From Sulfuricystis multivorans (lineage in GTDB: Bacteria; Pseudomonadota; Gammaproteobacteria; Burkholderiales; Rhodocyclaceae): a DNA stretch of 64,000 nucleotides. Both the position numbers and the translations under genes were made by a program. The stretch lies in assembly GCF_003966565.1 (NCBI RefSeq), contig NZ_AP018718.1:1488001-1552000 (forward strand), in the 5' to 3' direction. The notes beneath the pieces were generated by a model. It made no database searches. It was not told the origin of the DNA and was given only the letters and a program-made list of their open reading frames with translations. Shown here in pieces: positions 1 through 64,000 of this stretch; the first letter of the stretch is position 1; the number at the start of each line of letters is the position of its first letter.

Positions 1-1
1 C

Positions 2-565
2 CGGCCGACCTTCGTCTTCGCGCGAGGAGAGGATGGCGAGCTGAAAGGCTCGGGGCGCTCGATCGCCGGATTGCATCTGCGCGACGCGCTCGACCTCGTC
101 GCCAAGCAGCGCCCCGGCCTGCTGTTGCGTTTCGGCGGTCATGCCGCCGCCGCCGGGCTGACGCTCAAAGAGAACGATCTGCCCGAATTCGAGACACTGT
201 TCGAACGGGTGGCGCGCGCCTGGCTGTCGCCAGCGGCGCTGGCACGCACGCTGGAAACCGATGGTGCGCTCGAAGCCGCCTATTACGGCCTGCCGACCGC
301 GCGTCTGCTGCAGGATGCCGTCTGGGGTCAGGCGTTTCCAGCCCCCCTGTTCGCCGACGAGTTCGAAGTCGTCCAGCAACGGCTGCTCAAGGACAAGCAC
401 CTGAAGCTGATGCTCAAGAAAGGTCCCATACGCCTCGATGGTATCCGCTTCAATCATGCCGAAGGAGCCCCCGACCGCATCCGCGCCGCCTTCCGCCTCG
501 ACATCAACGAATGGCAAGGCGAAGCGAGCGTAAAGCTGGTGTTCGAACATTTCGAACCCGCATAA
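2..565 (+). CDS. recJ: Single-stranded-DNA exonuclease RecJ, C-terminal part (5' end outside window)
   Basis: This is an open frame running in from the window edge, giving about 187 C-terminal residues. RecJ degrades single-stranded DNA 5'->3' in recombination and mismatch repair. The visible part has the KGSGRS stretch near the edge and the FGGHAAAAG motif (about residues 42-50), typical of the DHHA1 nucleic-acid-binding region. A C-terminal OB-like domain follows, containing LLKDKHLKL and the LDINEW segment. The ending matches the usual RecJ C-terminus in length. The phosphoesterase DHH domain lies outside the window, so its catalytic residues cannot be checked. A small unknown gene follows 38 bp downstream on the same strand. 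Confidence 0.93.
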   Translation, partial: RPTFVFARGEDGELKGSGRSIAGLHLRDALDLVAKQRPGLLLRFGGHAAAAGLTLKENDLPEFETLFERVARAWLSPAALARTLETDGALEAAYYGLPTARLLQDAVWGQAFPAPLFADEFEVVQQRLLKDKHLKLMLKKGPIRLDGIRFNHAEGAPDRIRAAFRLDINEWQGEASVKLVFEHFEPA

Positions 566-603
566 CGGGTAATATCGAGCGACCACCCCAAACGGAGATC
601 ACG

Positions 604-885
604 ATGGAAAACGAAGGCCTCTCGAAGGAACAACGCATCCTGCGCGTGCTGCGCAAGGTGCTCGGCAACATCGTCAAGGACACCGCGCCGCGTCCCGGCC
701 GGCCGAACCCGCTGCAGGAGAGCACGATCGAAGACATTCGCGGCCTGTTCGCGCTGATCGCCGAACGCGAACGGGAGCTGGCCAACGAAGCCGGCATGAC
801 GGCGAAGGAGCGGCCTTATTTCAGCGACGAGCCGCAGAACACGCACACACTCAAGCTGCACCGACCAGCGAAGAAACTCAACTGA
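604..885 (+). CDS. Conserved hypothetical protein, 93 aa
   Basis: I do not recognise a named family. The ATG at 604 is preceded by a purine-rich ribosome site (GGAGATC) and was preferred over an upstream in-frame start that would overlap recJ. The protein is charged and predicted mostly helical. It opens with a Leu/Val/Arg-rich amphipathic stretch and a short proline-rich linker, and has no signal peptide or membrane segment. It is co-directional with recJ and 38 bp behind it, so the two may be cotranscribed. Its TGA stop is also the first three bases of a REP-like repeat. The function is unknown. Confidence 0.7.
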   Translation: MENEGLSKEQRILRVLRKVLGNIVKDTAPRPGRPNPLQESTIEDIRGLFALIAERERELANEAGMTAKERPYFSDEPQNTHTLKLHRPAKKLN

Positions 886-928
886 AAATCTGCGCTGGCG
901 GGAAATGGGACGTCCCGCCGGGCGCCGA
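884..928 (+). repeat. REP-like palindrome, full-length copy
   Basis: The head TGAAAATCTGCGCTGGCGGG begins at 883, in the stop codon of the preceding gene. GGCGGGA (897-903) pairs with TCCCGCC (913-919), and the flanking GCGC arms extend the stem. The same head recurs near 38.9, 42.0, 48.8, 50.8, 52.3 and 59.2 kb. Like the 59.2-kb copies, this one keeps both arms. Confidence 0.75.
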
Positions 929-942
929 CCCGCTTCGAATGG

Positions 943-1290
943 TCAGCGCGCCGCGCTCGCTTGGTCGATCAATTCGGCCAGCTGTCGGCGTTCGGCGACA
1001 TCGAGCCGATCGATGTTCTTTCTCCAGCGGTAGGTCGAATAATTCGCCCGCACATACTCCCATCCGAGCGGCCCATAGGCATCGACACTGGCCTTGAGTT
1101 TCGGGACGGCCTCGACCACTCGTCTGAATTGCACCCAGCTCAAATGCTGGAGACGTCGCTCCAGAGTGCTGCTGTCACTGATGCCGTCACCCTCGGCGAG
1201 AAGCGGCGTCTGCCGCCCCTCCGTAGGAAAAGCCGCAACCGCCCAGCTCGCACCGAGCAGGAACACAGCGGCGAAACGGGTCAATGACAT
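943..1290 (-). CDS. Hypothetical exported protein, 115 aa
   Basis: I do not recognise the family. The ATG at 1290 was chosen because the following 19 residues form a typical signal peptide (SLTRF, then a hydrophobic run ending at VAAFP). The mature part is small, basic and aromatic-rich, with a WVQFRR stretch and several Tyr/Trp residues near YVRANYSTYRWRKN. No cysteines or metal motifs are apparent. It is probably periplasmic. It lies between the recJ pair and tRNA-Asn, on the same strand as the tRNA and beyond the tRNA terminator, so it is probably a separate unit. Confidence 0.6.
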   Translation of the reverse strand: MSLTRFAAVFLLGASWAVAAFPTEGRQTPLLAEGDGISDSSTLERRLQHLSWVQFRRVVEAVPKLKASVDAYGPLGWEYVRANYSTYRWRKNIDRLDVAERRQLAELIDQASAAR

Positions 1291-1306
1291 GACGGCATCC
1301 GGAAAT

Positions 1307-1335
1307 GAAAAGGCCCAACACACCGTGCTGGGCCT
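1307..1335 (-). terminator. Rho-independent terminator of tRNA-Asn
   Basis: On the minus strand the arms AGGCCCA and TGGGCCT (1329-1335 and 1311-1317) form a 7-bp stem followed by a run of T (1308-1311 on the opposite strand). It lies 10 bp downstream of the tRNA 3' end. Confidence 0.8.
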
Positions 1336-1344
1336 CAGGCATTC

Positions 1345-1420
1345 TGGCTCCCCGACCTGGGCTCGAACCAGGGACCTACGGATTAACAGTCCGGCGCTCT
1401 ACCGACTGAGCTATCGGGGA
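1345..1420 (-). tRNA. tRNA-Asn (GTT)
   Basis: A 76-nt cloverleaf with acceptor stem TCCCCGA/TCGGGGA, a D arm (GCTCAGTCGGTAGAGC), an anticodon loop CTGTTAA giving anticodon GTT, a T loop GTTCGAG and an encoded CCA. It has its own sigma70-type promoter and terminator. Confidence 0.97.
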
Positions 1421-1434
1421 ATTGCGAGCCGCGA

Positions 1435-1463
1435 ATGATAGGGACTTCCGCAATCCACGTCAA
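1435..1463 (-). promoter_or_regulatory. Sigma70-type promoter of tRNA-Asn
   Basis: Minus strand: -35 TTGACG (1458-1463), a spacer of exactly 17 bp, and -10 TATCAT (1435-1440). The tRNA 5' end is 14 bp downstream of the -10. This is one of the best consensus matches in the window. Confidence 0.8.
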
Positions 1464-1551
1464 CGGCAATGAGGAGAATTTGCACGAAGACTTGCGAGCA
1501 GTCACGGTTTCATTGTTAAACTTCGCGCTTTGCCGACCGGAACAATCCAAG

Positions 1552-1977
1552 ATGGCCGAAGAAACTCTGCACAAGCAATTCCCCCCCTATACTCCCAAAA
1601 AGGGCGAGGAATACATGAATCCCAAACAGCTCGCCCACTTCAAGATGATCCTCGAATCCCTGAAGGCCGAGCTGCTGGACGACATTGAAAAAACCGTGCA
1701 TACGATGCAGGACGAGGCAACGGTGTTCGCCGACCCGAACGACCGTGCCAGTCAGGAATCGGACATCGCACTCGAACTACGCAATCGCGATCGCGAACGC
1801 AAGCTGATCAAGAAGATCGACGAATCCCTCGCGCGCATCGAAAGCGGCGAGTATGGCTACTGCGAAGCCTGTGGCGTGGAAATCGGCATCAAGCGTCTCG
1901 AAGCCCGCCCCACCGCCACCCTGTGCATCGACTGCAAGGAAATCGAGGAGCGCCGGGAAAAACAAATGGCCAAGTGA
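1552..1977 (+). CDS. dksA: RNA polymerase-binding transcription factor DksA
   Basis: DksA inserts a coiled coil into the secondary channel of RNA polymerase and, with ppGpp, tunes stable-RNA and amino-acid promoters. This copy has 141 aa when started at the ATG at 1552, close to the usual ~150; a longer in-frame extension upstream lacks family similarity. The coiled coil spans about residues 30-100 and carries the tip motif D61-x-x-D64-x-A66 (DPNDRA), needed for activity in the family. The zinc finger uses Cys104, Cys107, Cys125 and Cys128, so it is the zinc-containing type. It is monocistronic, ending before a bidirectional terminator shared with pnp. The stop region is duplicated (see the 14-bp repeat). 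Confidence 0.96.
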   Translation: MAEETLHKQFPPYTPKKGEEYMNPKQLAHFKMILESLKAELLDDIEKTVHTMQDEATVFADPNDRASQESDIALELRNRDRERKLIKKIDESLARIESGEYGYCEACGVEIGIKRLEARPTATLCIDCKEIEERREKQMAK

Positions 1978-1997
1978 TCGACCCCAAGTGATCGACC
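1970..1997. repeat. Perfect 14-bp tandem duplication across the dksA stop
   Basis: CCAAGTGATCGACC occurs at 1970-1983 and again at 1984-1997, with no gap. The first copy contains the dksA stop codon, so the second carries a duplicated tail of the gene just downstream. It looks like a recent replication slippage event without effect on the protein. Confidence 0.9.
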
Positions 1998-2109
1998 GTT
2001 TTTTCCCAGCATCGGGTCAATGGAAGGTGACGACCACTGAGTTTGCCTGACCAAACCCATGGCTTTGGTGGTGCGAAACAAGCGGAATACTTCGCCGGAT
2101 TCAGCAACG

Positions 2110-2135
2110 AAAAAGGACGCCGAGGCGTCCTTTTT
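2110..2135. terminator. Bidirectional terminator between dksA and pnp
   Basis: The perfect palindrome AAAAAGGACGCC/GGCGTCCTTTTT, with a very short loop, has a run of five T on either strand. It can end both the rightward dksA transcript and the leftward pnp transcript. Confidence 0.88.
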
Positions 2136-2153
2136 CACGGGTAGAAGGCGTTA

Positions 2154-4271
2154 TTACTGGGGGGCAGCAGGCGTCTCGCCGCTGTTTTCCGGCTGGAGCG
2201 CCTTCATCGACAGGCGCACGCGGCCCTTGTCGTCCATCTCGATCACCTTCACGCGCACGGTCTGGCCTTCCTTGAGGTAATCGGAAACGGCATTGACCCG
2301 CTCGTTGGCGATCTGCGAGATGTGCAGCAGGCCATCCTTGCCGGGCAGGATCTGGACGATCGCGCCGAAATCAAGCAGGCGCAATACGGTACCTTCATAG
2401 ACCTTGCCGACTTCGACATCGGCGGTGATGTCTTCGATGCGCTTCTTCGCCACCTGAGCGGCATCGGCATTCACCGACGAAATGGTGACGGTGCCATCGT
2501 CCTCGATGTCGATGGTGCAGCCGGTTTCCTCGGTGAGCGCCCGGATCGTGGCGCCACCCTTGCCGATCACGTCGCGGATCTTTTCCGGATTGATCTTCAT
2601 CGTGATCATGCGCGGCGCATAGCTGGAGACTTCCTGGCGCGGACTGGCCATCGCCGCTTCCATGATCCCGAGGATATGCAGACGGGCCTCCTTGGCCTGC
2701 GCCAGCGCCACCTGCATGATCTCCTTGGTGATGCCCTGGATCTTGATGTCCATCTGCAGCGCGGTCACACCGGTGCGCGTACCCGCCACCTTGAAGTCCA
2801 TGTCGCCAAGGTGATCCTCGTCGCCGAGGATGTCGGTGAGCACGGCGAAGCGGTTGCCCTCTTTGATCAGACCCATCGCGATGCCAGCGACATGAGCCTT
2901 CAAGGGCACGCCGGCATCCATCAGCGACAGCGAGCCGCCGCAGACCGAGGCCATCGAAGAGGAGCCGTTCGATTCGGTGATCTCGGAGACGACACGCATC
3001 GAGTAACCGAATTCCTCGGCGGAGGGCAGCACAGCGACCAGCGCACGCTTGGCCAGTCGGCCGTGGCCGATTTCGCGGCGCTTCGGGCTGCCGATGCGGC
3101 CGGTCTCGCCGGTGGCGAATGGCGGCATGTTGTAGTGGAGCATGAAGCGCTCGCGGTATTCGCCGTGCAGCGCATCGATGATCTGCTCGTCGCGGGTGGT
3201 GCCGAGCGTGGCGATCACCAGCGCCTGGGTCTCGCCACGGGTAAACAGCACCGAGCCATGAGTGCGCGGCAGCACGCCGGTGCGGATCGTGATCGGCCTC
3301 ACGGTGCGCGTGTCGCGGCCGTCGATGCGCGGCTCGCCGTTGAGGATCTGCGAGCGGACGATCTTCGCTTCGAGTTCGAAGATCAGGTTACCGACGGTGA
3401 TCGGATCGGGGGCGCCTTCTCCGCTGCACAGCGCCTCGATCACGCGGTTGGAGATTTCGCGGCAGCGCTGGGTGCGCGCCTGCTTGCTGGTAATGCGATA
3501 GGCCTCTCGCAGATCGGCTTCGGCCAGCTGGGCGACCTTGGTGATCAGGGCCTCGTCCTTGGCCGGCGGCTGCCAGTTCCATTCCGGCTTGCCGGCGACC
3601 TCGACGAGTTCGTTGATCGCCTGGATGGCGACTTGCATCTGCTCATGGCCGAACACCACGGCACCGAGCATCACGTCTTCCGGCAGCTGTTGCGCTTCGG
3701 ATTCGACCATCAGCACGGCGCTCTGCGTGCCGGCGACGACCAGATCGAGCTGACTGTCGAAGAGCTGGGTGCGGGTCGGGTTCAGCACATACTGGCCGTC
3801 GATGTAGCCGACGCGCGCGGCGCCGATCGGACCGTTGAACGGGATGCCGGAAATGGCCAGCGCAGCGGAAGCGGCGAGCATCGCCGGGATGTCCGGATCG
3901 ACTTCGGGGTTCGAGGACAGCACATGGACGATGACCTGCACTTCGTTGTAGAAGCCATCCGGGAACAACGGCCGCAGCGGCCGGTCGATCAGCCGCGAGG
4001 TGAGCGTTTCCTTCTCGGAGGGGCGGCCTTCGCGCTTGAAGAAGCCACCGGGGATGCGCCCGGCGGCATAGACTTTCTCGACGTAATCGACGGTGAGCGG
4101 GAAGAAATCCTGCCCCGGTTTGGCCTCGTCCTTGGCGACGACGGTGGCGAGGACGACGGTGTCATCGACATTCACCACCACGGCGCCAGTGGCCTGGCGG
4201 GCGATTTCACCGGTTTCCAGCGTGACGGTATGGGCGCCGTAGGTGAAGCTTTTCTTGATCGGTGTGAGCAC
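2154..4271 (-). CDS. pnp: Polyribonucleotide nucleotidyltransferase (PNPase)
   Basis: PNPase degrades RNA 3'->5' by phosphorolysis and is the exonuclease of the degradosome. The 705-aa product has the expected order: first RNase PH domain (about 5-145), an all-helical linker, a second active RNase PH domain (about 310-540, with the motif HYNMPPF), a KH domain (about 553-605, with IGKGG) and an S1 domain (about 620-690). It begins with GTG at 4271, which matches the family start (LTPIKKSF); AAAGGAAC lies at ribosome-site distance. It follows rpsO by 13 bp and is probably cotranscribed with it, as in many proteobacteria. In E. coli PNPase autoregulates from its leader; no comparable hairpin is evident here. 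Confidence 0.98.
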
Positions 4272-4284
4272 TGGGAATGTTCCT

Positions 4285-4554
4285 TTACTTGCGCAGGCCG
4301 AGACGTTCGATCAGCACACGATAGCTGTCGGCATTCTTGCGCTTCAGGTAATCGAGCAATTTGCGGCGCTGGCTCACCATCTTGAGCAGACCGCGGCGGG
4401 AATGGTGATCCTTGACGTGGGTCTTGAAATGGGCGGTCAGGTCGTTGATGCGCGCGGTGAGCAATGCGACTTGCACTTCGGGAGAGCCGGTATCACCCTG
4501 GGCGCGCTGGAATTCGCTGACGATCTTTGCCTTGTCGGCAGTGGAAATGGCCAT
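4285..4554 (-). CDS. rpsO: 30S ribosomal protein S15
   Basis: S15 is a primary 16S rRNA-binding protein of the small-subunit platform. The 89-aa length is standard for the family. The sequence shows the four-helix signature with [17 protein letters not shown] near the N-terminus and the [21 protein letters not shown] rRNA-contact segment in the middle. It lies directly upstream of pnp. A 316-bp gap containing an inverted-repeat element separates it from truB, whereas these two genes are usually close together. Confidence 0.98.
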
Positions 4555-4645
4555 GTTTTATCTCTCAAACACTGGGTTGAAAAAACGGCTGCGGCCCCGG
4601 TTTGATAGAGCTTGACAGCCGCACACTGAAAAGTAGCGAGGGTCG

Positions 4646-4868
4646 GATTATCCCAGATCGTCCATTGGAACGCGAGCGGGTTTCGAAGGCGAGGGCGAGC
4701 AGGTTTGCGTCACCGCGACGAGCCAATAACAGTGTCTATTGGCGAGGAGCGGGGGCGCAAAGATGCCGCCCGCAGCTAGAAAACCGCCGCGTAGGGCGTT
4801 GAAATGATCGTATCGGATGTTCATGACGAATCAGCCCGCTCTCAATGGACAATCTGGGATTATATACG
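4646..4868. repeat. Inverted-repeat element (MITE-like) between truB and rpsO
   Basis: The left end read on the plus strand (ATTATCCCAGATCGTCCATTG, from 4648) matches the right end read on the minus strand (ATAATCCCAGATTGTCCATTG, from 4865 inwards) at 19 of 21 positions. A further shared AGCGGG block follows. The roughly 220-bp unit has no convincing open frame and fills almost all of the 4555-4870 gap. Terminal inverted repeats around a short non-coding core suggest a MITE or a dead IS derivative, but no target-site duplication is evident. A TATAAT (minus, 4859-4864) at its right end could supply a -10 for rpsO. Confidence 0.6.
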
Positions 4869-4870
4869 GA

Positions 4871-5773
4871 TCAGCCGCTTGCGATCAGACGTTGCGGCTT
4901 GAGCCAACCATCGGCCAGGAGCACGCCTGTACCGATGAATCCTTGTGGCGCGACGAGACGATAGCGTTGCCCAACCTCCCCCAGCCAGCGCACCGTCTGA
5001 CCATGCAGCAGGCGCGCTGCCTCGGTGGCCGTCAAAGTGGCGGGGGGTAGATCGATGAGCAGGGCATCGACCGGCAACAACAGGCGATCGCGTGCGTCAT
5101 CAGGCAAACCTTCGATGGCATCGAGGGTTACCGCCGTGGCGATGTCGAGCGCTCCGACGCGCGTGCGCCGCAACGCAGCCAGATGCGCCCCACAACCGAG
5201 CGCGGTGCCGATATCGGCGGCCAGCGTCCGGATGTAGGTGCCCTTGCTGCACGTCACCTCGATCTCGCAACGGTCGCTCAGCCAATCGAGCAGGCGCAGG
5301 GTATGGATGGTCACGCGGCGAGCGGCGCGCTCGACCTCGACACCTTGACGGGCGAGTTCGTAAAGCGGCCTGCCATCGCGCTTCAATGCCGAATACATCG
5401 GCGGCACCTGCTTGATCTCGCCCGTGAAACGCTGCAGCACGGCCATCACCTGTGCCTTATCGACCATCACCGGCCGGCTGGCGAGCACTTCGCCCTCGGC
5501 ATCGGCCGTGCTGGTGACGATGCCCAAACGCACCGTCGCCCGGTAGGTTTTGTCGGCATCGAGCAAGCTGCCGGCGAACTTGGTGGCTTCGCCGAAACAG
5601 AGCGGCAAGAGACCTGTCGCCAGCGGGTCGAGGGTGCCGGTATGGCCGGCTTTTTCGGCATTGAACAGCCGACGCGCCCTTTGTAACGCGTCATTGGAGC
5701 TCAGGCCGGCCGGCTTGTCGAGCAGCAATACGCCATCGACATGCCGGCGCGGGGCACGTCGCGGCTTACTCAC
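4871..5773 (-). CDS. truB: tRNA pseudouridine(55) synthase TruB
   Basis: TruB makes pseudouridine 55 in the T-loop of tRNAs. The 300-aa protein has the N-terminal LLLDKPAGLSSN motif and the catalytic aspartate in GHTGTLDPLATGLL (Asp49). It also has the KxxPPMYSALK segment, the GTYIRTLA segment and a C-terminal PUA-like tail. It starts at GTG 5773 inside the rbfA stop region (8-bp overlap, GTGAGTAA), implying translational coupling. It is part of the rimP-nusA-infB-rbfA-truB unit. Confidence 0.96.
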   Translation of the reverse strand: MSKPRRAPRRHVDGVLLLDKPAGLSSNDALQRARRLFNAEKAGHTGTLDPLATGLLPLCFGEATKFAGSLLDADKTYRATVRLGIVTSTADAEGEVLASRPVMVDKAQVMAVLQRFTGEIKQVPPMYSALKRDGRPLYELARQGVEVERAARRVTIHTLRLLDWLSDRCEIEVTCSKGTYIRTLAADIGTALGCGAHLAALRRTRVGALDIATAVTLDAIEGLPDDARDRLLLPVDALLIDLPPATLTATEAARLLHGQTVRWLGEVGQRYRLVAPQGFIGTGVLLADGWLKPQRLIASG

Positions 5774-6167
5774 CCTTGGGCTCGTCCTTGCGTTCTGCCT
5801 CGATCACTTCGTCGATGAGGTGCGCCAGGCGTGCGCCGCGTTCGACCGAGGCATCGAAGACGAAGTCGAGCTCGGGAATGTGATGGATGTGTAGGCGCCG
5901 GCCGAGCTCGCGGCGCAAAAAGCCCGCCGCATTGGCAAGCCCGCGCGCGATTTCATTGGCATGCTCGCCGCCAGCCAGCGAGGTGTAATACACCTTGGCA
6001 TGCGCGTAATCGGGCGTGACCTCGACGGCAGTGAGGGTGATGAGCGGCAACCATTGCGCGACGCGGGGGTCTTTGACCTGGCGCAGCAGTTCGACGAGAT
6101 CGCGATGGATCTGCTCCGCCACGCGCTCGCCGCGCGAAAAACCGTGAGAAGAGTGCCGTCCCGCCAT
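5766..6167 (-). CDS. rbfA: 30S ribosome-binding factor RbfA
   Basis: RbfA is a KH-fold cold-shock factor that binds the immature 30S subunit near the 5' end of 16S rRNA. The product has 133 aa, a typical length. The N-terminal basic segment RGERVAEQIHRDLVELLR and the later VEVTPDYAHAKVYY strand are characteristic. It lies 9 bp downstream of infB and overlaps truB by 8 bp. Confidence 0.95.
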   Translation of the reverse strand: MAGRHSSHGFSRGERVAEQIHRDLVELLRQVKDPRVAQWLPLITLTAVEVTPDYAHAKVYYTSLAGGEHANEIARGLANAAGFLRRELGRRLHIHHIPELDFVFDASVERGARLAHLIDEVIEAERKDEPKGE

Positions 6168-6176
6168 CGCCGACTC

Positions 6177-8747
<2,571 letters not shown>

Positions 8748-8756
8748 GGGCCCTCC

Positions 8757-10241
8757 TTACTTCGTTTCATCGGCGAACCAGTGCGCGCGCGCGACGGTGA
8801 TGAGGGATTTGGCGCGCGCTTCGTCGATGCCGGCCATTTCCATCAATTCATCGACCGCCAGATCGGCGAGCTCATCGCGGGTGTGGATACCTTGCCTGGA
8901 CAGTCGGGCGGCCAGCTGCTTGTCCATGCCTTCGAGCTCGAGAAGATCGGCGGAGACTTTCTCCAGCTCCTCCTCGTTGGCGATCGCCTCGGTGAGCAGC
9001 ACGTTGCGGGCGCGCTCGCGCAACTCATTGACCGTCGCCTCGTCGAAGGCCTCGATTTCGAGCATTTCCGCGAGCGGCACATAGGCCACTTCCTCGAGCG
9101 TGGAGAAACCTTCCTGCACCAGGATGTCGGCCACGTCCTGATCGACATCGAGCTTGTCCATGAAAAGCTGGCGGATGCTGGCGGTTTCCTGCTCCTGCTT
9201 CTCTTGGGATTCCTCGACGGTCATCAGATTGATCGTCCAGCCGGTCAGTTCGGAAGCCAGCCGCACGTTCTGCCCGCCACGGCCGATGGCGATCGCCAGG
9301 TTGTCCTCGTCGACCACCACGTCCATGCTGTGCTTTTCTTCGTCGACGACGATCGAGCGGACTTCCGCAGGTGCCAAAGCGCCGATCACGAACTGGGCCG
9401 GATCGGGCGACCAGAGCACGATATCGACACGCTCGCCGGCAAGCTCGTTGGTCACCGCGGTGACGCGCGAACCGCGCATGCCGACGCAGGTGCCGATCGG
9501 ATCGATGCGTGGATCATTCGATTTCACGGCGATCTTGGCGCGCACGCCGGGATCGCGTGCGGCCGATTTGATCTCGATCAGTCCATCCTCGATCTCGGGC
9601 ACTTCGAGCTCGAAGAGCTTCATGATGAACTGCGGCGCGGTGCGCGAGAGAATCAGCTGCGGCCCGCGCGCATTGCGGTCGATCTTCATCAGCCAGGCAC
9701 GCACCCGGTCACCGGGACGCAGGTTCTCTTTCGGAATCATCTGATCGCGCGGCAGCAGCGCCTCGATGCGACCGGCCTCGATGATCGCATTGCCACGCTC
9801 CATACGCTTGACGGTGCCGGTGACGATGTGTTCCTTGCGTTCGAGGAAATCGTTGAGGATCTGCTCGCGTTCGGCATCGCGGATCTTCTGCAGGATCACC
9901 TGCTTGGCGGTCTGCGCGCCGATGCGGCCGAAATCGACGGCATCGAGCTGTTCCTCGATGTAATCGCCGATCTGCACGTCCGGATCGTCCTGGCGCGCTT
10001 CGGAGAGACCGATCTGCTGGGCGGGGATCTCCACTTCGTCGTCGTCCAGCACCAGCCAGCGCCGATAGGCGGTGTAATCGCCGGTAGCGCGGTCGATCTC
10101 GACGCGCACGTCGGCTTCGTCGTGGATGCGCTTCTTCGTCGCCGAGGCGAGCGCCTGTTCGAGAGCGGAAAACACCAGCTCCTTGTCGACGTTCTTTTCG
10201 CGTGCCAGCGCATCGACCAGCAACAGCAGCTCACGACTCAT
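8757..10241 (-). CDS. nusA: Transcription termination/antitermination factor NusA
   Basis: NusA binds RNA polymerase and nascent RNA and controls pausing, termination and antitermination. The 494-aa protein has the N-terminal polymerase-binding domain (1-125), an S1 domain (about 135-200), two KH domains (about 230-345, with GMRGSRV and [10 protein letters not shown]) and two C-terminal acidic repeats, as in enterobacterial NusA. AGGAG lies 7 bases before the ATG. It lies between rimP and infB, the conserved order. NusA could act on the terminator-like hairpin in this operon's leader. Confidence 0.98.
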
Positions 10242-10265
10242 TTCGATCTCCTGTAAAACGAATTC

Positions 10266-10745
10266 TCAAAACTTCGGCACCAGACGGGCTTTTTCGATGT
10301 TGTCGAAAGCGAACTCGCGCTCGCCACCCGCGACGGCAAGACGCAGACCGTGCTGGCCAACACCGAGGATCGTGCCGGAGAAATTGCGTTGCAACGGCCC
10401 TGCGGCTCCCGCCGCGCCAGCGGCCGCGACGCGCAGCTTGACCTGGACTTCCTGGCCAACGAAACGCGCGAAATCCGCTGGCTTCTTGAGCAGCCGGTCG
10501 AGTCCCGGCGAGGACACCTCGAGCCGGTCGTAATCGACATTTTCGACTTCGAACAGCCGGGTCAGATGATTGCTCACCGTGGCGCAGTCATCGACCGTCA
10601 CACCGCTCATCGGGCTGCCGGGATCACCTGCCGGACGATCGATGAAGACGCGCAACAGACGCGCGCGCGGGCTCGTCTCGAAATCCACGAGCTCGTAACC
10701 CAGTCCGACGACCGCCTGTTCGACCAAACCTGCCAGATCCGCCAT
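10266..10745 (-). CDS. rimP: Ribosome maturation factor RimP
   Basis: RimP is needed for maturation of the 30S subunit. Starting at the ATG at 10745 gives 159 aa, the standard size; longer in-frame readings run back through the promoter and terminator region. The N-terminal domain has VVGLGYELVDFE and LRVFIDRP, the central part has VSSPGLDR, and the C-terminus forms the SH3-like domain. It is the first gene of the nusA-infB operon, downstream of the promoter at 10846-10874 and the hairpin at 10764-10787. Confidence 0.95.
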   Translation of the reverse strand: MADLAGLVEQAVVGLGYELVDFETSPRARLLRVFIDRPAGDPGSPMSGVTVDDCATVSNHLTRLFEVENVDYDRLEVSSPGLDRLLKKPADFARFVGQEVQVKLRVAAAGAAGAAGPLQRNFSGTILGVGQHGLRLAVAGGEREFAFDNIEKARLVPKF

Positions 10746-10763
10746 GTTTTCCCACGCTACAAA

Positions 10764-10787
10764 TAAAAAATGGGCGGACCGCCCATT
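10764..10787 (-). terminator. Terminator hairpin; ends the rluB unit and/or attenuates rimP-nusA
   Basis: On the minus strand, AATGGGCGG and CCGCCCATT form a 9-bp perfect stem followed by TTTTTTATTTG. It lies downstream of the rimP promoter and only about 19 bp before the rimP ATG, so transcripts from that promoter must cross it. It may act as an intrinsic terminator for the upstream operon, as a leader attenuator, or both. Confidence 0.78.
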
Positions 10788-10845
10788 CTTCTTCTCGCCA
10801 CCCCGACTTCGCGACCACAACCAAGGGTGTTTACTGAAAGCGCTG

Positions 10846-10874
10846 ATTATACAAGTCGCTGCACGGCAAAGCAA
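10846..10874 (-). promoter_or_regulatory. Sigma70-type promoter of rimP-nusA-infB
   Basis: Minus strand: -35 TTGCTT (10869-10874), a 17-bp spacer, and a perfect -10 TATAAT (10846-10851). It begins at the rluB stop codon. The expected transcript would have a leader of about 95 nt containing the hairpin at 10764-10787. Confidence 0.75.
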
Positions 10875-10875
10875 T

Positions 10876-11775
10876 TCATGCGTCGGATTTGACCTTCAGA
10901 ACGTCGAGCAAAGCCTTCACCTCGTCCGGCGCCAATTCGCGGCACTGACCGCGTTTGAGGTTGGCCGGCAGGACGATCGGCCCGTAGCGCACCCGCATCA
11001 GCCGGCTCACCGTCACCCCGGCGGCGGCGAACATGCGCCGCACTTCCCGATTACGCCCCTCTTCGAGCGTCACCCGGTACCAACGGTTGGCACCCTCGCC
11101 ACCGGCGGGTTGCAGGCGAATGAAACGCGCCATGCCGTCTTCGAGCTCGATGCCCTCGGTGAGTTTCTTCAGGAGAGCCTCGTCCAGATCGCCCAGCACA
11201 CGTACCGCATATTCGCGCTCCAACCGGTAACGCGGGTGCATCAGGCGGTTGGCGAGCGCCCCGTCGGTGGTAAACAGCAAAAGACCGCAGGAATTGAAGT
11301 CGAGCCGGCCGATGGCGATCCAGCGGCCGCCGCGCAGGCGCGGCAGAGCATTGAAGACCGACGGACGCCCTTGCGGGTCGTCGCGCGAGACGATTTCGCC
11401 TTCCGGCTTGTGGTAGAGCAGCACACGAGGCAGGCGCGCGGCGAAACGGAGATTGATCAGCCGGCCGCCGACCTTGACCTTGTCGCCAGGCGCGATGCGC
11501 TGGCCGAGGTGCGCCGGCTCGCCATTGACCTGGACGCGCCCGGCGGCGATCCATGCCTCGATCTCGCGGCGCGAGGCGAGTCCAGCATCGGCGAGCGCCT
11601 TTTGCAGTTTGACGCTCGTCGCCGCGGCTTCAGGCTTCGCCTGCCGCGACGACCTGGCCGCCGAAGCCGTTTTCGTCGGCGGCCGGAAAGGCGTCGTCTT
11701 GCGCCGGGGCCGAGGCGCCGTGGAGCGCGGTGTCAGGGCTTTCCGGGCTCTCCCGGGTTTCGTGGTGGTTGGCAT
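10876..11775 (-). CDS. rluB: 23S rRNA pseudouridine synthase B (RluB)
   Basis: RluB makes pseudouridine 2605 in 23S rRNA. The conserved protein begins with the S4 RNA-binding domain at about residue 54 ([16 protein letters not shown]). The RsuA-type catalytic domain follows, with the catalytic Asp in [14 protein letters not shown], then [12 protein letters not shown] and [11 protein letters not shown]. The first ~53 residues are basic and low in complexity, and are encoded inside the 3' end of scpB (146-bp overlap). No GTG/ATG/TTG is visible nearer the S4 domain, so the long start is kept. It is the last gene of the smc-to-rluB run. Confidence 0.92.
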
Positions 11776-12307
11776 CGATCATCCGTTCGATCTCGGCGAG
11801 CGGAGGCAGTTCCGCAAGACTGCGCAGGCCGAGGTCATCGAGAAATTTGCGGGTGGTGGCATACAGCGCCGGTCGCCCAGGCGCGTCGCGGTGACCGACG
11901 ACATCGACCCAGCCGCGACCTTCCAGGGTCTTGAGGACATTCGGCGAGACGGCGACGCCGCGAATCTCCTCGATGTCGCCGCGCGTCACCGGCTGACGAT
12001 AGGCGATGATCGCCAGCGTTTCCATCACGGCGCGCGAGTAGCGTGGTGGCCGCTCGTTCTTGAGGCGATCGAGGAACAGCTGGTACTCCGGCCGCGTCTG
12101 GAAACGCCAGCCGGAGGCGAGCTGCACCAGTTCGACGCCGCGGCCATGCCAGTCGCGCCTCAAGTCGTCGAGCAGCGCACGCCAGGTATCGTCGTCGAAC
12201 TCTTCGTCGAAAAGCTTTTTCAGCTCCGCCAACGGCAGCGGTTCGGGGGCCGCGAGCAGCGCCGTCTCGAGCACCTTCTTGTAGTCTTCAGGCTTGTAGA
12301 GCTGCAT
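11630..12307 (-). CDS. scpB: Segregation and condensation protein B
   Basis: ScpB forms, with ScpA, the non-SMC part of the bacterial condensin. The 225-aa product contains two winged-helix domains up to about residue 170, with the landmarks [33 protein letters not shown] and [17 protein letters not shown]. The C-terminal ~50 residues are acidic, low in complexity and probably disordered. They are encoded by DNA that also codes in another frame for the RluB N-terminus. The gene overlaps scpA by 20 bp. Confidence 0.95.
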
Positions 12308-13133
12308 CGTTTTTCATTTTCACATAAATCGGCGCGAGTGCCTCGCTTTGGGTGATCTCGATCAGACTCTCGCGTGCCAGCTCGAGGATCGCCAGAAAGC
12401 TGACGATCATGCCAGCCATCCCCGCCTGTGCGGCCGTCGCAGCGAACAGCTCTTCGAACATCACATACCCTCGCCCCTGCAAGTGGCGCAGCACGACACT
12501 CATCGTCTCGCGCACCGAAAGCTCCTCGCGCTGCACGCGGTGATGCTGTTTGACGCGGGCACGTTGCATCAGCGTAAGCCATACCGCGAGCAGGTCATTG
12601 AGGTTCACTTCAGGCGCACGCGCGGCAACTTTTTCCGCCACCCAGACGCTCGCCCATTCGTAGTCGCGATGCACCTGGGGCAGCGCGTCGAGACGCGCGG
12701 CGGCAAGCTTGATGCGCTCGTATTCCATCAGCCGACGCACCAGCTCCGCGCGCGGATCATCGGGTTCGCCGCTTTCGGTCTTCGTCGGCCGCGGCAGCAG
12801 CATGCGCGACTTGATCTCGAGCAGCATCGCCGCCATCAGCAGGTAATCCGCCGCCAATTCGAGGTTGCTGCGCCGCATTGCCTCGACATAGGCCAGATAC
12901 TGCGCGGTGAGCGGCGCCATCGGAATGTCGAGGATGTTCACGTTGGCCTTGCGGATCAGATAAAGCAAGAGGTCGAGCGGGCCTTCGAAGGCATCGAGGA
13001 ACACCTCCAGCGCATCCGGCGGGATGTAGAGGTCGCGCGGCAGCTCCGGCAATGGCTCGCCGTAGAGTTTCGGCACGTGCGCTTGGGCACCGGGTGCCGT
13101 GCCAGCAGCGCCGACTTGCGCCGTTTCCGTCAT
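12288..13133 (-). CDS. scpA: Segregation and condensation protein A (kleisin)
   Basis: ScpA is the kleisin bridging SMC heads. The 281-aa protein shows the N-terminal [14 protein letters not shown] signature and the [15 protein letters not shown] segment. The [21 protein letters not shown] helix follows, with a C-terminal winged helix ([15 protein letters not shown]). The start overlaps the thioesterase stop by 4 bp (ATGA). The gene is in the same overlapping run as smc, about 8 kb upstream. Confidence 0.96.
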
Positions 13134-13612
13134 GACACCGTGTAGGCCGCGGTACCCACCGCGATCAGCTCGCTGCGGTCGTTGAACATTTCCATGCGCG
13201 CCACCGCGACCTTGTTACCGGTACGCAATGGATAGCCGCGGGCCAGGAACCGTGCGCCGTCGCCGGGGCGCAGGTAATCGACGCGCAAATCGATGGTGCC
13301 GATACGCGCGAAGCGTTCCAGCACTTCTTCGACCGGCTTGCCTTTGAGCTTCTGCTGCACGCCGAGGAACGCGACCAGTCCGCCGGTGACGTCGAGCACC
13401 GCGGAGATCACGCCGCCGTGCAGGATGTTGCGCACGTAGTTGCCGACCAGCTCGGGGCGCATCGCGAAGGAGAGCTCTGGACGATCGTGGTGCAGCGACA
13501 GCACGTCGATGCCGAGGATGCGATTGAATGGCATGCGCTCGACGAAGCTGTCGCGAATGATCGCCAACAGCCGCGCCTCTTCGGCCACGGCAATGTCCGC
13601 CTCGCGCTTCAC
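13130..13612 (-). CDS. Hotdog-fold thioesterase (YigI/PaaI type)
   Basis: The protein belongs to the hotdog-fold thioesterases, probably a YigI-like acyl-CoA thioesterase. The conserved segment is NILHGGVISAVLDVTGG (about 80-96), whose His-Gly-Gly and following Asp/Thr are typical of the PaaI/YigI active site. I start it at GTG 13612, which overlaps the trpS stop as GTGA and gives 160 aa, the family length. The longer open frame reaching 13891 reads through trpS in another frame and does not look like protein there. It lies between trpS and scpA and overlaps both by 4 bp. The substrate is not evident. Confidence 0.82.
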   Translation of the reverse strand: MKREADIAVAEEARLLAIIRDSFVERMPFNRILGIDVLSLHHDRPELSFAMRPELVGNYVRNILHGGVISAVLDVTGGLVAFLGVQQKLKGKPVEEVLERFARIGTIDLRVDYLRPGDGARFLARGYPLRTGNKVAVARMEMFNDRSELIAVGTAAYTVS

Positions 13613-14811
13613 GAGTAGTCCAATCCCATCGCTTCGCGCACGTCGCGCATGGTCTCCTGCGCGAGCTTGCGGGCCTTCTCGCAGCCGTCGGCGATGATGC
13701 CCCTCACCAGCTGCGGATCTTCCTCGTAACGCCGCGCGCGTTCGCGCATCGGCTCCTGCTCCTTGAGCACGCCCTCGATCACCGGCTGCTTGCATTCGAG
13801 GCAACCGATGCCGGCAGAACGACAGCCCTCGCGCACCCAGGCTTTCACTTCGTCGTTCGAATAGATTTGGTGGAACTGCCAGACCGGGCATTTTTCCGGA
13901 TCGCCCGGATCCGAGCGACGCACGCGCGCCGGATCGGTCTGCATGGTGCGAATCTTCTTGCGGATCGACTCCTCGTCTTCTCTGAGCGCGATCGTGTTGC
14001 CGTAGGACTTCGACATCTTTTGTCCGTCCAGCCCGGGCATCCGCGATGCCTGGGTGAGCAGCGCCGTCGGTTCGACGAGGATCATCTTGCCGCTGCCTTC
14101 GAGATAGCCAAACAGACGTTCGCGGTCGCCATGCGACAGGCTCTGCGCTTCCTCGAGGATCGCATGGGCCTGTTCGAGCGCGTCTTCGTCGCCTTTCTCC
14201 TGAAAACGCACGCGCAGCTCTTCATAGAGCCGGGCGCGTTTGCCACCGAGCTTCTTCACCGCCACTTTCGCCTTTTCCTCGAAGCCGGGTTCGCGGCCGT
14301 AGAGATGATTGAAGCGGCGGGCGATCTCGCGCGCGAATTCCAGGTGCGGCACCTGATCCTCGCCGACCGGTACCTTGTCGGCCCGATAGATCAGAATGTC
14401 GGCGGCTTGCAGGAGCGGATAGCCGAGGAAGCCATAGGTCGTGAGATCTTTGTGGGTGAGCTTCTCCTGCTGATCTTTGTAGGTCGGCACGCGCTCGAGC
14501 CAGGACAGCGGCGTCATCATGGAGAGGAGCAGATGCAATTCGGCATGTTCCGGTACGCGCGACTGGATGAAGATCGTCGCCTGTGCCGGATCGACACCCG
14601 CCGCCAGCCAGTCGATCACCATGTCCCAGGCGTTCTGGGCGATGCCGCTCGGCTCGTCATAGGCGGTCGTCAGCGCGTGCCAGTCGGCGACGAAGAACAG
14701 ACAGGGAAACTCGTGCTGGAGCTTGATCCAGTTGGCCAGCACGCCGTGATAGTGCCCCAGATGCAGGCGGCCGGTGGGACGCATCCCGGAAAGGACTCTT
14801 GCGACGAACAT
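13609..14811 (-). CDS. trpS: Tryptophanyl-tRNA synthetase
   Basis: A class I synthetase charging tRNA-Trp. At 400 aa it is longer than the ~334-aa E. coli enzyme, as is usual for betaproteobacteria. The HIGH-like motif is in RLHLGHYHG (about 15-23) and the KMSKS loop is intact at about residue 246 (GQKMSKSYGN). Extra sequence lies between about residues 170 and 220 (KVAVKKLGGKRARLYEELR) and near the C-terminus (CLECKQPVIEG). No tryptophan-responsive leader is visible; the gene is 3 bp behind the M50 peptidase gene. Confidence 0.96.
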   Translation of the reverse strand: MFVARVLSGMRPTGRLHLGHYHGVLANWIKLQHEFPCLFFVADWHALTTAYDEPSGIAQNAWDMVIDWLAAGVDPAQATIFIQSRVPEHAELHLLLSMMTPLSWLERVPTYKDQQEKLTHKDLTTYGFLGYPLLQAADILIYRADKVPVGEDQVPHLEFAREIARRFNHLYGREPGFEEKAKVAVKKLGGKRARLYEELRVRFQEKGDEDALEQAHAILEEAQSLSHGDRERLFGYLEGSGKMILVEPTALLTQASRMPGLDGQKMSKSYGNTIALREDEESIRKKIRTMQTDPARVRRSDPGDPEKCPVWQFHQIYSNDEVKAWVREGCRSAGIGCLECKQPVIEGVLKEQEPMRERARRYEEDPQLVRGIIADGCEKARKLAQETMRDVREAMGLDYS

Positions 14812-14814
14812 GAT

Positions 14815-15462
14815 TTACAGGGCAAACAGATTTTTGATGAAAAAAAGGAAAGCGCGCATCAGCGGCGTCAGGATCAGGTCGAGCCCGCCGAGGAACAACA
14901 GCACGAGCAGGATCGTGAAGCCGAAGCGTTCGAGCTGCGCGAAACGCCACGCCAGCCGATGCGGCAACAGGCTCACCGCGATGCGTCCGCCGTCGAGCGG
15001 CGGAATCGGCAAGAGATTCAGTAGCATCAGCACCGCATTGACGTTGATGCCGGCGCGCGCCATCTCGGCGAGCGGCAGGCTGTAGGCATTCTCGGGCATC
15101 ACTACCGCCAGCTTCAGCACCAACGCCCAGGCGAGCGCCATCGCCAGATTCGCGCCGGGTCCCGCGGCGGCCACCCAGAGCATGTCCTGCTTCGGATGCC
15201 GCAAGCGGCCGAAATCCACCGGCACCGGCTTGGCCCAGCCGAACAGGAACTGACCCTTGCTGAAAAAAAGCAATAGCGCCGGCACCAGCAAGGTGCCGAC
15301 CGGATCGACGTGTTTGACGGGATTGAGGGTGATGCGGCCGAGCAGCCAGGCGGTGGGATCGCCGAAATGGCGCGCCACGTAACCGTGGGCGGCCTCGTGC
15401 AGCGTGATGGCGAAAATCACCGGGATGGCGTGGATCGCCAGGGCTTGGATCAAATTTTCCAT
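14815..15462 (-). CDS. Site-2-protease-type membrane metallopeptidase (M50)
   Basis: A multi-spanning membrane protease or rhomboid-like zinc peptidase of the S2P/M50B type. Zinc ligands are seen in the first membrane segment as LHEAAH (His22, Glu23, His26), and the third ligand is in PPLDGGRIA near residue 157. There are about five to six hydrophobic segments within 215 aa. No PDZ or CBS domain is present, unlike RseP. The substrate is unknown. This gene is very often next to trpS and the yciO-like gene in betaproteobacteria, as here. Confidence 0.88.
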   Translation of the reverse strand: MENLIQALAIHAIPVIFAITLHEAAHGYVARHFGDPTAWLLGRITLNPVKHVDPVGTLLVPALLLFFSKGQFLFGWAKPVPVDFGRLRHPKQDMLWVAAAGPGANLAMALAWALVLKLAVVMPENAYSLPLAEMARAGINVNAVLMLLNLLPIPPLDGGRIAVSLLPHRLAWRFAQLERFGFTILLVLLFLGGLDLILTPLMRAFLFFIKNLFAL

Positions 15463-15482
15463 GGCCGGGATTGTAAACGACG

Positions 15483-16115
15483 CTAATCGCCCGCAAGCCC
15501 GAAGGGGCCGAGCGGCCCCTTGCCGGCACGAATCAACGTGATCTCGCCGCCGACGAGCTCGATCACCGTCGTCATGCCGCTGCCGCAGGGCCCGGCGTCG
15601 ATGATCAGATCGACGACTGGGTCAAGCCGCGCGCGGATCTCCTCAGGATCGGTAAGTGGCTCATTCTCGCCGGCCAGAATCAGCGTCGAACAGAGAATCG
15701 GTTCGTCCAGGGCGGAAAGCAGCGCGCGCGTCACCGGATGGTCGGGCACGCGCAGGCCGATGGTCTTCTTCTTCGGATGCAGCACGCGGCGTGGCAATTC
15801 CTTCGTGCCTTCGAGGATGAAGGTGTAGGGCCCGGGCGTGGCGGCCTTGAGCAGCCGATATTGGGCGTTATCGACGCGCGCATAGGTGGCGATCTCGGAC
15901 AGATCGCGGCACATCAGCGTGAAATGATGGCGCTCATCGACGCCTCTGATGCGCCGGATGCGTTCGATGAGCGCAGCATCGCCGAGGTGCCCGCCCAGTG
16001 CATAGGCGGAATCGGTGGGGAAGACCGCCAGAGCGCCTTTGCGGATGAGCTCCGCGGCGCGGTCGATCAGGCGCGGCTGCGGGTTCTTCGGATGAACCGC
16101 GAAACATTCCGCCAA
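15483..16115 (-). CDS. yciO: YciO, Sua5/YrdC/YwlC-family protein
   Basis: The 210-aa protein is a single YrdC-like domain that resembles E. coli YciO throughout (PTDSAYALG, FTLMCRDLSE, TPGPYTFILEGTKELPRR and KKTIGLRVPDHP). YrdC/Sua5 enzymes make threonylcarbamoyl-AMP for tRNA t6A. YciO paralogues bind similar ligands but are poor at, or not essential for, that reaction, so an exact function is not claimed. It directly follows the PHP phosphatase gene (1-bp gap), as in E. coli where rnm and yciO are neighbours. Confidence 0.88.
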   Translation of the reverse strand: MAECFAVHPKNPQPRLIDRAAELIRKGALAVFPTDSAYALGGHLGDAALIERIRRIRGVDERHHFTLMCRDLSEIATYARVDNAQYRLLKAATPGPYTFILEGTKELPRRVLHPKKKTIGLRVPDHPVTRALLSALDEPILCSTLILAGENEPLTDPEEIRARLDPVVDLIIDAGPCGSGMTTVIELVGGEITLIRAGKGPLGPFGLAGD

Positions 16116-16116
16116 T

Positions 16117-16958
16117 TCATTCCTCCCAGGCGGTCCACACCGGCGTCAGTCCTTCCGGCAACGGCGGCAGGCGACCGAGATCGGCATAGCTCTCGCCCGG
16201 GCCGTGAAAATCCGAGGCGCGCGAGGCGAGGAAGCCGAATTCGCGGGCAATGGCGGCAAATTCGCGCATTTCGGCATCGCTGGCGCTGCCTGAGACCACT
16301 TCGATGCCTTGCCCGCCGCAGTCCCTGAAGGCGCGATACAACTCGCGCCGTTCGCCGGCGGCGAGGCGATAGCGGCCCGGATGGGCGATCACCGCGATGC
16401 CGCCCGCGCCGCGGATCCAGCCCACCGCCTCGGCAAGCTCGGCCCAGGCATGGCTGACATAGCCGGGCTTGTCCTTGGCGAGCCAGTGCTCGAAAACCGT
16501 CTTCACATCCGGCGCGAAGCCGCGCTCGACGATGTAGCGGGCGAAATGCGAACGCGAGATCAGCGCCGGATTGCCGACATACTTCAGCGCCCCTTCATAG
16601 GCGCCGTCGATGCCTACCTTGGCGAGTTCCTGCGCCATCAGGACGGCACGCGCATCGCGGCCGCTGCGTACCCTTGCGAGCCCCGCGCGCAGGGTCTCAT
16701 CGCGCGGGTCGAAATTCAGTCCGACGATGTGCACGGTCTGATCGTCTCCCCACGAGACGGAAATCTCGACGCCGGTGACGAAGCGCAAACCGAGCGTCGC
16801 TGCCGCCGCCATCGCTTCGTCGAGTCCGCCGATTTCGTCGTGATCGGTCAGCGCCAGCAGATCGACGCCATTGGCATGGGCACGGCTGACCACCGCGGCC
16901 GGCGCGAGCAGCCCGTCGGAGACGGTCGAATGGCAATGCAGGTCGGGGTTCGACGGCA

Positions 16959-16962
<4 letters not shown>
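16117..16962 (-). CDS. rnm: PHP-domain 5'-3' exoribonuclease / nucleoside bisphosphate phosphatase (RNase AM type)
   Basis: A PHP-family metal phosphoesterase related to E. coli YciV (RNase AM), which trims 5' ends of rRNA precursors and hydrolyses 3',5'-nucleotide bisphosphates. Metal motifs are visible: [11 protein letters not shown] near the N-terminus, LTDHDEI, a conserved Glu in VEISVSW, the later [11 protein letters not shown] and VIAHPGRY, and SDFHGPGE near the C-terminus. It is 281 aa. The start overlaps the galU stop by 4 bp (ATGA). The neighbour yciO supports the assignment. Confidence 0.88.
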
Positions 16963-21011
<4,049 letters not shown>

Positions 21012-21015
<4 letters not shown>

Positions 21016-24000
21016 GCCGCCGCCTCCTTGTCCGCCATGCGCAGGGCTTCTTCGATGTCGACCTCGACGACGCGCGACACACCCTGTTCCTGCATGGTCA
21101 CGCCGATCAGCTGCTGGGCCATCTCCATCGTGATCTTGCTGTGTGTGATGAAGACGAACTGCGTGACGCGCGCCATGCGCTTGACCATTTCACAGTAACG
21201 CACCGTGTTCGAATCGTCGAGCGGCGCGTCGACCTCGTCGAGCATGCAAAACGGCGCCGGATTGAGCTGGAACAGCGCGAACACCAGCGCGATCGCGGTG
21301 AGCGCCTTCTCGCCGCCGGAGAGCAGATGGATCGTCGAATTGCGTTTGCCGGGCGGCTGCGCCATGATCTGGATGCCGGCATCGAGGATTTCCTCGCCGG
21401 TCAAAATCAGCTTCGCCTCGCCGCCCCCAAACAGCTCCGGGAACAGCGCGCCGAAATTGGCATTCACTTTGTCGTAGGTCTCCTGCAACTGCTCGCGCGT
21501 CTCGCGATCGATGCGGCGGATCGCGTCTTCGAGCGTGCCGATCGCGGTGGCCAAATCGGCCGACTGCTCGTCGAGGAAGCCCTTGCGCTCCTTGGCGCTT
21601 TCCAGCTCTTCGAGCGCGGCCAGATTGACCGGTCCCAATGCCTCGATCTCGTTGGCAAGCCGCGTGATTTCCGCCTGCAAGGCGCTGTCGCGCAGGTTGG
21701 CCGTCAATTCGGCGGCCAGCGCCGCCTCGTCCTCGGGCCTTACGACATGGGCTTCCTTGAGCCGCTCCTGGAACTGTTCGACATTGAGCTTGGCCGCCTG
21801 CTGCTTGAGCTTCAGTTCGTTGATCCGCTCACGCGCCGGTAGCAGGGACTGCTCGATCTTCAGACGCTCCTCGTCGAGGCTGCGCAGCGCTGCGGCGGCC
21901 GCTTCGAGTTCGTTGCGACGCTTGGCCAGCGTGGTCTCCTGCGCAGCTTTCGTCGCCAGCGCCGTCTGTAATTGCTGCTGGCAGACTTCGTCGCTGATCG
22001 CGGCCAGTTCCTGCGACGCCTCTCCGCGCTCCTGGGCCACCTGGGCCAGCTGGCGGCGCGCGGTCTCAAAGGCGCGTGCGTTGTCTTCGAGCTTGCCACG
22101 GCATTCCTTCTCGGCGAAGCCCGCCTCCTGCGCCTCGCGGGCGAGCTGGTGTTCGAGCGCGCGCGCCTCGCGCAGCGCCGTATCGAGCTGGCGCTGGCGT
22201 TCCAGTGCCGCTTCCATGCGCGCGCGCGCCGCTGCCAATGCTTCGCGCGCGCGAAAGGCTTCGTCCTCGGCGGCGACGAGAGCGGCTTTCTCCTCTTCCT
22301 CGACGCGCGCGATCTCGTCGAGATCGCGCGTCAATTGCGCTACCCGCTCCTCGAAACGCGCCTGCGCCTGACCGAGCTTGAGGGCCTCGACCTGGGCGGC
22401 ATGCCGGCGGCTTTGCGCCTCCTGCACGGCGCGCCGCGCCTCGGTAAGCTCGCGTTGGCCGGCAGCGACCGCCTGCTCGGCGGCGAGTTGCGCTTCACGC
22501 GCCGCGCTCTGGGCCTCTTCGAGCACCTCGATCTGCGCGGCCAGCTGCTCGAGCTCGCGCTGGCGCTCGATGACGCCGTGGGTCTTGACGTCGGGAACGT
22601 AGAGCGTAAGCCCCGCCGGCGTCGCCAGATGGCCGGCGCGACCGATACGCCGACCCGCGCCTTCCAGCAAGTCGGCAACGTCCTCGACGATGCGCACGTC
22701 ACCGAGCCATTCGTCGAGCAACGCTGCCCAGCGCATATCGCGGCAGCGCACCTGGGTGCGCAGGCTGTCGGCCGGTGGCGCGACACTGGGGCCATCACCC
22801 GGCAGAGCCAGCGTAACGGTGGCCGGCGGCGGCGTGGTCAGGGCTTTTTGCAGCGCCTCGCGGCTCGCCGGCACGGCCATCAGCTTTTCGCGCAGCACCG
22901 CCTCGACGGCGGTCTCCCAGCCTGGTTCGACGTCGAGTGCATGCCAAAGCGGTTCGGCATCCGCCAACCCCAAGTCGGCGAGCCAGCCGGGAAGATCGCC
23001 TCCCCGTCCGACACGTGACTGCAATTGCGCCAGCGCATCGTGCCGCGCCCGCGCGGAGGTAGTGGCCCGATGGGCGGCGGCCAATGTTTCGCGCCGCTCG
23101 CGCAAGGCCGCTTCCAAGGCCGGCTGGCGGGCCTGTGCTTCGGCAAGATGCGCCTGGGCAACTTCCAGCGCAGCCTCGGCCTCTGCCTCGGCTTCTTGGG
23201 CAGCGGCGAGTTCTGCCGCATCGGGCGCGATGAGCTGGGAGCGCTCGGCATCGAGCCGGCCCTTGCGCTGGGCGAGATTATCGAGCGCGCGCAGCGCATG
23301 GCCGCGATCGGCCTCGGCGAGCCGTAACGCCTGTTCGGCGGCATTCAAGGCCTTGCGCGCCTCGGTGACCTGGGCCTCGGCTTCCCTGACGGCCTCCTCG
23401 GCTTCTGGCAAACGCGCGGCCGCCTCCTCGTGGCGGGCCGCCGCGGTGACGGCGCGGCTGCGCGAGTTTTCCAGCAGCGCATTCCAGCGCAGCTCTTCCT
23501 CCTCGAGGCGGCGCATCTCGGCCGACCAGTGAGCTTCCTGCGCATCGAGCTGGGCAAGGCGACCTTCCAGCCGGGCGCGGGCATCGCGCAGGTGGGAGAT
23601 CTCGGTTTCGAGACGCTTGACCTCGGCATTGGCCGCGTACATCTCGGCCTGGGCGGCATGCAGTGCGTCCGAGGCGGAAAAATGCGCCTCACGGGCCTGT
23701 TCGACGCGCAGCTCGAGCTCGCGCAGCCGCGCCGTCTCGGCCTCGACTGCGTTGATCTGCTCGGCGACCTGGCGTGCCAGGCGCTCGGCCTCGGCCTGTG
23801 CGTCATTGCGCTTCTTGAGCCATAACAAGCTCTGACGACGATTGAGCCGGGCTTGCAGATCGCGGTAACGCCGCGCCACTTCGGCTTGCGCTTCGAGGCG
23901 CTCCACCTGGCCGGCGAGCTCGTTGCGAATGTCGTCGACGCGAGCGAGGTTTTCGCGCGCGTCTTCGAGACGGCCCTCGGTTTCCTTGCGCCGTTCCTTG

Positions 24001-24518
24001 TATTTCGTCACGCCGGCCGCTTCTTCGAGGAACCAGCGCAATTCCTCGGGCTTGGACTCGATGATGCGCGAGATCATCCCCTGGCCGATGATCGCGTAGG
24101 CGCGCGGCCCCAGGCCGGTGCCGAGGAACAGGTCGATCACGTCGCGGCGGCGCACGTGCAGGTTGTTGATGTAGTAGTTGGAATTGCCGTCGCGATCGAG
24201 GGTGCGCTTGACGGTGATCTCGGCGTATTGCCCCCACTGGCCGCCGACCCGCCCTTGCGAATTGTCGAAGAACAGCTCGACGCTGGCCCGGCCGACTTCC
24301 TTGCGCGTGCCGGAGCCCTTGAAGATCACGTCCTGGATCGATTCGCCACGCAGTTCGGAGGCCTTCGATTCGCCCAGCACCCAGCGCACCGCGTCGATGA
24401 TGTTCGATTTGCCGCAGCCGTTGGGACCGACCACCCCCACAAGCTGGTTCGGGAACACCACGGTGGTCGGCTCGACGAAGGATTTGAAGCCGGCGATCTT
24501 GAGCTTGGTAAGACGCAC
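21012..24518 (-). CDS. smc: Chromosome segregation protein SMC
   Basis: SMC is the ATPase of the bacterial condensin and works with ScpA and ScpB, encoded downstream in the same run. Starting at GTG 24518 (VRLTKLKIAGFKSF) gives 1168 aa; the ATG-like frame further upstream runs into the bioB promoter region and lacks similarity. It shows Walker A (GPNGCGKSN, about 32-40), a long coiled coil, a hinge around 510-660, the second coiled coil, the signature LLSGGEKALTA and Walker B CMLDEVDAPLDD near the C-terminus. It is the first gene of a 12-gene overlapping array. Confidence 0.97.
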
Positions 24519-24549
24519 GTCGGAAAATGTCCAGGGAATGTAGCTGGGG

Positions 24550-24555
24550 ATTATA
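24550..24555 (-). promoter_or_regulatory. Candidate -10 of the smc operon
   Basis: TATAAT on the minus strand, 31 bp upstream of the smc GTG, in the 86-bp divergent region with bioB. No good -35 is visible at 17 bp. The opposite strand carries TAGAAT (24571-24576), a possible -10 for bioB. No BirA-type operator palindrome is apparent. Confidence 0.4.
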
Positions 24556-24604
24556 GTGCCCGCTAAAGGGTAGAATCCGCGCCCCACCCTTACCAGGACT
24601 CGCC

Positions 24605-25546
24605 ATGCCAAGCCCGACACCGATCGATACCGATGCGGTCGAAGCGCTCTTCGCGTTGCCCTTCAACGATCTCATCTACCGCGCGCAGACCGTGCACCGC
24701 CAGCATTTCGACCCAAACCAGGTGCAGCGCTCGACGCTGCTGTCGATCAAGACCGGCGGCTGCTCCGAGGATTGCGGCTATTGCTCGCAATCGGCGCGCC
24801 GCGATACCGGCATCGGCCGCGGCAAGCTGCTCGATCTCGAGGAAGTCGAGCTCGCGGCCAAGGCCGCCAAGGAAAAAGGCGCGACGCGTTTTTGCATGGG
24901 CGCCGCCTGGCGCGGGCCGAAGGACGGCGACCTCGACAAAGTGATCGAAATGGTGCGCGCGGTAAAAAACCTCGGCATGGAAGCCTGCCTGACGCTTGGG
25001 CTCCTGGCGCCGGGGCAAGCCGAGAAGCTCGCCGCGGCTGGCCTGGACTACTACAACCACAATCTCGACACCGGAGCCGAGTATTACGACCAGATCATCA
25101 CCACGCACAGCCAACAGGCGCGCATGGAAACCCTGATGAGCGTGCGTGGGGCCGGTATCAAGATCTGCTGCGGCGGCATCATCGGCATGGGCGAGAGCCG
25201 CCGCGTGCGCGCGTCCTTGATTGCCCAGTTGGCGAACCTGAACCCGCCGCCGGAATCGGTGCCGATCAACCACCTCGTCGCGATTCCCGGCACGCCGCTG
25301 GAAAACGCGCCGCCGCTCGATCCATTCGAGTTCGTGCGCACCATCGCTTGCGCTCGCATCACGATGCCGACTTCCTATGTCCGGCTGTCCGCCGGCCGGC
25401 AGCAGATGAGCGATGAGCTGCAGGCGCTGTGCTTCCTGGCCGGGGCGAATTCGATCTTCTATGGCGATAAGCTGCTCACTTCCGGCAACCCGGAGGTGGC
25501 GCACGACGAGGCGCTGTTCGCGCGGCTCGGGCTCACAGGCTGCTAG
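24605..25546 (+). CDS. bioB: Biotin synthase
   Basis: BioB inserts sulfur into dethiobiotin, the last step of biotin synthesis. The 313-aa radical-SAM enzyme carries the CxxxCxxC cluster motif as [10 protein letters not shown] (Cys53, Cys57, Cys60). It also has the YNHNLDTG segment and RLSAGRQQM near the C-terminus, whose Arg coordinates the auxiliary cluster in the family. The ATG follows a short ribosome site (CAGGAC). It overlaps the 3' end of the convergent bioD by 14 bp. Confidence 0.97.
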
Positions 25547-26162
25547 CGAGTCTCGCCAGGCCCGCCGCATCGTCGCGGCGCAAGGCCACGATCGGAATGT
25601 CGCCGACGTGAGGAGTCAGCGATGCCAGCGTCTCCTCGACGCTCACCGTGCTGTCCGCGGTTTCATTGACGATCAGCCGTGCGGGACGGATGCCGACTTC
25701 GCGCAGCGCAGCGAGCGCCGTGAGCGTGTGCGAGAGCGCACCCAGATGAGTGCCGGCAACGAGCAGCGTCGGCACTTCGAGGGCTACGATCCAGTCGCGC
25801 ACCGTGTGTTGCGCCGTCAGCGGCACCATCATGCCTCCCACGCCCTCGATGAGCAGGAGTCCATCATTCGTAGCGATCTCGTCTCGGCACCAGGCGACGA
25901 GCGCATCGAAGTCGATGCTTTTGCCCTCCTTCGCCGCCGCGAGATCGGGCGAGAAGGGCGCCTGATAGCACCATGCCGTCCTGCCAGCGCCGATTCTGGC
26001 GAGATCGGACTCGGCATGACGCGCCGGATCGTAGCCGGAGACCACCGGCTTGATCGCCCGCACCGGTCTATCCTGCTCGCGACACGCCGCGATCAAGCCC
26101 GCGCAAAGCCAGGTTTTGCCAAGGTCGGTGCCCGTCGCGGTAATAAAATAACTTTTGCCCAT
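25533..26162 (-). CDS. bioD: Dethiobiotin synthetase
   Basis: BioD closes the ureido ring of dethiobiotin from DAPA, CO2 and ATP. The 209-aa protein has the P-loop GTDLGKTW (about 11-18), a KPVVSGYD segment with the conserved Lys, and the [10 protein letters not shown] motif. It is the only bio gene here on the minus strand: its 5' end is 14 bp from the bioA start and its 3' end overlaps bioB by 14 bp. Its promoter must lie inside bioA or in that 14-bp gap. Confidence 0.95.
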
Positions 26163-26176
26163 CGCGCCATTTTCCC

Positions 26177-27451
26177 ATGACTTGTATCGACGCCCTTTGG
26201 CTCCCCTACACCCAGATGGCCACCGCGCCTGCCCCTTTGCCGGTGGTTGGCGCGCAAGGGGTACGGATTCGGCTCGCCGACGGCCGCGAGCTGATCGACG
26301 GTATTTCCTCGTGGTGGACGATGTGCCACGGCTATCGCCATCCGCACATCGTCGCGGCCGTCAAGGCGCAGCTCGACACCCTGCCGCATGTGATGTTCGC
26401 CGGCCTCGTCCATGAGCCGGCACTGAAACTCGCCCGGCGGCTCGTCAAGCTGCTGCCGGGCACACTCGAGCGCGTCTTCTTCTCCGAATCCGGTTCGGTC
26501 GCGGTCGAAGTGGCGCTCAAGATCGCCGTGCAGTATTGGCGCAACCGCGGCGAGGACCGGCATGCCTTCGTCGCCTTCAAGGATGGCTACCACGGCGACA
26601 CGCTGGGCGCCCTCTCCGTCACCGATCCAGGCTGCGGCTTTCACGCTGCGATGTCCGCCTATCGCGTCCCGCAATTCTTCGCCGCGCTGCCGCGCGATGC
26701 GGCCACGCGCGCCGCGCTCGATGACTTGCTGGAAAAACATCGTCTCGACATCGCCGCGGTGATCGTCGAGCCGCGCGTGCAGGGCGCCGGCGGCATGCGT
26801 TTTCACGATCTCGCCACACTGCGCGCCATCCGGGCTGCCTGCGATGAACACGGCGTGCTGCTCATCCATGATGAGATCATGACCGGCTTCGGCCGCACCG
26901 GCCAGATGTTCGCCTCCCCTGCCGACGCGCCGCCAGACATCCTGTGCCTGTCGAAGGCGCTCACCGGCGGCACGCTGCCACTTGCCGCCACCGTCGCCAG
27001 CGATCATGTTTTCGCCGCGTTTTGCTCCGCACGCGCCGAGGATGCCTTGATGCACGGCCCGACCTTCATGGCCAATCCGCTCGCCTGCGCGGCGGCGAAT
27101 GCCTCGCTCGATCTGTTCGAGACCGAGCCGAGACTAGAGCAGGTCGCAGCGATCGAAGCGCAGATGAAGCGCGAGCTCGCACCCTGCCGCGCTCTGCCTG
27201 GTGTCAGCGATGTGCGCGTCATGGGCGCGATCGGCGTGGTGCAGCTCGAGCACCCCGTCGCCGCCGCCTTGCGCCCGGCCTTCATCGAACGCGGCGTGTG
27301 GGTGCGGCCGTTCGGCGACATCGTCTATCTCACCCCGCCCTTCGTGATCGAACCGGCAGATCTGAGCACGCTCGCCACGGCGGTCTGCGAAGTCGTAGCC
27401 GAGTGGTCGAAACAGGTCCACCGCCTTCCATGCCCGATCTCGACGCCCTGA
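26177..27451 (+). CDS. bioA: Adenosylmethionine-8-amino-7-oxononanoate aminotransferase
   Basis: BioA converts KAPA to DAPA using S-adenosylmethionine as amino donor. It is a class III PLP aminotransferase of 424 aa. The N-terminus has LWLPYTQM and SSWWTMCHGY, typical of BioA. The central part has ESGSVAVEVALK and HDEIMTGFGRTG, and the PLP lysine lies in CLSKALTGG (around 258). The 3' end overlaps bioF by 22 bp. Confidence 0.97.
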   Translation: MTCIDALWLPYTQMATAPAPLPVVGAQGVRIRLADGRELIDGISSWWTMCHGYRHPHIVAAVKAQLDTLPHVMFAGLVHEPALKLARRLVKLLPGTLERVFFSESGSVAVEVALKIAVQYWRNRGEDRHAFVAFKDGYHGDTLGALSVTDPGCGFHAAMSAYRVPQFFAALPRDAATRAALDDLLEKHRLDIAAVIVEPRVQGAGGMRFHDLATLRAIRAACDEHGVLLIHDEIMTGFGRTGQMFASPADAPPDILCLSKALTGGTLPLAATVASDHVFAAFCSARAEDALMHGPTFMANPLACAAANASLDLFETEPRLEQVAAIEAQMKRELAPCRALPGVSDVRVMGAIGVVQLEHPVAAALRPAFIERGVWVRPFGDIVYLTPPFVIEPADLSTLATAVCEVVAEWSKQVHRLPCPISTP

Positions 27452-28536
27452 TCGCGCCGCGGCTTGTGCAGCTCGATGCGGCGAATCTTCGGCGCAGGCT
27501 CGTCGCGATCGATCCGTCGCTCGTCGATGTCGCCTCGAACGACTATCTGGGGCTCTCTCGCCATCCGCTCGTCATCGAGCGCGCCTGTGAATGGACCACT
27601 AAGCATGGCGCCGGCAGCCGCGCCTCCAGGCTCGTCACCGGCACCAGCGATGAACTGCTGGCGCTGGAAGCACGGCTCGCCCGCTTCAAGGGCAGGGAAG
27701 CCGCGCTGATCTTCGCCAGCGGCTTTCAGCTCAACAGCTCGGTGCTGCCGGCCTTGCTGGAACTGGGAGACGCGCCGCTCGTCTTCACCGATCGCTTGAA
27801 CCACGCCAGCCTCCATGCGGGCTTGCGCGGCGTCAAACAAATCCGCTTTCGCCACAACGACCTCACGCATCTCGAAGAACTGCTGATGAGCCATCCGGGC
27901 AAGACGCGCTGGATCGTCACCGAGTCGGTGTTCAGCATGGACGGCGACACGGCCGATGTCGCCGCGCTCGCGGCGCTGGCGGAAAAGCATGGCGCTTTTC
28001 TCTATCTCGACGAGGCCCATGCCACCGGCGTGCTCGGGCCGCAGGGCAGCGGGCTTTCGCAAGGGCGGGCCACCGTGACGATGGGCACGCTCGGCAAGGC
28101 CCTGGGCGGCGCGGGGGCCTATGTCGCTGGCTCACAGGCATTGATCGACTGGCTGATCAACCGCTGCGCCGGCTTCATCTACAGCACCGCGCCGGCGCCG
28201 GCGGCCTTGGGCGCGCTCGATGCGGCGCTCGATCTCGTGCCGACGATGGATGCCGAGCGGGCACGGCTGATGCGGATGGCCGATGCCTTGCGCAGCGCGT
28301 TGCAATCGTGCGGCTTCGACACTCTGGCCTCGTCGACCCAGATCGTCCCCGCCGTGTTCGGACAAGCGCGCCGCACGCTCGAAGCGGCGGCAAAACTCCG
28401 TCAGGCAGGCATCCTCGCCGTCGCGATCCGTCCGCCGACGGTGCCCGTCGGCACGGCGCGGCTGAGGTTCTCACTTTCGGCGGCGCTTTCCGACGGCCAG
28501 TTCGAGCGGCTGCTTGCGGCGGTAAAGACCCTGTGA
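27430..28536 (+). CDS. bioF: 8-amino-7-oxononanoate synthase
   Basis: BioF condenses pimeloyl-ACP (or -CoA) with alanine to KAPA. The 368-aa PLP enzyme shows ASNDYLGLSRHP at the N-terminus, the glycine-rich HGAGSRASRLVTG, DEAHATGVLG and the PLP lysine in TLGKALGGAG. The ATG at 27430 lies inside bioA, giving a 22-bp overlap. The stop overlaps the bioH GTG as GTGA. A longer frame reading upstream through bioA is a shadow. Confidence 0.97.
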   Translation: MPDLDALIAPRLVQLDAANLRRRLVAIDPSLVDVASNDYLGLSRHPLVIERACEWTTKHGAGSRASRLVTGTSDELLALEARLARFKGREAALIFASGFQLNSSVLPALLELGDAPLVFTDRLNHASLHAGLRGVKQIRFRHNDLTHLEELLMSHPGKTRWIVTESVFSMDGDTADVAALAALAEKHGAFLYLDEAHATGVLGPQGSGLSQGRATVTMGTLGKALGGAGAYVAGSQALIDWLINRCAGFIYSTAPAPAALGALDAALDLVPTMDAERARLMRMADALRSALQSCGFDTLASSTQIVPAVFGQARRTLEAAAKLRQAGILAVAIRPPTVPVGTARLRFSLSAALSDGQFERLLAAVKTL

Positions 28537-29156
28537 GCACGGTCGTCTTCGTCCACGGCTGGGGCTACGATGCGCACCTGTGGGATGAGGTGCGCGCCTT
28601 GCTCGACCCGACGCTTGGCATCGTCACCCTCGATTTCGGCTACTTTGGTGCCGCCTCACCAGCGCCGACTCTCGATGAGCCCGTCCTCGCCGTCGGCCAT
28701 TCGCTCGGCGTCTTGTGGTGGCTTGCGCAATCGGCCATTCCCTGGCGGCGCCTGCTGTCGATCAACGGCTTTCCGCGCTTCACCGCCAGCGCGGATTACC
28801 CAGGGGTTGCGCCGCGGCTGCTCTGTCGCATGCAGCAGCAGTTTCGGAAAGCGCCCGCGACGGTGCTCGCCGATTTTCATGCGCGCTGCGGCGGGCACGC
28901 GCCTTTTGGCTTGCCGAACCTCGCGCGCCTTGCGGCCGGGCTCGATGCGTTGGGCGAGTGGGATGGCCGTGCGCGGCTCGCCTCGCGCCGCAGCGATGTC
29001 GTCGCGCTGGCTGGAACGAACGATCCGATCGTCCCTGCTGCGATGAGTCGCATGGCCTTCGGGACGGTCGAATTCATCGATACCACGGGGCACCTGCTCC
29101 CCGAGACCCATCCGGAAATCTGCGCCCGCTGGATCGAAAGGCTCGCCGATGCGTGA
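28533..29156 (+). CDS. bioH: Pimeloyl-ACP methyl ester carboxylesterase (BioH-type)
   Basis: BioH removes the methyl group from pimeloyl-ACP methyl ester, ending the BioC-BioH pathway. It is an alpha/beta hydrolase with an oxyanion segment FVHGWGYDAHLW, the nucleophile elbow GHSLG (Ser about 56), an acid in AGTNDPIVP and the catalytic His in TGHLLP. At about 207 aa it is clearly shorter than E. coli BioH (256), mainly in the lid region. The GTG at 28533 overlaps the bioF stop (GTGA), and its end overlaps bioC by 8 bp. The position directly before bioC supports the role. Confidence 0.9.
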   Translation: MSTVVFVHGWGYDAHLWDEVRALLDPTLGIVTLDFGYFGAASPAPTLDEPVLAVGHSLGVLWWLAQSAIPWRRLLSINGFPRFTASADYPGVAPRLLCRMQQQFRKAPATVLADFHARCGGHAPFGLPNLARLAAGLDALGEWDGRARLASRRSDVVALAGTNDPIVPAAMSRMAFGTVEFIDTTGHLLPETHPEICARWIERLADA

Positions 29157-29895
29157 TGTCGCGCAACGCTTTTCTGCCGCCGCAGACAGTTACGACGCCC
29201 ATTCGGCGGCGCAGCGCCATGCCGCGCAGCGTCTTGCCGAGCATCTCGTGCGCTGCCGCTTGCCGCCGCGCCCGCGCGTGCTGGAGATCGGCTGCGGCAC
29301 CGGGCATCTGACGGTGCTATTGGCGCAGCAATTGCCCGGCGCGCAGATCTTGGCCACCGACCTCGCGCCGCCGATGGTCGCGGCCTGTCGCAGGCGACTG
29401 GGCAACAACCCCCGCCTTGCCTTCGTCGCGATGGACGGCAGCCGACCCGCCGTGAAAGGAAAGTTCGATCTGATCTGCGGCAATCTGGTCGCGCAATGGT
29501 TCGACGATCTGCCCGCCGCCTTCGCGACGCTGGCCGCACTGCTGGCGCCTTCGGGTGTGATGTTGATGAGTTTGCCGGGCGAAAAGACCTTTTGCGAGTG
29601 GCGTGCGGCCCACGCCCGGCATGGTTTGCCCCCCGGCACGCGCAAACTGCCGACACGAGACGATTGCCTGGCGGCCCTGCCGCCGGGTGAAAACACGCTC
29701 GAGTGTGAATACTGGCGCGACCAGTATGCCGATGGGCTTGCCTTTCTGCGTAGCTTACGCGCGATCGGCGCCGATACGCCCGCCGCTGGTCACAAGCCAC
29801 TCGCCGTCGGCCAGCTGCGGCGCGTGCTGGAAACACTGGGTGTTGCCCCCCAGCTGACCTATGAATTTTTCTTGCTGATCCATCAGAGGAAATAG
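29149..29895 (+). CDS. bioC: Malonyl-ACP O-methyltransferase BioC
   Basis: BioC methylates malonyl-ACP to start pimelate synthesis through the fatty acid pathway. The 248-aa protein has the N-terminal RFSAAADSYDAHSAAQ motif and the SAM-binding motif VLEIGCGTGHL (about 45-55). It also has ATDLAPPMV and the later WFDDLPAAF. The C-terminal part from about residue 199 is repeated at 32957-33105: an 86-bp core is nearly identical (one mismatch) while flanking bases differ considerably. The protein itself looks complete. Confidence 0.94.
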   Translation: MRDVAQRFSAAADSYDAHSAAQRHAAQRLAEHLVRCRLPPRPRVLEIGCGTGHLTVLLAQQLPGAQILATDLAPPMVAACRRRLGNNPRLAFVAMDGSRPAVKGKFDLICGNLVAQWFDDLPAAFATLAALLAPSGVMLMSLPGEKTFCEWRAAHARHGLPPGTRKLPTRDDCLAALPPGENTLECEYWRDQYADGLAFLRSLRAIGADTPAAGHKPLAVGQLRRVLETLGVAPQLTYEFFLLIHQRK

Positions 29896-29903
29896 GAGAC
29901 TGA

Positions 29904-30086
29904 CCCCGACTTTTTGGGCTGTTTGGCAGCTCACCAGGCGGCGGCACCCTCCTCGCCACGCTGAAGAAAGAACTGCTGACGATCTCCAATGTTTCGTCTC
30001 ATTTTGTCTATGCAGAGCCGGCCGTGGGAGAGGCCGCGAGGGCGGGTGTTTATTTTGCGCATGGCCATTTCATCCTCCCCGGCTGA
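29904..30086 (+). pseudogene. Orphan C-terminal coding fragment of an unknown protein
   Basis: After a stop at 29901-29903, one frame stays open for 60 codons to TGA at 30084. It has host-like GC content and protein-like composition (LFGSSPGGGTLLATLKKELL, then a SHFVYAEPAVGEAARAG stretch). There is no start codon with a ribosome site, so it looks like the 3' end of a truncated gene. I do not recognise the family. It sits between bioC and the decayed transposase. Confidence 0.4.
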
Positions 30087-30319
30087 CATTGTCCGTCATG
30101 CGCGTAAGTAAGAGAGTTACCAGCAGAATGGTGTCGGTTATTTTTACATTCAGTAGGTACCACTGCGGGTATAAATTAAGTAACTAAATGATTTACTGAA
30201 ATAGTTTCCATTTCATGAAATTTGGCTCAAATTTTGCTATGAGCCCCACGTACGCGTCCCGCCTCAAATTCTTTTGGACATGTACCGCCCCCAAAATTCT
30301 TGTAGTACTGATTTGCAGT

Positions 30320-30650
30320 TCATGCAGCCTTGCGGATCGCTTGAGCCTGCAGGACTTCAAAGGATAGATGAAGCCCAGTTTTTGGCTGCGGCCACTATGC
30401 TTAGCTTCGGGTGCGACGAAGTTTGCTTGCGCCGGAACTTCGTTTTCAAGACTCGTTTTCAAGACGCCAATGGCGATTGTAGCGATCCCTGAACTCGGTG
30501 ACAGCCTGCCGCACTTCGCACTTATTCGATGTTGCGGAAGAAGCGTCCATGAATGCTTGCTCCTTCAGCGTCCGTTTGAAGCGTTTGGTCATGCCGTTGG
30601 TCTTGGGTTTCGAGACGATGGCGAAGTTATATTGCTTGGGCCATTCCCAA
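30320..30650 (-). pseudogene. Decayed integrase-core (rve) transposase, C-terminal remnant
   Basis: On the minus strand the frames together spell the end of an IS3/IS481-type transposase: KPKTNGM, KRFKRTLKEQ, IHGRFFRNIE (in a second frame), VRQAVTEFRDRYNRHWRLE, KLGFIYP, then FEVLQAQAIRKAA and a stop (another shift). At least two or three frameshifts and an extra ~26-codon in-frame insertion between RLEN and KLGF make it inactive. The left boundary is the stop at 30320-30322; the 5' limit near 30650 is approximate. The N-terminal and catalytic parts are missing. Confidence 0.75.
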
Positions 30651-30696
30651 GTATCTGCAATATTTTTTCCTGTTCTTAGACATAGGAGTCAAAATC

Positions 30697-31674
30697 ATGA
30701 AATATCCAAGGATTGCATTAGTAATATCAGCATTTGTTGCGTTGTCATATTCGACAAGCAGCGCTGCCAGCCCAATTGAAGTCTCTCTAGATGCGCTGAA
30801 ATTCGTTGTAAAGAACCAAACATCGATTGCAGCTTCCTTTGCGGTTGCCCACACCCAAAATGGAAGTGGGGAGCCTGGTTCTAGAGTTTGTGGTCCGAAG
30901 GTTAGCGAAACTGGAGATGCAGTCAGTTGTAATACTAGCGATTTTTTCAATCATCAGAACATTGGCAATGACACAGCGATTTCTGATGCGTTTGGGATTA
31001 GTTGGGCACTAGGATTCCGGGGTGAAGCTACAGCACATGCTAGTGTATTAAAAGGAGATTTTGCAGCAGCAGGAGCATACGCCCGTGGAGGTGCTGCAGT
31101 CACAGCTACTGACGGTTCTCTCGGCGCAACAGGTATGACGAAAGCTACTGCTTCGTTTTCGCTCGGAGGGCTGACGCTCCGCGCCTCGAAGAAAGACCCT
31201 GAATTATATTCTTTACTAGTGTCCGATTTACCGCTATGGAGTTTGCCTGAAGATTTTTTTGATAAAGAGATTTCTGGAATATCACATAATGCATTTATTA
31301 CACTCCCTCCCAGCCTATCAAAAGGAGTTCCTGACCATATATTTTGGGCCTTGGATCTTCTGCTTGATGGCGCCTCAGGTCAGCTAACTGTATCAAATTA
31401 TGGTCTATCTGTAACATCTCCTCTAACTTCTGCTGATTTTATAGACTTATCTACTGCAGCTGAAAGCGTGTATCAACTCAGTGGTTCCGGTGATTTCACT
31501 ATTGATATTCCGTTCCTCGATCTTAATGCTCCAGAGCAGGTTATAACCTTTGATGAAATGTCTCTTACAGTTGCAGCGATGCCAGAGCCTACCTCGTTAC
31601 TTTTGGTATTCCTAGGACTTGCCTGTATTGCAGGCATTCGCACAACGCGGCTGTTCACGGGTTTCCTACGGTAG
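30697..31674 (+). CDS. PEP-CTERM sorting-domain exported protein
   Basis: A 325-aa exported protein with an N-terminal signal peptide (about 1-24, ending STSSAAS). Its C-terminal tripartite signal is PEP (294-296), a hydrophobic helix of about 17 residues, then a basic tail (RTTR). PEP-CTERM proteins are processed by exosortase and archaeosortase-type enzymes and belong to envelope or exopolysaccharide systems. No exosortase gene is in the window. The middle is Gly/Ala/Ser-rich with no recognised domain. AGGAG lies 8 bases before the ATG. Base composition is much more AT-rich than the neighbours, suggesting transfer. The stop overlaps the convergent transposase frame by 20 bp. Confidence 0.85.
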   Translation: MKYPRIALVISAFVALSYSTSSAASPIEVSLDALKFVVKNQTSIAASFAVAHTQNGSGEPGSRVCGPKVSETGDAVSCNTSDFFNHQNIGNDTAISDAFGISWALGFRGEATAHASVLKGDFAAAGAYARGGAAVTATDGSLGATGMTKATASFSLGGLTLRASKKDPELYSLLVSDLPLWSLPEDFFDKEISGISHNAFITLPPSLSKGVPDHIFWALDLLLDGASGQLTVSNYGLSVTSPLTSADFIDLSTAAESVYQLSGSGDFTIDIPFLDLNAPEQVITFDEMSLTVAAMPEPTSLLLVFLGLACIAGIRTTRLFTGFLR

Positions 31675-32812
31675 GAATCTGGGTCTGACATGGTGTCTTT
31701 GGCATTTTGGTATAGAGGAACGACGAAGTGTCCTCAGTGTTGAGCTGGAAGATCTTGAGCTTGAAATACTCCATGTCGCGGAAGCCCCTGGCGCGGCGGC
31801 GCAAGAGCGCAATGGAGACGTTGCCGGCCTCCAGACGCGAGGTCGTGATCGGATGATCGGCGTAAGCGCAGATGCCGGTGCGGTGCGACTGCAAGGTCTT
31901 CACGAAGGCAGCCAGTCCGGTGATCTTGGCGGCCTTGGCCATGCCGCACCAGTCATCGAGACGCTGCGCCATCTCGGCGATCGTGGAGTTGGGTTGCCAC
32001 AGGCGCTGCAACTGCTCCTTGAGCGCGTAGAGCGAGGCCAGTGGTTGATTCAGCGCCAGCAGTTGATCCAGTCGTCCCTGGTCGGTTTCCTTGAGGGTCG
32101 TGCGATTCGACAACAGCAGCCACAGGCTGCCCTTGATCGTTTGCTGGCCGGTCAGGTCGCCCAGGGTCTTGGCGGCCTTGAACTCGGCCCGGCGGCAATC
32201 ACGGATCACCTTGCTGAACATCTGCATGACGTGGAAGCGATCGAAGACGATCGCCGCGCCCGGCAGCGACTCGCGCACGGCGGCGATATAGGCCGCTCCC
32301 ATGTCCAGCGCCACCGCCTGGATGCCTTCAGCACACTCCTGCGACAGGGCGTCAAGGCATTCGATCAGCACGGCGGACTCGCGACCCTCCTTCACCCACA
32401 GGATGCGGCCGGAGTTCGTTCCGGGCGACAGGTCATAGACCAGGGTGAAGTAGCTTTGCCCCTTGGCGCGGGCGACTTCATAGACGCCGAGGTAACGAAT
32501 CCCGGTCAGGGTTTGCGGCCGAGGGATCGGGATCGTCTCGGCCAAGTGGGCGCATTCGATCGCTTTCACCGAGTCCCACGACAGGCCCGTGTGACGCGCC
32601 ACCGTCGAAATCGGCATGTGCCGGGCCATGCCGGCAATCAGGCGGGCGTAGCGTTTCGTCACACGCGCCTTGGGCGCCACGAACGACAGATGCTCGACAC
32701 GCACGTGGCCGGGCGACAAGAAGGTCTCGGCATACTCGATCTCGATCTCGCAGCGGTGCCCGCCCAGCGGCACGTCCAGCACCGTCCGCCGCAACAGGCG
32801 ATTGACCGAACC
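31655..32812 (-). pseudogene. ISL3-family transposase, 5'-truncated
   Basis: The conserved part matches the DDE transposase of ISL3 elements: RTVLDVPLGGH, VALDMGAAYIAAVRE, IVFDRFHVMQMFSKVIRDCRR, GSLWLLLSNR, YADHPITTSRLEAGN and ARGFRDMEYFKLKI. The usual N-terminal CPxCG zinc finger is absent. The open frame continues to an ATG at 32953, but those ~47 codons are antisense to the bioC remnant, so they are probably not native. The C-terminal ~20 residues run into the PEP-CTERM gene end. No terminal inverted repeats were found. Host-like GC content. Confidence 0.72.
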
Positions 32813-33176
32813 GCGCCGCCCAGTGCGGTGATCCATCGGCCGACGCCGCCGGCGCACGCCCGCTGCCGACGAGAGAGGAATGTCTGGCCACATTGCCGCC
32901 AGGGGACAACCGCATCGAAACCGAACACTGGGTCGATCGCCCCCCCAAGGCATCGACTTTCTGCGTAGCTTACGCGCGATCGGCGCCGATACGCCCGCCG
33001 CGGGTCACAAGCCACTCGCCGTCGGCCAGCTGCGGCGCGTGCTCGCGACACTGGGCCCTTTGCCGCAGCTGAGCTATGAATTCTTCTTTCTGATCCACGG
33101 CCAGCGCTGCTGGCGAGACTCACCTGCGCCACCACCAGAAAATCAGCGTCAGCAGCAGCGAAAGCAGAATCGATGA
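32812..33176 (+). pseudogene. Second copy of bioC 3' end, frameshifted remnant
   Basis: The frame from 32812 gives RAAQCGD, LPTREECLATLPPGDN and IETEHWVDR. This lines up with LPTRDDCLAALPPGEN and LECEYWRDQ of BioC. In a run of seven C (32940-32946) the frame shifts by one base, and GIDFLRSLRAIGADTPAAG then follows to LSYEFFFLIHG. The core 32957-33042 is almost identical to bioC 29742-29827; the flanks differ strongly. The remnant is abruptly joined upstream to the truncated ISL3 gene and reads on into the DUF2905 3' end. Confidence 0.85.
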
Positions 33177-33320
33177 GGTGAGCGGAAAATAAAAATCGAA
33201 ATGCTCGCGCTCGATGTGGATGTCACCGGGCAAACGGCCGAAGGGCAGGCGCGACAGCCACGGCCAGAGCGCGCCGACGGCAACGATGAAGAGACCGAGG
33301 AGGATCAGCGTCTTTTGCAT
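33120..33320 (-). CDS. DUF2905 family small membrane protein
   Basis: A 66-aa protein of the DUF2905 family. Two hydrophobic segments (about 4-22 and 47-62) flank the conserved loop [25 protein letters not shown]-like sequence (seen as [13 protein letters not shown] near residues 25-37). It is an inner-membrane protein of unknown function. It is convergent with the bioC remnant and divergent from queF. Confidence 0.9.
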
Positions 33321-33401
33321 AGGCCTATCAAGGGGCGGTTCCGAACGATATAAGCATTGTGCGCATTTATAATCCCGTCAAGCACATTGCCGCATCCGAC
33401 C

Positions 33402-33821
33402 ATGCCTTCCCAGCCCTCGAAGACCCTCGAAACCTTCCCCAATCCGGCGCCGCAGCGCGATTACCGGATCCACATGGAGATTCCGGAATTCACCTGCCTG
33501 TGTCCAAAGACCGGCCAGCCGGATTTCGCGGTGCTGACCCTCGATTACGTGCCGGACCAGCTCTGCATCGAATTGAAGAGCCTCAAACTCTACATCTGGA
33601 GCTTCCGCGACGAGGGGCATTTCCATGAGGCGGTGACGAACCGCATCCTCGATGACCTCGTCCAGGCGACGAAGCCGCGCTTCATGCGGCTTGCCGCGCG
33701 CTTCTTTGTCCGTGGCGGCATCTTCACCAACGTCGTCGCCGAACATCGCAAGAAGGGCTGGAAACCAAAGCCGCGCATCGAACTCGACGATTTCCCGGCC
33801 CAGTCGAACACGCGCGGCTGA
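33402..33821 (+). CDS. queF: NADPH-dependent 7-cyano-7-deazaguanine reductase
   Basis: QueF reduces preQ0 to preQ1 in queuosine synthesis. The ATG at 33402 gives 139 aa, the size of the short homodecameric type I enzyme. The catalytic Cys lies in [11 protein letters not shown] (Cys34), and the QueF signature is [20 protein letters not shown] around residues 59-78. A TATAAT lies at 33368-33373. No preQ1 riboswitch is visible upstream. Confidence 0.96.
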
Positions 33822-33823
33822 TC

Positions 33824-34549
33824 ATGACGCCCCACCCATTCGGCTTTGCGGACATCGGCCGGGCGCTCGCCGAAGGCTGGGTCATGACGAAAGCCACGCT
33901 GGCGGCCAGCCTCGTCTATGCTGGACTGTTCGCGCTGATCGGCGCACTCATCCTCGGCGGGTTGCTCCTCGAGGGTTTCACCCCCTTCGTGATCGCCGCG
34001 GCGGGCGCCTTCATGCTCGTCGGCCCGGCGCTCCTCGCCGGCTTCTTCGGCATCGCCCGCGCCCATGAATCGGGTGCAAAAGTCGGCGTTGGCGACACGG
34101 CACGGGGCTTCGCCGCCGCCGCACCGGCGCTGTGGGCGCTCGCGCTCGTCTGCGCGTTGCTATTCATGATCTTCGTCACCGACGCGGCGATCCTCTACAG
34201 TTACATGGTCGGCGGCACGCCGGTGTGGTTGGCCGATTTGCCGCCAGTCGCGCCGGGGGTGGCGAATTTCCTGCTCTGGGGCGCGGTCTCGGGCTTCGTG
34301 ATCGCTTTCTTGCTCTATTGCGTCTCGGTCTTTTCGGTACCGCTCCTGGCCGAGCGCCGCGCCGGCCTCGTCGATGCCGTCGTCGCCAGCGTGCGCGCCG
34401 TCTTCGGCAATTTCATCCCAGCCATGGCCTGGGCCTTCCTGCTATCGTTTCTGATCATCGGCAGCATCCTGTTCCTGCCCCTGTTGCCGTTCGCCCTTCC
34501 CTGGCTGGCCTATGCCAGCCGAGCGCTTTATCGCCGTGTCTTTCCATGA
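33824..34549 (+). CDS. DUF2189-type integral membrane protein
   Basis: A 241-aa inner-membrane protein with about six hydrophobic segments, matching the DUF2189 (COG5473) family of unknown function. Typical parts are the amphipathic N-terminus (ADIGRALAEGWVM), the GPALLAGFFGIARAHE segment and the C-terminal LPWLAYASRALYR. It starts 2 bp after the queF stop and overlaps dapC by 4 bp (ATGA), so the three may form one operon. Confidence 0.82.
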   Translation: MTPHPFGFADIGRALAEGWVMTKATLAASLVYAGLFALIGALILGGLLLEGFTPFVIAAAGAFMLVGPALLAGFFGIARAHESGAKVGVGDTARGFAAAAPALWALALVCALLFMIFVTDAAILYSYMVGGTPVWLADLPPVAPGVANFLLWGAVSGFVIAFLLYCVSVFSVPLLAERRAGLVDAVVASVRAVFGNFIPAMAWAFLLSFLIIGSILFLPLLPFALPWLAYASRALYRRVFP

Positions 34550-35751
34550 ATCCGAACCTCGACAAGCTCCAGCCCTACCCGTTCGAAAAGCTGCGCGCCC
34601 TGTTTGCCGGCAGCCGCCCGCCTGCCGATCTCCCGGAAATCAAGCTGCATATCGGCGAGCCGCAACACCCGACGCCGCAGCTCGTCAAGGATGCGTTGAC
34701 GGCGAATCTCGCTGGCCTCGCGAACTACCCGGCCACCAACGGTTCGGAGGCGCTGCGCCAGGCGATCGCTGCCTGGGTCGGTCGCCGCTACGGCATCCCG
34801 GCACCCGATCCCGCGACCCAGGTGCTACCGGTCAATGGCTCGCGCGAAGCGCTGTTCGCGTTCGCCCAAGCAGTCATCGCCCCGCGCAAGCACGTCCAGC
34901 CCGTGGTGATTTCACCCAACCCCTTCTACCAGATCTACGAAGGCGCAGCCGTTTTGGCCGGCGCGCGGCCGTTCTATCTCAACACCTTGCCGGACAACGA
35001 TTTCCGCATGGATTTCTCGCGCGTGCCGGAAGAGATTTGGCAGGCGACCCAGCTCGTCTATGTCTGCTCGCCGGGCAACCCTACCGGCAAGGTGCTGCCG
35101 CTCGAGGATTGGCAGACGCTGTTCGATCTTTCCGACCGCTATGGTTTCATGATCGCCGCCGACGAATGCTATTCGGAGCTCTATTTCGACGAGGACGAGC
35201 CGCCGCTGGGCAGCCTGGAGGCGGCGAAAAAGCTCGGCCGCGACGGTTACGAGAATCTCGTGATGTTCTCGAGCCTATCGAAACGCTCGAACGTGCCGGG
35301 ACTGCGCTCGGGCTTCGTCGCCGGCGATGCGGCGATCCTGAAAGCATTCTGGCTCTATCGCACTTATCACGGCTGCGCGATGAGCCCGCCGGTGCAGGCC
35401 GCGAGCATCGCCGCCTGGAACGACGAAGCGCACGTGCGCGACAACCGTCGCCGCTACGCCGAGAAATTCGCCCAGGCCACGCCGCTCATCGCGCGGCATC
35501 TGAAAACCGCGTTGCCCGAGGCGGGCTTCTATCTCTGGGCCGACGTCTCGCCCACTGGGCTTTCCGACACCGAATTCACCCGCCGGCTGTATGCCCAATA
35601 TAATGTGAGCGTCCTGCCGGGCAGCTTTCTCGCGCGCGAGGCAGCGGGCTGCAACCCCGGCCGGAATTTCGTGCGCATCGCGCTGGTCGCCGCAATCACG
35701 GAATGCATCGCTGCGGCAGAACGCATCCATGCCTTCTGCACCTCACTCTGA
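34546..35751 (+). CDS. dapC: Succinyldiaminopimelate transaminase
   Basis: DapC transaminates N-succinyl-2-amino-6-oxopimelate in lysine/meso-DAP synthesis. The 401-aa class I PLP aminotransferase has LHIGEPQHPTPQ, NYPATNGSEALR, CSPGNPTGKVLPL and the PLP lysine in SSLSKRSNVPGLRSGF. The assignment rests on family and on dapD and dapE following directly. The ATG at 34546 overlaps the preceding gene. Confidence 0.93.
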   Translation: MNPNLDKLQPYPFEKLRALFAGSRPPADLPEIKLHIGEPQHPTPQLVKDALTANLAGLANYPATNGSEALRQAIAAWVGRRYGIPAPDPATQVLPVNGSREALFAFAQAVIAPRKHVQPVVISPNPFYQIYEGAAVLAGARPFYLNTLPDNDFRMDFSRVPEEIWQATQLVYVCSPGNPTGKVLPLEDWQTLFDLSDRYGFMIAADECYSELYFDEDEPPLGSLEAAKKLGRDGYENLVMFSSLSKRSNVPGLRSGFVAGDAAILKAFWLYRTYHGCAMSPPVQAASIAAWNDEAHVRDNRRRYAEKFAQATPLIARHLKTALPEAGFYLWADVSPTGLSDTEFTRRLYAQYNVSVLPGSFLAREAAGCNPGRNFVRIALVAAITECIAAAERIHAFCTSL

Positions 35752-35766
35752 ACACAAGGAACCGCC

Positions 35767-36585
35767 ATGTCCGAACTGCAAAGCCTGATCGAACAATATT
35801 GGGAAGACCGCGCCAGCCTCAAACCCGGCGCAGCGCCGGCGCGTCTCGGTGAAGCCGTCAAGACCGTGCTCGACGAGCTCGACCGCGGCACCTTGCGCGT
35901 CGCCGAGAAGATCGACGGCCAGTGGGTCACTTACCAATGGGTCAAGAAGGCGGTGCTGCTGTCTTTCCGCCTCGAAGACAACGTCGTCATGGAGAGCGGC
36001 TGCCTGCGCTACTTCGACAAGGTGCCGACCAAGTTCGCCCGTTACGATACGCATCTGTTCCAGAAGGGCGGCTTCCGCGTCGTGCCGGGCGCCGTGGTGC
36101 GCCGCGGTTCCTACATCGCCCCGTCGGTCGTGCTGATGCCCAGTTTCGTCAATATCGGCGCCTACGTCGGCGAAGGCACGATGGTCGATACCTGGGCCAC
36201 GGTCGGTTCCTGCGCCCAAATCGGCAAGAACGTGCATCTGTCCGGCGGCGTCGGCATCGGCGGTGTCCTCGAACCCCTGCAAGCCAATCCGACGATCATC
36301 GGCGACAACTGCTTCATCGGCGCGCGCTCCGAAATCGTCGAGGGCGTCATCGTCGAGGACGACTGCGTGATCTCGATGGGCGTGTTCATCGGCCAGAGCA
36401 CCAAGATCTATGATCGCGCCACTGGCGAGATTCTCTATGGCCGCGTGCCGGCCGGCTCGGTCGTGGTCAGCGGCAATCTGCCCAGCAAGGATGGCAGCTA
36501 CAGTCTCTACTGCGCGGTGATCGTCAAGAAGGTCGATGCGCAAACGCGCTCCAAGACCAGCATCAACGAGCTGCTGCGCGACTGA
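35767..36585 (+). CDS. dapD: Tetrahydrodipicolinate N-succinyltransferase
   Basis: DapD succinylates tetrahydrodipicolinate with succinyl-CoA. The 272-aa protein has the family's left-handed beta-helix hexapeptide region from about residue 105 to 220 ([25 protein letters not shown]). [15 protein letters not shown] segment and a short C-terminal domain complete it. It is 15 bp behind dapC and 11 bp before the pilus ATPase gene. Confidence 0.97.
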
Positions 36586-36596
36586 AGGACAGCGGC

Positions 36597-38902
<2,306 letters not shown>

Positions 38903-38905
<3 letters not shown>

Positions 38906-38927
38906 AACTCGGCGCTGGCGACACGGC
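38903..38927 (+). repeat. REP-like repeat, half copy between dapE and prmB
   Basis: TGAAACTCGGCGCTGGCGAC begins at the dapE stop codon. The copy contains only the left arm of the palindrome and the CGGC tail. It fills the whole 22-bp dapE-prmB spacer. Confidence 0.7.
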
Positions 38928-39818
38928 ATGATGGAATCCCTGCTCGACGACCTGATCACCATCCGCGACTGGCTGCGCTGGGGTGTGAGCCGCTTCAACG
39001 AAGCGAAACTGTATTTCGGCCACGGCTGCGACAACGCGCACGACGAGGCCGCCTGGCTGATCCTGCATGCGCTGCATCTGCCGCCGGATCGGCTCGACCC
39101 GTATCTCGATGCGCGGCTGACCCGTCACGAGCGCCTCGCGGTGCTGGAACTCTTGCAGCAACGCATAGCAAAGCGCCTGCCGGCCGCCTATCTGACGCAC
39201 GAGGCCTGGCAGGCGGGCTTGCGCTTCTATGTCGACGAGCGCGTGCTGATCCCACGTTCCTACTTCGCCGAGCTGCTGGTCGAAGGTTTCGCCCCCTGGG
39301 TCGAAGATCCGGCAGCGATCGCATCGGCGCTCGATCTGTGCACCGGCTCGGGGTGTCTGGCCATCCTGATGGCGCATGCCTTCCCAAACGCCCAGATCGA
39401 CGCCACCGACCTCTCGGCCGATGCGCTGGAGGTCGCGCGCCGCAACGTCGCCGACTACCATCTCGAAGATCGCATCCGCCTCGTCCAGGGCGACCTGTTC
39501 GCGGGACTCGGCAAGCGCAAATACGATCTGATCATCAGCAACCCGCCCTATGTCACGGCGCAGGCGATGCGCGATCTGCCGCCCGAATATCGCCACGAGC
39601 CAGAAATCGCGCTCGCCGCCGGCGAGGACGGGCTCGACATCGTGCGCCGCATCCTGCGCAATGCCAGGCGGCATCTGAAAGCGAACGGCTTAATCGCCGT
39701 CGAGGTCGGCCACAACAAGGAGATCGTCGAGGCCGCCTTCCCTAAGCTGCCCTTCACTTGGCTCGATACCCCGAGCGGCGAAGGAAAGATCTTTCTCCTG
39801 CGCCGCGAGGATCTATGA
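38928..39818 (+). CDS. prmB: 50S ribosomal protein L3 glutamine methyltransferase
   Basis: PrmB methylates a glutamine of ribosomal protein L3. The 296-aa SAM enzyme has an N-terminal helical domain, the SAM motif ALDLCTGSGCLAI and the catalytic IISNPPYV motif. The LPPEYRHEPEIALAAGEDGLD stretch is typical of PrmB. The ATG at 38928 (followed by another ATG) directly follows the REP-like half copy. No good ribosome site is visible, unless the repeat provides it. It converges with the PEBP gene (6-bp overlap). Confidence 0.93.
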   Translation: MMESLLDDLITIRDWLRWGVSRFNEAKLYFGHGCDNAHDEAAWLILHALHLPPDRLDPYLDARLTRHERLAVLELLQQRIAKRLPAAYLTHEAWQAGLRFYVDERVLIPRSYFAELLVEGFAPWVEDPAAIASALDLCTGSGCLAILMAHAFPNAQIDATDLSADALEVARRNVADYHLEDRIRLVQGDLFAGLGKRKYDLIISNPPYVTAQAMRDLPPEYRHEPEIALAAGEDGLDIVRRILRNARRHLKANGLIAVEVGHNKEIVEAAFPKLPFTWLDTPSGEGKIFLLRREDL

Positions 39819-40442
39819 CTTGACTTTCGGATTGAGGCTATAGACACCCGTCAGGCTCGCCTGGGCGAGGATGTGCCCCTGCATCGCCGCCAGCGCCTCT
39901 TGGCCGGTGAATTTGCCCTCCAGCGGCAGACGCTCGAGGTCGAGCGCATAGACGGTGAATACGTAGCGGTGGCGCAGCTCGTCGTTCCACGGCGGGCAGG
40001 GACCGTCGTAGCCGTAGTAGTCGCCGCTCATGTCGCGGTCGCTGGCGAACCAGCCGGTGTAATCGTTGACGCCCTGGCGCGCGCCATGCGCCGCCGCCGG
40101 CCCTGCCTTGCCTCGTGGCGTGACGCCATTGGAGAACTCGCCCGCGGCGATGCTCGTCACGCTCGCCGGCAGATCGATCAGCACCCAATGGAAGAAATCG
40201 ACGCGCGGCAGGCTGGCCGGCACCGTGCGGCCTTCCTGATTGACGTCGTCGCCCCGGCTCGGCACGTCAGGATCAACGCAGATCACCGCGAACGATTGCG
40301 TGCCCGCCGGCGCGCCGGTCCAGGCAAGCTGCGGATTGCGGTTGCCGCCGAGGCACACGTGCGCGGCCTCATCGGGCATGCAGAACGCGTATTCGCCAGG
40401 GATCCGTTCTCCATCCCTGAAACTGTTGCTGGTCACCTGCAT
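39813..40442 (-). CDS. YbhB/YbcL-family (PEBP-like) protein
   Basis: A 209-aa protein of the phosphatidylethanolamine-binding protein/YbhB superfamily. Landmarks are ICVDPDVPSRG, DFFHWVLIDLPAS, GYDGPCPPWNDELRHRYVFTVYAL and the terminal LTGVYSLNP. No signal peptide is seen, so it is cytoplasmic. Its biochemical role is not established for the family. The ATG at 40442 was chosen because upstream sequence belongs to the next gene. It follows the pseudouridine synthase gene by 14 bp. Confidence 0.88.
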   Translation of the reverse strand: MQVTSNSFRDGERIPGEYAFCMPDEAAHVCLGGNRNPQLAWTGAPAGTQSFAVICVDPDVPSRGDDVNQEGRTVPASLPRVDFFHWVLIDLPASVTSIAAGEFSNGVTPRGKAGPAAAHGARQGVNDYTGWFASDRDMSGDYYGYDGPCPPWNDELRHRYVFTVYALDLERLPLEGKFTGQEALAAMQGHILAQASLTGVYSLNPKVKS

Positions 40443-40456
40443 GATCGTCCTCCTCG

Positions 40457-41203
40457 TCAAAAACGCTCGTCGGCCCCAAGGAAGCGCCACTGGCCGAGCG
40501 GTAGGTCGCCGAGTCTCACGCGGCCGATGCGCACGCGCTTGAGGCCCGTGACGCGCAGGCCGACCAGCTCGCACATGCGGCGGATCTGGCGCTTTTTGCC
40601 CTCTTTCAGGATGAATTGCAACTGGTCTTCGTTCTGCCAGCGCACCTGCGCCCGTTTCAAGGGCTTGCCGTCGAGGCTCAGGCCGTGGTTGAGCAATGCC
40701 AGGCCGCGCGCATCGAGCGTGCCCTCGACACGTACCAGGTATTCCTTCTCGATCACGCTGTCCGCGCCGATCAACTGTCTTGCAATGCGGCCATCCTGCG
40801 TCAGCACCAGCAGGCCGGTCGAATCGATGTCGAGCCGGCCGGCAGGCGCCAGCCCCTTCAGAATCGCCGGCTGGAAGCGCCGGATGTCACCAGTCATCTG
40901 GTGCGCGGGCTGAACCAACACCACGGCCGGCTGATGGCCGTCCTCGGCCTGCCCGGAAACGTAGCCCACCGGCTTGTGCAACAGAATCGTCGCCAGTTGC
41001 GCCTGCCGGTTCTGCGCCCGCGAGGCGAGCTCGATCTTGGCATCGGGCGCGCAGCGCGTACCAAGCTGCGTCACCTTCCGGCCATTGACGAACACCAGCC
41101 CCTGCTCGATGAAGGCATCGGCTTCGCGGCGCGAGCAGAGCCCGCGCTGCGCCATCAGTTTCGAGACCCGCTCGCCGGGTTGCGTATCATTCATGCTCAC
41201 CAT
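40457..41203 (-). CDS. rRNA large-subunit pseudouridine synthase (RluF-like, RsuA family)
   Basis: A pseudouridine synthase of the RsuA/RluB/RluE/RluF family, most like RluF (pseudouridine 2604 of 23S rRNA). An S4 domain occupies about residues 10-60 ([18 protein letters not shown]). The catalytic Asp is in [17 protein letters not shown], and [15 protein letters not shown] is further on. The 248-aa length lacks the long basic tail of E. coli RluF. The N-terminus could also begin at a second ATG three codons later. It is divergent from rlmJ with a 14-bp gap. Confidence 0.88.
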
Positions 41204-41217
41204 TCTAGTCGCCGCTC

Positions 41218-42075
41218 ATGCTTTCCTATCGCCACGTCTTCCATGCCGGCAACCATGCCGATGTGCTCAAGCACTGCGTGCTGCTCGCGGTGCTCGACTA
41301 CCTGAACCAGAAGGACAAACCCTACTGGATCATCGATACCCATGCCGGCGCGGGCGGCTATGTGCTGACGGCGGGTCGGTCGAAAACCCACGCCGAGTGG
41401 CAAGACGGCATTGGCCGGCTTTGGCAGCGCGATGATCTGCCGCCGCTCATTGCGCGTTATGTCGCCGCCGTGCGCGCCGACAACCCAGAGGGCAAGCTCC
41501 GACGTTATCCCGGCTCGCCGCTCTTTGCCCTGCGCACGATGCGGCCAGCCGACCGGATGCGGCTCTTCGAGCTGCATCCGGCCGACGTGAAGCTCTTGGC
41601 GCAGAACATCGCCGCCGCGACGCCGGATGCTCGAAAACGCGTGCAGATCCGTCAGGAAGACGGCTTCGCCGCTCTGAAAACCCTGCTGCCCCCGCCCCCG
41701 CGCCGTGGGCTGGTGCTGATCGACCCTTCCTATGAAGACAAGCGCGACTATGCCCGGGTGGTTGCAGCCGTCAAGGAAGGCTTGCAGCGCTTCGCCACCG
41801 GCACCTTCATGGTCTGGTATCCGCTGCTGCAGAAGAACGAATGCCTGACACTCGCCGGCAAGCTCAAGAAGCTCGCGCCAGACTGGCTGCATGCGACGCT
41901 GACGATCAAGGCGCCGAGTTCGGAGGGCCTCGGCATGCACGGCAGCGCGATCTTTCTGATCAATCCGCCGTGGACACTGGCCGCGCAGTTGAAAGAAACC
42001 TTGCCGTGGCTCGCTGATGTCCTTGCAGTGGAAAAACTCGGCGCTGGCGGGACGGCACCCTGGGCCGTCGAGATT

Positions 42076-42087
<12 letters not shown>
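41218..42087 (+). CDS. rlmJ: 23S rRNA (adenine(2030)-N6)-methyltransferase RlmJ
   Basis: RlmJ methylates A2030 of 23S rRNA. The 289-aa enzyme has the N-terminal [18 protein letters not shown] and the SAM-side [10 protein letters not shown]. The catalytic motif is [10 protein letters not shown] (DPPY type), and [18 protein letters not shown] lies at the C-terminal side. The last ~16 residues ([15 protein letters not shown]) are encoded by a REP-like repeat (42031-42060), suggesting that the repeat replaced or extended the native end. The 3' end overlaps the convergent synthetase gene by 12 bp. Confidence 0.95.
42031..42060 (+). repeat. REP-like repeat inside the 3' end of rlmJ
   Basis: GAAAAACTCGGCGCTGGCGG followed by GACGGCACCC matches the half copies near 38.9, 50.8 and 52.3 kb. 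Here it is read as coding sequence for the RlmJ C-terminus instead of providing a stop. Confidence 0.7.
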
Positions 42088-44022
<1,935 letters not shown>

Positions 44023-44065
44023 AGGGAAACCTCAGCCTAACTTGCTGCGCGGGCGGTCTGCTGCG

Positions 44066-44488
44066 TTATGCAGAGGTTTCATCGGGATAGAGCCTGCGAA
44101 TGAAATCGGGGAGTGGCAAGGATTTGCCGGTCTTGGGATTCCACCAGACGATCTTCGCCGCGCCTTCGGCATAGAGCGCGTCTTCGCCGAGACAGCGCAT
44201 CTCGTAAAAGGTCGGCAGGCTGCTCTTGCCCGGCCGGCCGATCAGCGTGCGCACCTCGACGGTGGCCGGAAACGTGATCGGCTTGAGGAAAGTGCAGCTG
44301 GCGTTGACGATCACCGGTCCTTCCTCGACCTCGACGATGTCCTGCATGCCCAGCGAGAGCAGCCAGTCGATGCGCGCCTGCTCGGCGAAGCGGAAATACA
44401 CGGTGTTGTTGACGTGGCCCAAGGCATCCATGTCGCCCCAGCGCACGGGGATCTGCGTGATGTGAACCAGGTGGCGGAGATGGTCCAT
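44066..44488 (-). CDS. Acyl-CoA thioesterase, 4HBT/YbgC family
   Basis: A 140-aa hotdog-fold thioesterase. The active-site signature RWGDMDALGHVNNTVYFR (about 17-34) contains the 4HBT-type Asp followed by His-Val-Asn. It probably hydrolyses short acyl-CoA thioesters. The ATG at 44488 was chosen; longer readings run into the divergent ETF-QO gene. It is 43 bp downstream of no other minus-strand gene and is likely expressed alone or with the downstream synthetase (43 bp). Confidence 0.88.
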   Translation of the reverse strand: MDHLRHLVHITQIPVRWGDMDALGHVNNTVYFRFAEQARIDWLLSLGMQDIVEVEEGPVIVNASCTFLKPITFPATVEVRTLIGRPGKSSLPTFYEMRCLGEDALYAEGAAKIVWWNPKTGKSLPLPDFIRRLYPDETSA

Positions 44489-44516
44489 GTTTGGAATGCC
44501 AGAAGGAGATGGCCAA

Positions 44517-44524
44517 ATTATAAT
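44517..44524. promoter_or_regulatory. Symmetric ATTATAAT: candidate overlapping divergent -10s
   Basis: The palindrome ATTATAAT gives TATAAT on the plus strand (44519-44524, 33 bp before the ETF-QO ATG) and on the minus strand (44517-44522, 28 bp before the thioesterase ATG). No good -35 is visible on either side. Confidence 0.4.
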
Positions 44525-44557
44525 CACGCGGCCAATAACGCCACGAGGGAGAATGGG

Positions 44558-46201
44558 ATGGAAGCGATCGAACGCGAGTCGATGGAATTCGACGTGGTGG
44601 TGGTCGGGGGTGGGCCCGCGGGACTCGCGGCCGCCATCCGCCTCAAGCAGCTCGATCCGGGCATCAACGTCTGTCTGATCGACAAGGGTGCAGAAATCGG
44701 CGCCCACATCCTTTCAGGCGCGGTGATGGACCCGCGCGCGCTCACGGAATTGTTCCCCGACTGGCAGGAACGCGATGCGCCGCTCGACACGCCGGTGACC
44801 GAGGACCGCCTGCTGTTCCTCTCCGAAAAGAGCGCCTGGGCCTTGCCGGCCGCCCTGCTGCCGGCCTGCTTCCACAACGAAGGCAATTACATCATCAGCC
44901 TCGGCGAAGTCTGCCGCTGGCTGGGCGGGCAAGCCGAAGCGCTCGGCGTCGAGGTCTATGCCGGCTTCGCCGGCGCCGACATCCTCTATGAAGACGACAA
45001 GGTCGCCGGCGTGATCACCGGCGACATGGGCGTGCTGAAGAACGGCGAGCCCGGCCCCAACTTCCAACCCGGCATGGCGCTGCGCGCGAAATACACGCTG
45101 TTCGCCGAAGGCTGCCGCGGCCATCTCGGCAAGCGTCTGGAACAGCGTTTCGCGTTGCGCACCGGCGCCGACCCGCAAGTCTATGGCATCGGCATCAAGG
45201 AGCTCTGGCAGGTGACAGCGGAGCAACATCGCAAGGGACTGGTGATGCACACCGCCGGTTGGCCCCTCGACAGCGACACCTATGGCGGCGGCTTCTGTTA
45301 CCACTATGCAAATGCCACACAGCCGCATCTCGTTTCTTTCGGACTGGTGGTCGGCCTCGGCTACCGCAACCCGTATCTCTCGCCCTTCGAGGAAATGCAG
45401 CGGCTGAAAACCCACCCTGCGCTGCGGCCGATCTTCGCAGGCGGCACACGGCTCGCCTACGGCGCGCGGGCGCTCGTCTCGGGCGGCTTGCAGGCGCTGC
45501 CGAAACTGATCTTCCCGGGCGGTGCGCTGATCGGCGACGACGCGGGCTTTCTGGTCGCCTCGCGCATCAAGGGCTCGCATGCGGCGATCAAATCCGGCAT
45601 GCTCGCCGCCGAGTCCGTCGCCGCGGCGCTGGCCGAAGGCCGCAGTGGTGACGAACTCACTGCGTACCCGGAAGCCTTCCGTAACTCCTGGCTGTTCGAC
45701 GAGCTCTACCGCGCGCGCAACTTCAAGCCGTTGATGAGCAAGGGGCTGTGGCTGGGTTCGCTGTTATTCGGCATCGACCAGCAGCTCTTTCGCGGCAAGG
45801 CGCCCTGGACGCTGCACCTGACCGCCGACCACAGCAAACTCAAGCCCGCCGCGCAGTGTAAGGCGATCGACTATCCGAAACCCGATGGCGTGCTCACTTT
45901 CGACCGGCTCTCTTCGGTATTCCTCTCCAACACCAACCACGAGGAAGACCAACCCTGCCATCTGCGCCTGAAGGACGAAAAAGCGCCGATCACCCACAAC
46001 CTGGCGCTCTACGCCGCGCCCGAGCAACGCTACTGCCCGGCCGGCGTCTATGAGATCGTCGAGGATGGCGGCCGCCCGCGCCTGCAGATCAACGCACAGA
46101 ACTGCGTGCACTGCAAGACCTGCGACATCAAGGATCCCGGGCAGAACATCGACTGGGTACCGCCGCAGGGCGGCGAGGGGCCGATCTATCAGGGAATGTG
46201 A
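44558..46201 (+). CDS. Electron transfer flavoprotein-ubiquinone oxidoreductase
   Basis: ETF-QO passes electrons from ETF to the quinone pool in the inner membrane. The 547-aa protein has the FAD dinucleotide motif VVVGGGPAGLAAAI (about 14-27), GAEIGAHILSGAVMDP, a central substrate/quinone domain and the C-terminal 4Fe-4S cluster ligands. These are a Cys in YCPAGVYE and three in CVHCKTCDIKDP. The ATG at 44558 has GAGGGAGA as ribosome site. The partner etfAB genes lie 0.8 kb downstream on the other strand. Confidence 0.95.
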   Translation: MEAIERESMEFDVVVVGGGPAGLAAAIRLKQLDPGINVCLIDKGAEIGAHILSGAVMDPRALTELFPDWQERDAPLDTPVTEDRLLFLSEKSAWALPAALLPACFHNEGNYIISLGEVCRWLGGQAEALGVEVYAGFAGADILYEDDKVAGVITGDMGVLKNGEPGPNFQPGMALRAKYTLFAEGCRGHLGKRLEQRFALRTGADPQVYGIGIKELWQVTAEQHRKGLVMHTAGWPLDSDTYGGGFCYHYANATQPHLVSFGLVVGLGYRNPYLSPFEEMQRLKTHPALRPIFAGGTRLAYGARALVSGGLQALPKLIFPGGALIGDDAGFLVASRIKGSHAAIKSGMLAAESVAAALAEGRSGDELTAYPEAFRNSWLFDELYRARNFKPLMSKGLWLGSLLFGIDQQLFRGKAPWTLHLTADHSKLKPAAQCKAIDYPKPDGVLTFDRLSSVFLSNTNHEEDQPCHLRLKDEKAPITHNLALYAAPEQRYCPAGVYEIVEDGGRPRLQINAQNCVHCKTCDIKDPGQNIDWVPPQGGEGPIYQGM

Positions 46202-46256
46202 GAGTGTTCGCTTTCTCCCCGGCGGCGCACCCGGGACGACGCGCTTGCGGCGGCGC

Positions 46257-46949
46257 CTATGGGCGGGGCTCCTTTTTCTTCCACAGATAGCGCCGGTCGT
46301 CGAAGCTGCCGACCCAGCGCGGGAAATACACCACCATCAGCGTGATCGCGGCGCCGTTGAGCCAGGCCTCGGCAAAGCCGAGCAGGATGTAGAACGGCAG
46401 GTAGTCCGAAAACAACAGCTCGGCGGCGTAGGTGCCGGTCACCCAGAGCAGCAAACCGCTGAAGATGCCGCTGGCGACCACGGCCAGTGCACCGCCGAAG
46501 AAGGCGGCGACGAAGAAGAAGACGAAGATGTTGGGCGGCAGGAAGCGCTCATTGAACCGCCATACATAATGAGCGACGAACACCGGCACGACGATGAATG
46601 CCAGCGCATTGACCGCATAGGCTTGCCAGCCGGCGATGCCCTTCAATCCGGCGTTGAAGGTGACCGCGGCGAGCACCACCGACAGGCCGATCAGCGCGAG
46701 CTGGCGGCCGAACATCAGGGTGAAGGCCGTGGCACCGAGCAGATGCAGATGCAAGCCGGGCTTGGCACCGGCCTTGAGGCTCCAGACCAGCATCAGCACG
46801 ACGATCGTGGCCATCCAGACGTGCATCTGGCCGTTGTCGGCCAGCCGCTTCCACGGCGCGGTGCGCACGGCCCACAGCAGCAGCAGCGCATACGGCAGAA
46901 ACGCCGCATGAGCCCAAAACGCCGCAAACAGGCCGTCGGTAAAATTCAT
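46257..46949 (-). CDS. CbiM-like energy-coupling-factor membrane protein (atypical N-terminus)
   Basis: A 230-aa membrane protein with about six to seven hydrophobic segments, resembling the CbiM substrate-specific component of cobalt/nickel ECF transporters. True CbiM proteins begin with Met-His, whose His takes part in metal binding. This one begins Met-Asn (MNFTDGLFAAFWAH), so metal transport is doubtful. No ATPase (CbiO) or CbiQ gene adjoins it. It lies between ETF-QO and etfA, 10 bp downstream of etfA on the same strand. Confidence 0.72.
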   Translation of the reverse strand: MNFTDGLFAAFWAHAAFLPYALLLLWAVRTAPWKRLADNGQMHVWMATIVVLMLVWSLKAGAKPGLHLHLLGATAFTLMFGRQLALIGLSVVLAAVTFNAGLKGIAGWQAYAVNALAFIVVPVFVAHYVWRFNERFLPPNIFVFFFVAAFFGGALAVVASGIFSGLLLWVTGTYAAELLFSDYLPFYILLGFAEAWLNGAAITLMVVYFPRWVGSFDDRRYLWKKKEPRP

Positions 46950-46959
46950 CGCCCCACGC

Positions 46960-47901
46960 TCACAACGCTGCGGTGAGATCAGGCACCGCCTGGAACAAAT
47001 CGGCCACCAACCCGTAATCGGCGACCTGGAAGATCGGCGCGTCCGGATCCTTGTTGATCGCGACGATCACCTTGCTGTCCTTCATGCCCGCCAGGTGCTG
47101 GATCGCGCCGGAGATGCCGATCGCGATGTAAAGCTGCGGCGCCACCACCTTGCCGGTCTGGCCGACCTGGTAGTCATTCGGCACGAAGCCGGCATCGACG
47201 GCAGCGCGCGAGGCGCCCAGCGCCGCGCCGAGCTTGTCGGCGAGCGGCTCGAGCAGTTTGTGATAGTTCTCGCCGGAAGCCAGCCCCCGCCCGCCGGAGA
47301 CGATCACCCTCGCGGCGCCCAGCTCGGGCCGCGCCGATTTCGTCAATTCGCGGCCGACGAGCTTGGACAGCCCCAGATCGGGGCCGGCCGGGATGTTCTC
47401 GATGGCCGCGGCACCCCCTTGCCCGACGGCGTCGAAGGCGGTGGTGCGCACGGTGATCACTTTCACCGGATCGGCGGATTTCACGGTCGCCAGTGCATTG
47501 CCGGCGTAGATCGGCCGCACGAAGGTGTCAGGATTCTCGACGGCACAGATCTCGGAAATCTGCGCGACATCGAGCAGCGCGGCGACGCGCGGCAGCAGGT
47601 TCTTGCCGAAGGTGGTCGCCGGCGCGAGGATGTGTGAGTAGCCGGCAGCATGGGCAGGAATCAGCGCGGCGAGGTTCTCGGCGGTCTGGTCGGCGTAGTG
47701 CGCGGCATCGGCCAGCTTCACCTTCGCCACGCCTGCGAGCCGGGCGGCGGCCTCGGCGACCGCTTCGCAGCCGCTGCCGGCGACGAGGACATGAATCTCT
47801 GCCGCCAGCGCTGCGCCGATCTTCTGCGCAGCGGCGACGGTGTTCAGGGTGGCCGCCTTAAGTGCGGCATTGTCGTGTTCGGCGATGACGAGAATGGCCA
47901 T
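46960..47901 (-). CDS. etfA: Electron transfer flavoprotein, alpha subunit
   Basis: EtfA binds FAD and, with EtfB, carries electrons from acyl-CoA dehydrogenases to ETF-QO. The 313-aa protein has the N-terminal variable domain (ILVIAEHDN) and the C-terminal FAD domain with [35 protein letters not shown] and the [14 protein letters not shown] motif. It is 2 bp behind etfB. Confidence 0.96.
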
Positions 47902-47903
47902 GA

Positions 47904-48665
47904 TCAGATCACCTTCGCTTCGTTCTTGAGTTTCTCCACCAGCTCGGCCACGCTGGCGACCTTCACACCGGCCTGACGCTTCGGCGGTTCGACGACTTTC
48001 AGCGTCGCAAGACGCGGGGCGATGTCGATGCCGAGATCGGCGGATTTGAGCACCTCGAGCGGCTTCTTCTTCGCCTTCATGATGTTCGGCAGCGTCGCAT
48101 AGCGCGGCTCATTGAGGCGCAGATCGGTGGTCACCACCGCCGGCAGCTTGAGTTCGAGCGTTTCGAGGCCACCGTCGATCTCGCGCGTCACGGTCGCCTT
48201 GCCGTCCGCGATCGCGAGCTTCGAAGCAAAGGTCGCCTGCGGCCAGCCCAAGAGCGCGGCGAGCATCTGCCCAGTCTGGTTGGCGTCATCGTCGATCGCC
48301 TGCTTGCCGAGGATCACCAGCGCTGGCTGTTCCTTGCCGCACACCGCCTTGAGCAGCTTGGCCACCGCCAGCGGCTGCAGGGTCTCGGCTTGTTGCGCAT
48401 CGGTCTCGACGAGGATCGCGCGGTCGGCGCCGAGCGCCAGCGCGGTGCGCAGCTGCTCCTGGCAGACTGCGGCGCCACAGGAAACGGCGACCACCTCGCT
48501 GGCGATGCCGGCTTCCTTCAGCCGCACCGCCTCTTCGACGGCGATTTCATCGAAGGGATTCAACGCCATCTTGACGCCGGCGAGTTCCACGCCGCTACCG
48601 TCGGCCTTGACGCGCACCTTGACGTTGTAATCGATCACCCTTTTCACGGGCACCAGAACTTTCAT
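47904..48665 (-). CDS. etfB: Electron transfer flavoprotein, beta subunit
   Basis: EtfB is the AMP-binding partner of EtfA. The 253-aa product shows [19 protein letters not shown] at the N-terminus, [16 protein letters not shown], the [16 protein letters not shown] signature and the [20 protein letters not shown] region near the C-terminus. The ribosome site is GGAGCTC before the ATG. Confidence 0.97.
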
Positions 48666-48757
48666 GAAGAGCTCCTTGGAAGTTGCACGGATTCTACGAC
48701 CGCGAATCTAGCCTGCGCGCCTGGGCTGCGTTGTCGCTGGCAAGACAATTGCGCAGG

Positions 48758-48782
48758 GGTGCCGTTTTGCCAGCGCCGACGT

Positions 48783-48785
<3 letters not shown>
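48758..48785 (-). repeat. REP-like repeat at the uvrB stop codon
   Basis: On the minus strand TGAACGTCGGCGCTGGCAAA starts with the uvrB stop codon (48783-48785) and continues to ACGGCACC. It is a diverged half copy. Confidence 0.65.
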
Positions 48786-50831
<2,046 letters not shown>

Positions 50832-50843
50832 TGGAAACTTCTA

Positions 50844-50871
50844 TGAAATTTCTGCGCTGGCGGGACGGCAC
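50844..50871 (+). repeat. REP-like repeat upstream of the aminotransferase gene
   Basis: TGAAATTTCTGCGCTGGCGG followed by GACGGCAC lies between the divergent starts of uvrB (50831) and the aminotransferase (50925). It is a half copy, oriented away from uvrB. Confidence 0.65.
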
Positions 50872-50924
50872 GATCCGGTATTATCGCGTTTTGTCTTTCT
50901 ATCTTTCCGGAGCCTTGTTCAAAA

Positions 50925-52130
50925 ATGAGCACCACTTCCCTGTTCGCCAACGTCGAAATGGCCCCCCGCGATCCGATCCTGGGCCTGACTGAAGCCTTCA
51001 ATGCCGAAACCAATCCGAACAAGGTCAACCTCGGCGTCGGCGTCTATTTCGGCGACGACGGCAAGATTCCTTTGCTTTCCTGCGTCAAGCAGGCCGAGAA
51101 AGCCCGCCTCGAAACCCAGCCGCCGCGCGGCTACCAGCCGATCGAAGGCCCGGCCGCCTACACCACGGCCGTCCAGAATCTGCTCTTCGGCAAGGACTCG
51201 GAACTATTGGCCGCCGGCCGCGCCGTCACCTGTCAGAGCCTGGGCGGCACCGGCGCCTTGAAGGTCGGCGCCGATTATCTGAAGCGCCTGCTGCCGGAAA
51301 CCACCGTCTATATCTCCGATCCGAGTTGGGAAAACCATCGCGCGCTCTTTGAAGCGGCGGGCTTCCCGGTCAAGGATTACCGCTATTACGACCCGGCCAC
51401 GCGCGGCGTCGATTTCGCCGGCATGAAGGCGGCTTTGCTGGCGATGCCGGCACGCTCGATCGTCGTGCTGCACGCCTGCTGCCATAACCCCACCGGCGCG
51501 GATCTGACCGTCGAACAGTGGAAAGAGATCGTCGCCGCGATCCGCGAGCGCGACCTCGTCGCCTTCATCGACATGGCCTACCAGGGCTTCGCCGACGGCA
51601 TCGAGGCAGACGCCGCCGCGCTGGATCTCTTCGCCGCCTCCGGCCTGCAATTCTTCGTCGCCAGCTCGTTCTCGAAGTCGTTCTCGCTCTATGGCGAGCG
51701 CGTGGGCGCCTTGACCATCGTCACCGCGAACAAGGACGAATCCGCGCGCGTGCTCTCGCAGATCAAGCGCGTGATCCGCACCAACTATTCCAACCCGCCC
51801 ACCCACGGCGGCGCCATCGTCGCCGCCTGCCTCGCCAGCCCCGAGCTGCGCCAGATGTGGGAGGACGAACTCGCCGGCATGCGCAACCGCATCCGCGCGA
51901 TGCGCCGAAGCCTCGTCGAGAAGCTCACCGCCAACGGCGCCGCCGGCTTCGAGTTCATCGACGTGCAGCGCGGCATGTTCTCCTACACGGGCCTTTCCGC
52001 CGCGCAAGTGGACAAGCTGCGCGCCGAGTTCGGCATCTACGCCGTCTCCACCGGACGCATCTGTGTCGCCGCGCTGAACACCCGCAACATCGATTACGTC
52101 GCGAAAGCCATCGCCGCCGTGATCAAGTGA
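50925..52130 (+). CDS. Aspartate/aromatic-amino-acid aminotransferase (class I-alpha)
   Basis: A PLP aminotransferase of the AspC/TyrB subgroup, interconverting aspartate or aromatic amino acids with their 2-oxoacids. The 401-aa protein has VNLGVGVYFGDDGKIPLL, HACCHNPTGADL, AYQGFADG and the PLP lysine in SSFSKSFSLYGERVGAL. RYVEALR-type ends are missing, but RICVAALNTRN fits the substrate Arg region. Which of aspartate or tyrosine is preferred cannot be read from the sequence. tRNA-Val follows 32 bp downstream. Confidence 0.94.
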   Translation: MSTTSLFANVEMAPRDPILGLTEAFNAETNPNKVNLGVGVYFGDDGKIPLLSCVKQAEKARLETQPPRGYQPIEGPAAYTTAVQNLLFGKDSELLAAGRAVTCQSLGGTGALKVGADYLKRLLPETTVYISDPSWENHRALFEAAGFPVKDYRYYDPATRGVDFAGMKAALLAMPARSIVVLHACCHNPTGADLTVEQWKEIVAAIRERDLVAFIDMAYQGFADGIEADAAALDLFAASGLQFFVASSFSKSFSLYGERVGALTIVTANKDESARVLSQIKRVIRTNYSNPPTHGGAIVAACLASPELRQMWEDELAGMRNRIRAMRRSLVEKLTANGAAGFEFIDVQRGMFSYTGLSAAQVDKLRAEFGIYAVSTGRICVAALNTRNIDYVAKAIAAVIK

Positions 52131-52133
52131 CGC

Positions 52134-52139
52134 TATAAT
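52134..52139 (+). promoter_or_regulatory. Candidate -10 of tRNA-Val
   Basis: A perfect TATAAT lies 23 bp before the tRNA 5' end, just after the aminotransferase stop. The -35 at 16-18 bp is poor (GC-rich), so the tRNA could also be read from upstream. Confidence 0.45.
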
Positions 52140-52162
52140 CCGCGCCGCGCTGATTTATTTTT

Positions 52163-52237
52163 GGGCGGTTAGCTCAGCGGTAGAGCACTGCCTTCACACG
52201 GCAGGGGTCACTGGTTCGAACCCAGTACCGCCCACCA
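52163..52237 (+). tRNA. tRNA-Val (CAC)
   Basis: A 75-nt cloverleaf with acceptor stem GGGCGGT/ACCGCCC, the D arm GCTCAGCGGTAGAGC and anticodon stem CTGCC/GGCAG around the loop TTCACAC, giving anticodon CAC. It also has the T loop TTCGAAC and an encoded CCA. Confidence 0.96.
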
Positions 52238-52249
52238 ATCCTTCGAAAG

Positions 52250-52275
52250 GCCCGATGTTCACGTCGGGCTTTTTT
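52250..52275 (+). terminator. Terminator of tRNA-Val
   Basis: GCCCGA and TCGGGC form a stem (extended by weaker inner pairs) followed by six T. Confidence 0.88.
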
Positions 52276-52283
52276 CTCCGCCA

Positions 52284-52310
52284 GTGCCGTCCCGCCAGCA
52301 CCGAGTTTCA
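52284..52310 (-). repeat. REP-like repeat downstream of the AttH-like gene
   Basis: On the minus strand TGAAACTCGGTGCTGGCGGG followed by ACGGCAC begins 8 bp after the AttH-like stop. GTGCTG and CGGCAC can form a small hairpin around GCGGGA. Confidence 0.65.
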
Positions 52311-52318
52311 TGCAGCGC

Positions 52319-53425
52319 TCACAGGCGCATCGGTCGGTGATAGCCGGTGAGCTCGAGATAACCGCGCCCACGCCGCCGACCCTCGGCAAGCAGCGTGACC
52401 GCGCCTTCCCAATACACCGTGCCGGTCGAACGTCGGGCGTCGAGCTCCTGATCCTCGAGCAGCGGTTCGATCGCGAAACGCAGCGCCTCCGCGCCGCGGC
52501 CCAGCGTCAACTGGCAACGCACCGGATAGCGCGTGCCGGTATGCGGCGAAAGCCAGTGACCGAGCGGCTCGAAATGCACGTCGGTCGGGCCGAAGCTACG
52601 CTCGAAGCCCGCCGCGGTGCGCAGCCGCGCGCTCGCCCAGAGGCTGCCTTGTCCAGAGCGAGGACGAATGCGGAAGGCCATCAGCGCACCGCCATCGTCG
52701 AGGTTGATGCCCAGCCAGTCCCAGCCTGCTGCTCCGGCAGCGAGCAGCTGCGACGACCATTCGTGATCGAGCCAGGCGCGTCCACCGACCGACAATGACT
52801 CATTACCCTGCTTGACCGTGCCGCTGACGGCGAGCTGCGGCTGGCTGTAGTAGTGGCTCGCCTGCTCCGGCTGCGGCCCCTTGCGCGAGTAGCCGCCATC
52901 GCCTTGCAGCAAGAGCGGCTGCGTCGGTGAAAACCGCAGCTCGAAGCCGAAGCCCGCGGCGTCGATCCTTGCGTCATAGCGGTCATCCGGTGTACGCGCC
53001 AGCTGCCAACCGGCGAGGTGGAGCTCGGTATCGCTGATCGAGAACCCGGCGGCCGGATCGTCGCGCCGCACGCGCGAGACCCGTTGGTCATGCAGCAGAT
53101 GCCCCAGGCGCGGCCCTGCCAGAGCGGCATGCGCAAACATGAGCTGGTGCGGCGCGAAGCGCGATGGGTTGTTCGGATCGTGTGTGGTGCGGCTGCGGAA
53201 AAAGGTGATCTGGACACCAAGCGCCTCGGCGGTGGCCGTCTCGAGCCAGCCGGTGAGGTACCACCATTCGGTGCGAAATTCCGGATGTGCGCCGTGATCG
53301 CGCGGAAAGACCAAGGGCCGCGGCAAGACGGGCGGAAATGCCGGCGCAGCGGCCAGCAGCCGGCGCGGCAGCATCGGCAGCATTCCGGCCGAAAGCAGCG
53401 TTTGCAGCCAGCGGCGGCGCTGCAT
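52319..53425 (-). CDS. AttH-like lipocalin-domain protein (carotenoid 1,2-hydratase family)
   Basis: A 368-aa exported protein with two lipocalin-like domains of the AttH/CrtC type. Key marks are a signal peptide (RRRWLQTLLSAGMLPMLPRRLL), EFRTEWWYLTGWLET, APHQLMFAHAALAG, the SHYYSQPQLAVSG stretch and AWLDHEWSSQLL. The ATG at 53425 overlaps the permease stop. Together with the FtsX-type permease and ATPase it forms an AttEFGH-like export unit. The substrate is unknown; lipid or envelope export is an inference. Confidence 0.87.
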   Translation of the reverse strand: MQRRRWLQTLLSAGMLPMLPRRLLAAAPAFPPVLPRPLVFPRDHGAHPEFRTEWWYLTGWLETATAEALGVQITFFRSRTTHDPNNPSRFAPHQLMFAHAALAGPRLGHLLHDQRVSRVRRDDPAAGFSISDTELHLAGWQLARTPDDRYDARIDAAGFGFELRFSPTQPLLLQGDGGYSRKGPQPEQASHYYSQPQLAVSGTVKQGNESLSVGGRAWLDHEWSSQLLAAGAAGWDWLGINLDDGGALMAFRIRPRSGQGSLWASARLRTAAGFERSFGPTDVHFEPLGHWLSPHTGTRYPVRCQLTLGRGAEALRFAIEPLLEDQELDARRSTGTVYWEGAVTLLAEGRRRGRGYLELTGYHRPMRL

Positions 53426-55962
53426 CACCAATCCTCCCGCACCGCGCGCAGCGGGCCTAATCCGGTGGCCTGACGTGTCGCGATCAGCGCGGTGGTCACG
53501 CTGGCGACGATGAGCAGCGCGCTGACCATGCCGAGCAGACGCCACGGCACCGCCAGGTCCATGTTCCAGTGGAAGGACTGCGGATTGACGACGCGGATCA
53601 GCACCAGCGCGACCGCCAGGCCCAAGGCAGCGCCGGCGGCGATGCCGAACAGCGTCAGGCCGCAGGCCTCGAAGCCGAGCAGACGCATGAGCTCGCGACG
53701 CGTCACACCGAGATGGCGCAGCATGCCGAACTCGCGGGCGCGCGCAAGCACTTGCGCGGAAAAACTCGCCCCGATGCCGGCCAGGCCGATGACGATGGCC
53801 ACGCCTTCGAGCAAGTAGGTGATGGCGAAACTGCGGTCGAAGATACGCAATGACGCGGCGCGAATCCCTCCCGCCTCGGCGAACTCGAGCTGCCGAGTGG
53901 CCGGCACCGCGTCCCGGATCGCCTCGGCCAGCTCGGCTGCAGAAACACCCGTCTTGGGCCACAACGCGCCGTCGGTGATCCCCTGATCGCCAGTCAGACG
54001 CCGGTAATCGTCGAGCGAGAGCGTCACCGTGCCGTGCTGGCGGGCGAAGTCGCGCCAGACGCCGGCCACGGTGACGGCGACCGCGCGACCGGCCAGGGGG
54101 AGGGATTGGCGGCTACCCGGCGACCAGCCATAGAGATCGACCATCGCTTCGGACACCCAGACCGGCACGCTGTCCGGCCAGAGCGCCTCGGCTGGCAGCG
54201 TAGGCGCGGTGAGCGGGATGCGCCGGCCAGGATCGCGCTTGTCGAGCGTGCGTGCCATCAATGTGATCGACGGGCGGCGCGGATCGAGATCGATCTGCTC
54301 GATACGCAGCCATTCGCAGCGTTCCAACCCTGGCTGGGCCGCGATAGCCGCGAGAGTTTGGGACGGGACGAAAGCGCTATTGCCGCCCGCCGCCACGCGG
54401 AAATACAACGGTGCGGCCAGCACCCGGCCGAGCCAGCGATCGACCGAATCGCGGAAGCTGCCGACCATGATCGCCATCGCCACCATCAGCGCGAAACTCG
54501 CGACCACGCCGGCGAGCGCAACGCCGGCCTGAGCGGGCGCAGCCGCGAGCCGCTCGAGCGAAAGGAAGGCGAGCGGCCAGCGTCCGGCGTGTCGGCCCAG
54601 CCAGGCTGCGGCGACGGCGAAAGTCTTTCCGGCCAGGACCGGCATCAGAGCGATGCCGCCGACGAGCCAGCAGACGATCGCGAGATAGCCGGCGATGGGC
54701 AGTCCGTCGATCGCCGGCAACCGCGTCAAAACCGCGCCGGTGACGAGCGCGAGCGCCGGCCAGCCACGCCGCGCAATCGGATGCGCCAGGGTTTCGGCGC
54801 CGCTTTTGAGCGCCTGGGCCGGGGCAGCCCGTGCGATTTCCAGCGCCGGCATGAAACTGCCTGCCACGGCGGCGAGCGTGCCGAGCAGCACGAAGCCGGC
54901 GACGGACGCGCGCTCGATGCGCAATTCCGGCACGATGCCGGCGAAATAACCGCCGCCCAGATCGCCGCCCATCAGATCGAGCGCGAAACGTGCCACGCCG
55001 ATGCCCAGGATCGCACCGAGCAGGCTGCCGATGAGACCGAGCGCCGCGCCTTCGGCGACGATGTGGATGAGCAGCCGCTCTCGTGGCCAGCCGAGCGTGC
55101 GCAACAGCGCGAATTCGCCGCGCCGCCGCGCCACGGCGAGCGTCTGCGTCGAAAACACCAAAAAGGCGCCGGTAAACAGCGCGACCAGCGCCAGAACGTC
55201 GAGATTCACCCGGTAGGCGCGCGACAGGCTGCTGGCACGTACGTCGGCATCTTCGGGATCGGCGATGAACACGCCCGCGGGCAGCAGCGCAGCGATGCGG
55301 GTGCGCGCCGCGCTACCATCATTGCCCGGCGCAAGGCGCACCGCGATCCGCGTCAGAGTGCCCAATCGTGCCAGACGCCACTGCGCAGCGCCGATGTCCA
55401 TCGTCGCGATGCGAAGACCCTGGCGCGCGCCCGGCAGGCCGCCGGCGATACGCAGCGTCACGGCATCCAGCCCGACCTGCAGCCGCAGCGGCTGACCAAG
55501 GGATACGCCGAGCCAGCGCTGCGCCGCCGGCGAAAGGAACAACGCATCGTCGGCCAGCAGCGCGAGCCCATCGTCATCAGCCGGCGCGCCGATCAGCGCC
55601 GGTGTGAGCGCTGCGGCGCGGAACGGATCGATGCCGATCACTTTCAGGATGTGCGCTTCCTCCTTGCCGTCGAGCACCCGTGCATCGACTTCGACCATTG
55701 GGCTGGCGACGGCAACCGCCGGATCGGCGGCGACGAGCTCCAGCACTCGCTCGTCGAAGCCGGCGCGCGGGCCGCGAATCTCGAAATCGGCCTGCCCGGT
55801 CGTCGCTCGCACCGCTTGGGAAAACTCCGCCGCTGCCGAAGCATTGATCAGCTGCACGGCCAGGCCGAGCGCGACACCGATGGCGATCGCCATCAGCGCG
55901 ACGAGCATGCGCCCGGGATGGGCACGCAGCTCGCCGCTCACCAGCCAGGCGGCGAGTTTCAT
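53425..55962 (-). CDS. FtsX/MacB-like ABC transporter permease
   Basis: An 845-aa inner-membrane permease with an N-terminal membrane segment (about 15-40), a large periplasmic domain (about 45-245) and a first FtsX domain of three helices (about 255-390). Additional helices (about 410-510), a second periplasmic domain and a C-terminal FtsX domain (about 715-830) follow. This resembles duplicated permeases such as AttF/YbbP. It overlaps the ATPase gene by 4 bp and the AttH-like gene by 1 bp. Confidence 0.92.
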   Translation of the reverse strand: MKLAAWLVSGELRAHPGRMLVALMAIAIGVALGLAVQLINASAAAEFSQAVRATTGQADFEIRGPRAGFDERVLELVAADPAVAVASPMVEVDARVLDGKEEAHILKVIGIDPFRAAALTPALIGAPADDDGLALLADDALFLSPAAQRWLGVSLGQPLRLQVGLDAVTLRIAGGLPGARQGLRIATMDIGAAQWRLARLGTLTRIAVRLAPGNDGSAARTRIAALLPAGVFIADPEDADVRASSLSRAYRVNLDVLALVALFTGAFLVFSTQTLAVARRRGEFALLRTLGWPRERLLIHIVAEGAALGLIGSLLGAILGIGVARFALDLMGGDLGGGYFAGIVPELRIERASVAGFVLLGTLAAVAGSFMPALEIARAAPAQALKSGAETLAHPIARRGWPALALVTGAVLTRLPAIDGLPIAGYLAIVCWLVGGIALMPVLAGKTFAVAAAWLGRHAGRWPLAFLSLERLAAAPAQAGVALAGVVASFALMVAMAIMVGSFRDSVDRWLGRVLAAPLYFRVAAGGNSAFVPSQTLAAIAAQPGLERCEWLRIEQIDLDPRRPSITLMARTLDKRDPGRRIPLTAPTLPAEALWPDSVPVWVSEAMVDLYGWSPGSRQSLPLAGRAVAVTVAGVWRDFARQHGTVTLSLDDYRRLTGDQGITDGALWPKTGVSAAELAEAIRDAVPATRQLEFAEAGGIRAASLRIFDRSFAITYLLEGVAIVIGLAGIGASFSAQVLARAREFGMLRHLGVTRRELMRLLGFEACGLTLFGIAAGAALGLAVALVLIRVVNPQSFHWNMDLAVPWRLLGMVSALLIVASVTTALIATRQATGLGPLRAVREDW

Positions 55963-56630
55963 GCCGAAAGCGTCCGCGGCCGCAGCCCAAGCGGCGTCAA
56001 TTCGAGGACGCGGTCGGCGCTGCCCGCCGCCTGCCGCGAATGGGTCACGAGGATCGCGGTCGTGCCGTTGGCGCGAATCTCCTCGTGCAGCAAGGCGAGG
56101 ATTTCGCGCGCGGTGTCCGGATCGAGATTGCCGGTCGGCTCATCGGCGAGCAGCAGCGCCGGACGATGCACCAGCGCCCGCGCAATCGCGACGCGTTGCA
56201 GCTCGCCACCCGACAGCTGGTGCGGAAAGCTATGCAGACGCTCGCCGAGCCCAACGGCCGCAAGCATCGCCGCCGCGCGCGCCGGATCGTCGCGGCCCAG
56301 CAGCAGTAATGGCACGCGCACGTTCTGCAGCAGGTTCAGATGTGGCAGCACATGGAAGGCCTGGAACACGAAACCGAGTTTCTCGCGGCGCAACCGCGCC
56401 GCAGCGGCGTCGGGCAAGCCGGAAATCTGCTGGCCGGCGATGCGGATGCTGCCCTGGTCGGGCGCTTCAAGCCCGGCGATCAGATTCAGCAGCGTCGACT
56501 TGCCGACGCCCGATTCACCCATGATAGCGACATACTCGCCCGCCGCCAACACAAACGACAGATCGGTGAACAACGCATGGCCGCCCGGATGGCGTTTGGC
56601 GAGGGACTGGATTTCGAGCAGCACACTCAT
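55959..56630 (-). CDS. ABC transporter ATP-binding protein (LolD/MacB type)
   Basis: The ATPase of the export unit. With ATG at 56630 it has 223 aa. Walker A is GESGVGKST, the Q-loop lies in FVFQAFHVLPHLNLLQNV, the signature is LSGGELQRVAIARAL, Walker B is LLLADEPTGNLD and the H-loop is VTHS. In-frame ATGs at 56669 and 56696 would add 13 or 22 residues without similarity, so the start is uncertain. It overlaps the permease gene by ATGA. Confidence 0.93.
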   Translation of the reverse strand: MSVLLEIQSLAKRHPGGHALFTDLSFVLAAGEYVAIMGESGVGKSTLLNLIAGLEAPDQGSIRIAGQQISGLPDAAAARLRREKLGFVFQAFHVLPHLNLLQNVRVPLLLLGRDDPARAAAMLAAVGLGERLHSFPHQLSGGELQRVAIARALVHRPALLLADEPTGNLDPDTAREILALLHEEIRANGTTAILVTHSRQAAGSADRVLELTPLGLRPRTLSA

Positions 56631-56753
56631 GTCCCGCCCGCTGCCGGAAGAAGAGGTTTCATCGCTCATGCGCAAGCCGTGCAGGGAAATCTGCATGTTA
56701 GCCAGTTTCTCCGCTGGCGCCGCTTTGCGCGCAATCTGCTAAGCTTCGCCTTC

Positions 56754-57284
56754 ATGTCGCTCGCCAACCCAACCAACCTCTATCTCGACGTCGATTACCT
56801 CGGCAGTGCGGAGGCGTTCATCGACGATGTCCTCGCCGCGATCAACAAGGAAGCGCTGTTCGACGAGTTCTACCGCTACGAGATCGAGGAGCTGTGCCGG
56901 TTCATGCACTGTTTCTCCGCGCCGGCCGGAACGGTGCTGCTGCAGGAAGGTGAAATTGGCGAGCACCTGATTCTGCTGCTCGCCGGGCAGGTCATCGTGC
57001 GCAAGACCGACCTGGCGGGCAAGCCACATAGTCTGGCGCTGGTCGGCGAGGGCAGCATCCTCGGCGAGATGTCGCTGATCGACGGTCAGCCGCGCTTCGC
57101 CAGCTGCATCGCGGCCGAGGCCACGCGCTTCGTGGTGATGTCGAAATCCGACTTGAACGAAATCCTCGCGCTCCATCCACGGCTGGCGAACAAATTCCTC
57201 ACCATGCTGCTGCAGATCATGGTCGAACGGCTGCGCGACCTTGGCAATCGGGTCGTCTCACCCGGCACCCGGCCGATCGTCTAG
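56754..57284 (+). CDS. Cyclic-nucleotide-binding-domain protein
   Basis: A 176-aa protein consisting mainly of one cNMP-binding domain (about 45-160). It shows [23 protein letters not shown] and a phosphate-binding-cassette-like [21 protein letters not shown]. No helix-turn-helix or catalytic domain follows, so it is unlikely to bind DNA like Crp. The ligand is unknown. It is divergent from the ABC operon and 43 bp before glgB. Confidence 0.85.
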
Positions 57285-57327
57285 CCACTCGTACCGGCCG
57301 ATCCGCAGCCGCCCGCAAGCCCACGTC

Positions 57328-59235
<1,908 letters not shown>

Positions 59236-59238
<3 letters not shown>

Positions 59239-59372
59239 AATTCGGCGCTGGCGGCAATGAAGGCGTCCCGCCGGGCGCCGACTTTCCTCCAAGAGTCGGC
59301 GCTGGCGGCAATGAGGGCGTCCCGCCGGGCGCCGACTTTCCTCCAAGAGTCGGCGCTGGCGGGACGGCACCC
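59236..59372 (+). repeat. Tandem array of REP-like palindromes (two 54-bp units and a partial)
   Basis: Units at 59242-59295 and 59296-59349 are identical but for one base; a third is cut after GGGACGGCAC (59350-59370). Each unit holds TCGGCGC-T-GGCGG pairing with CCGCC-G-GGCGCCGA. The array fills the convergent space between glgB and dnaQ. The stems may also act as a terminator or RNA-end protector. Confidence 0.85.
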
Positions 59373-60077
59373 TCAAGCGCAAAGCTGTCGCCACAGCGTC
59401 TTGCCACCGCTGGCTTTGTCGATCTCGGCGAGCACGCGCTCGTGTTCGCCGAGCTCTTCGGCAGAAGGCGCCAGCACGCGGATCGGCGGACGTTCACCGC
59501 TCAGATCGATACCCGATGCCAAAGCGCCGTCGAGCGCGATCATCAGGCTTTCCTGGCCGCGCGTCATCGCCAGATAGACCTCGGCCAAAAGCTCCGCGTC
59601 GAGCAGCGCGCCATGGAGCTGCCGATTCGAGTTGTCGATGCCAAATTCCGCGCACAACGCATCGAGGCCGTTCTTCTTGCCGGGCCGCAGTTCGCGCGCC
59701 ATCTTCAGTGTGTCGGTGATCGATGCGCAGACCGTGGCGAGTGGGCCGCGCCCGATCAGACTCAGCTCATAGTCGAGGAAGCCGACGTCGAACGGCGCAT
59801 TGTGGATGATCACTTCGGCGCCGGAAAGGAACTCGAGCAGCTCGTCGGCGATGTCGGCGAACTTCGGTTTGTCGGCGAGGAATTCGTCGGTCAGCCCATG
59901 CACCGCCTGCGCACCGGCGCCGATCGGGCGCTGCGGATTCAGGTAACGATGGAAGCGCCGCCCGCTTTGCCGGCGATTCACCAGCTCGATGCAGCCGATT
60001 TCGATCACGCGGTCGCCCTGGCGCCATTCGAGGCCGGTGGTCTCGGTATCGAGGATCACTTGCCGTTCGGCACTCAT
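59373..60077 (-). CDS. dnaQ: DNA polymerase III epsilon subunit (3'-5' exonuclease)
   Basis: DnaQ is the proofreading subunit of the replicase. The 234-aa protein has Exo[11 protein letters not shown] (Asp10 and Glu12), ExoII in [13 protein letters not shown] and Exo[18 protein letters not shown]. The C-terminal ~45 residues bind the alpha subunit in the family. It overlaps rnhA by 4 bp, the classical rnhA-dnaQ neighbourhood, but here they are co-directional, unlike in E. coli. Confidence 0.96.
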
Positions 60078-60517
60078 TTGCCTCTCCCTTTTTCGATCGC
60101 CGCGCGCGCCAGCGCATCGACGCGCTCGTTGAACTCATGCCCGGCATGCCCGCGCACCCAGACCCATTCGAGGCGATGCTGCGCGGCCAGCCGTTCGAGC
60201 GTCTGCCACAGATCGGCGTTCTTGACCGGCTTTTTGTCGGCAGTCTGCCAGCCACGCCGCTTCCAGCCGTGAATCCACTCGCTGATGCCCTTCTGCACGT
60301 ATTGCGAGTCGGTATGCACACGCGCCGTCACCGGCCGCTTCAAGGCTTTCAGCGCCTCGATCACCGCGGTCAGCTCCATTCGGTTGTTGGTGGTCGCCGG
60401 ATCGAAGCCCGACAGTTCCTTTTCCTTGCTGCCTGCGCGCAACAGCGCGCCCCAGCCGCCCGGGCCGGGATTGCCGCTGCAGGCGCCATCGGTGTAGATC
60501 TCGACGATGTCGGTCAT
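60074..60517 (-). CDS. rnhA: Ribonuclease HI
   Basis: RNase HI cuts RNA in RNA-DNA hybrids. Starting at ATG 60517 gives 147 aa. The catalytic acids are present: Asp in [12 protein letters not shown], Glu in NRMELTAV, Asp in [11 protein letters not shown] and Asp in ERVDALAR. The basic handle [15 protein letters not shown] is present too. It overlaps the methyltransferase by 4 bp upstream and dnaQ by 4 bp downstream. Confidence 0.97.
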
Positions 60518-61245
60518 TTTTCTTCGCGTTTCTGCGTCAAGGGCTTCTGCGGCAGCAGCGCGAGCGCCTTCGCGCGCGCCATGCGGTCTTTCCATTTCGG
60601 CGTGACCAACCGCAGGCCGTGCTGGCGCTTGATCGCCTGCAGCACATATACCGCGCCCAGATAAGGCCACCAGCGGTCACCGGCCGCTTCGATGCAATGC
60701 CAGCGCGCGAGCCATTTTTCCTGCCGCAAGGGGGGCGCATAGCAGCCGAAGGCGCCGCCGCGCGTCTCGAAACCGAGCAGCGCGAACCAATCCCGCAGGC
60801 GGGGCACCGACAGATAGCGGCCCTGCCACGGCGGCTCGCCCCGACTGCCGGAAAACAGTCGCCGCAGGCCCCAGAGACTGAACGGATTGAAGCCGATCAC
60901 CAGCACGCTGCCCTCGGGTACCAGCACGCGATCGACCTCGCGCAGGATCTGGTGCGGATTGGCATCGAATTCCAGGATGTGTGGCAGCACGACGAGATCG
61001 ACGCTGTTCGTCGCGAATGGCAGATGATGGGGGTCGGCACGCGTCGTGCAGGGGCCCTCTTCACAGCAGGTGAAGCGCAACGGCATCCGGTTGGCGCGCA
61101 GGAAATCGATCTGCGGAAAGCCGATCTGCACCGCATTGAAGCCGAAGATGTCGGCGGCCAACAGATCGGTCTTCGTCTGCTCCCAGGCCAGCGCATAACG
61201 GCCTTGCGGTGTTTCCAGCCAGGCGGCAAAGCTCTCCACAGCCAT
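60514..61245 (-). CDS. SAM-dependent methyltransferase (YafS-like)
   Basis: A 243-aa class I methyltransferase of the Methyltransf_11 type, similar in setting to E. coli YafS. The SAM domain is seen as [23 protein letters not shown] and [23 protein letters not shown]. The substrate is unknown. It lies between gloB (divergent, 14 bp) and rnhA (4-bp overlap), the same neighbours as yafS in E. coli. Confidence 0.85.
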
Positions 61246-61259
61246 TACAATCCCCTGCC

Positions 61260-62015
61260 ATGCGCATCGAACCGATTCCCGCCTTCGAGGACAATTACAT
61301 CTGGGCGCTTCGCGATGACGGCGCCGTGGCGCTCGTCGATCCGGGCGAAGCTGCGCCGGTGCTGCGTTTTCTCGAACGAAGCGGCGAGCGCCTGGCGGCG
61401 ATCCTCGTCACCCACCGCCATCACGACCACATCGGCGGCATCGGTGAGATTCTCGCCCACCATCCGGCGCCGGTGTATGGCCCGGCGCTGGAAGCCGCCG
61501 AGGTCGTCACCCAGCCATTGCAGGACGGCGATCGGGTGTCGCTGCTGGGTACCGACTTCGAGGTGTTGCATCTGCCGGGACATACGCTGGGTCATGTCGC
61601 CTATTATCGCCCGGGTAGCCTGTTGAGCGGCGACGTGCTGTTCGGCGCCGGCTGCGGCCGCGTCTTCGAGGGCACGCTGGATCAGATGCAGGCATCGCTC
61701 GCCCGCATCGCCGCCTTGCCTGGCGCGACGAAAATCTATTGCGCCCACGAATATACGCAATCCTGTCTGCGTTTTGCGCACGAGGTGGAGCCGGACAATC
61801 CGGCGATCATCCGTCGCAGCGAAGAGGTCGCCCGGCTACGCGCAGCAGGTTTGCCCAGCGTGCCATCGACGCTTTTCGATGAGCTCGACACCAACCCATT
61901 TCTGCGCTGGCGCTCGCCCGCCGTGATCGCCGCCGCCACCCGCTGGCTCGGCCATCCGCCGGCCAACGATGTGGAAACCTTCGCCGCGATCCGGCGATGG
62001 CGGGACAGCCTGTAA
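61260..62015 (+). CDS. gloB: Hydroxyacylglutathione hydrolase (glyoxalase II)
   Basis: GloB hydrolyses S-lactoylglutathione in methylglyoxal detoxification. The 251-aa metallo-beta-lactamase-fold enzyme has THRHHDHIGG (metal ligands), PGHTLGHV, LFGAGCGRVFEG and CAHEYTQSCLRFA, followed by the C-terminal glutathione-side domain with NPFLRW. The ATG at 61260 was chosen; the upstream extension overlaps the divergent gene. Confidence 0.96.
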   Translation: MRIEPIPAFEDNYIWALRDDGAVALVDPGEAAPVLRFLERSGERLAAILVTHRHHDHIGGIGEILAHHPAPVYGPALEAAEVVTQPLQDGDRVSLLGTDFEVLHLPGHTLGHVAYYRPGSLLSGDVLFGAGCGRVFEGTLDQMQASLARIAALPGATKIYCAHEYTQSCLRFAHEVEPDNPAIIRRSEEVARLRAAGLPSVPSTLFDELDTNPFLRWRSPAVIAAATRWLGHPPANDVETFAAIRRWRDSL

Positions 62016-62078
62016 CGCTCTCAAATCGCCTCACCGCCCGGCCGTTTTTCTCGATCCCTTTCGACGGCCCTCGATCGG

Positions 62079-63728
62079 CTACAGTCCCAGCATTTCCCGG
62101 GCGTGTTGGCGTGTCGTCTCGGTGATGCTTACACCTCCCAGCATCCGGGCGATCTCCTCGACGCGACCGGCATCATCGAGCACGGTGACGCGGCTTGCGG
62201 CCTGACCCGCGCGGTTTTCCTTGGCGATCGACCACTGCCAGTGGGCGCAGGCCGCGACCTGCGGCAGATGGGTGACGCACAACACCTGACGGCTACTGCC
62301 GAGCCGACGCAGCATGCGTCCGACGATCTCGGCCACCCGTCCGCCGATGCCGACATCGACCTCGTCGAAGATCAGCGTCTCGACGACATGGCTTTGGCTG
62401 GCGATCACCTGCAGCGCAAGGCCGATGCGCGACAGCTCCCCGCCCGAGGCCACCTTGGCGAGCGGCCGCAACGGCTGCCCGGCGTTGGTGCTGACGAAAA
62501 ATTCGACCGCTTCGAGCCCATGCGCGTCGCCTTCGGCAAGTGGGGTGAGAGCGATCTCGAAGCGTCCGCCGGCCATCGCCAGCGTCTGCATCGCCTCGGT
62601 CACGGCTTTGCTCAAGCGCTCGGCCGCTGCTTTCCGCGCCGCGCTCAATTCCTGCGCCGCGGCGAGATAGGCAGTTTCGGCCTCCTGCTCGCGCTCGGCG
62701 AGCAGGGCCGGGTCGGCGGCGAGCGTGAGCTCGGCAAGGCGTGCTTGCAGCCGTGCCTGCACCGCGGGCAATTCTTCCGGCGGCACACGGTGTTTGCGCG
62801 AAAGCTGCGTCACGGCATCGATGCGGGCATCGAGTTCGGCCAGGCGCGCCGGGTCGAGCTCTAGCTTGTCGCGATAGCGCCGCAGCGCCAGCACCGCCTC
62901 GTCAAGCTGGATCAGCGCGCCCTCGAACAGCTCGGCCGCCTCGCCGAGGTTGGCATCGACCGCGGTCAGCTCGGTCAGTCGGCTGCTCGCCTGCTGTAAG
63001 AGCGGCAGCACCGGCAGCTCACCTTCCTCGAGCGCCGCCAGCGCCGCGCTGCTCGCTTCGAGCAGGCTCGCGGCATGGGCGAGCCGCCGCTGCTCGGCTT
63101 CGGTTTCCTGCCACTCGAGCGCATCGAAGCCCAGCGTGGAAAGCTCCTTGAGCTGCCATTCGATCAGCTCGCGTTCGCGCGCACTTGCGGCGACATCGCG
63201 CTCGGCCGCGGCGCGCGCCGCGACCAGCTTGCGCCAGGCGGCATGGCGCTTGGCCACGTCACGCGCCAACGCCTCGACGCCCGCATGGGCATCGAGAAGC
63301 CGACGTTGGGCATCGGCACGCAAAAGCGCGTGATGCGCGTGCTGACCGTGGATGTCGCACAGCCTCTCGCCGATTTCGCGCAGCTGAGCGAGGGTGGCCG
63401 GTGTGCCGTTGATCCAGGCGCGCGATTTGCCGTTGGCATCGATGACGCGGCGCAGCAGACAGCCGTCGGCAGGGAAATCGTTCGCGGCGAGCCAGCCGCT
63501 GAGAGCCGAATCGGCGGCGAGCGAAAATTCGGCCGAGATGTCGGCCCTGGCGGCACCGCTTCTCACCACGGCGGTATCGGCGCGTTCGCCGAGCGCGAGT
63601 GAGAGCGCATCGACGAGGATCGACTTGCCGGCGCCGGTTTCACCCGTCAAGGCGCCAAAACCAGGCTCGAACTCGAGTTCGAGCCGATCGACGATGACGA
63701 AATCGCGGATCGTCAGACTGAGCAGCAT
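62079..63728 (-). CDS. recN: DNA repair protein RecN
   Basis: RecN is an SMC-like ATPase that holds broken DNA ends during double-strand-break repair. The 549-aa protein begins with LSLTIRDFVIVDRLELEF and Walker A TGETGAGKSIL (about 29-39). It has a coiled coil (about 150-370) and then the signature VASGGELSRIGLAL and Walker B LIFDEVDVGIGG. It is 3 bp downstream of nadK. No LexA box was noticed in the visible sequence. Confidence 0.97.
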   Translation of the reverse strand: MLLSLTIRDFVIVDRLELEFEPGFGALTGETGAGKSILVDALSLALGERADTAVVRSGAARADISAEFSLAADSALSGWLAANDFPADGCLLRRVIDANGKSRAWINGTPATLAQLREIGERLCDIHGQHAHHALLRADAQRRLLDAHAGVEALARDVAKRHAAWRKLVAARAAAERDVAASARERELIEWQLKELSTLGFDALEWQETEAEQRRLAHAASLLEASSAALAALEEGELPVLPLLQQASSRLTELTAVDANLGEAAELFEGALIQLDEAVLALRRYRDKLELDPARLAELDARIDAVTQLSRKHRVPPEELPAVQARLQARLAELTLAADPALLAEREQEAETAYLAAAQELSAARKAAAERLSKAVTEAMQTLAMAGGRFEIALTPLAEGDAHGLEAVEFFVSTNAGQPLRPLAKVASGGELSRIGLALQVIASQSHVVETLIFDEVDVGIGGRVAEIVGRMLRRLGSSRQVLCVTHLPQVAACAHWQWSIAKENRAGQAASRVTVLDDAGRVEEIARMLGGVSITETTRQHAREMLGL

Positions 63729-63731
63729 CGC

Positions 63732-64000
63732 TCACCTGTGCGGCGTGGCGCTCCAGTGCAGCTTCTCGCGCAGCATCGCAAAGTAGCTGTAGCCCGGCGG
63801 ATGCAAAAGCGTCAGCGGATACGGCGAGCGCTCGATCGACACGCGGTCGCCGGCCTGGGCATCGAAGAAATTCTGGCCGTCGCAATGCACGCGGCCATCA
63901 TAGGAATGCACCAGCTCGAGCTCGACGGCGCAGCTGTCGGCGATCGTGATCGGCCGGTAGGTGAGCCCATGCGCGCACAGCGGCACCAGCGCGATGCCCG
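63732..64000 (-). CDS. nadK: NAD kinase, C-terminal part (5' end outside window)
   Basis: About 89 C-terminal residues of NAD kinase, which phosphorylates NAD to NADP. The visible segment has VPLCAHGLTYRPITI and the glycine/Asp-containing stretch CDGQNFFDAQAGDRVSIERS, then LLHPPGYSYFAMLREKLHW, all typical of the NadK C-terminus. The GGDG catalytic motif lies beyond the window. The nadK-recN order is common in proteobacteria. Confidence 0.92.
   Translation of the reverse strand, partial: GIALVPLCAHGLTYRPITIADSCAVELELVHSYDGRVHCDGQNFFDAQAGDRVSIERSPYPLTLLHPPGYSYFAMLREKLHWSATPHR

Follow-up and report, generated by a model that had tools for sequence, protein, structure and literature searches.

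Two copies of the bioC 3′ end lie about 3 kb apart in Sulfuricystis multivorans, within the 64 000-nucleotide stretch of contig NZ_AP018718.1 that we analysed (the window). We consider it probable (roughly 70%), from sequence comparison with relatives, that the intact upstream copy is a xenologous allele and that part of the broken downstream copy survives from an earlier resident bioC. This reading is based on the outlying synonymous divergence of copy 1 (dS of 1.21) together with the 88–90% identity of the first block of copy 2 to the closest relative examined, G017, which served as the reference for dS and identity values.

Organization of the bioC locus

The genome that contains the window comprises 2.81 Mb in three contigs and is rated 100% complete. 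The biotin cluster bioB-bioD-bioA-bioF-bioH-bioC spans 24605–29895 and follows the gene order usual in relatives of the genus; it is succeeded by about 3 kb of other DNA, the broken bioC 3′ end, a DUF2905 gene and queF. The features discussed below are as follows.

24605–29153: bioB, bioD (minus strand), bioA, bioF and bioH of the biotin cluster, directly upstream of bioC copy 1
29149–29895, plus strand: bioC copy 1, intact, a divergent allele with TIGR02072 (BioC) as its best NCBIfam match
29742–29827, plus strand: core of copy 1, 86 bp, 85/86 identical to copy 2
29896–32852: insert of ~3.0 kb between the bioC copies, largely mobile-element debris
30008–30115: dispersed intergenic repeat, found at 13 other places in the same genome and at least 12 in G017
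30312–30626, minus strand: decayed remnant of an integrase-type transposase, with DNA matches to at least seven copies in G016 and also to G018
30697–31674, plus strand: 325-residue ORF, a PEP-CTERM-type candidate from a C-terminal motif recognized by eye
31649–32852, minus strand: ISL3-family element lacking its right end (NF033550, 274.5 bits; Pfam DDE_Tnp_ISL3 and HTH)
32849–32852: CCGG at the junction, fitting the ISL3 element (as in G008 and G018) and G017 bioC alike
32853–32956, plus strand: block A of copy 2, resident-like, 92–94/104 identical to G017 (88–90%) and 64/104 to copy 1
32940–32946, plus strand: C7 run at which the bioC reading frame of copy 2 switches
32957–33042, plus strand: core of copy 2, 86 bp, 85/86 identical to copy 1
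33043–33105, plus strand: tail of copy 2, which over 33043–33100 is 37/58 identical to G017 and 42–43/58 to copy 1
33123–33320, minus strand: DUF2905 gene (PF11146, 97.5 bits)
33402–33821, plus strand: queF, where collinearity with G017 restarts (at 33400)

The best NCBIfam matches of bioB, bioD and bioA lie above their cut-offs, that of bioF lies below (395 versus 426) and the profile match of bioH is weak (58 bits). Copy 1 was named BioC (malonyl-ACP methyltransferase) from its best profile match and its operon position, with a TIGR02072 score of 154.7 bits that falls below the cut-off of 184.95; three congeneric bioC genes are also under this cut-off (121, 135 and 144, the lowest scored without its first residues). 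As predicted from its sequence, copy 1 would supply BioC. A foreign origin of the entire biotin cluster was considered and rejected, as gene order and dS agree with the genus. An Rfam search of 29700–33500 returned nothing at E values up to 1.

Divergence of bioC copy 1

Synonymous divergence from G017 was ranked for the 45 window ORFs comparable to 80 kb of that genome, the distribution being that of the window only. In 40 of them dN is smaller than dS, and the remaining five are likely to be out-of-frame ORFs. Copy 1 has the highest dS of all (1.21); the other 44 ORFs reach a maximum of 0.70 with a median of 0.34. The remaining biotin genes give values of 0.39 (bioB), 0.58 (bioD), 0.46 (bioA), 0.35 (bioF) and 0.46 (bioH), and other neighbours give 0.45 (queF), 0.35 (DUF2189), 0.32 (dapD) and 0.50 (dapC). 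The proportion of synonymous differences (pS) to G017 is 0.60 for copy 1 versus 0.26–0.40 in eight neighbours, and as the elevation extends to synonymous sites, rapid evolution of the protein does not suffice as an explanation. The odd bioC is copy 1 and not that of the reference: the G017 gene, with dS values of 0.69 to G003 and 0.82 to G006, is not raised, and the corresponding values for copy 1 are 0.85 and 1.02.

Plain identity to G017, 54/60 at the bioH end, declines across approximately 29150–29300 with no sharp edge and is about 0.7 inside copy 1 from 29300 on. Low plain identity also occurs elsewhere: among 323 segments of 104 bp outside bioC the minimum is 0.654, in bioH, compared with a minimum of 0.66 inside copy 1.

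For bioF and bioH, identity and trees alike make G017 the nearest relative, and the trees pair it with the window at 99–100 support. The bioC trees do not recover this pairing, and neither does the bioA tree. The bioC protein tree places copy 1 in a clade with G017, G006 and G003 (100/98), and the shortest path from copy 1 leads to G017 in the protein tree (0.50 versus 0.52 for G003) and to G003 in the DNA tree (0.53 versus 0.63 for G017). A sister relationship of copy 1 and G017 bioC is not rejected by the AU test (p = 0.134). Across 60 other relatives and 296 other family genomes, the best protein identity to copy 1 was 71–73%; scanning genome contigs by pattern gave no match above 73% protein identity among the best 80 of 436 relatives. 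Any donor would be a near relative beyond the genomes searched, as the protein tree holds copy 1 within the G017/G006/G003 clade.

The shared core and the mosaic structure of copy 2

Copy 2 is a broken bioC 3′ end (32853–33105) that retains the equivalent of codon 163 onward and lacks codons 1 to approximately 162. The first-pass annotation had described an 86-bp core differing at one base, much lower similarity on both sides of it, upstream homology in the second copy and a frameshift in a C7 run, and each of these observations was reproduced. Beyond the core, about 107 of 162 aligned positions agree between the copies (a second alignment counts one match less in the tail), and at this rate the probability of one mismatch or fewer in 86 positions is ~1.5 × 10−14; the core also differs from block A in copy 1–copy 2 identity (Fisher p = 1.2 × 10−11). 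The homology of copy 2 upstream of the core is real and starts at about 32849. Across the C7 stretch the intact G017 bioC is one base longer. Since copy 2 is frameshifted and without codons 1 to approximately 162, its sequence identifies it as a pseudogene.

Equalization of the two cores by an assembly or polishing artefact would account for near-identity limited to 86 bp, but we regard it as extremely improbable: the cores still differ at one base, the flanks are divergent enough for read placement and the assembly has the completeness and contig number given above.

Compared with relatives, copy 2 falls into three parts. Block A, which we read as resident bioC, matches G017 closely, whereas copy 1 is only 59% identical to G017 over this region. 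The core of copy 2 matches G017 at 69–70 of 86 positions; it is not specially resident-like, because the core of G017 itself is equally near to those of G003 (69/86) and G006 (70/86). The tail is not G017-like, its identity to G017 being significantly lower than that of block A (Fisher p = 1.1 × 10−4). Such a tail would not be expected of a plain resident remnant. Among the matches listed from a search of 296 other family genomes for a source of the tail and the DUF2905 gene, none starts before approximately 33098 and all lie in or near DUF2905.

The near-identity of the cores probably reflects a short gene-conversion tract in copy 2, for which copy 1 was probably the template, formed either later or in the same event as the replacement. 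One codon hints at the opposite direction: an AAR (lysine) codon in the core is common to G017 and is missing in the nine other relatives among the ten aligned.

If bioC had been duplicated in tandem within the lineage, with copy 1 then diverging fast, copy 2 decaying and the core undergoing conversion, the copies would lie in tandem as observed; this is compatible with the AU test, which leaves sisterhood of copy 1 and G017 standing. We nevertheless find this history very improbable, as selection on the protein cannot explain a raised synonymous divergence and as block A resembles G017 so much more closely than copy 1 does. The first-pass annotation had proposed recombination of the resident gene with either a foreign or a duplicated allele, which our results support in outline though not in every detail. 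The foreign alternative gains from the dS outlier; the duplicated one is disfavoured by dS but not rejected by the AU test (p = 0.134). The resident end described there is supported for the first 104 bp, and the tail makes the remnant itself a mosaic. Uniform divergence of the two copies from a single relative, named there as the sign of a simple duplication, was not seen when the copies were compared with relatives.

The insert and the ISL3 junction

Left of the ISL3 element the insert has a G+C content of 0.39–0.53. Only the dispersed repeat recurred elsewhere in the genome among 40 scored candidates. The remnant at 30312–30626 has a weak rve_3 match (24.7 bits, below the cut-off of 26.5), and no transposase was recognized on reading six ORFs at its multi-copy locus in G016. 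The ORF at 30697–31674 is present in one of 19 genus genomes, that of the window itself; Pfam and NCBIfam gave nothing for it at E = 0.001, including no PEP-CTERM profile match, and an exosortase (TIGR02602) is present in the same genome. Its last codons come from the ISL3 end, the element starting about eight codons before the stop.

The terminal stretch of the ISL3 element at 31649 is also present in G008. Matches to the element in G008, G018, G002 and G010 all end at 32852, where block A begins; the G008 element, a copy that itself has an internal deletion, continues for ~204 bp past the equivalent position to its terminal repeat. The 432-residue transposase ORF of the window begins with ~34 residues encoded by the reverse strand of bioC, which accounts for its short match to G017 bioC, and Pfam finds only the HTH and DDE domains in it. 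The element resembles other members of the ISL3 family in its transposase domains and left terminal region and differs from them in having lost its right end and the N-terminus of the transposase, and is therefore probably immobile. This broken element, whose truncated end abuts copy 2, had been missed in the first-pass annotation. A 4-bp match such as CCGG is common by chance in G+C-rich DNA.

In the preferred reading, a divergent bioC would have taken the place of the resident gene, its source being a lineage outside our sample, probably of the same genus. The incoming DNA may have consisted of bioC followed by debris with the ISL3 element at its far end; homologous recombination close to the bioH/bioC boundary would have joined its left side, and an illegitimate join within resident bioC, at CCGG, its right side. 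Both joins could have formed in one step, by homology-facilitated illegitimate recombination, a route that we hold as possible and put at below even odds; it would leave a complete bioC of foreign origin, an ISL3 element cut short and a resident bioC lacking the 5′ two thirds. The same arrangement would result if homologous replacement came first and a deletion then extended from the ISL3 element into bioC.

A Campbell-type single crossover was also considered, in which copy 1 is resident and the core was the site of recombination with a circular molecule that brought in the insert and a G017-like piece of bioC. One crossover of this type yields the observed order of bioC, insert, bioC end and queF, with the copies sharing just the would-be crossover region. 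It leaves the dS of copy 1 unexplained, however, so that a second replacement is needed, and no plasmid-type gene was found among the three insert ORFs scanned, which are part of those in the insert; we judge it quite improbable.

Relation to known processes

Xenologous gene replacement between related bacteria is a known process. The bioC locus resembles it in that one gene of an ordinary operon is synonymously divergent, with its position unchanged and its reading frame open; it differs in that a remnant of the older gene persists downstream and in that no donor was found above 73% protein identity in the genomes searched. Homology-facilitated illegitimate recombination has been reported in natural transformation of S. 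pneumoniae, A. baylyi and P. stutzeri (PMC6382021). The likeness here lies in possibly one homologous side and a junction at a few shared bases (CCGG), and the difference in a junction that falls within an insertion sequence.

The event is of a known kind, with an unusually complete scar: the old end, the new gene, a broken element and a conversion tract would together form a readable intermediate of allele replacement in a biosynthetic operon. Scars of this type could serve to gauge the reach of gene conversion between alleles that differ by ~34–38%, although the underlying process is well established.

The bioC–queF interval in relatives

The order bioF-bioH-bioC is found in all six congeneric loci examined. 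The first-pass annotation had suggested looking for an uninterrupted locus without the insert, and this is present in relatives: in five of the six loci bioC is followed by queF, at 1.6 to 6.9 kb, with no second copy. No queF was found on the contig of the sixth locus (G013), and a second bioC end beside bioC was found in none of the six at E = 10−4. Seven of 18 congeners are without a close bioC (best E of 1.9 × 10−20 or weaker), and three of these seven genomes are less than 90% complete.

The DUF2905 gene is present in two of 19 genus genomes, counting that of the window, and is absent from the equivalent position in the relatives' loci examined. Among 31 DUF2905 loci inspected with ~1.5 kb of flank each, bioC adjoins the gene in none of the 30 others. 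These observations bear on a history of two exchanges, in which a bioC 3′ end and the bioC–queF interval with DUF2905 arrived first and copy 1 with the debris arrived later from another lineage. Such a history would give copy 2 its three parts; it extends the xenologous-replacement reading and does not exclude it. It would fit a tail that is not G017-like followed by a gene rare in the genus, the separation of bioC from DUF2905 in the other loci and the variable contents of the interval. The tail is just 58 bp long, however, pseudogene drift could contribute to its divergence, and among the matches listed from the 296 other family genomes none covers the bioC tail. We consider two exchanges somewhat unlikely.

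More generally, and more doubtfully still, the bioC–queF interval may be a recurrent exchange site in the genus, with swaps that carry varying lengths of the bioC 3′ end. If so, bioC tails would be a layered record of successive transfers, and the genome of the window would show one swap with old and new ends adjacent and conversion homogenizing them. Read from the translations, the interval holds azlC-like genes in four relatives (G017, G003, G011 and G001) and an AMP-binding enzyme in two (G006 and G001).

Gene content of the insert

Three features in or overlapping the insert between the two bioC copies are described here.

31655-32953, minus strand, transposase ORF of 432 aa (chimera)
30697-31674, PEP-CTERM-like ORF
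30008-30115, dispersed intergenic repeat of ~70-100 bp

The transposase ORF is an antisense bioC remnant joined to a transposase without its N-terminus. The PEP-CTERM-like ORF takes its final codons from the end of the ISL3 element, and no counterpart was found in any of the 18 other congeneric genomes searched. An exosortase-family gene is located elsewhere in the S. multivorans genome (G000:C1:1632012-1632722). The dispersed repeat has 13 further copies in this genome, every one beyond the window (14 matches counting the query), with 12 in the closest relative compared (G017) among the matches listed. The repeat alignment comprised the window copy, seven other copies from the same genome and one from G017.

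Neighbouring and more distant differences

DUF2905, represented in the window by the gene at 33123-33320 between the broken bioC copy and queF, gave matches in 94 of 199 family genomes, the S. multivorans genome included (E 0.001), and in only two of the 19 genomes of the genus. Within bioH, G017 carries ~145 bp extra relative to the window at 28678-28679. Between the genes flanking 52130-52319, G017 is longer by ~9 kb, which is likely to reflect an insertion in that genome or a deletion in the window.
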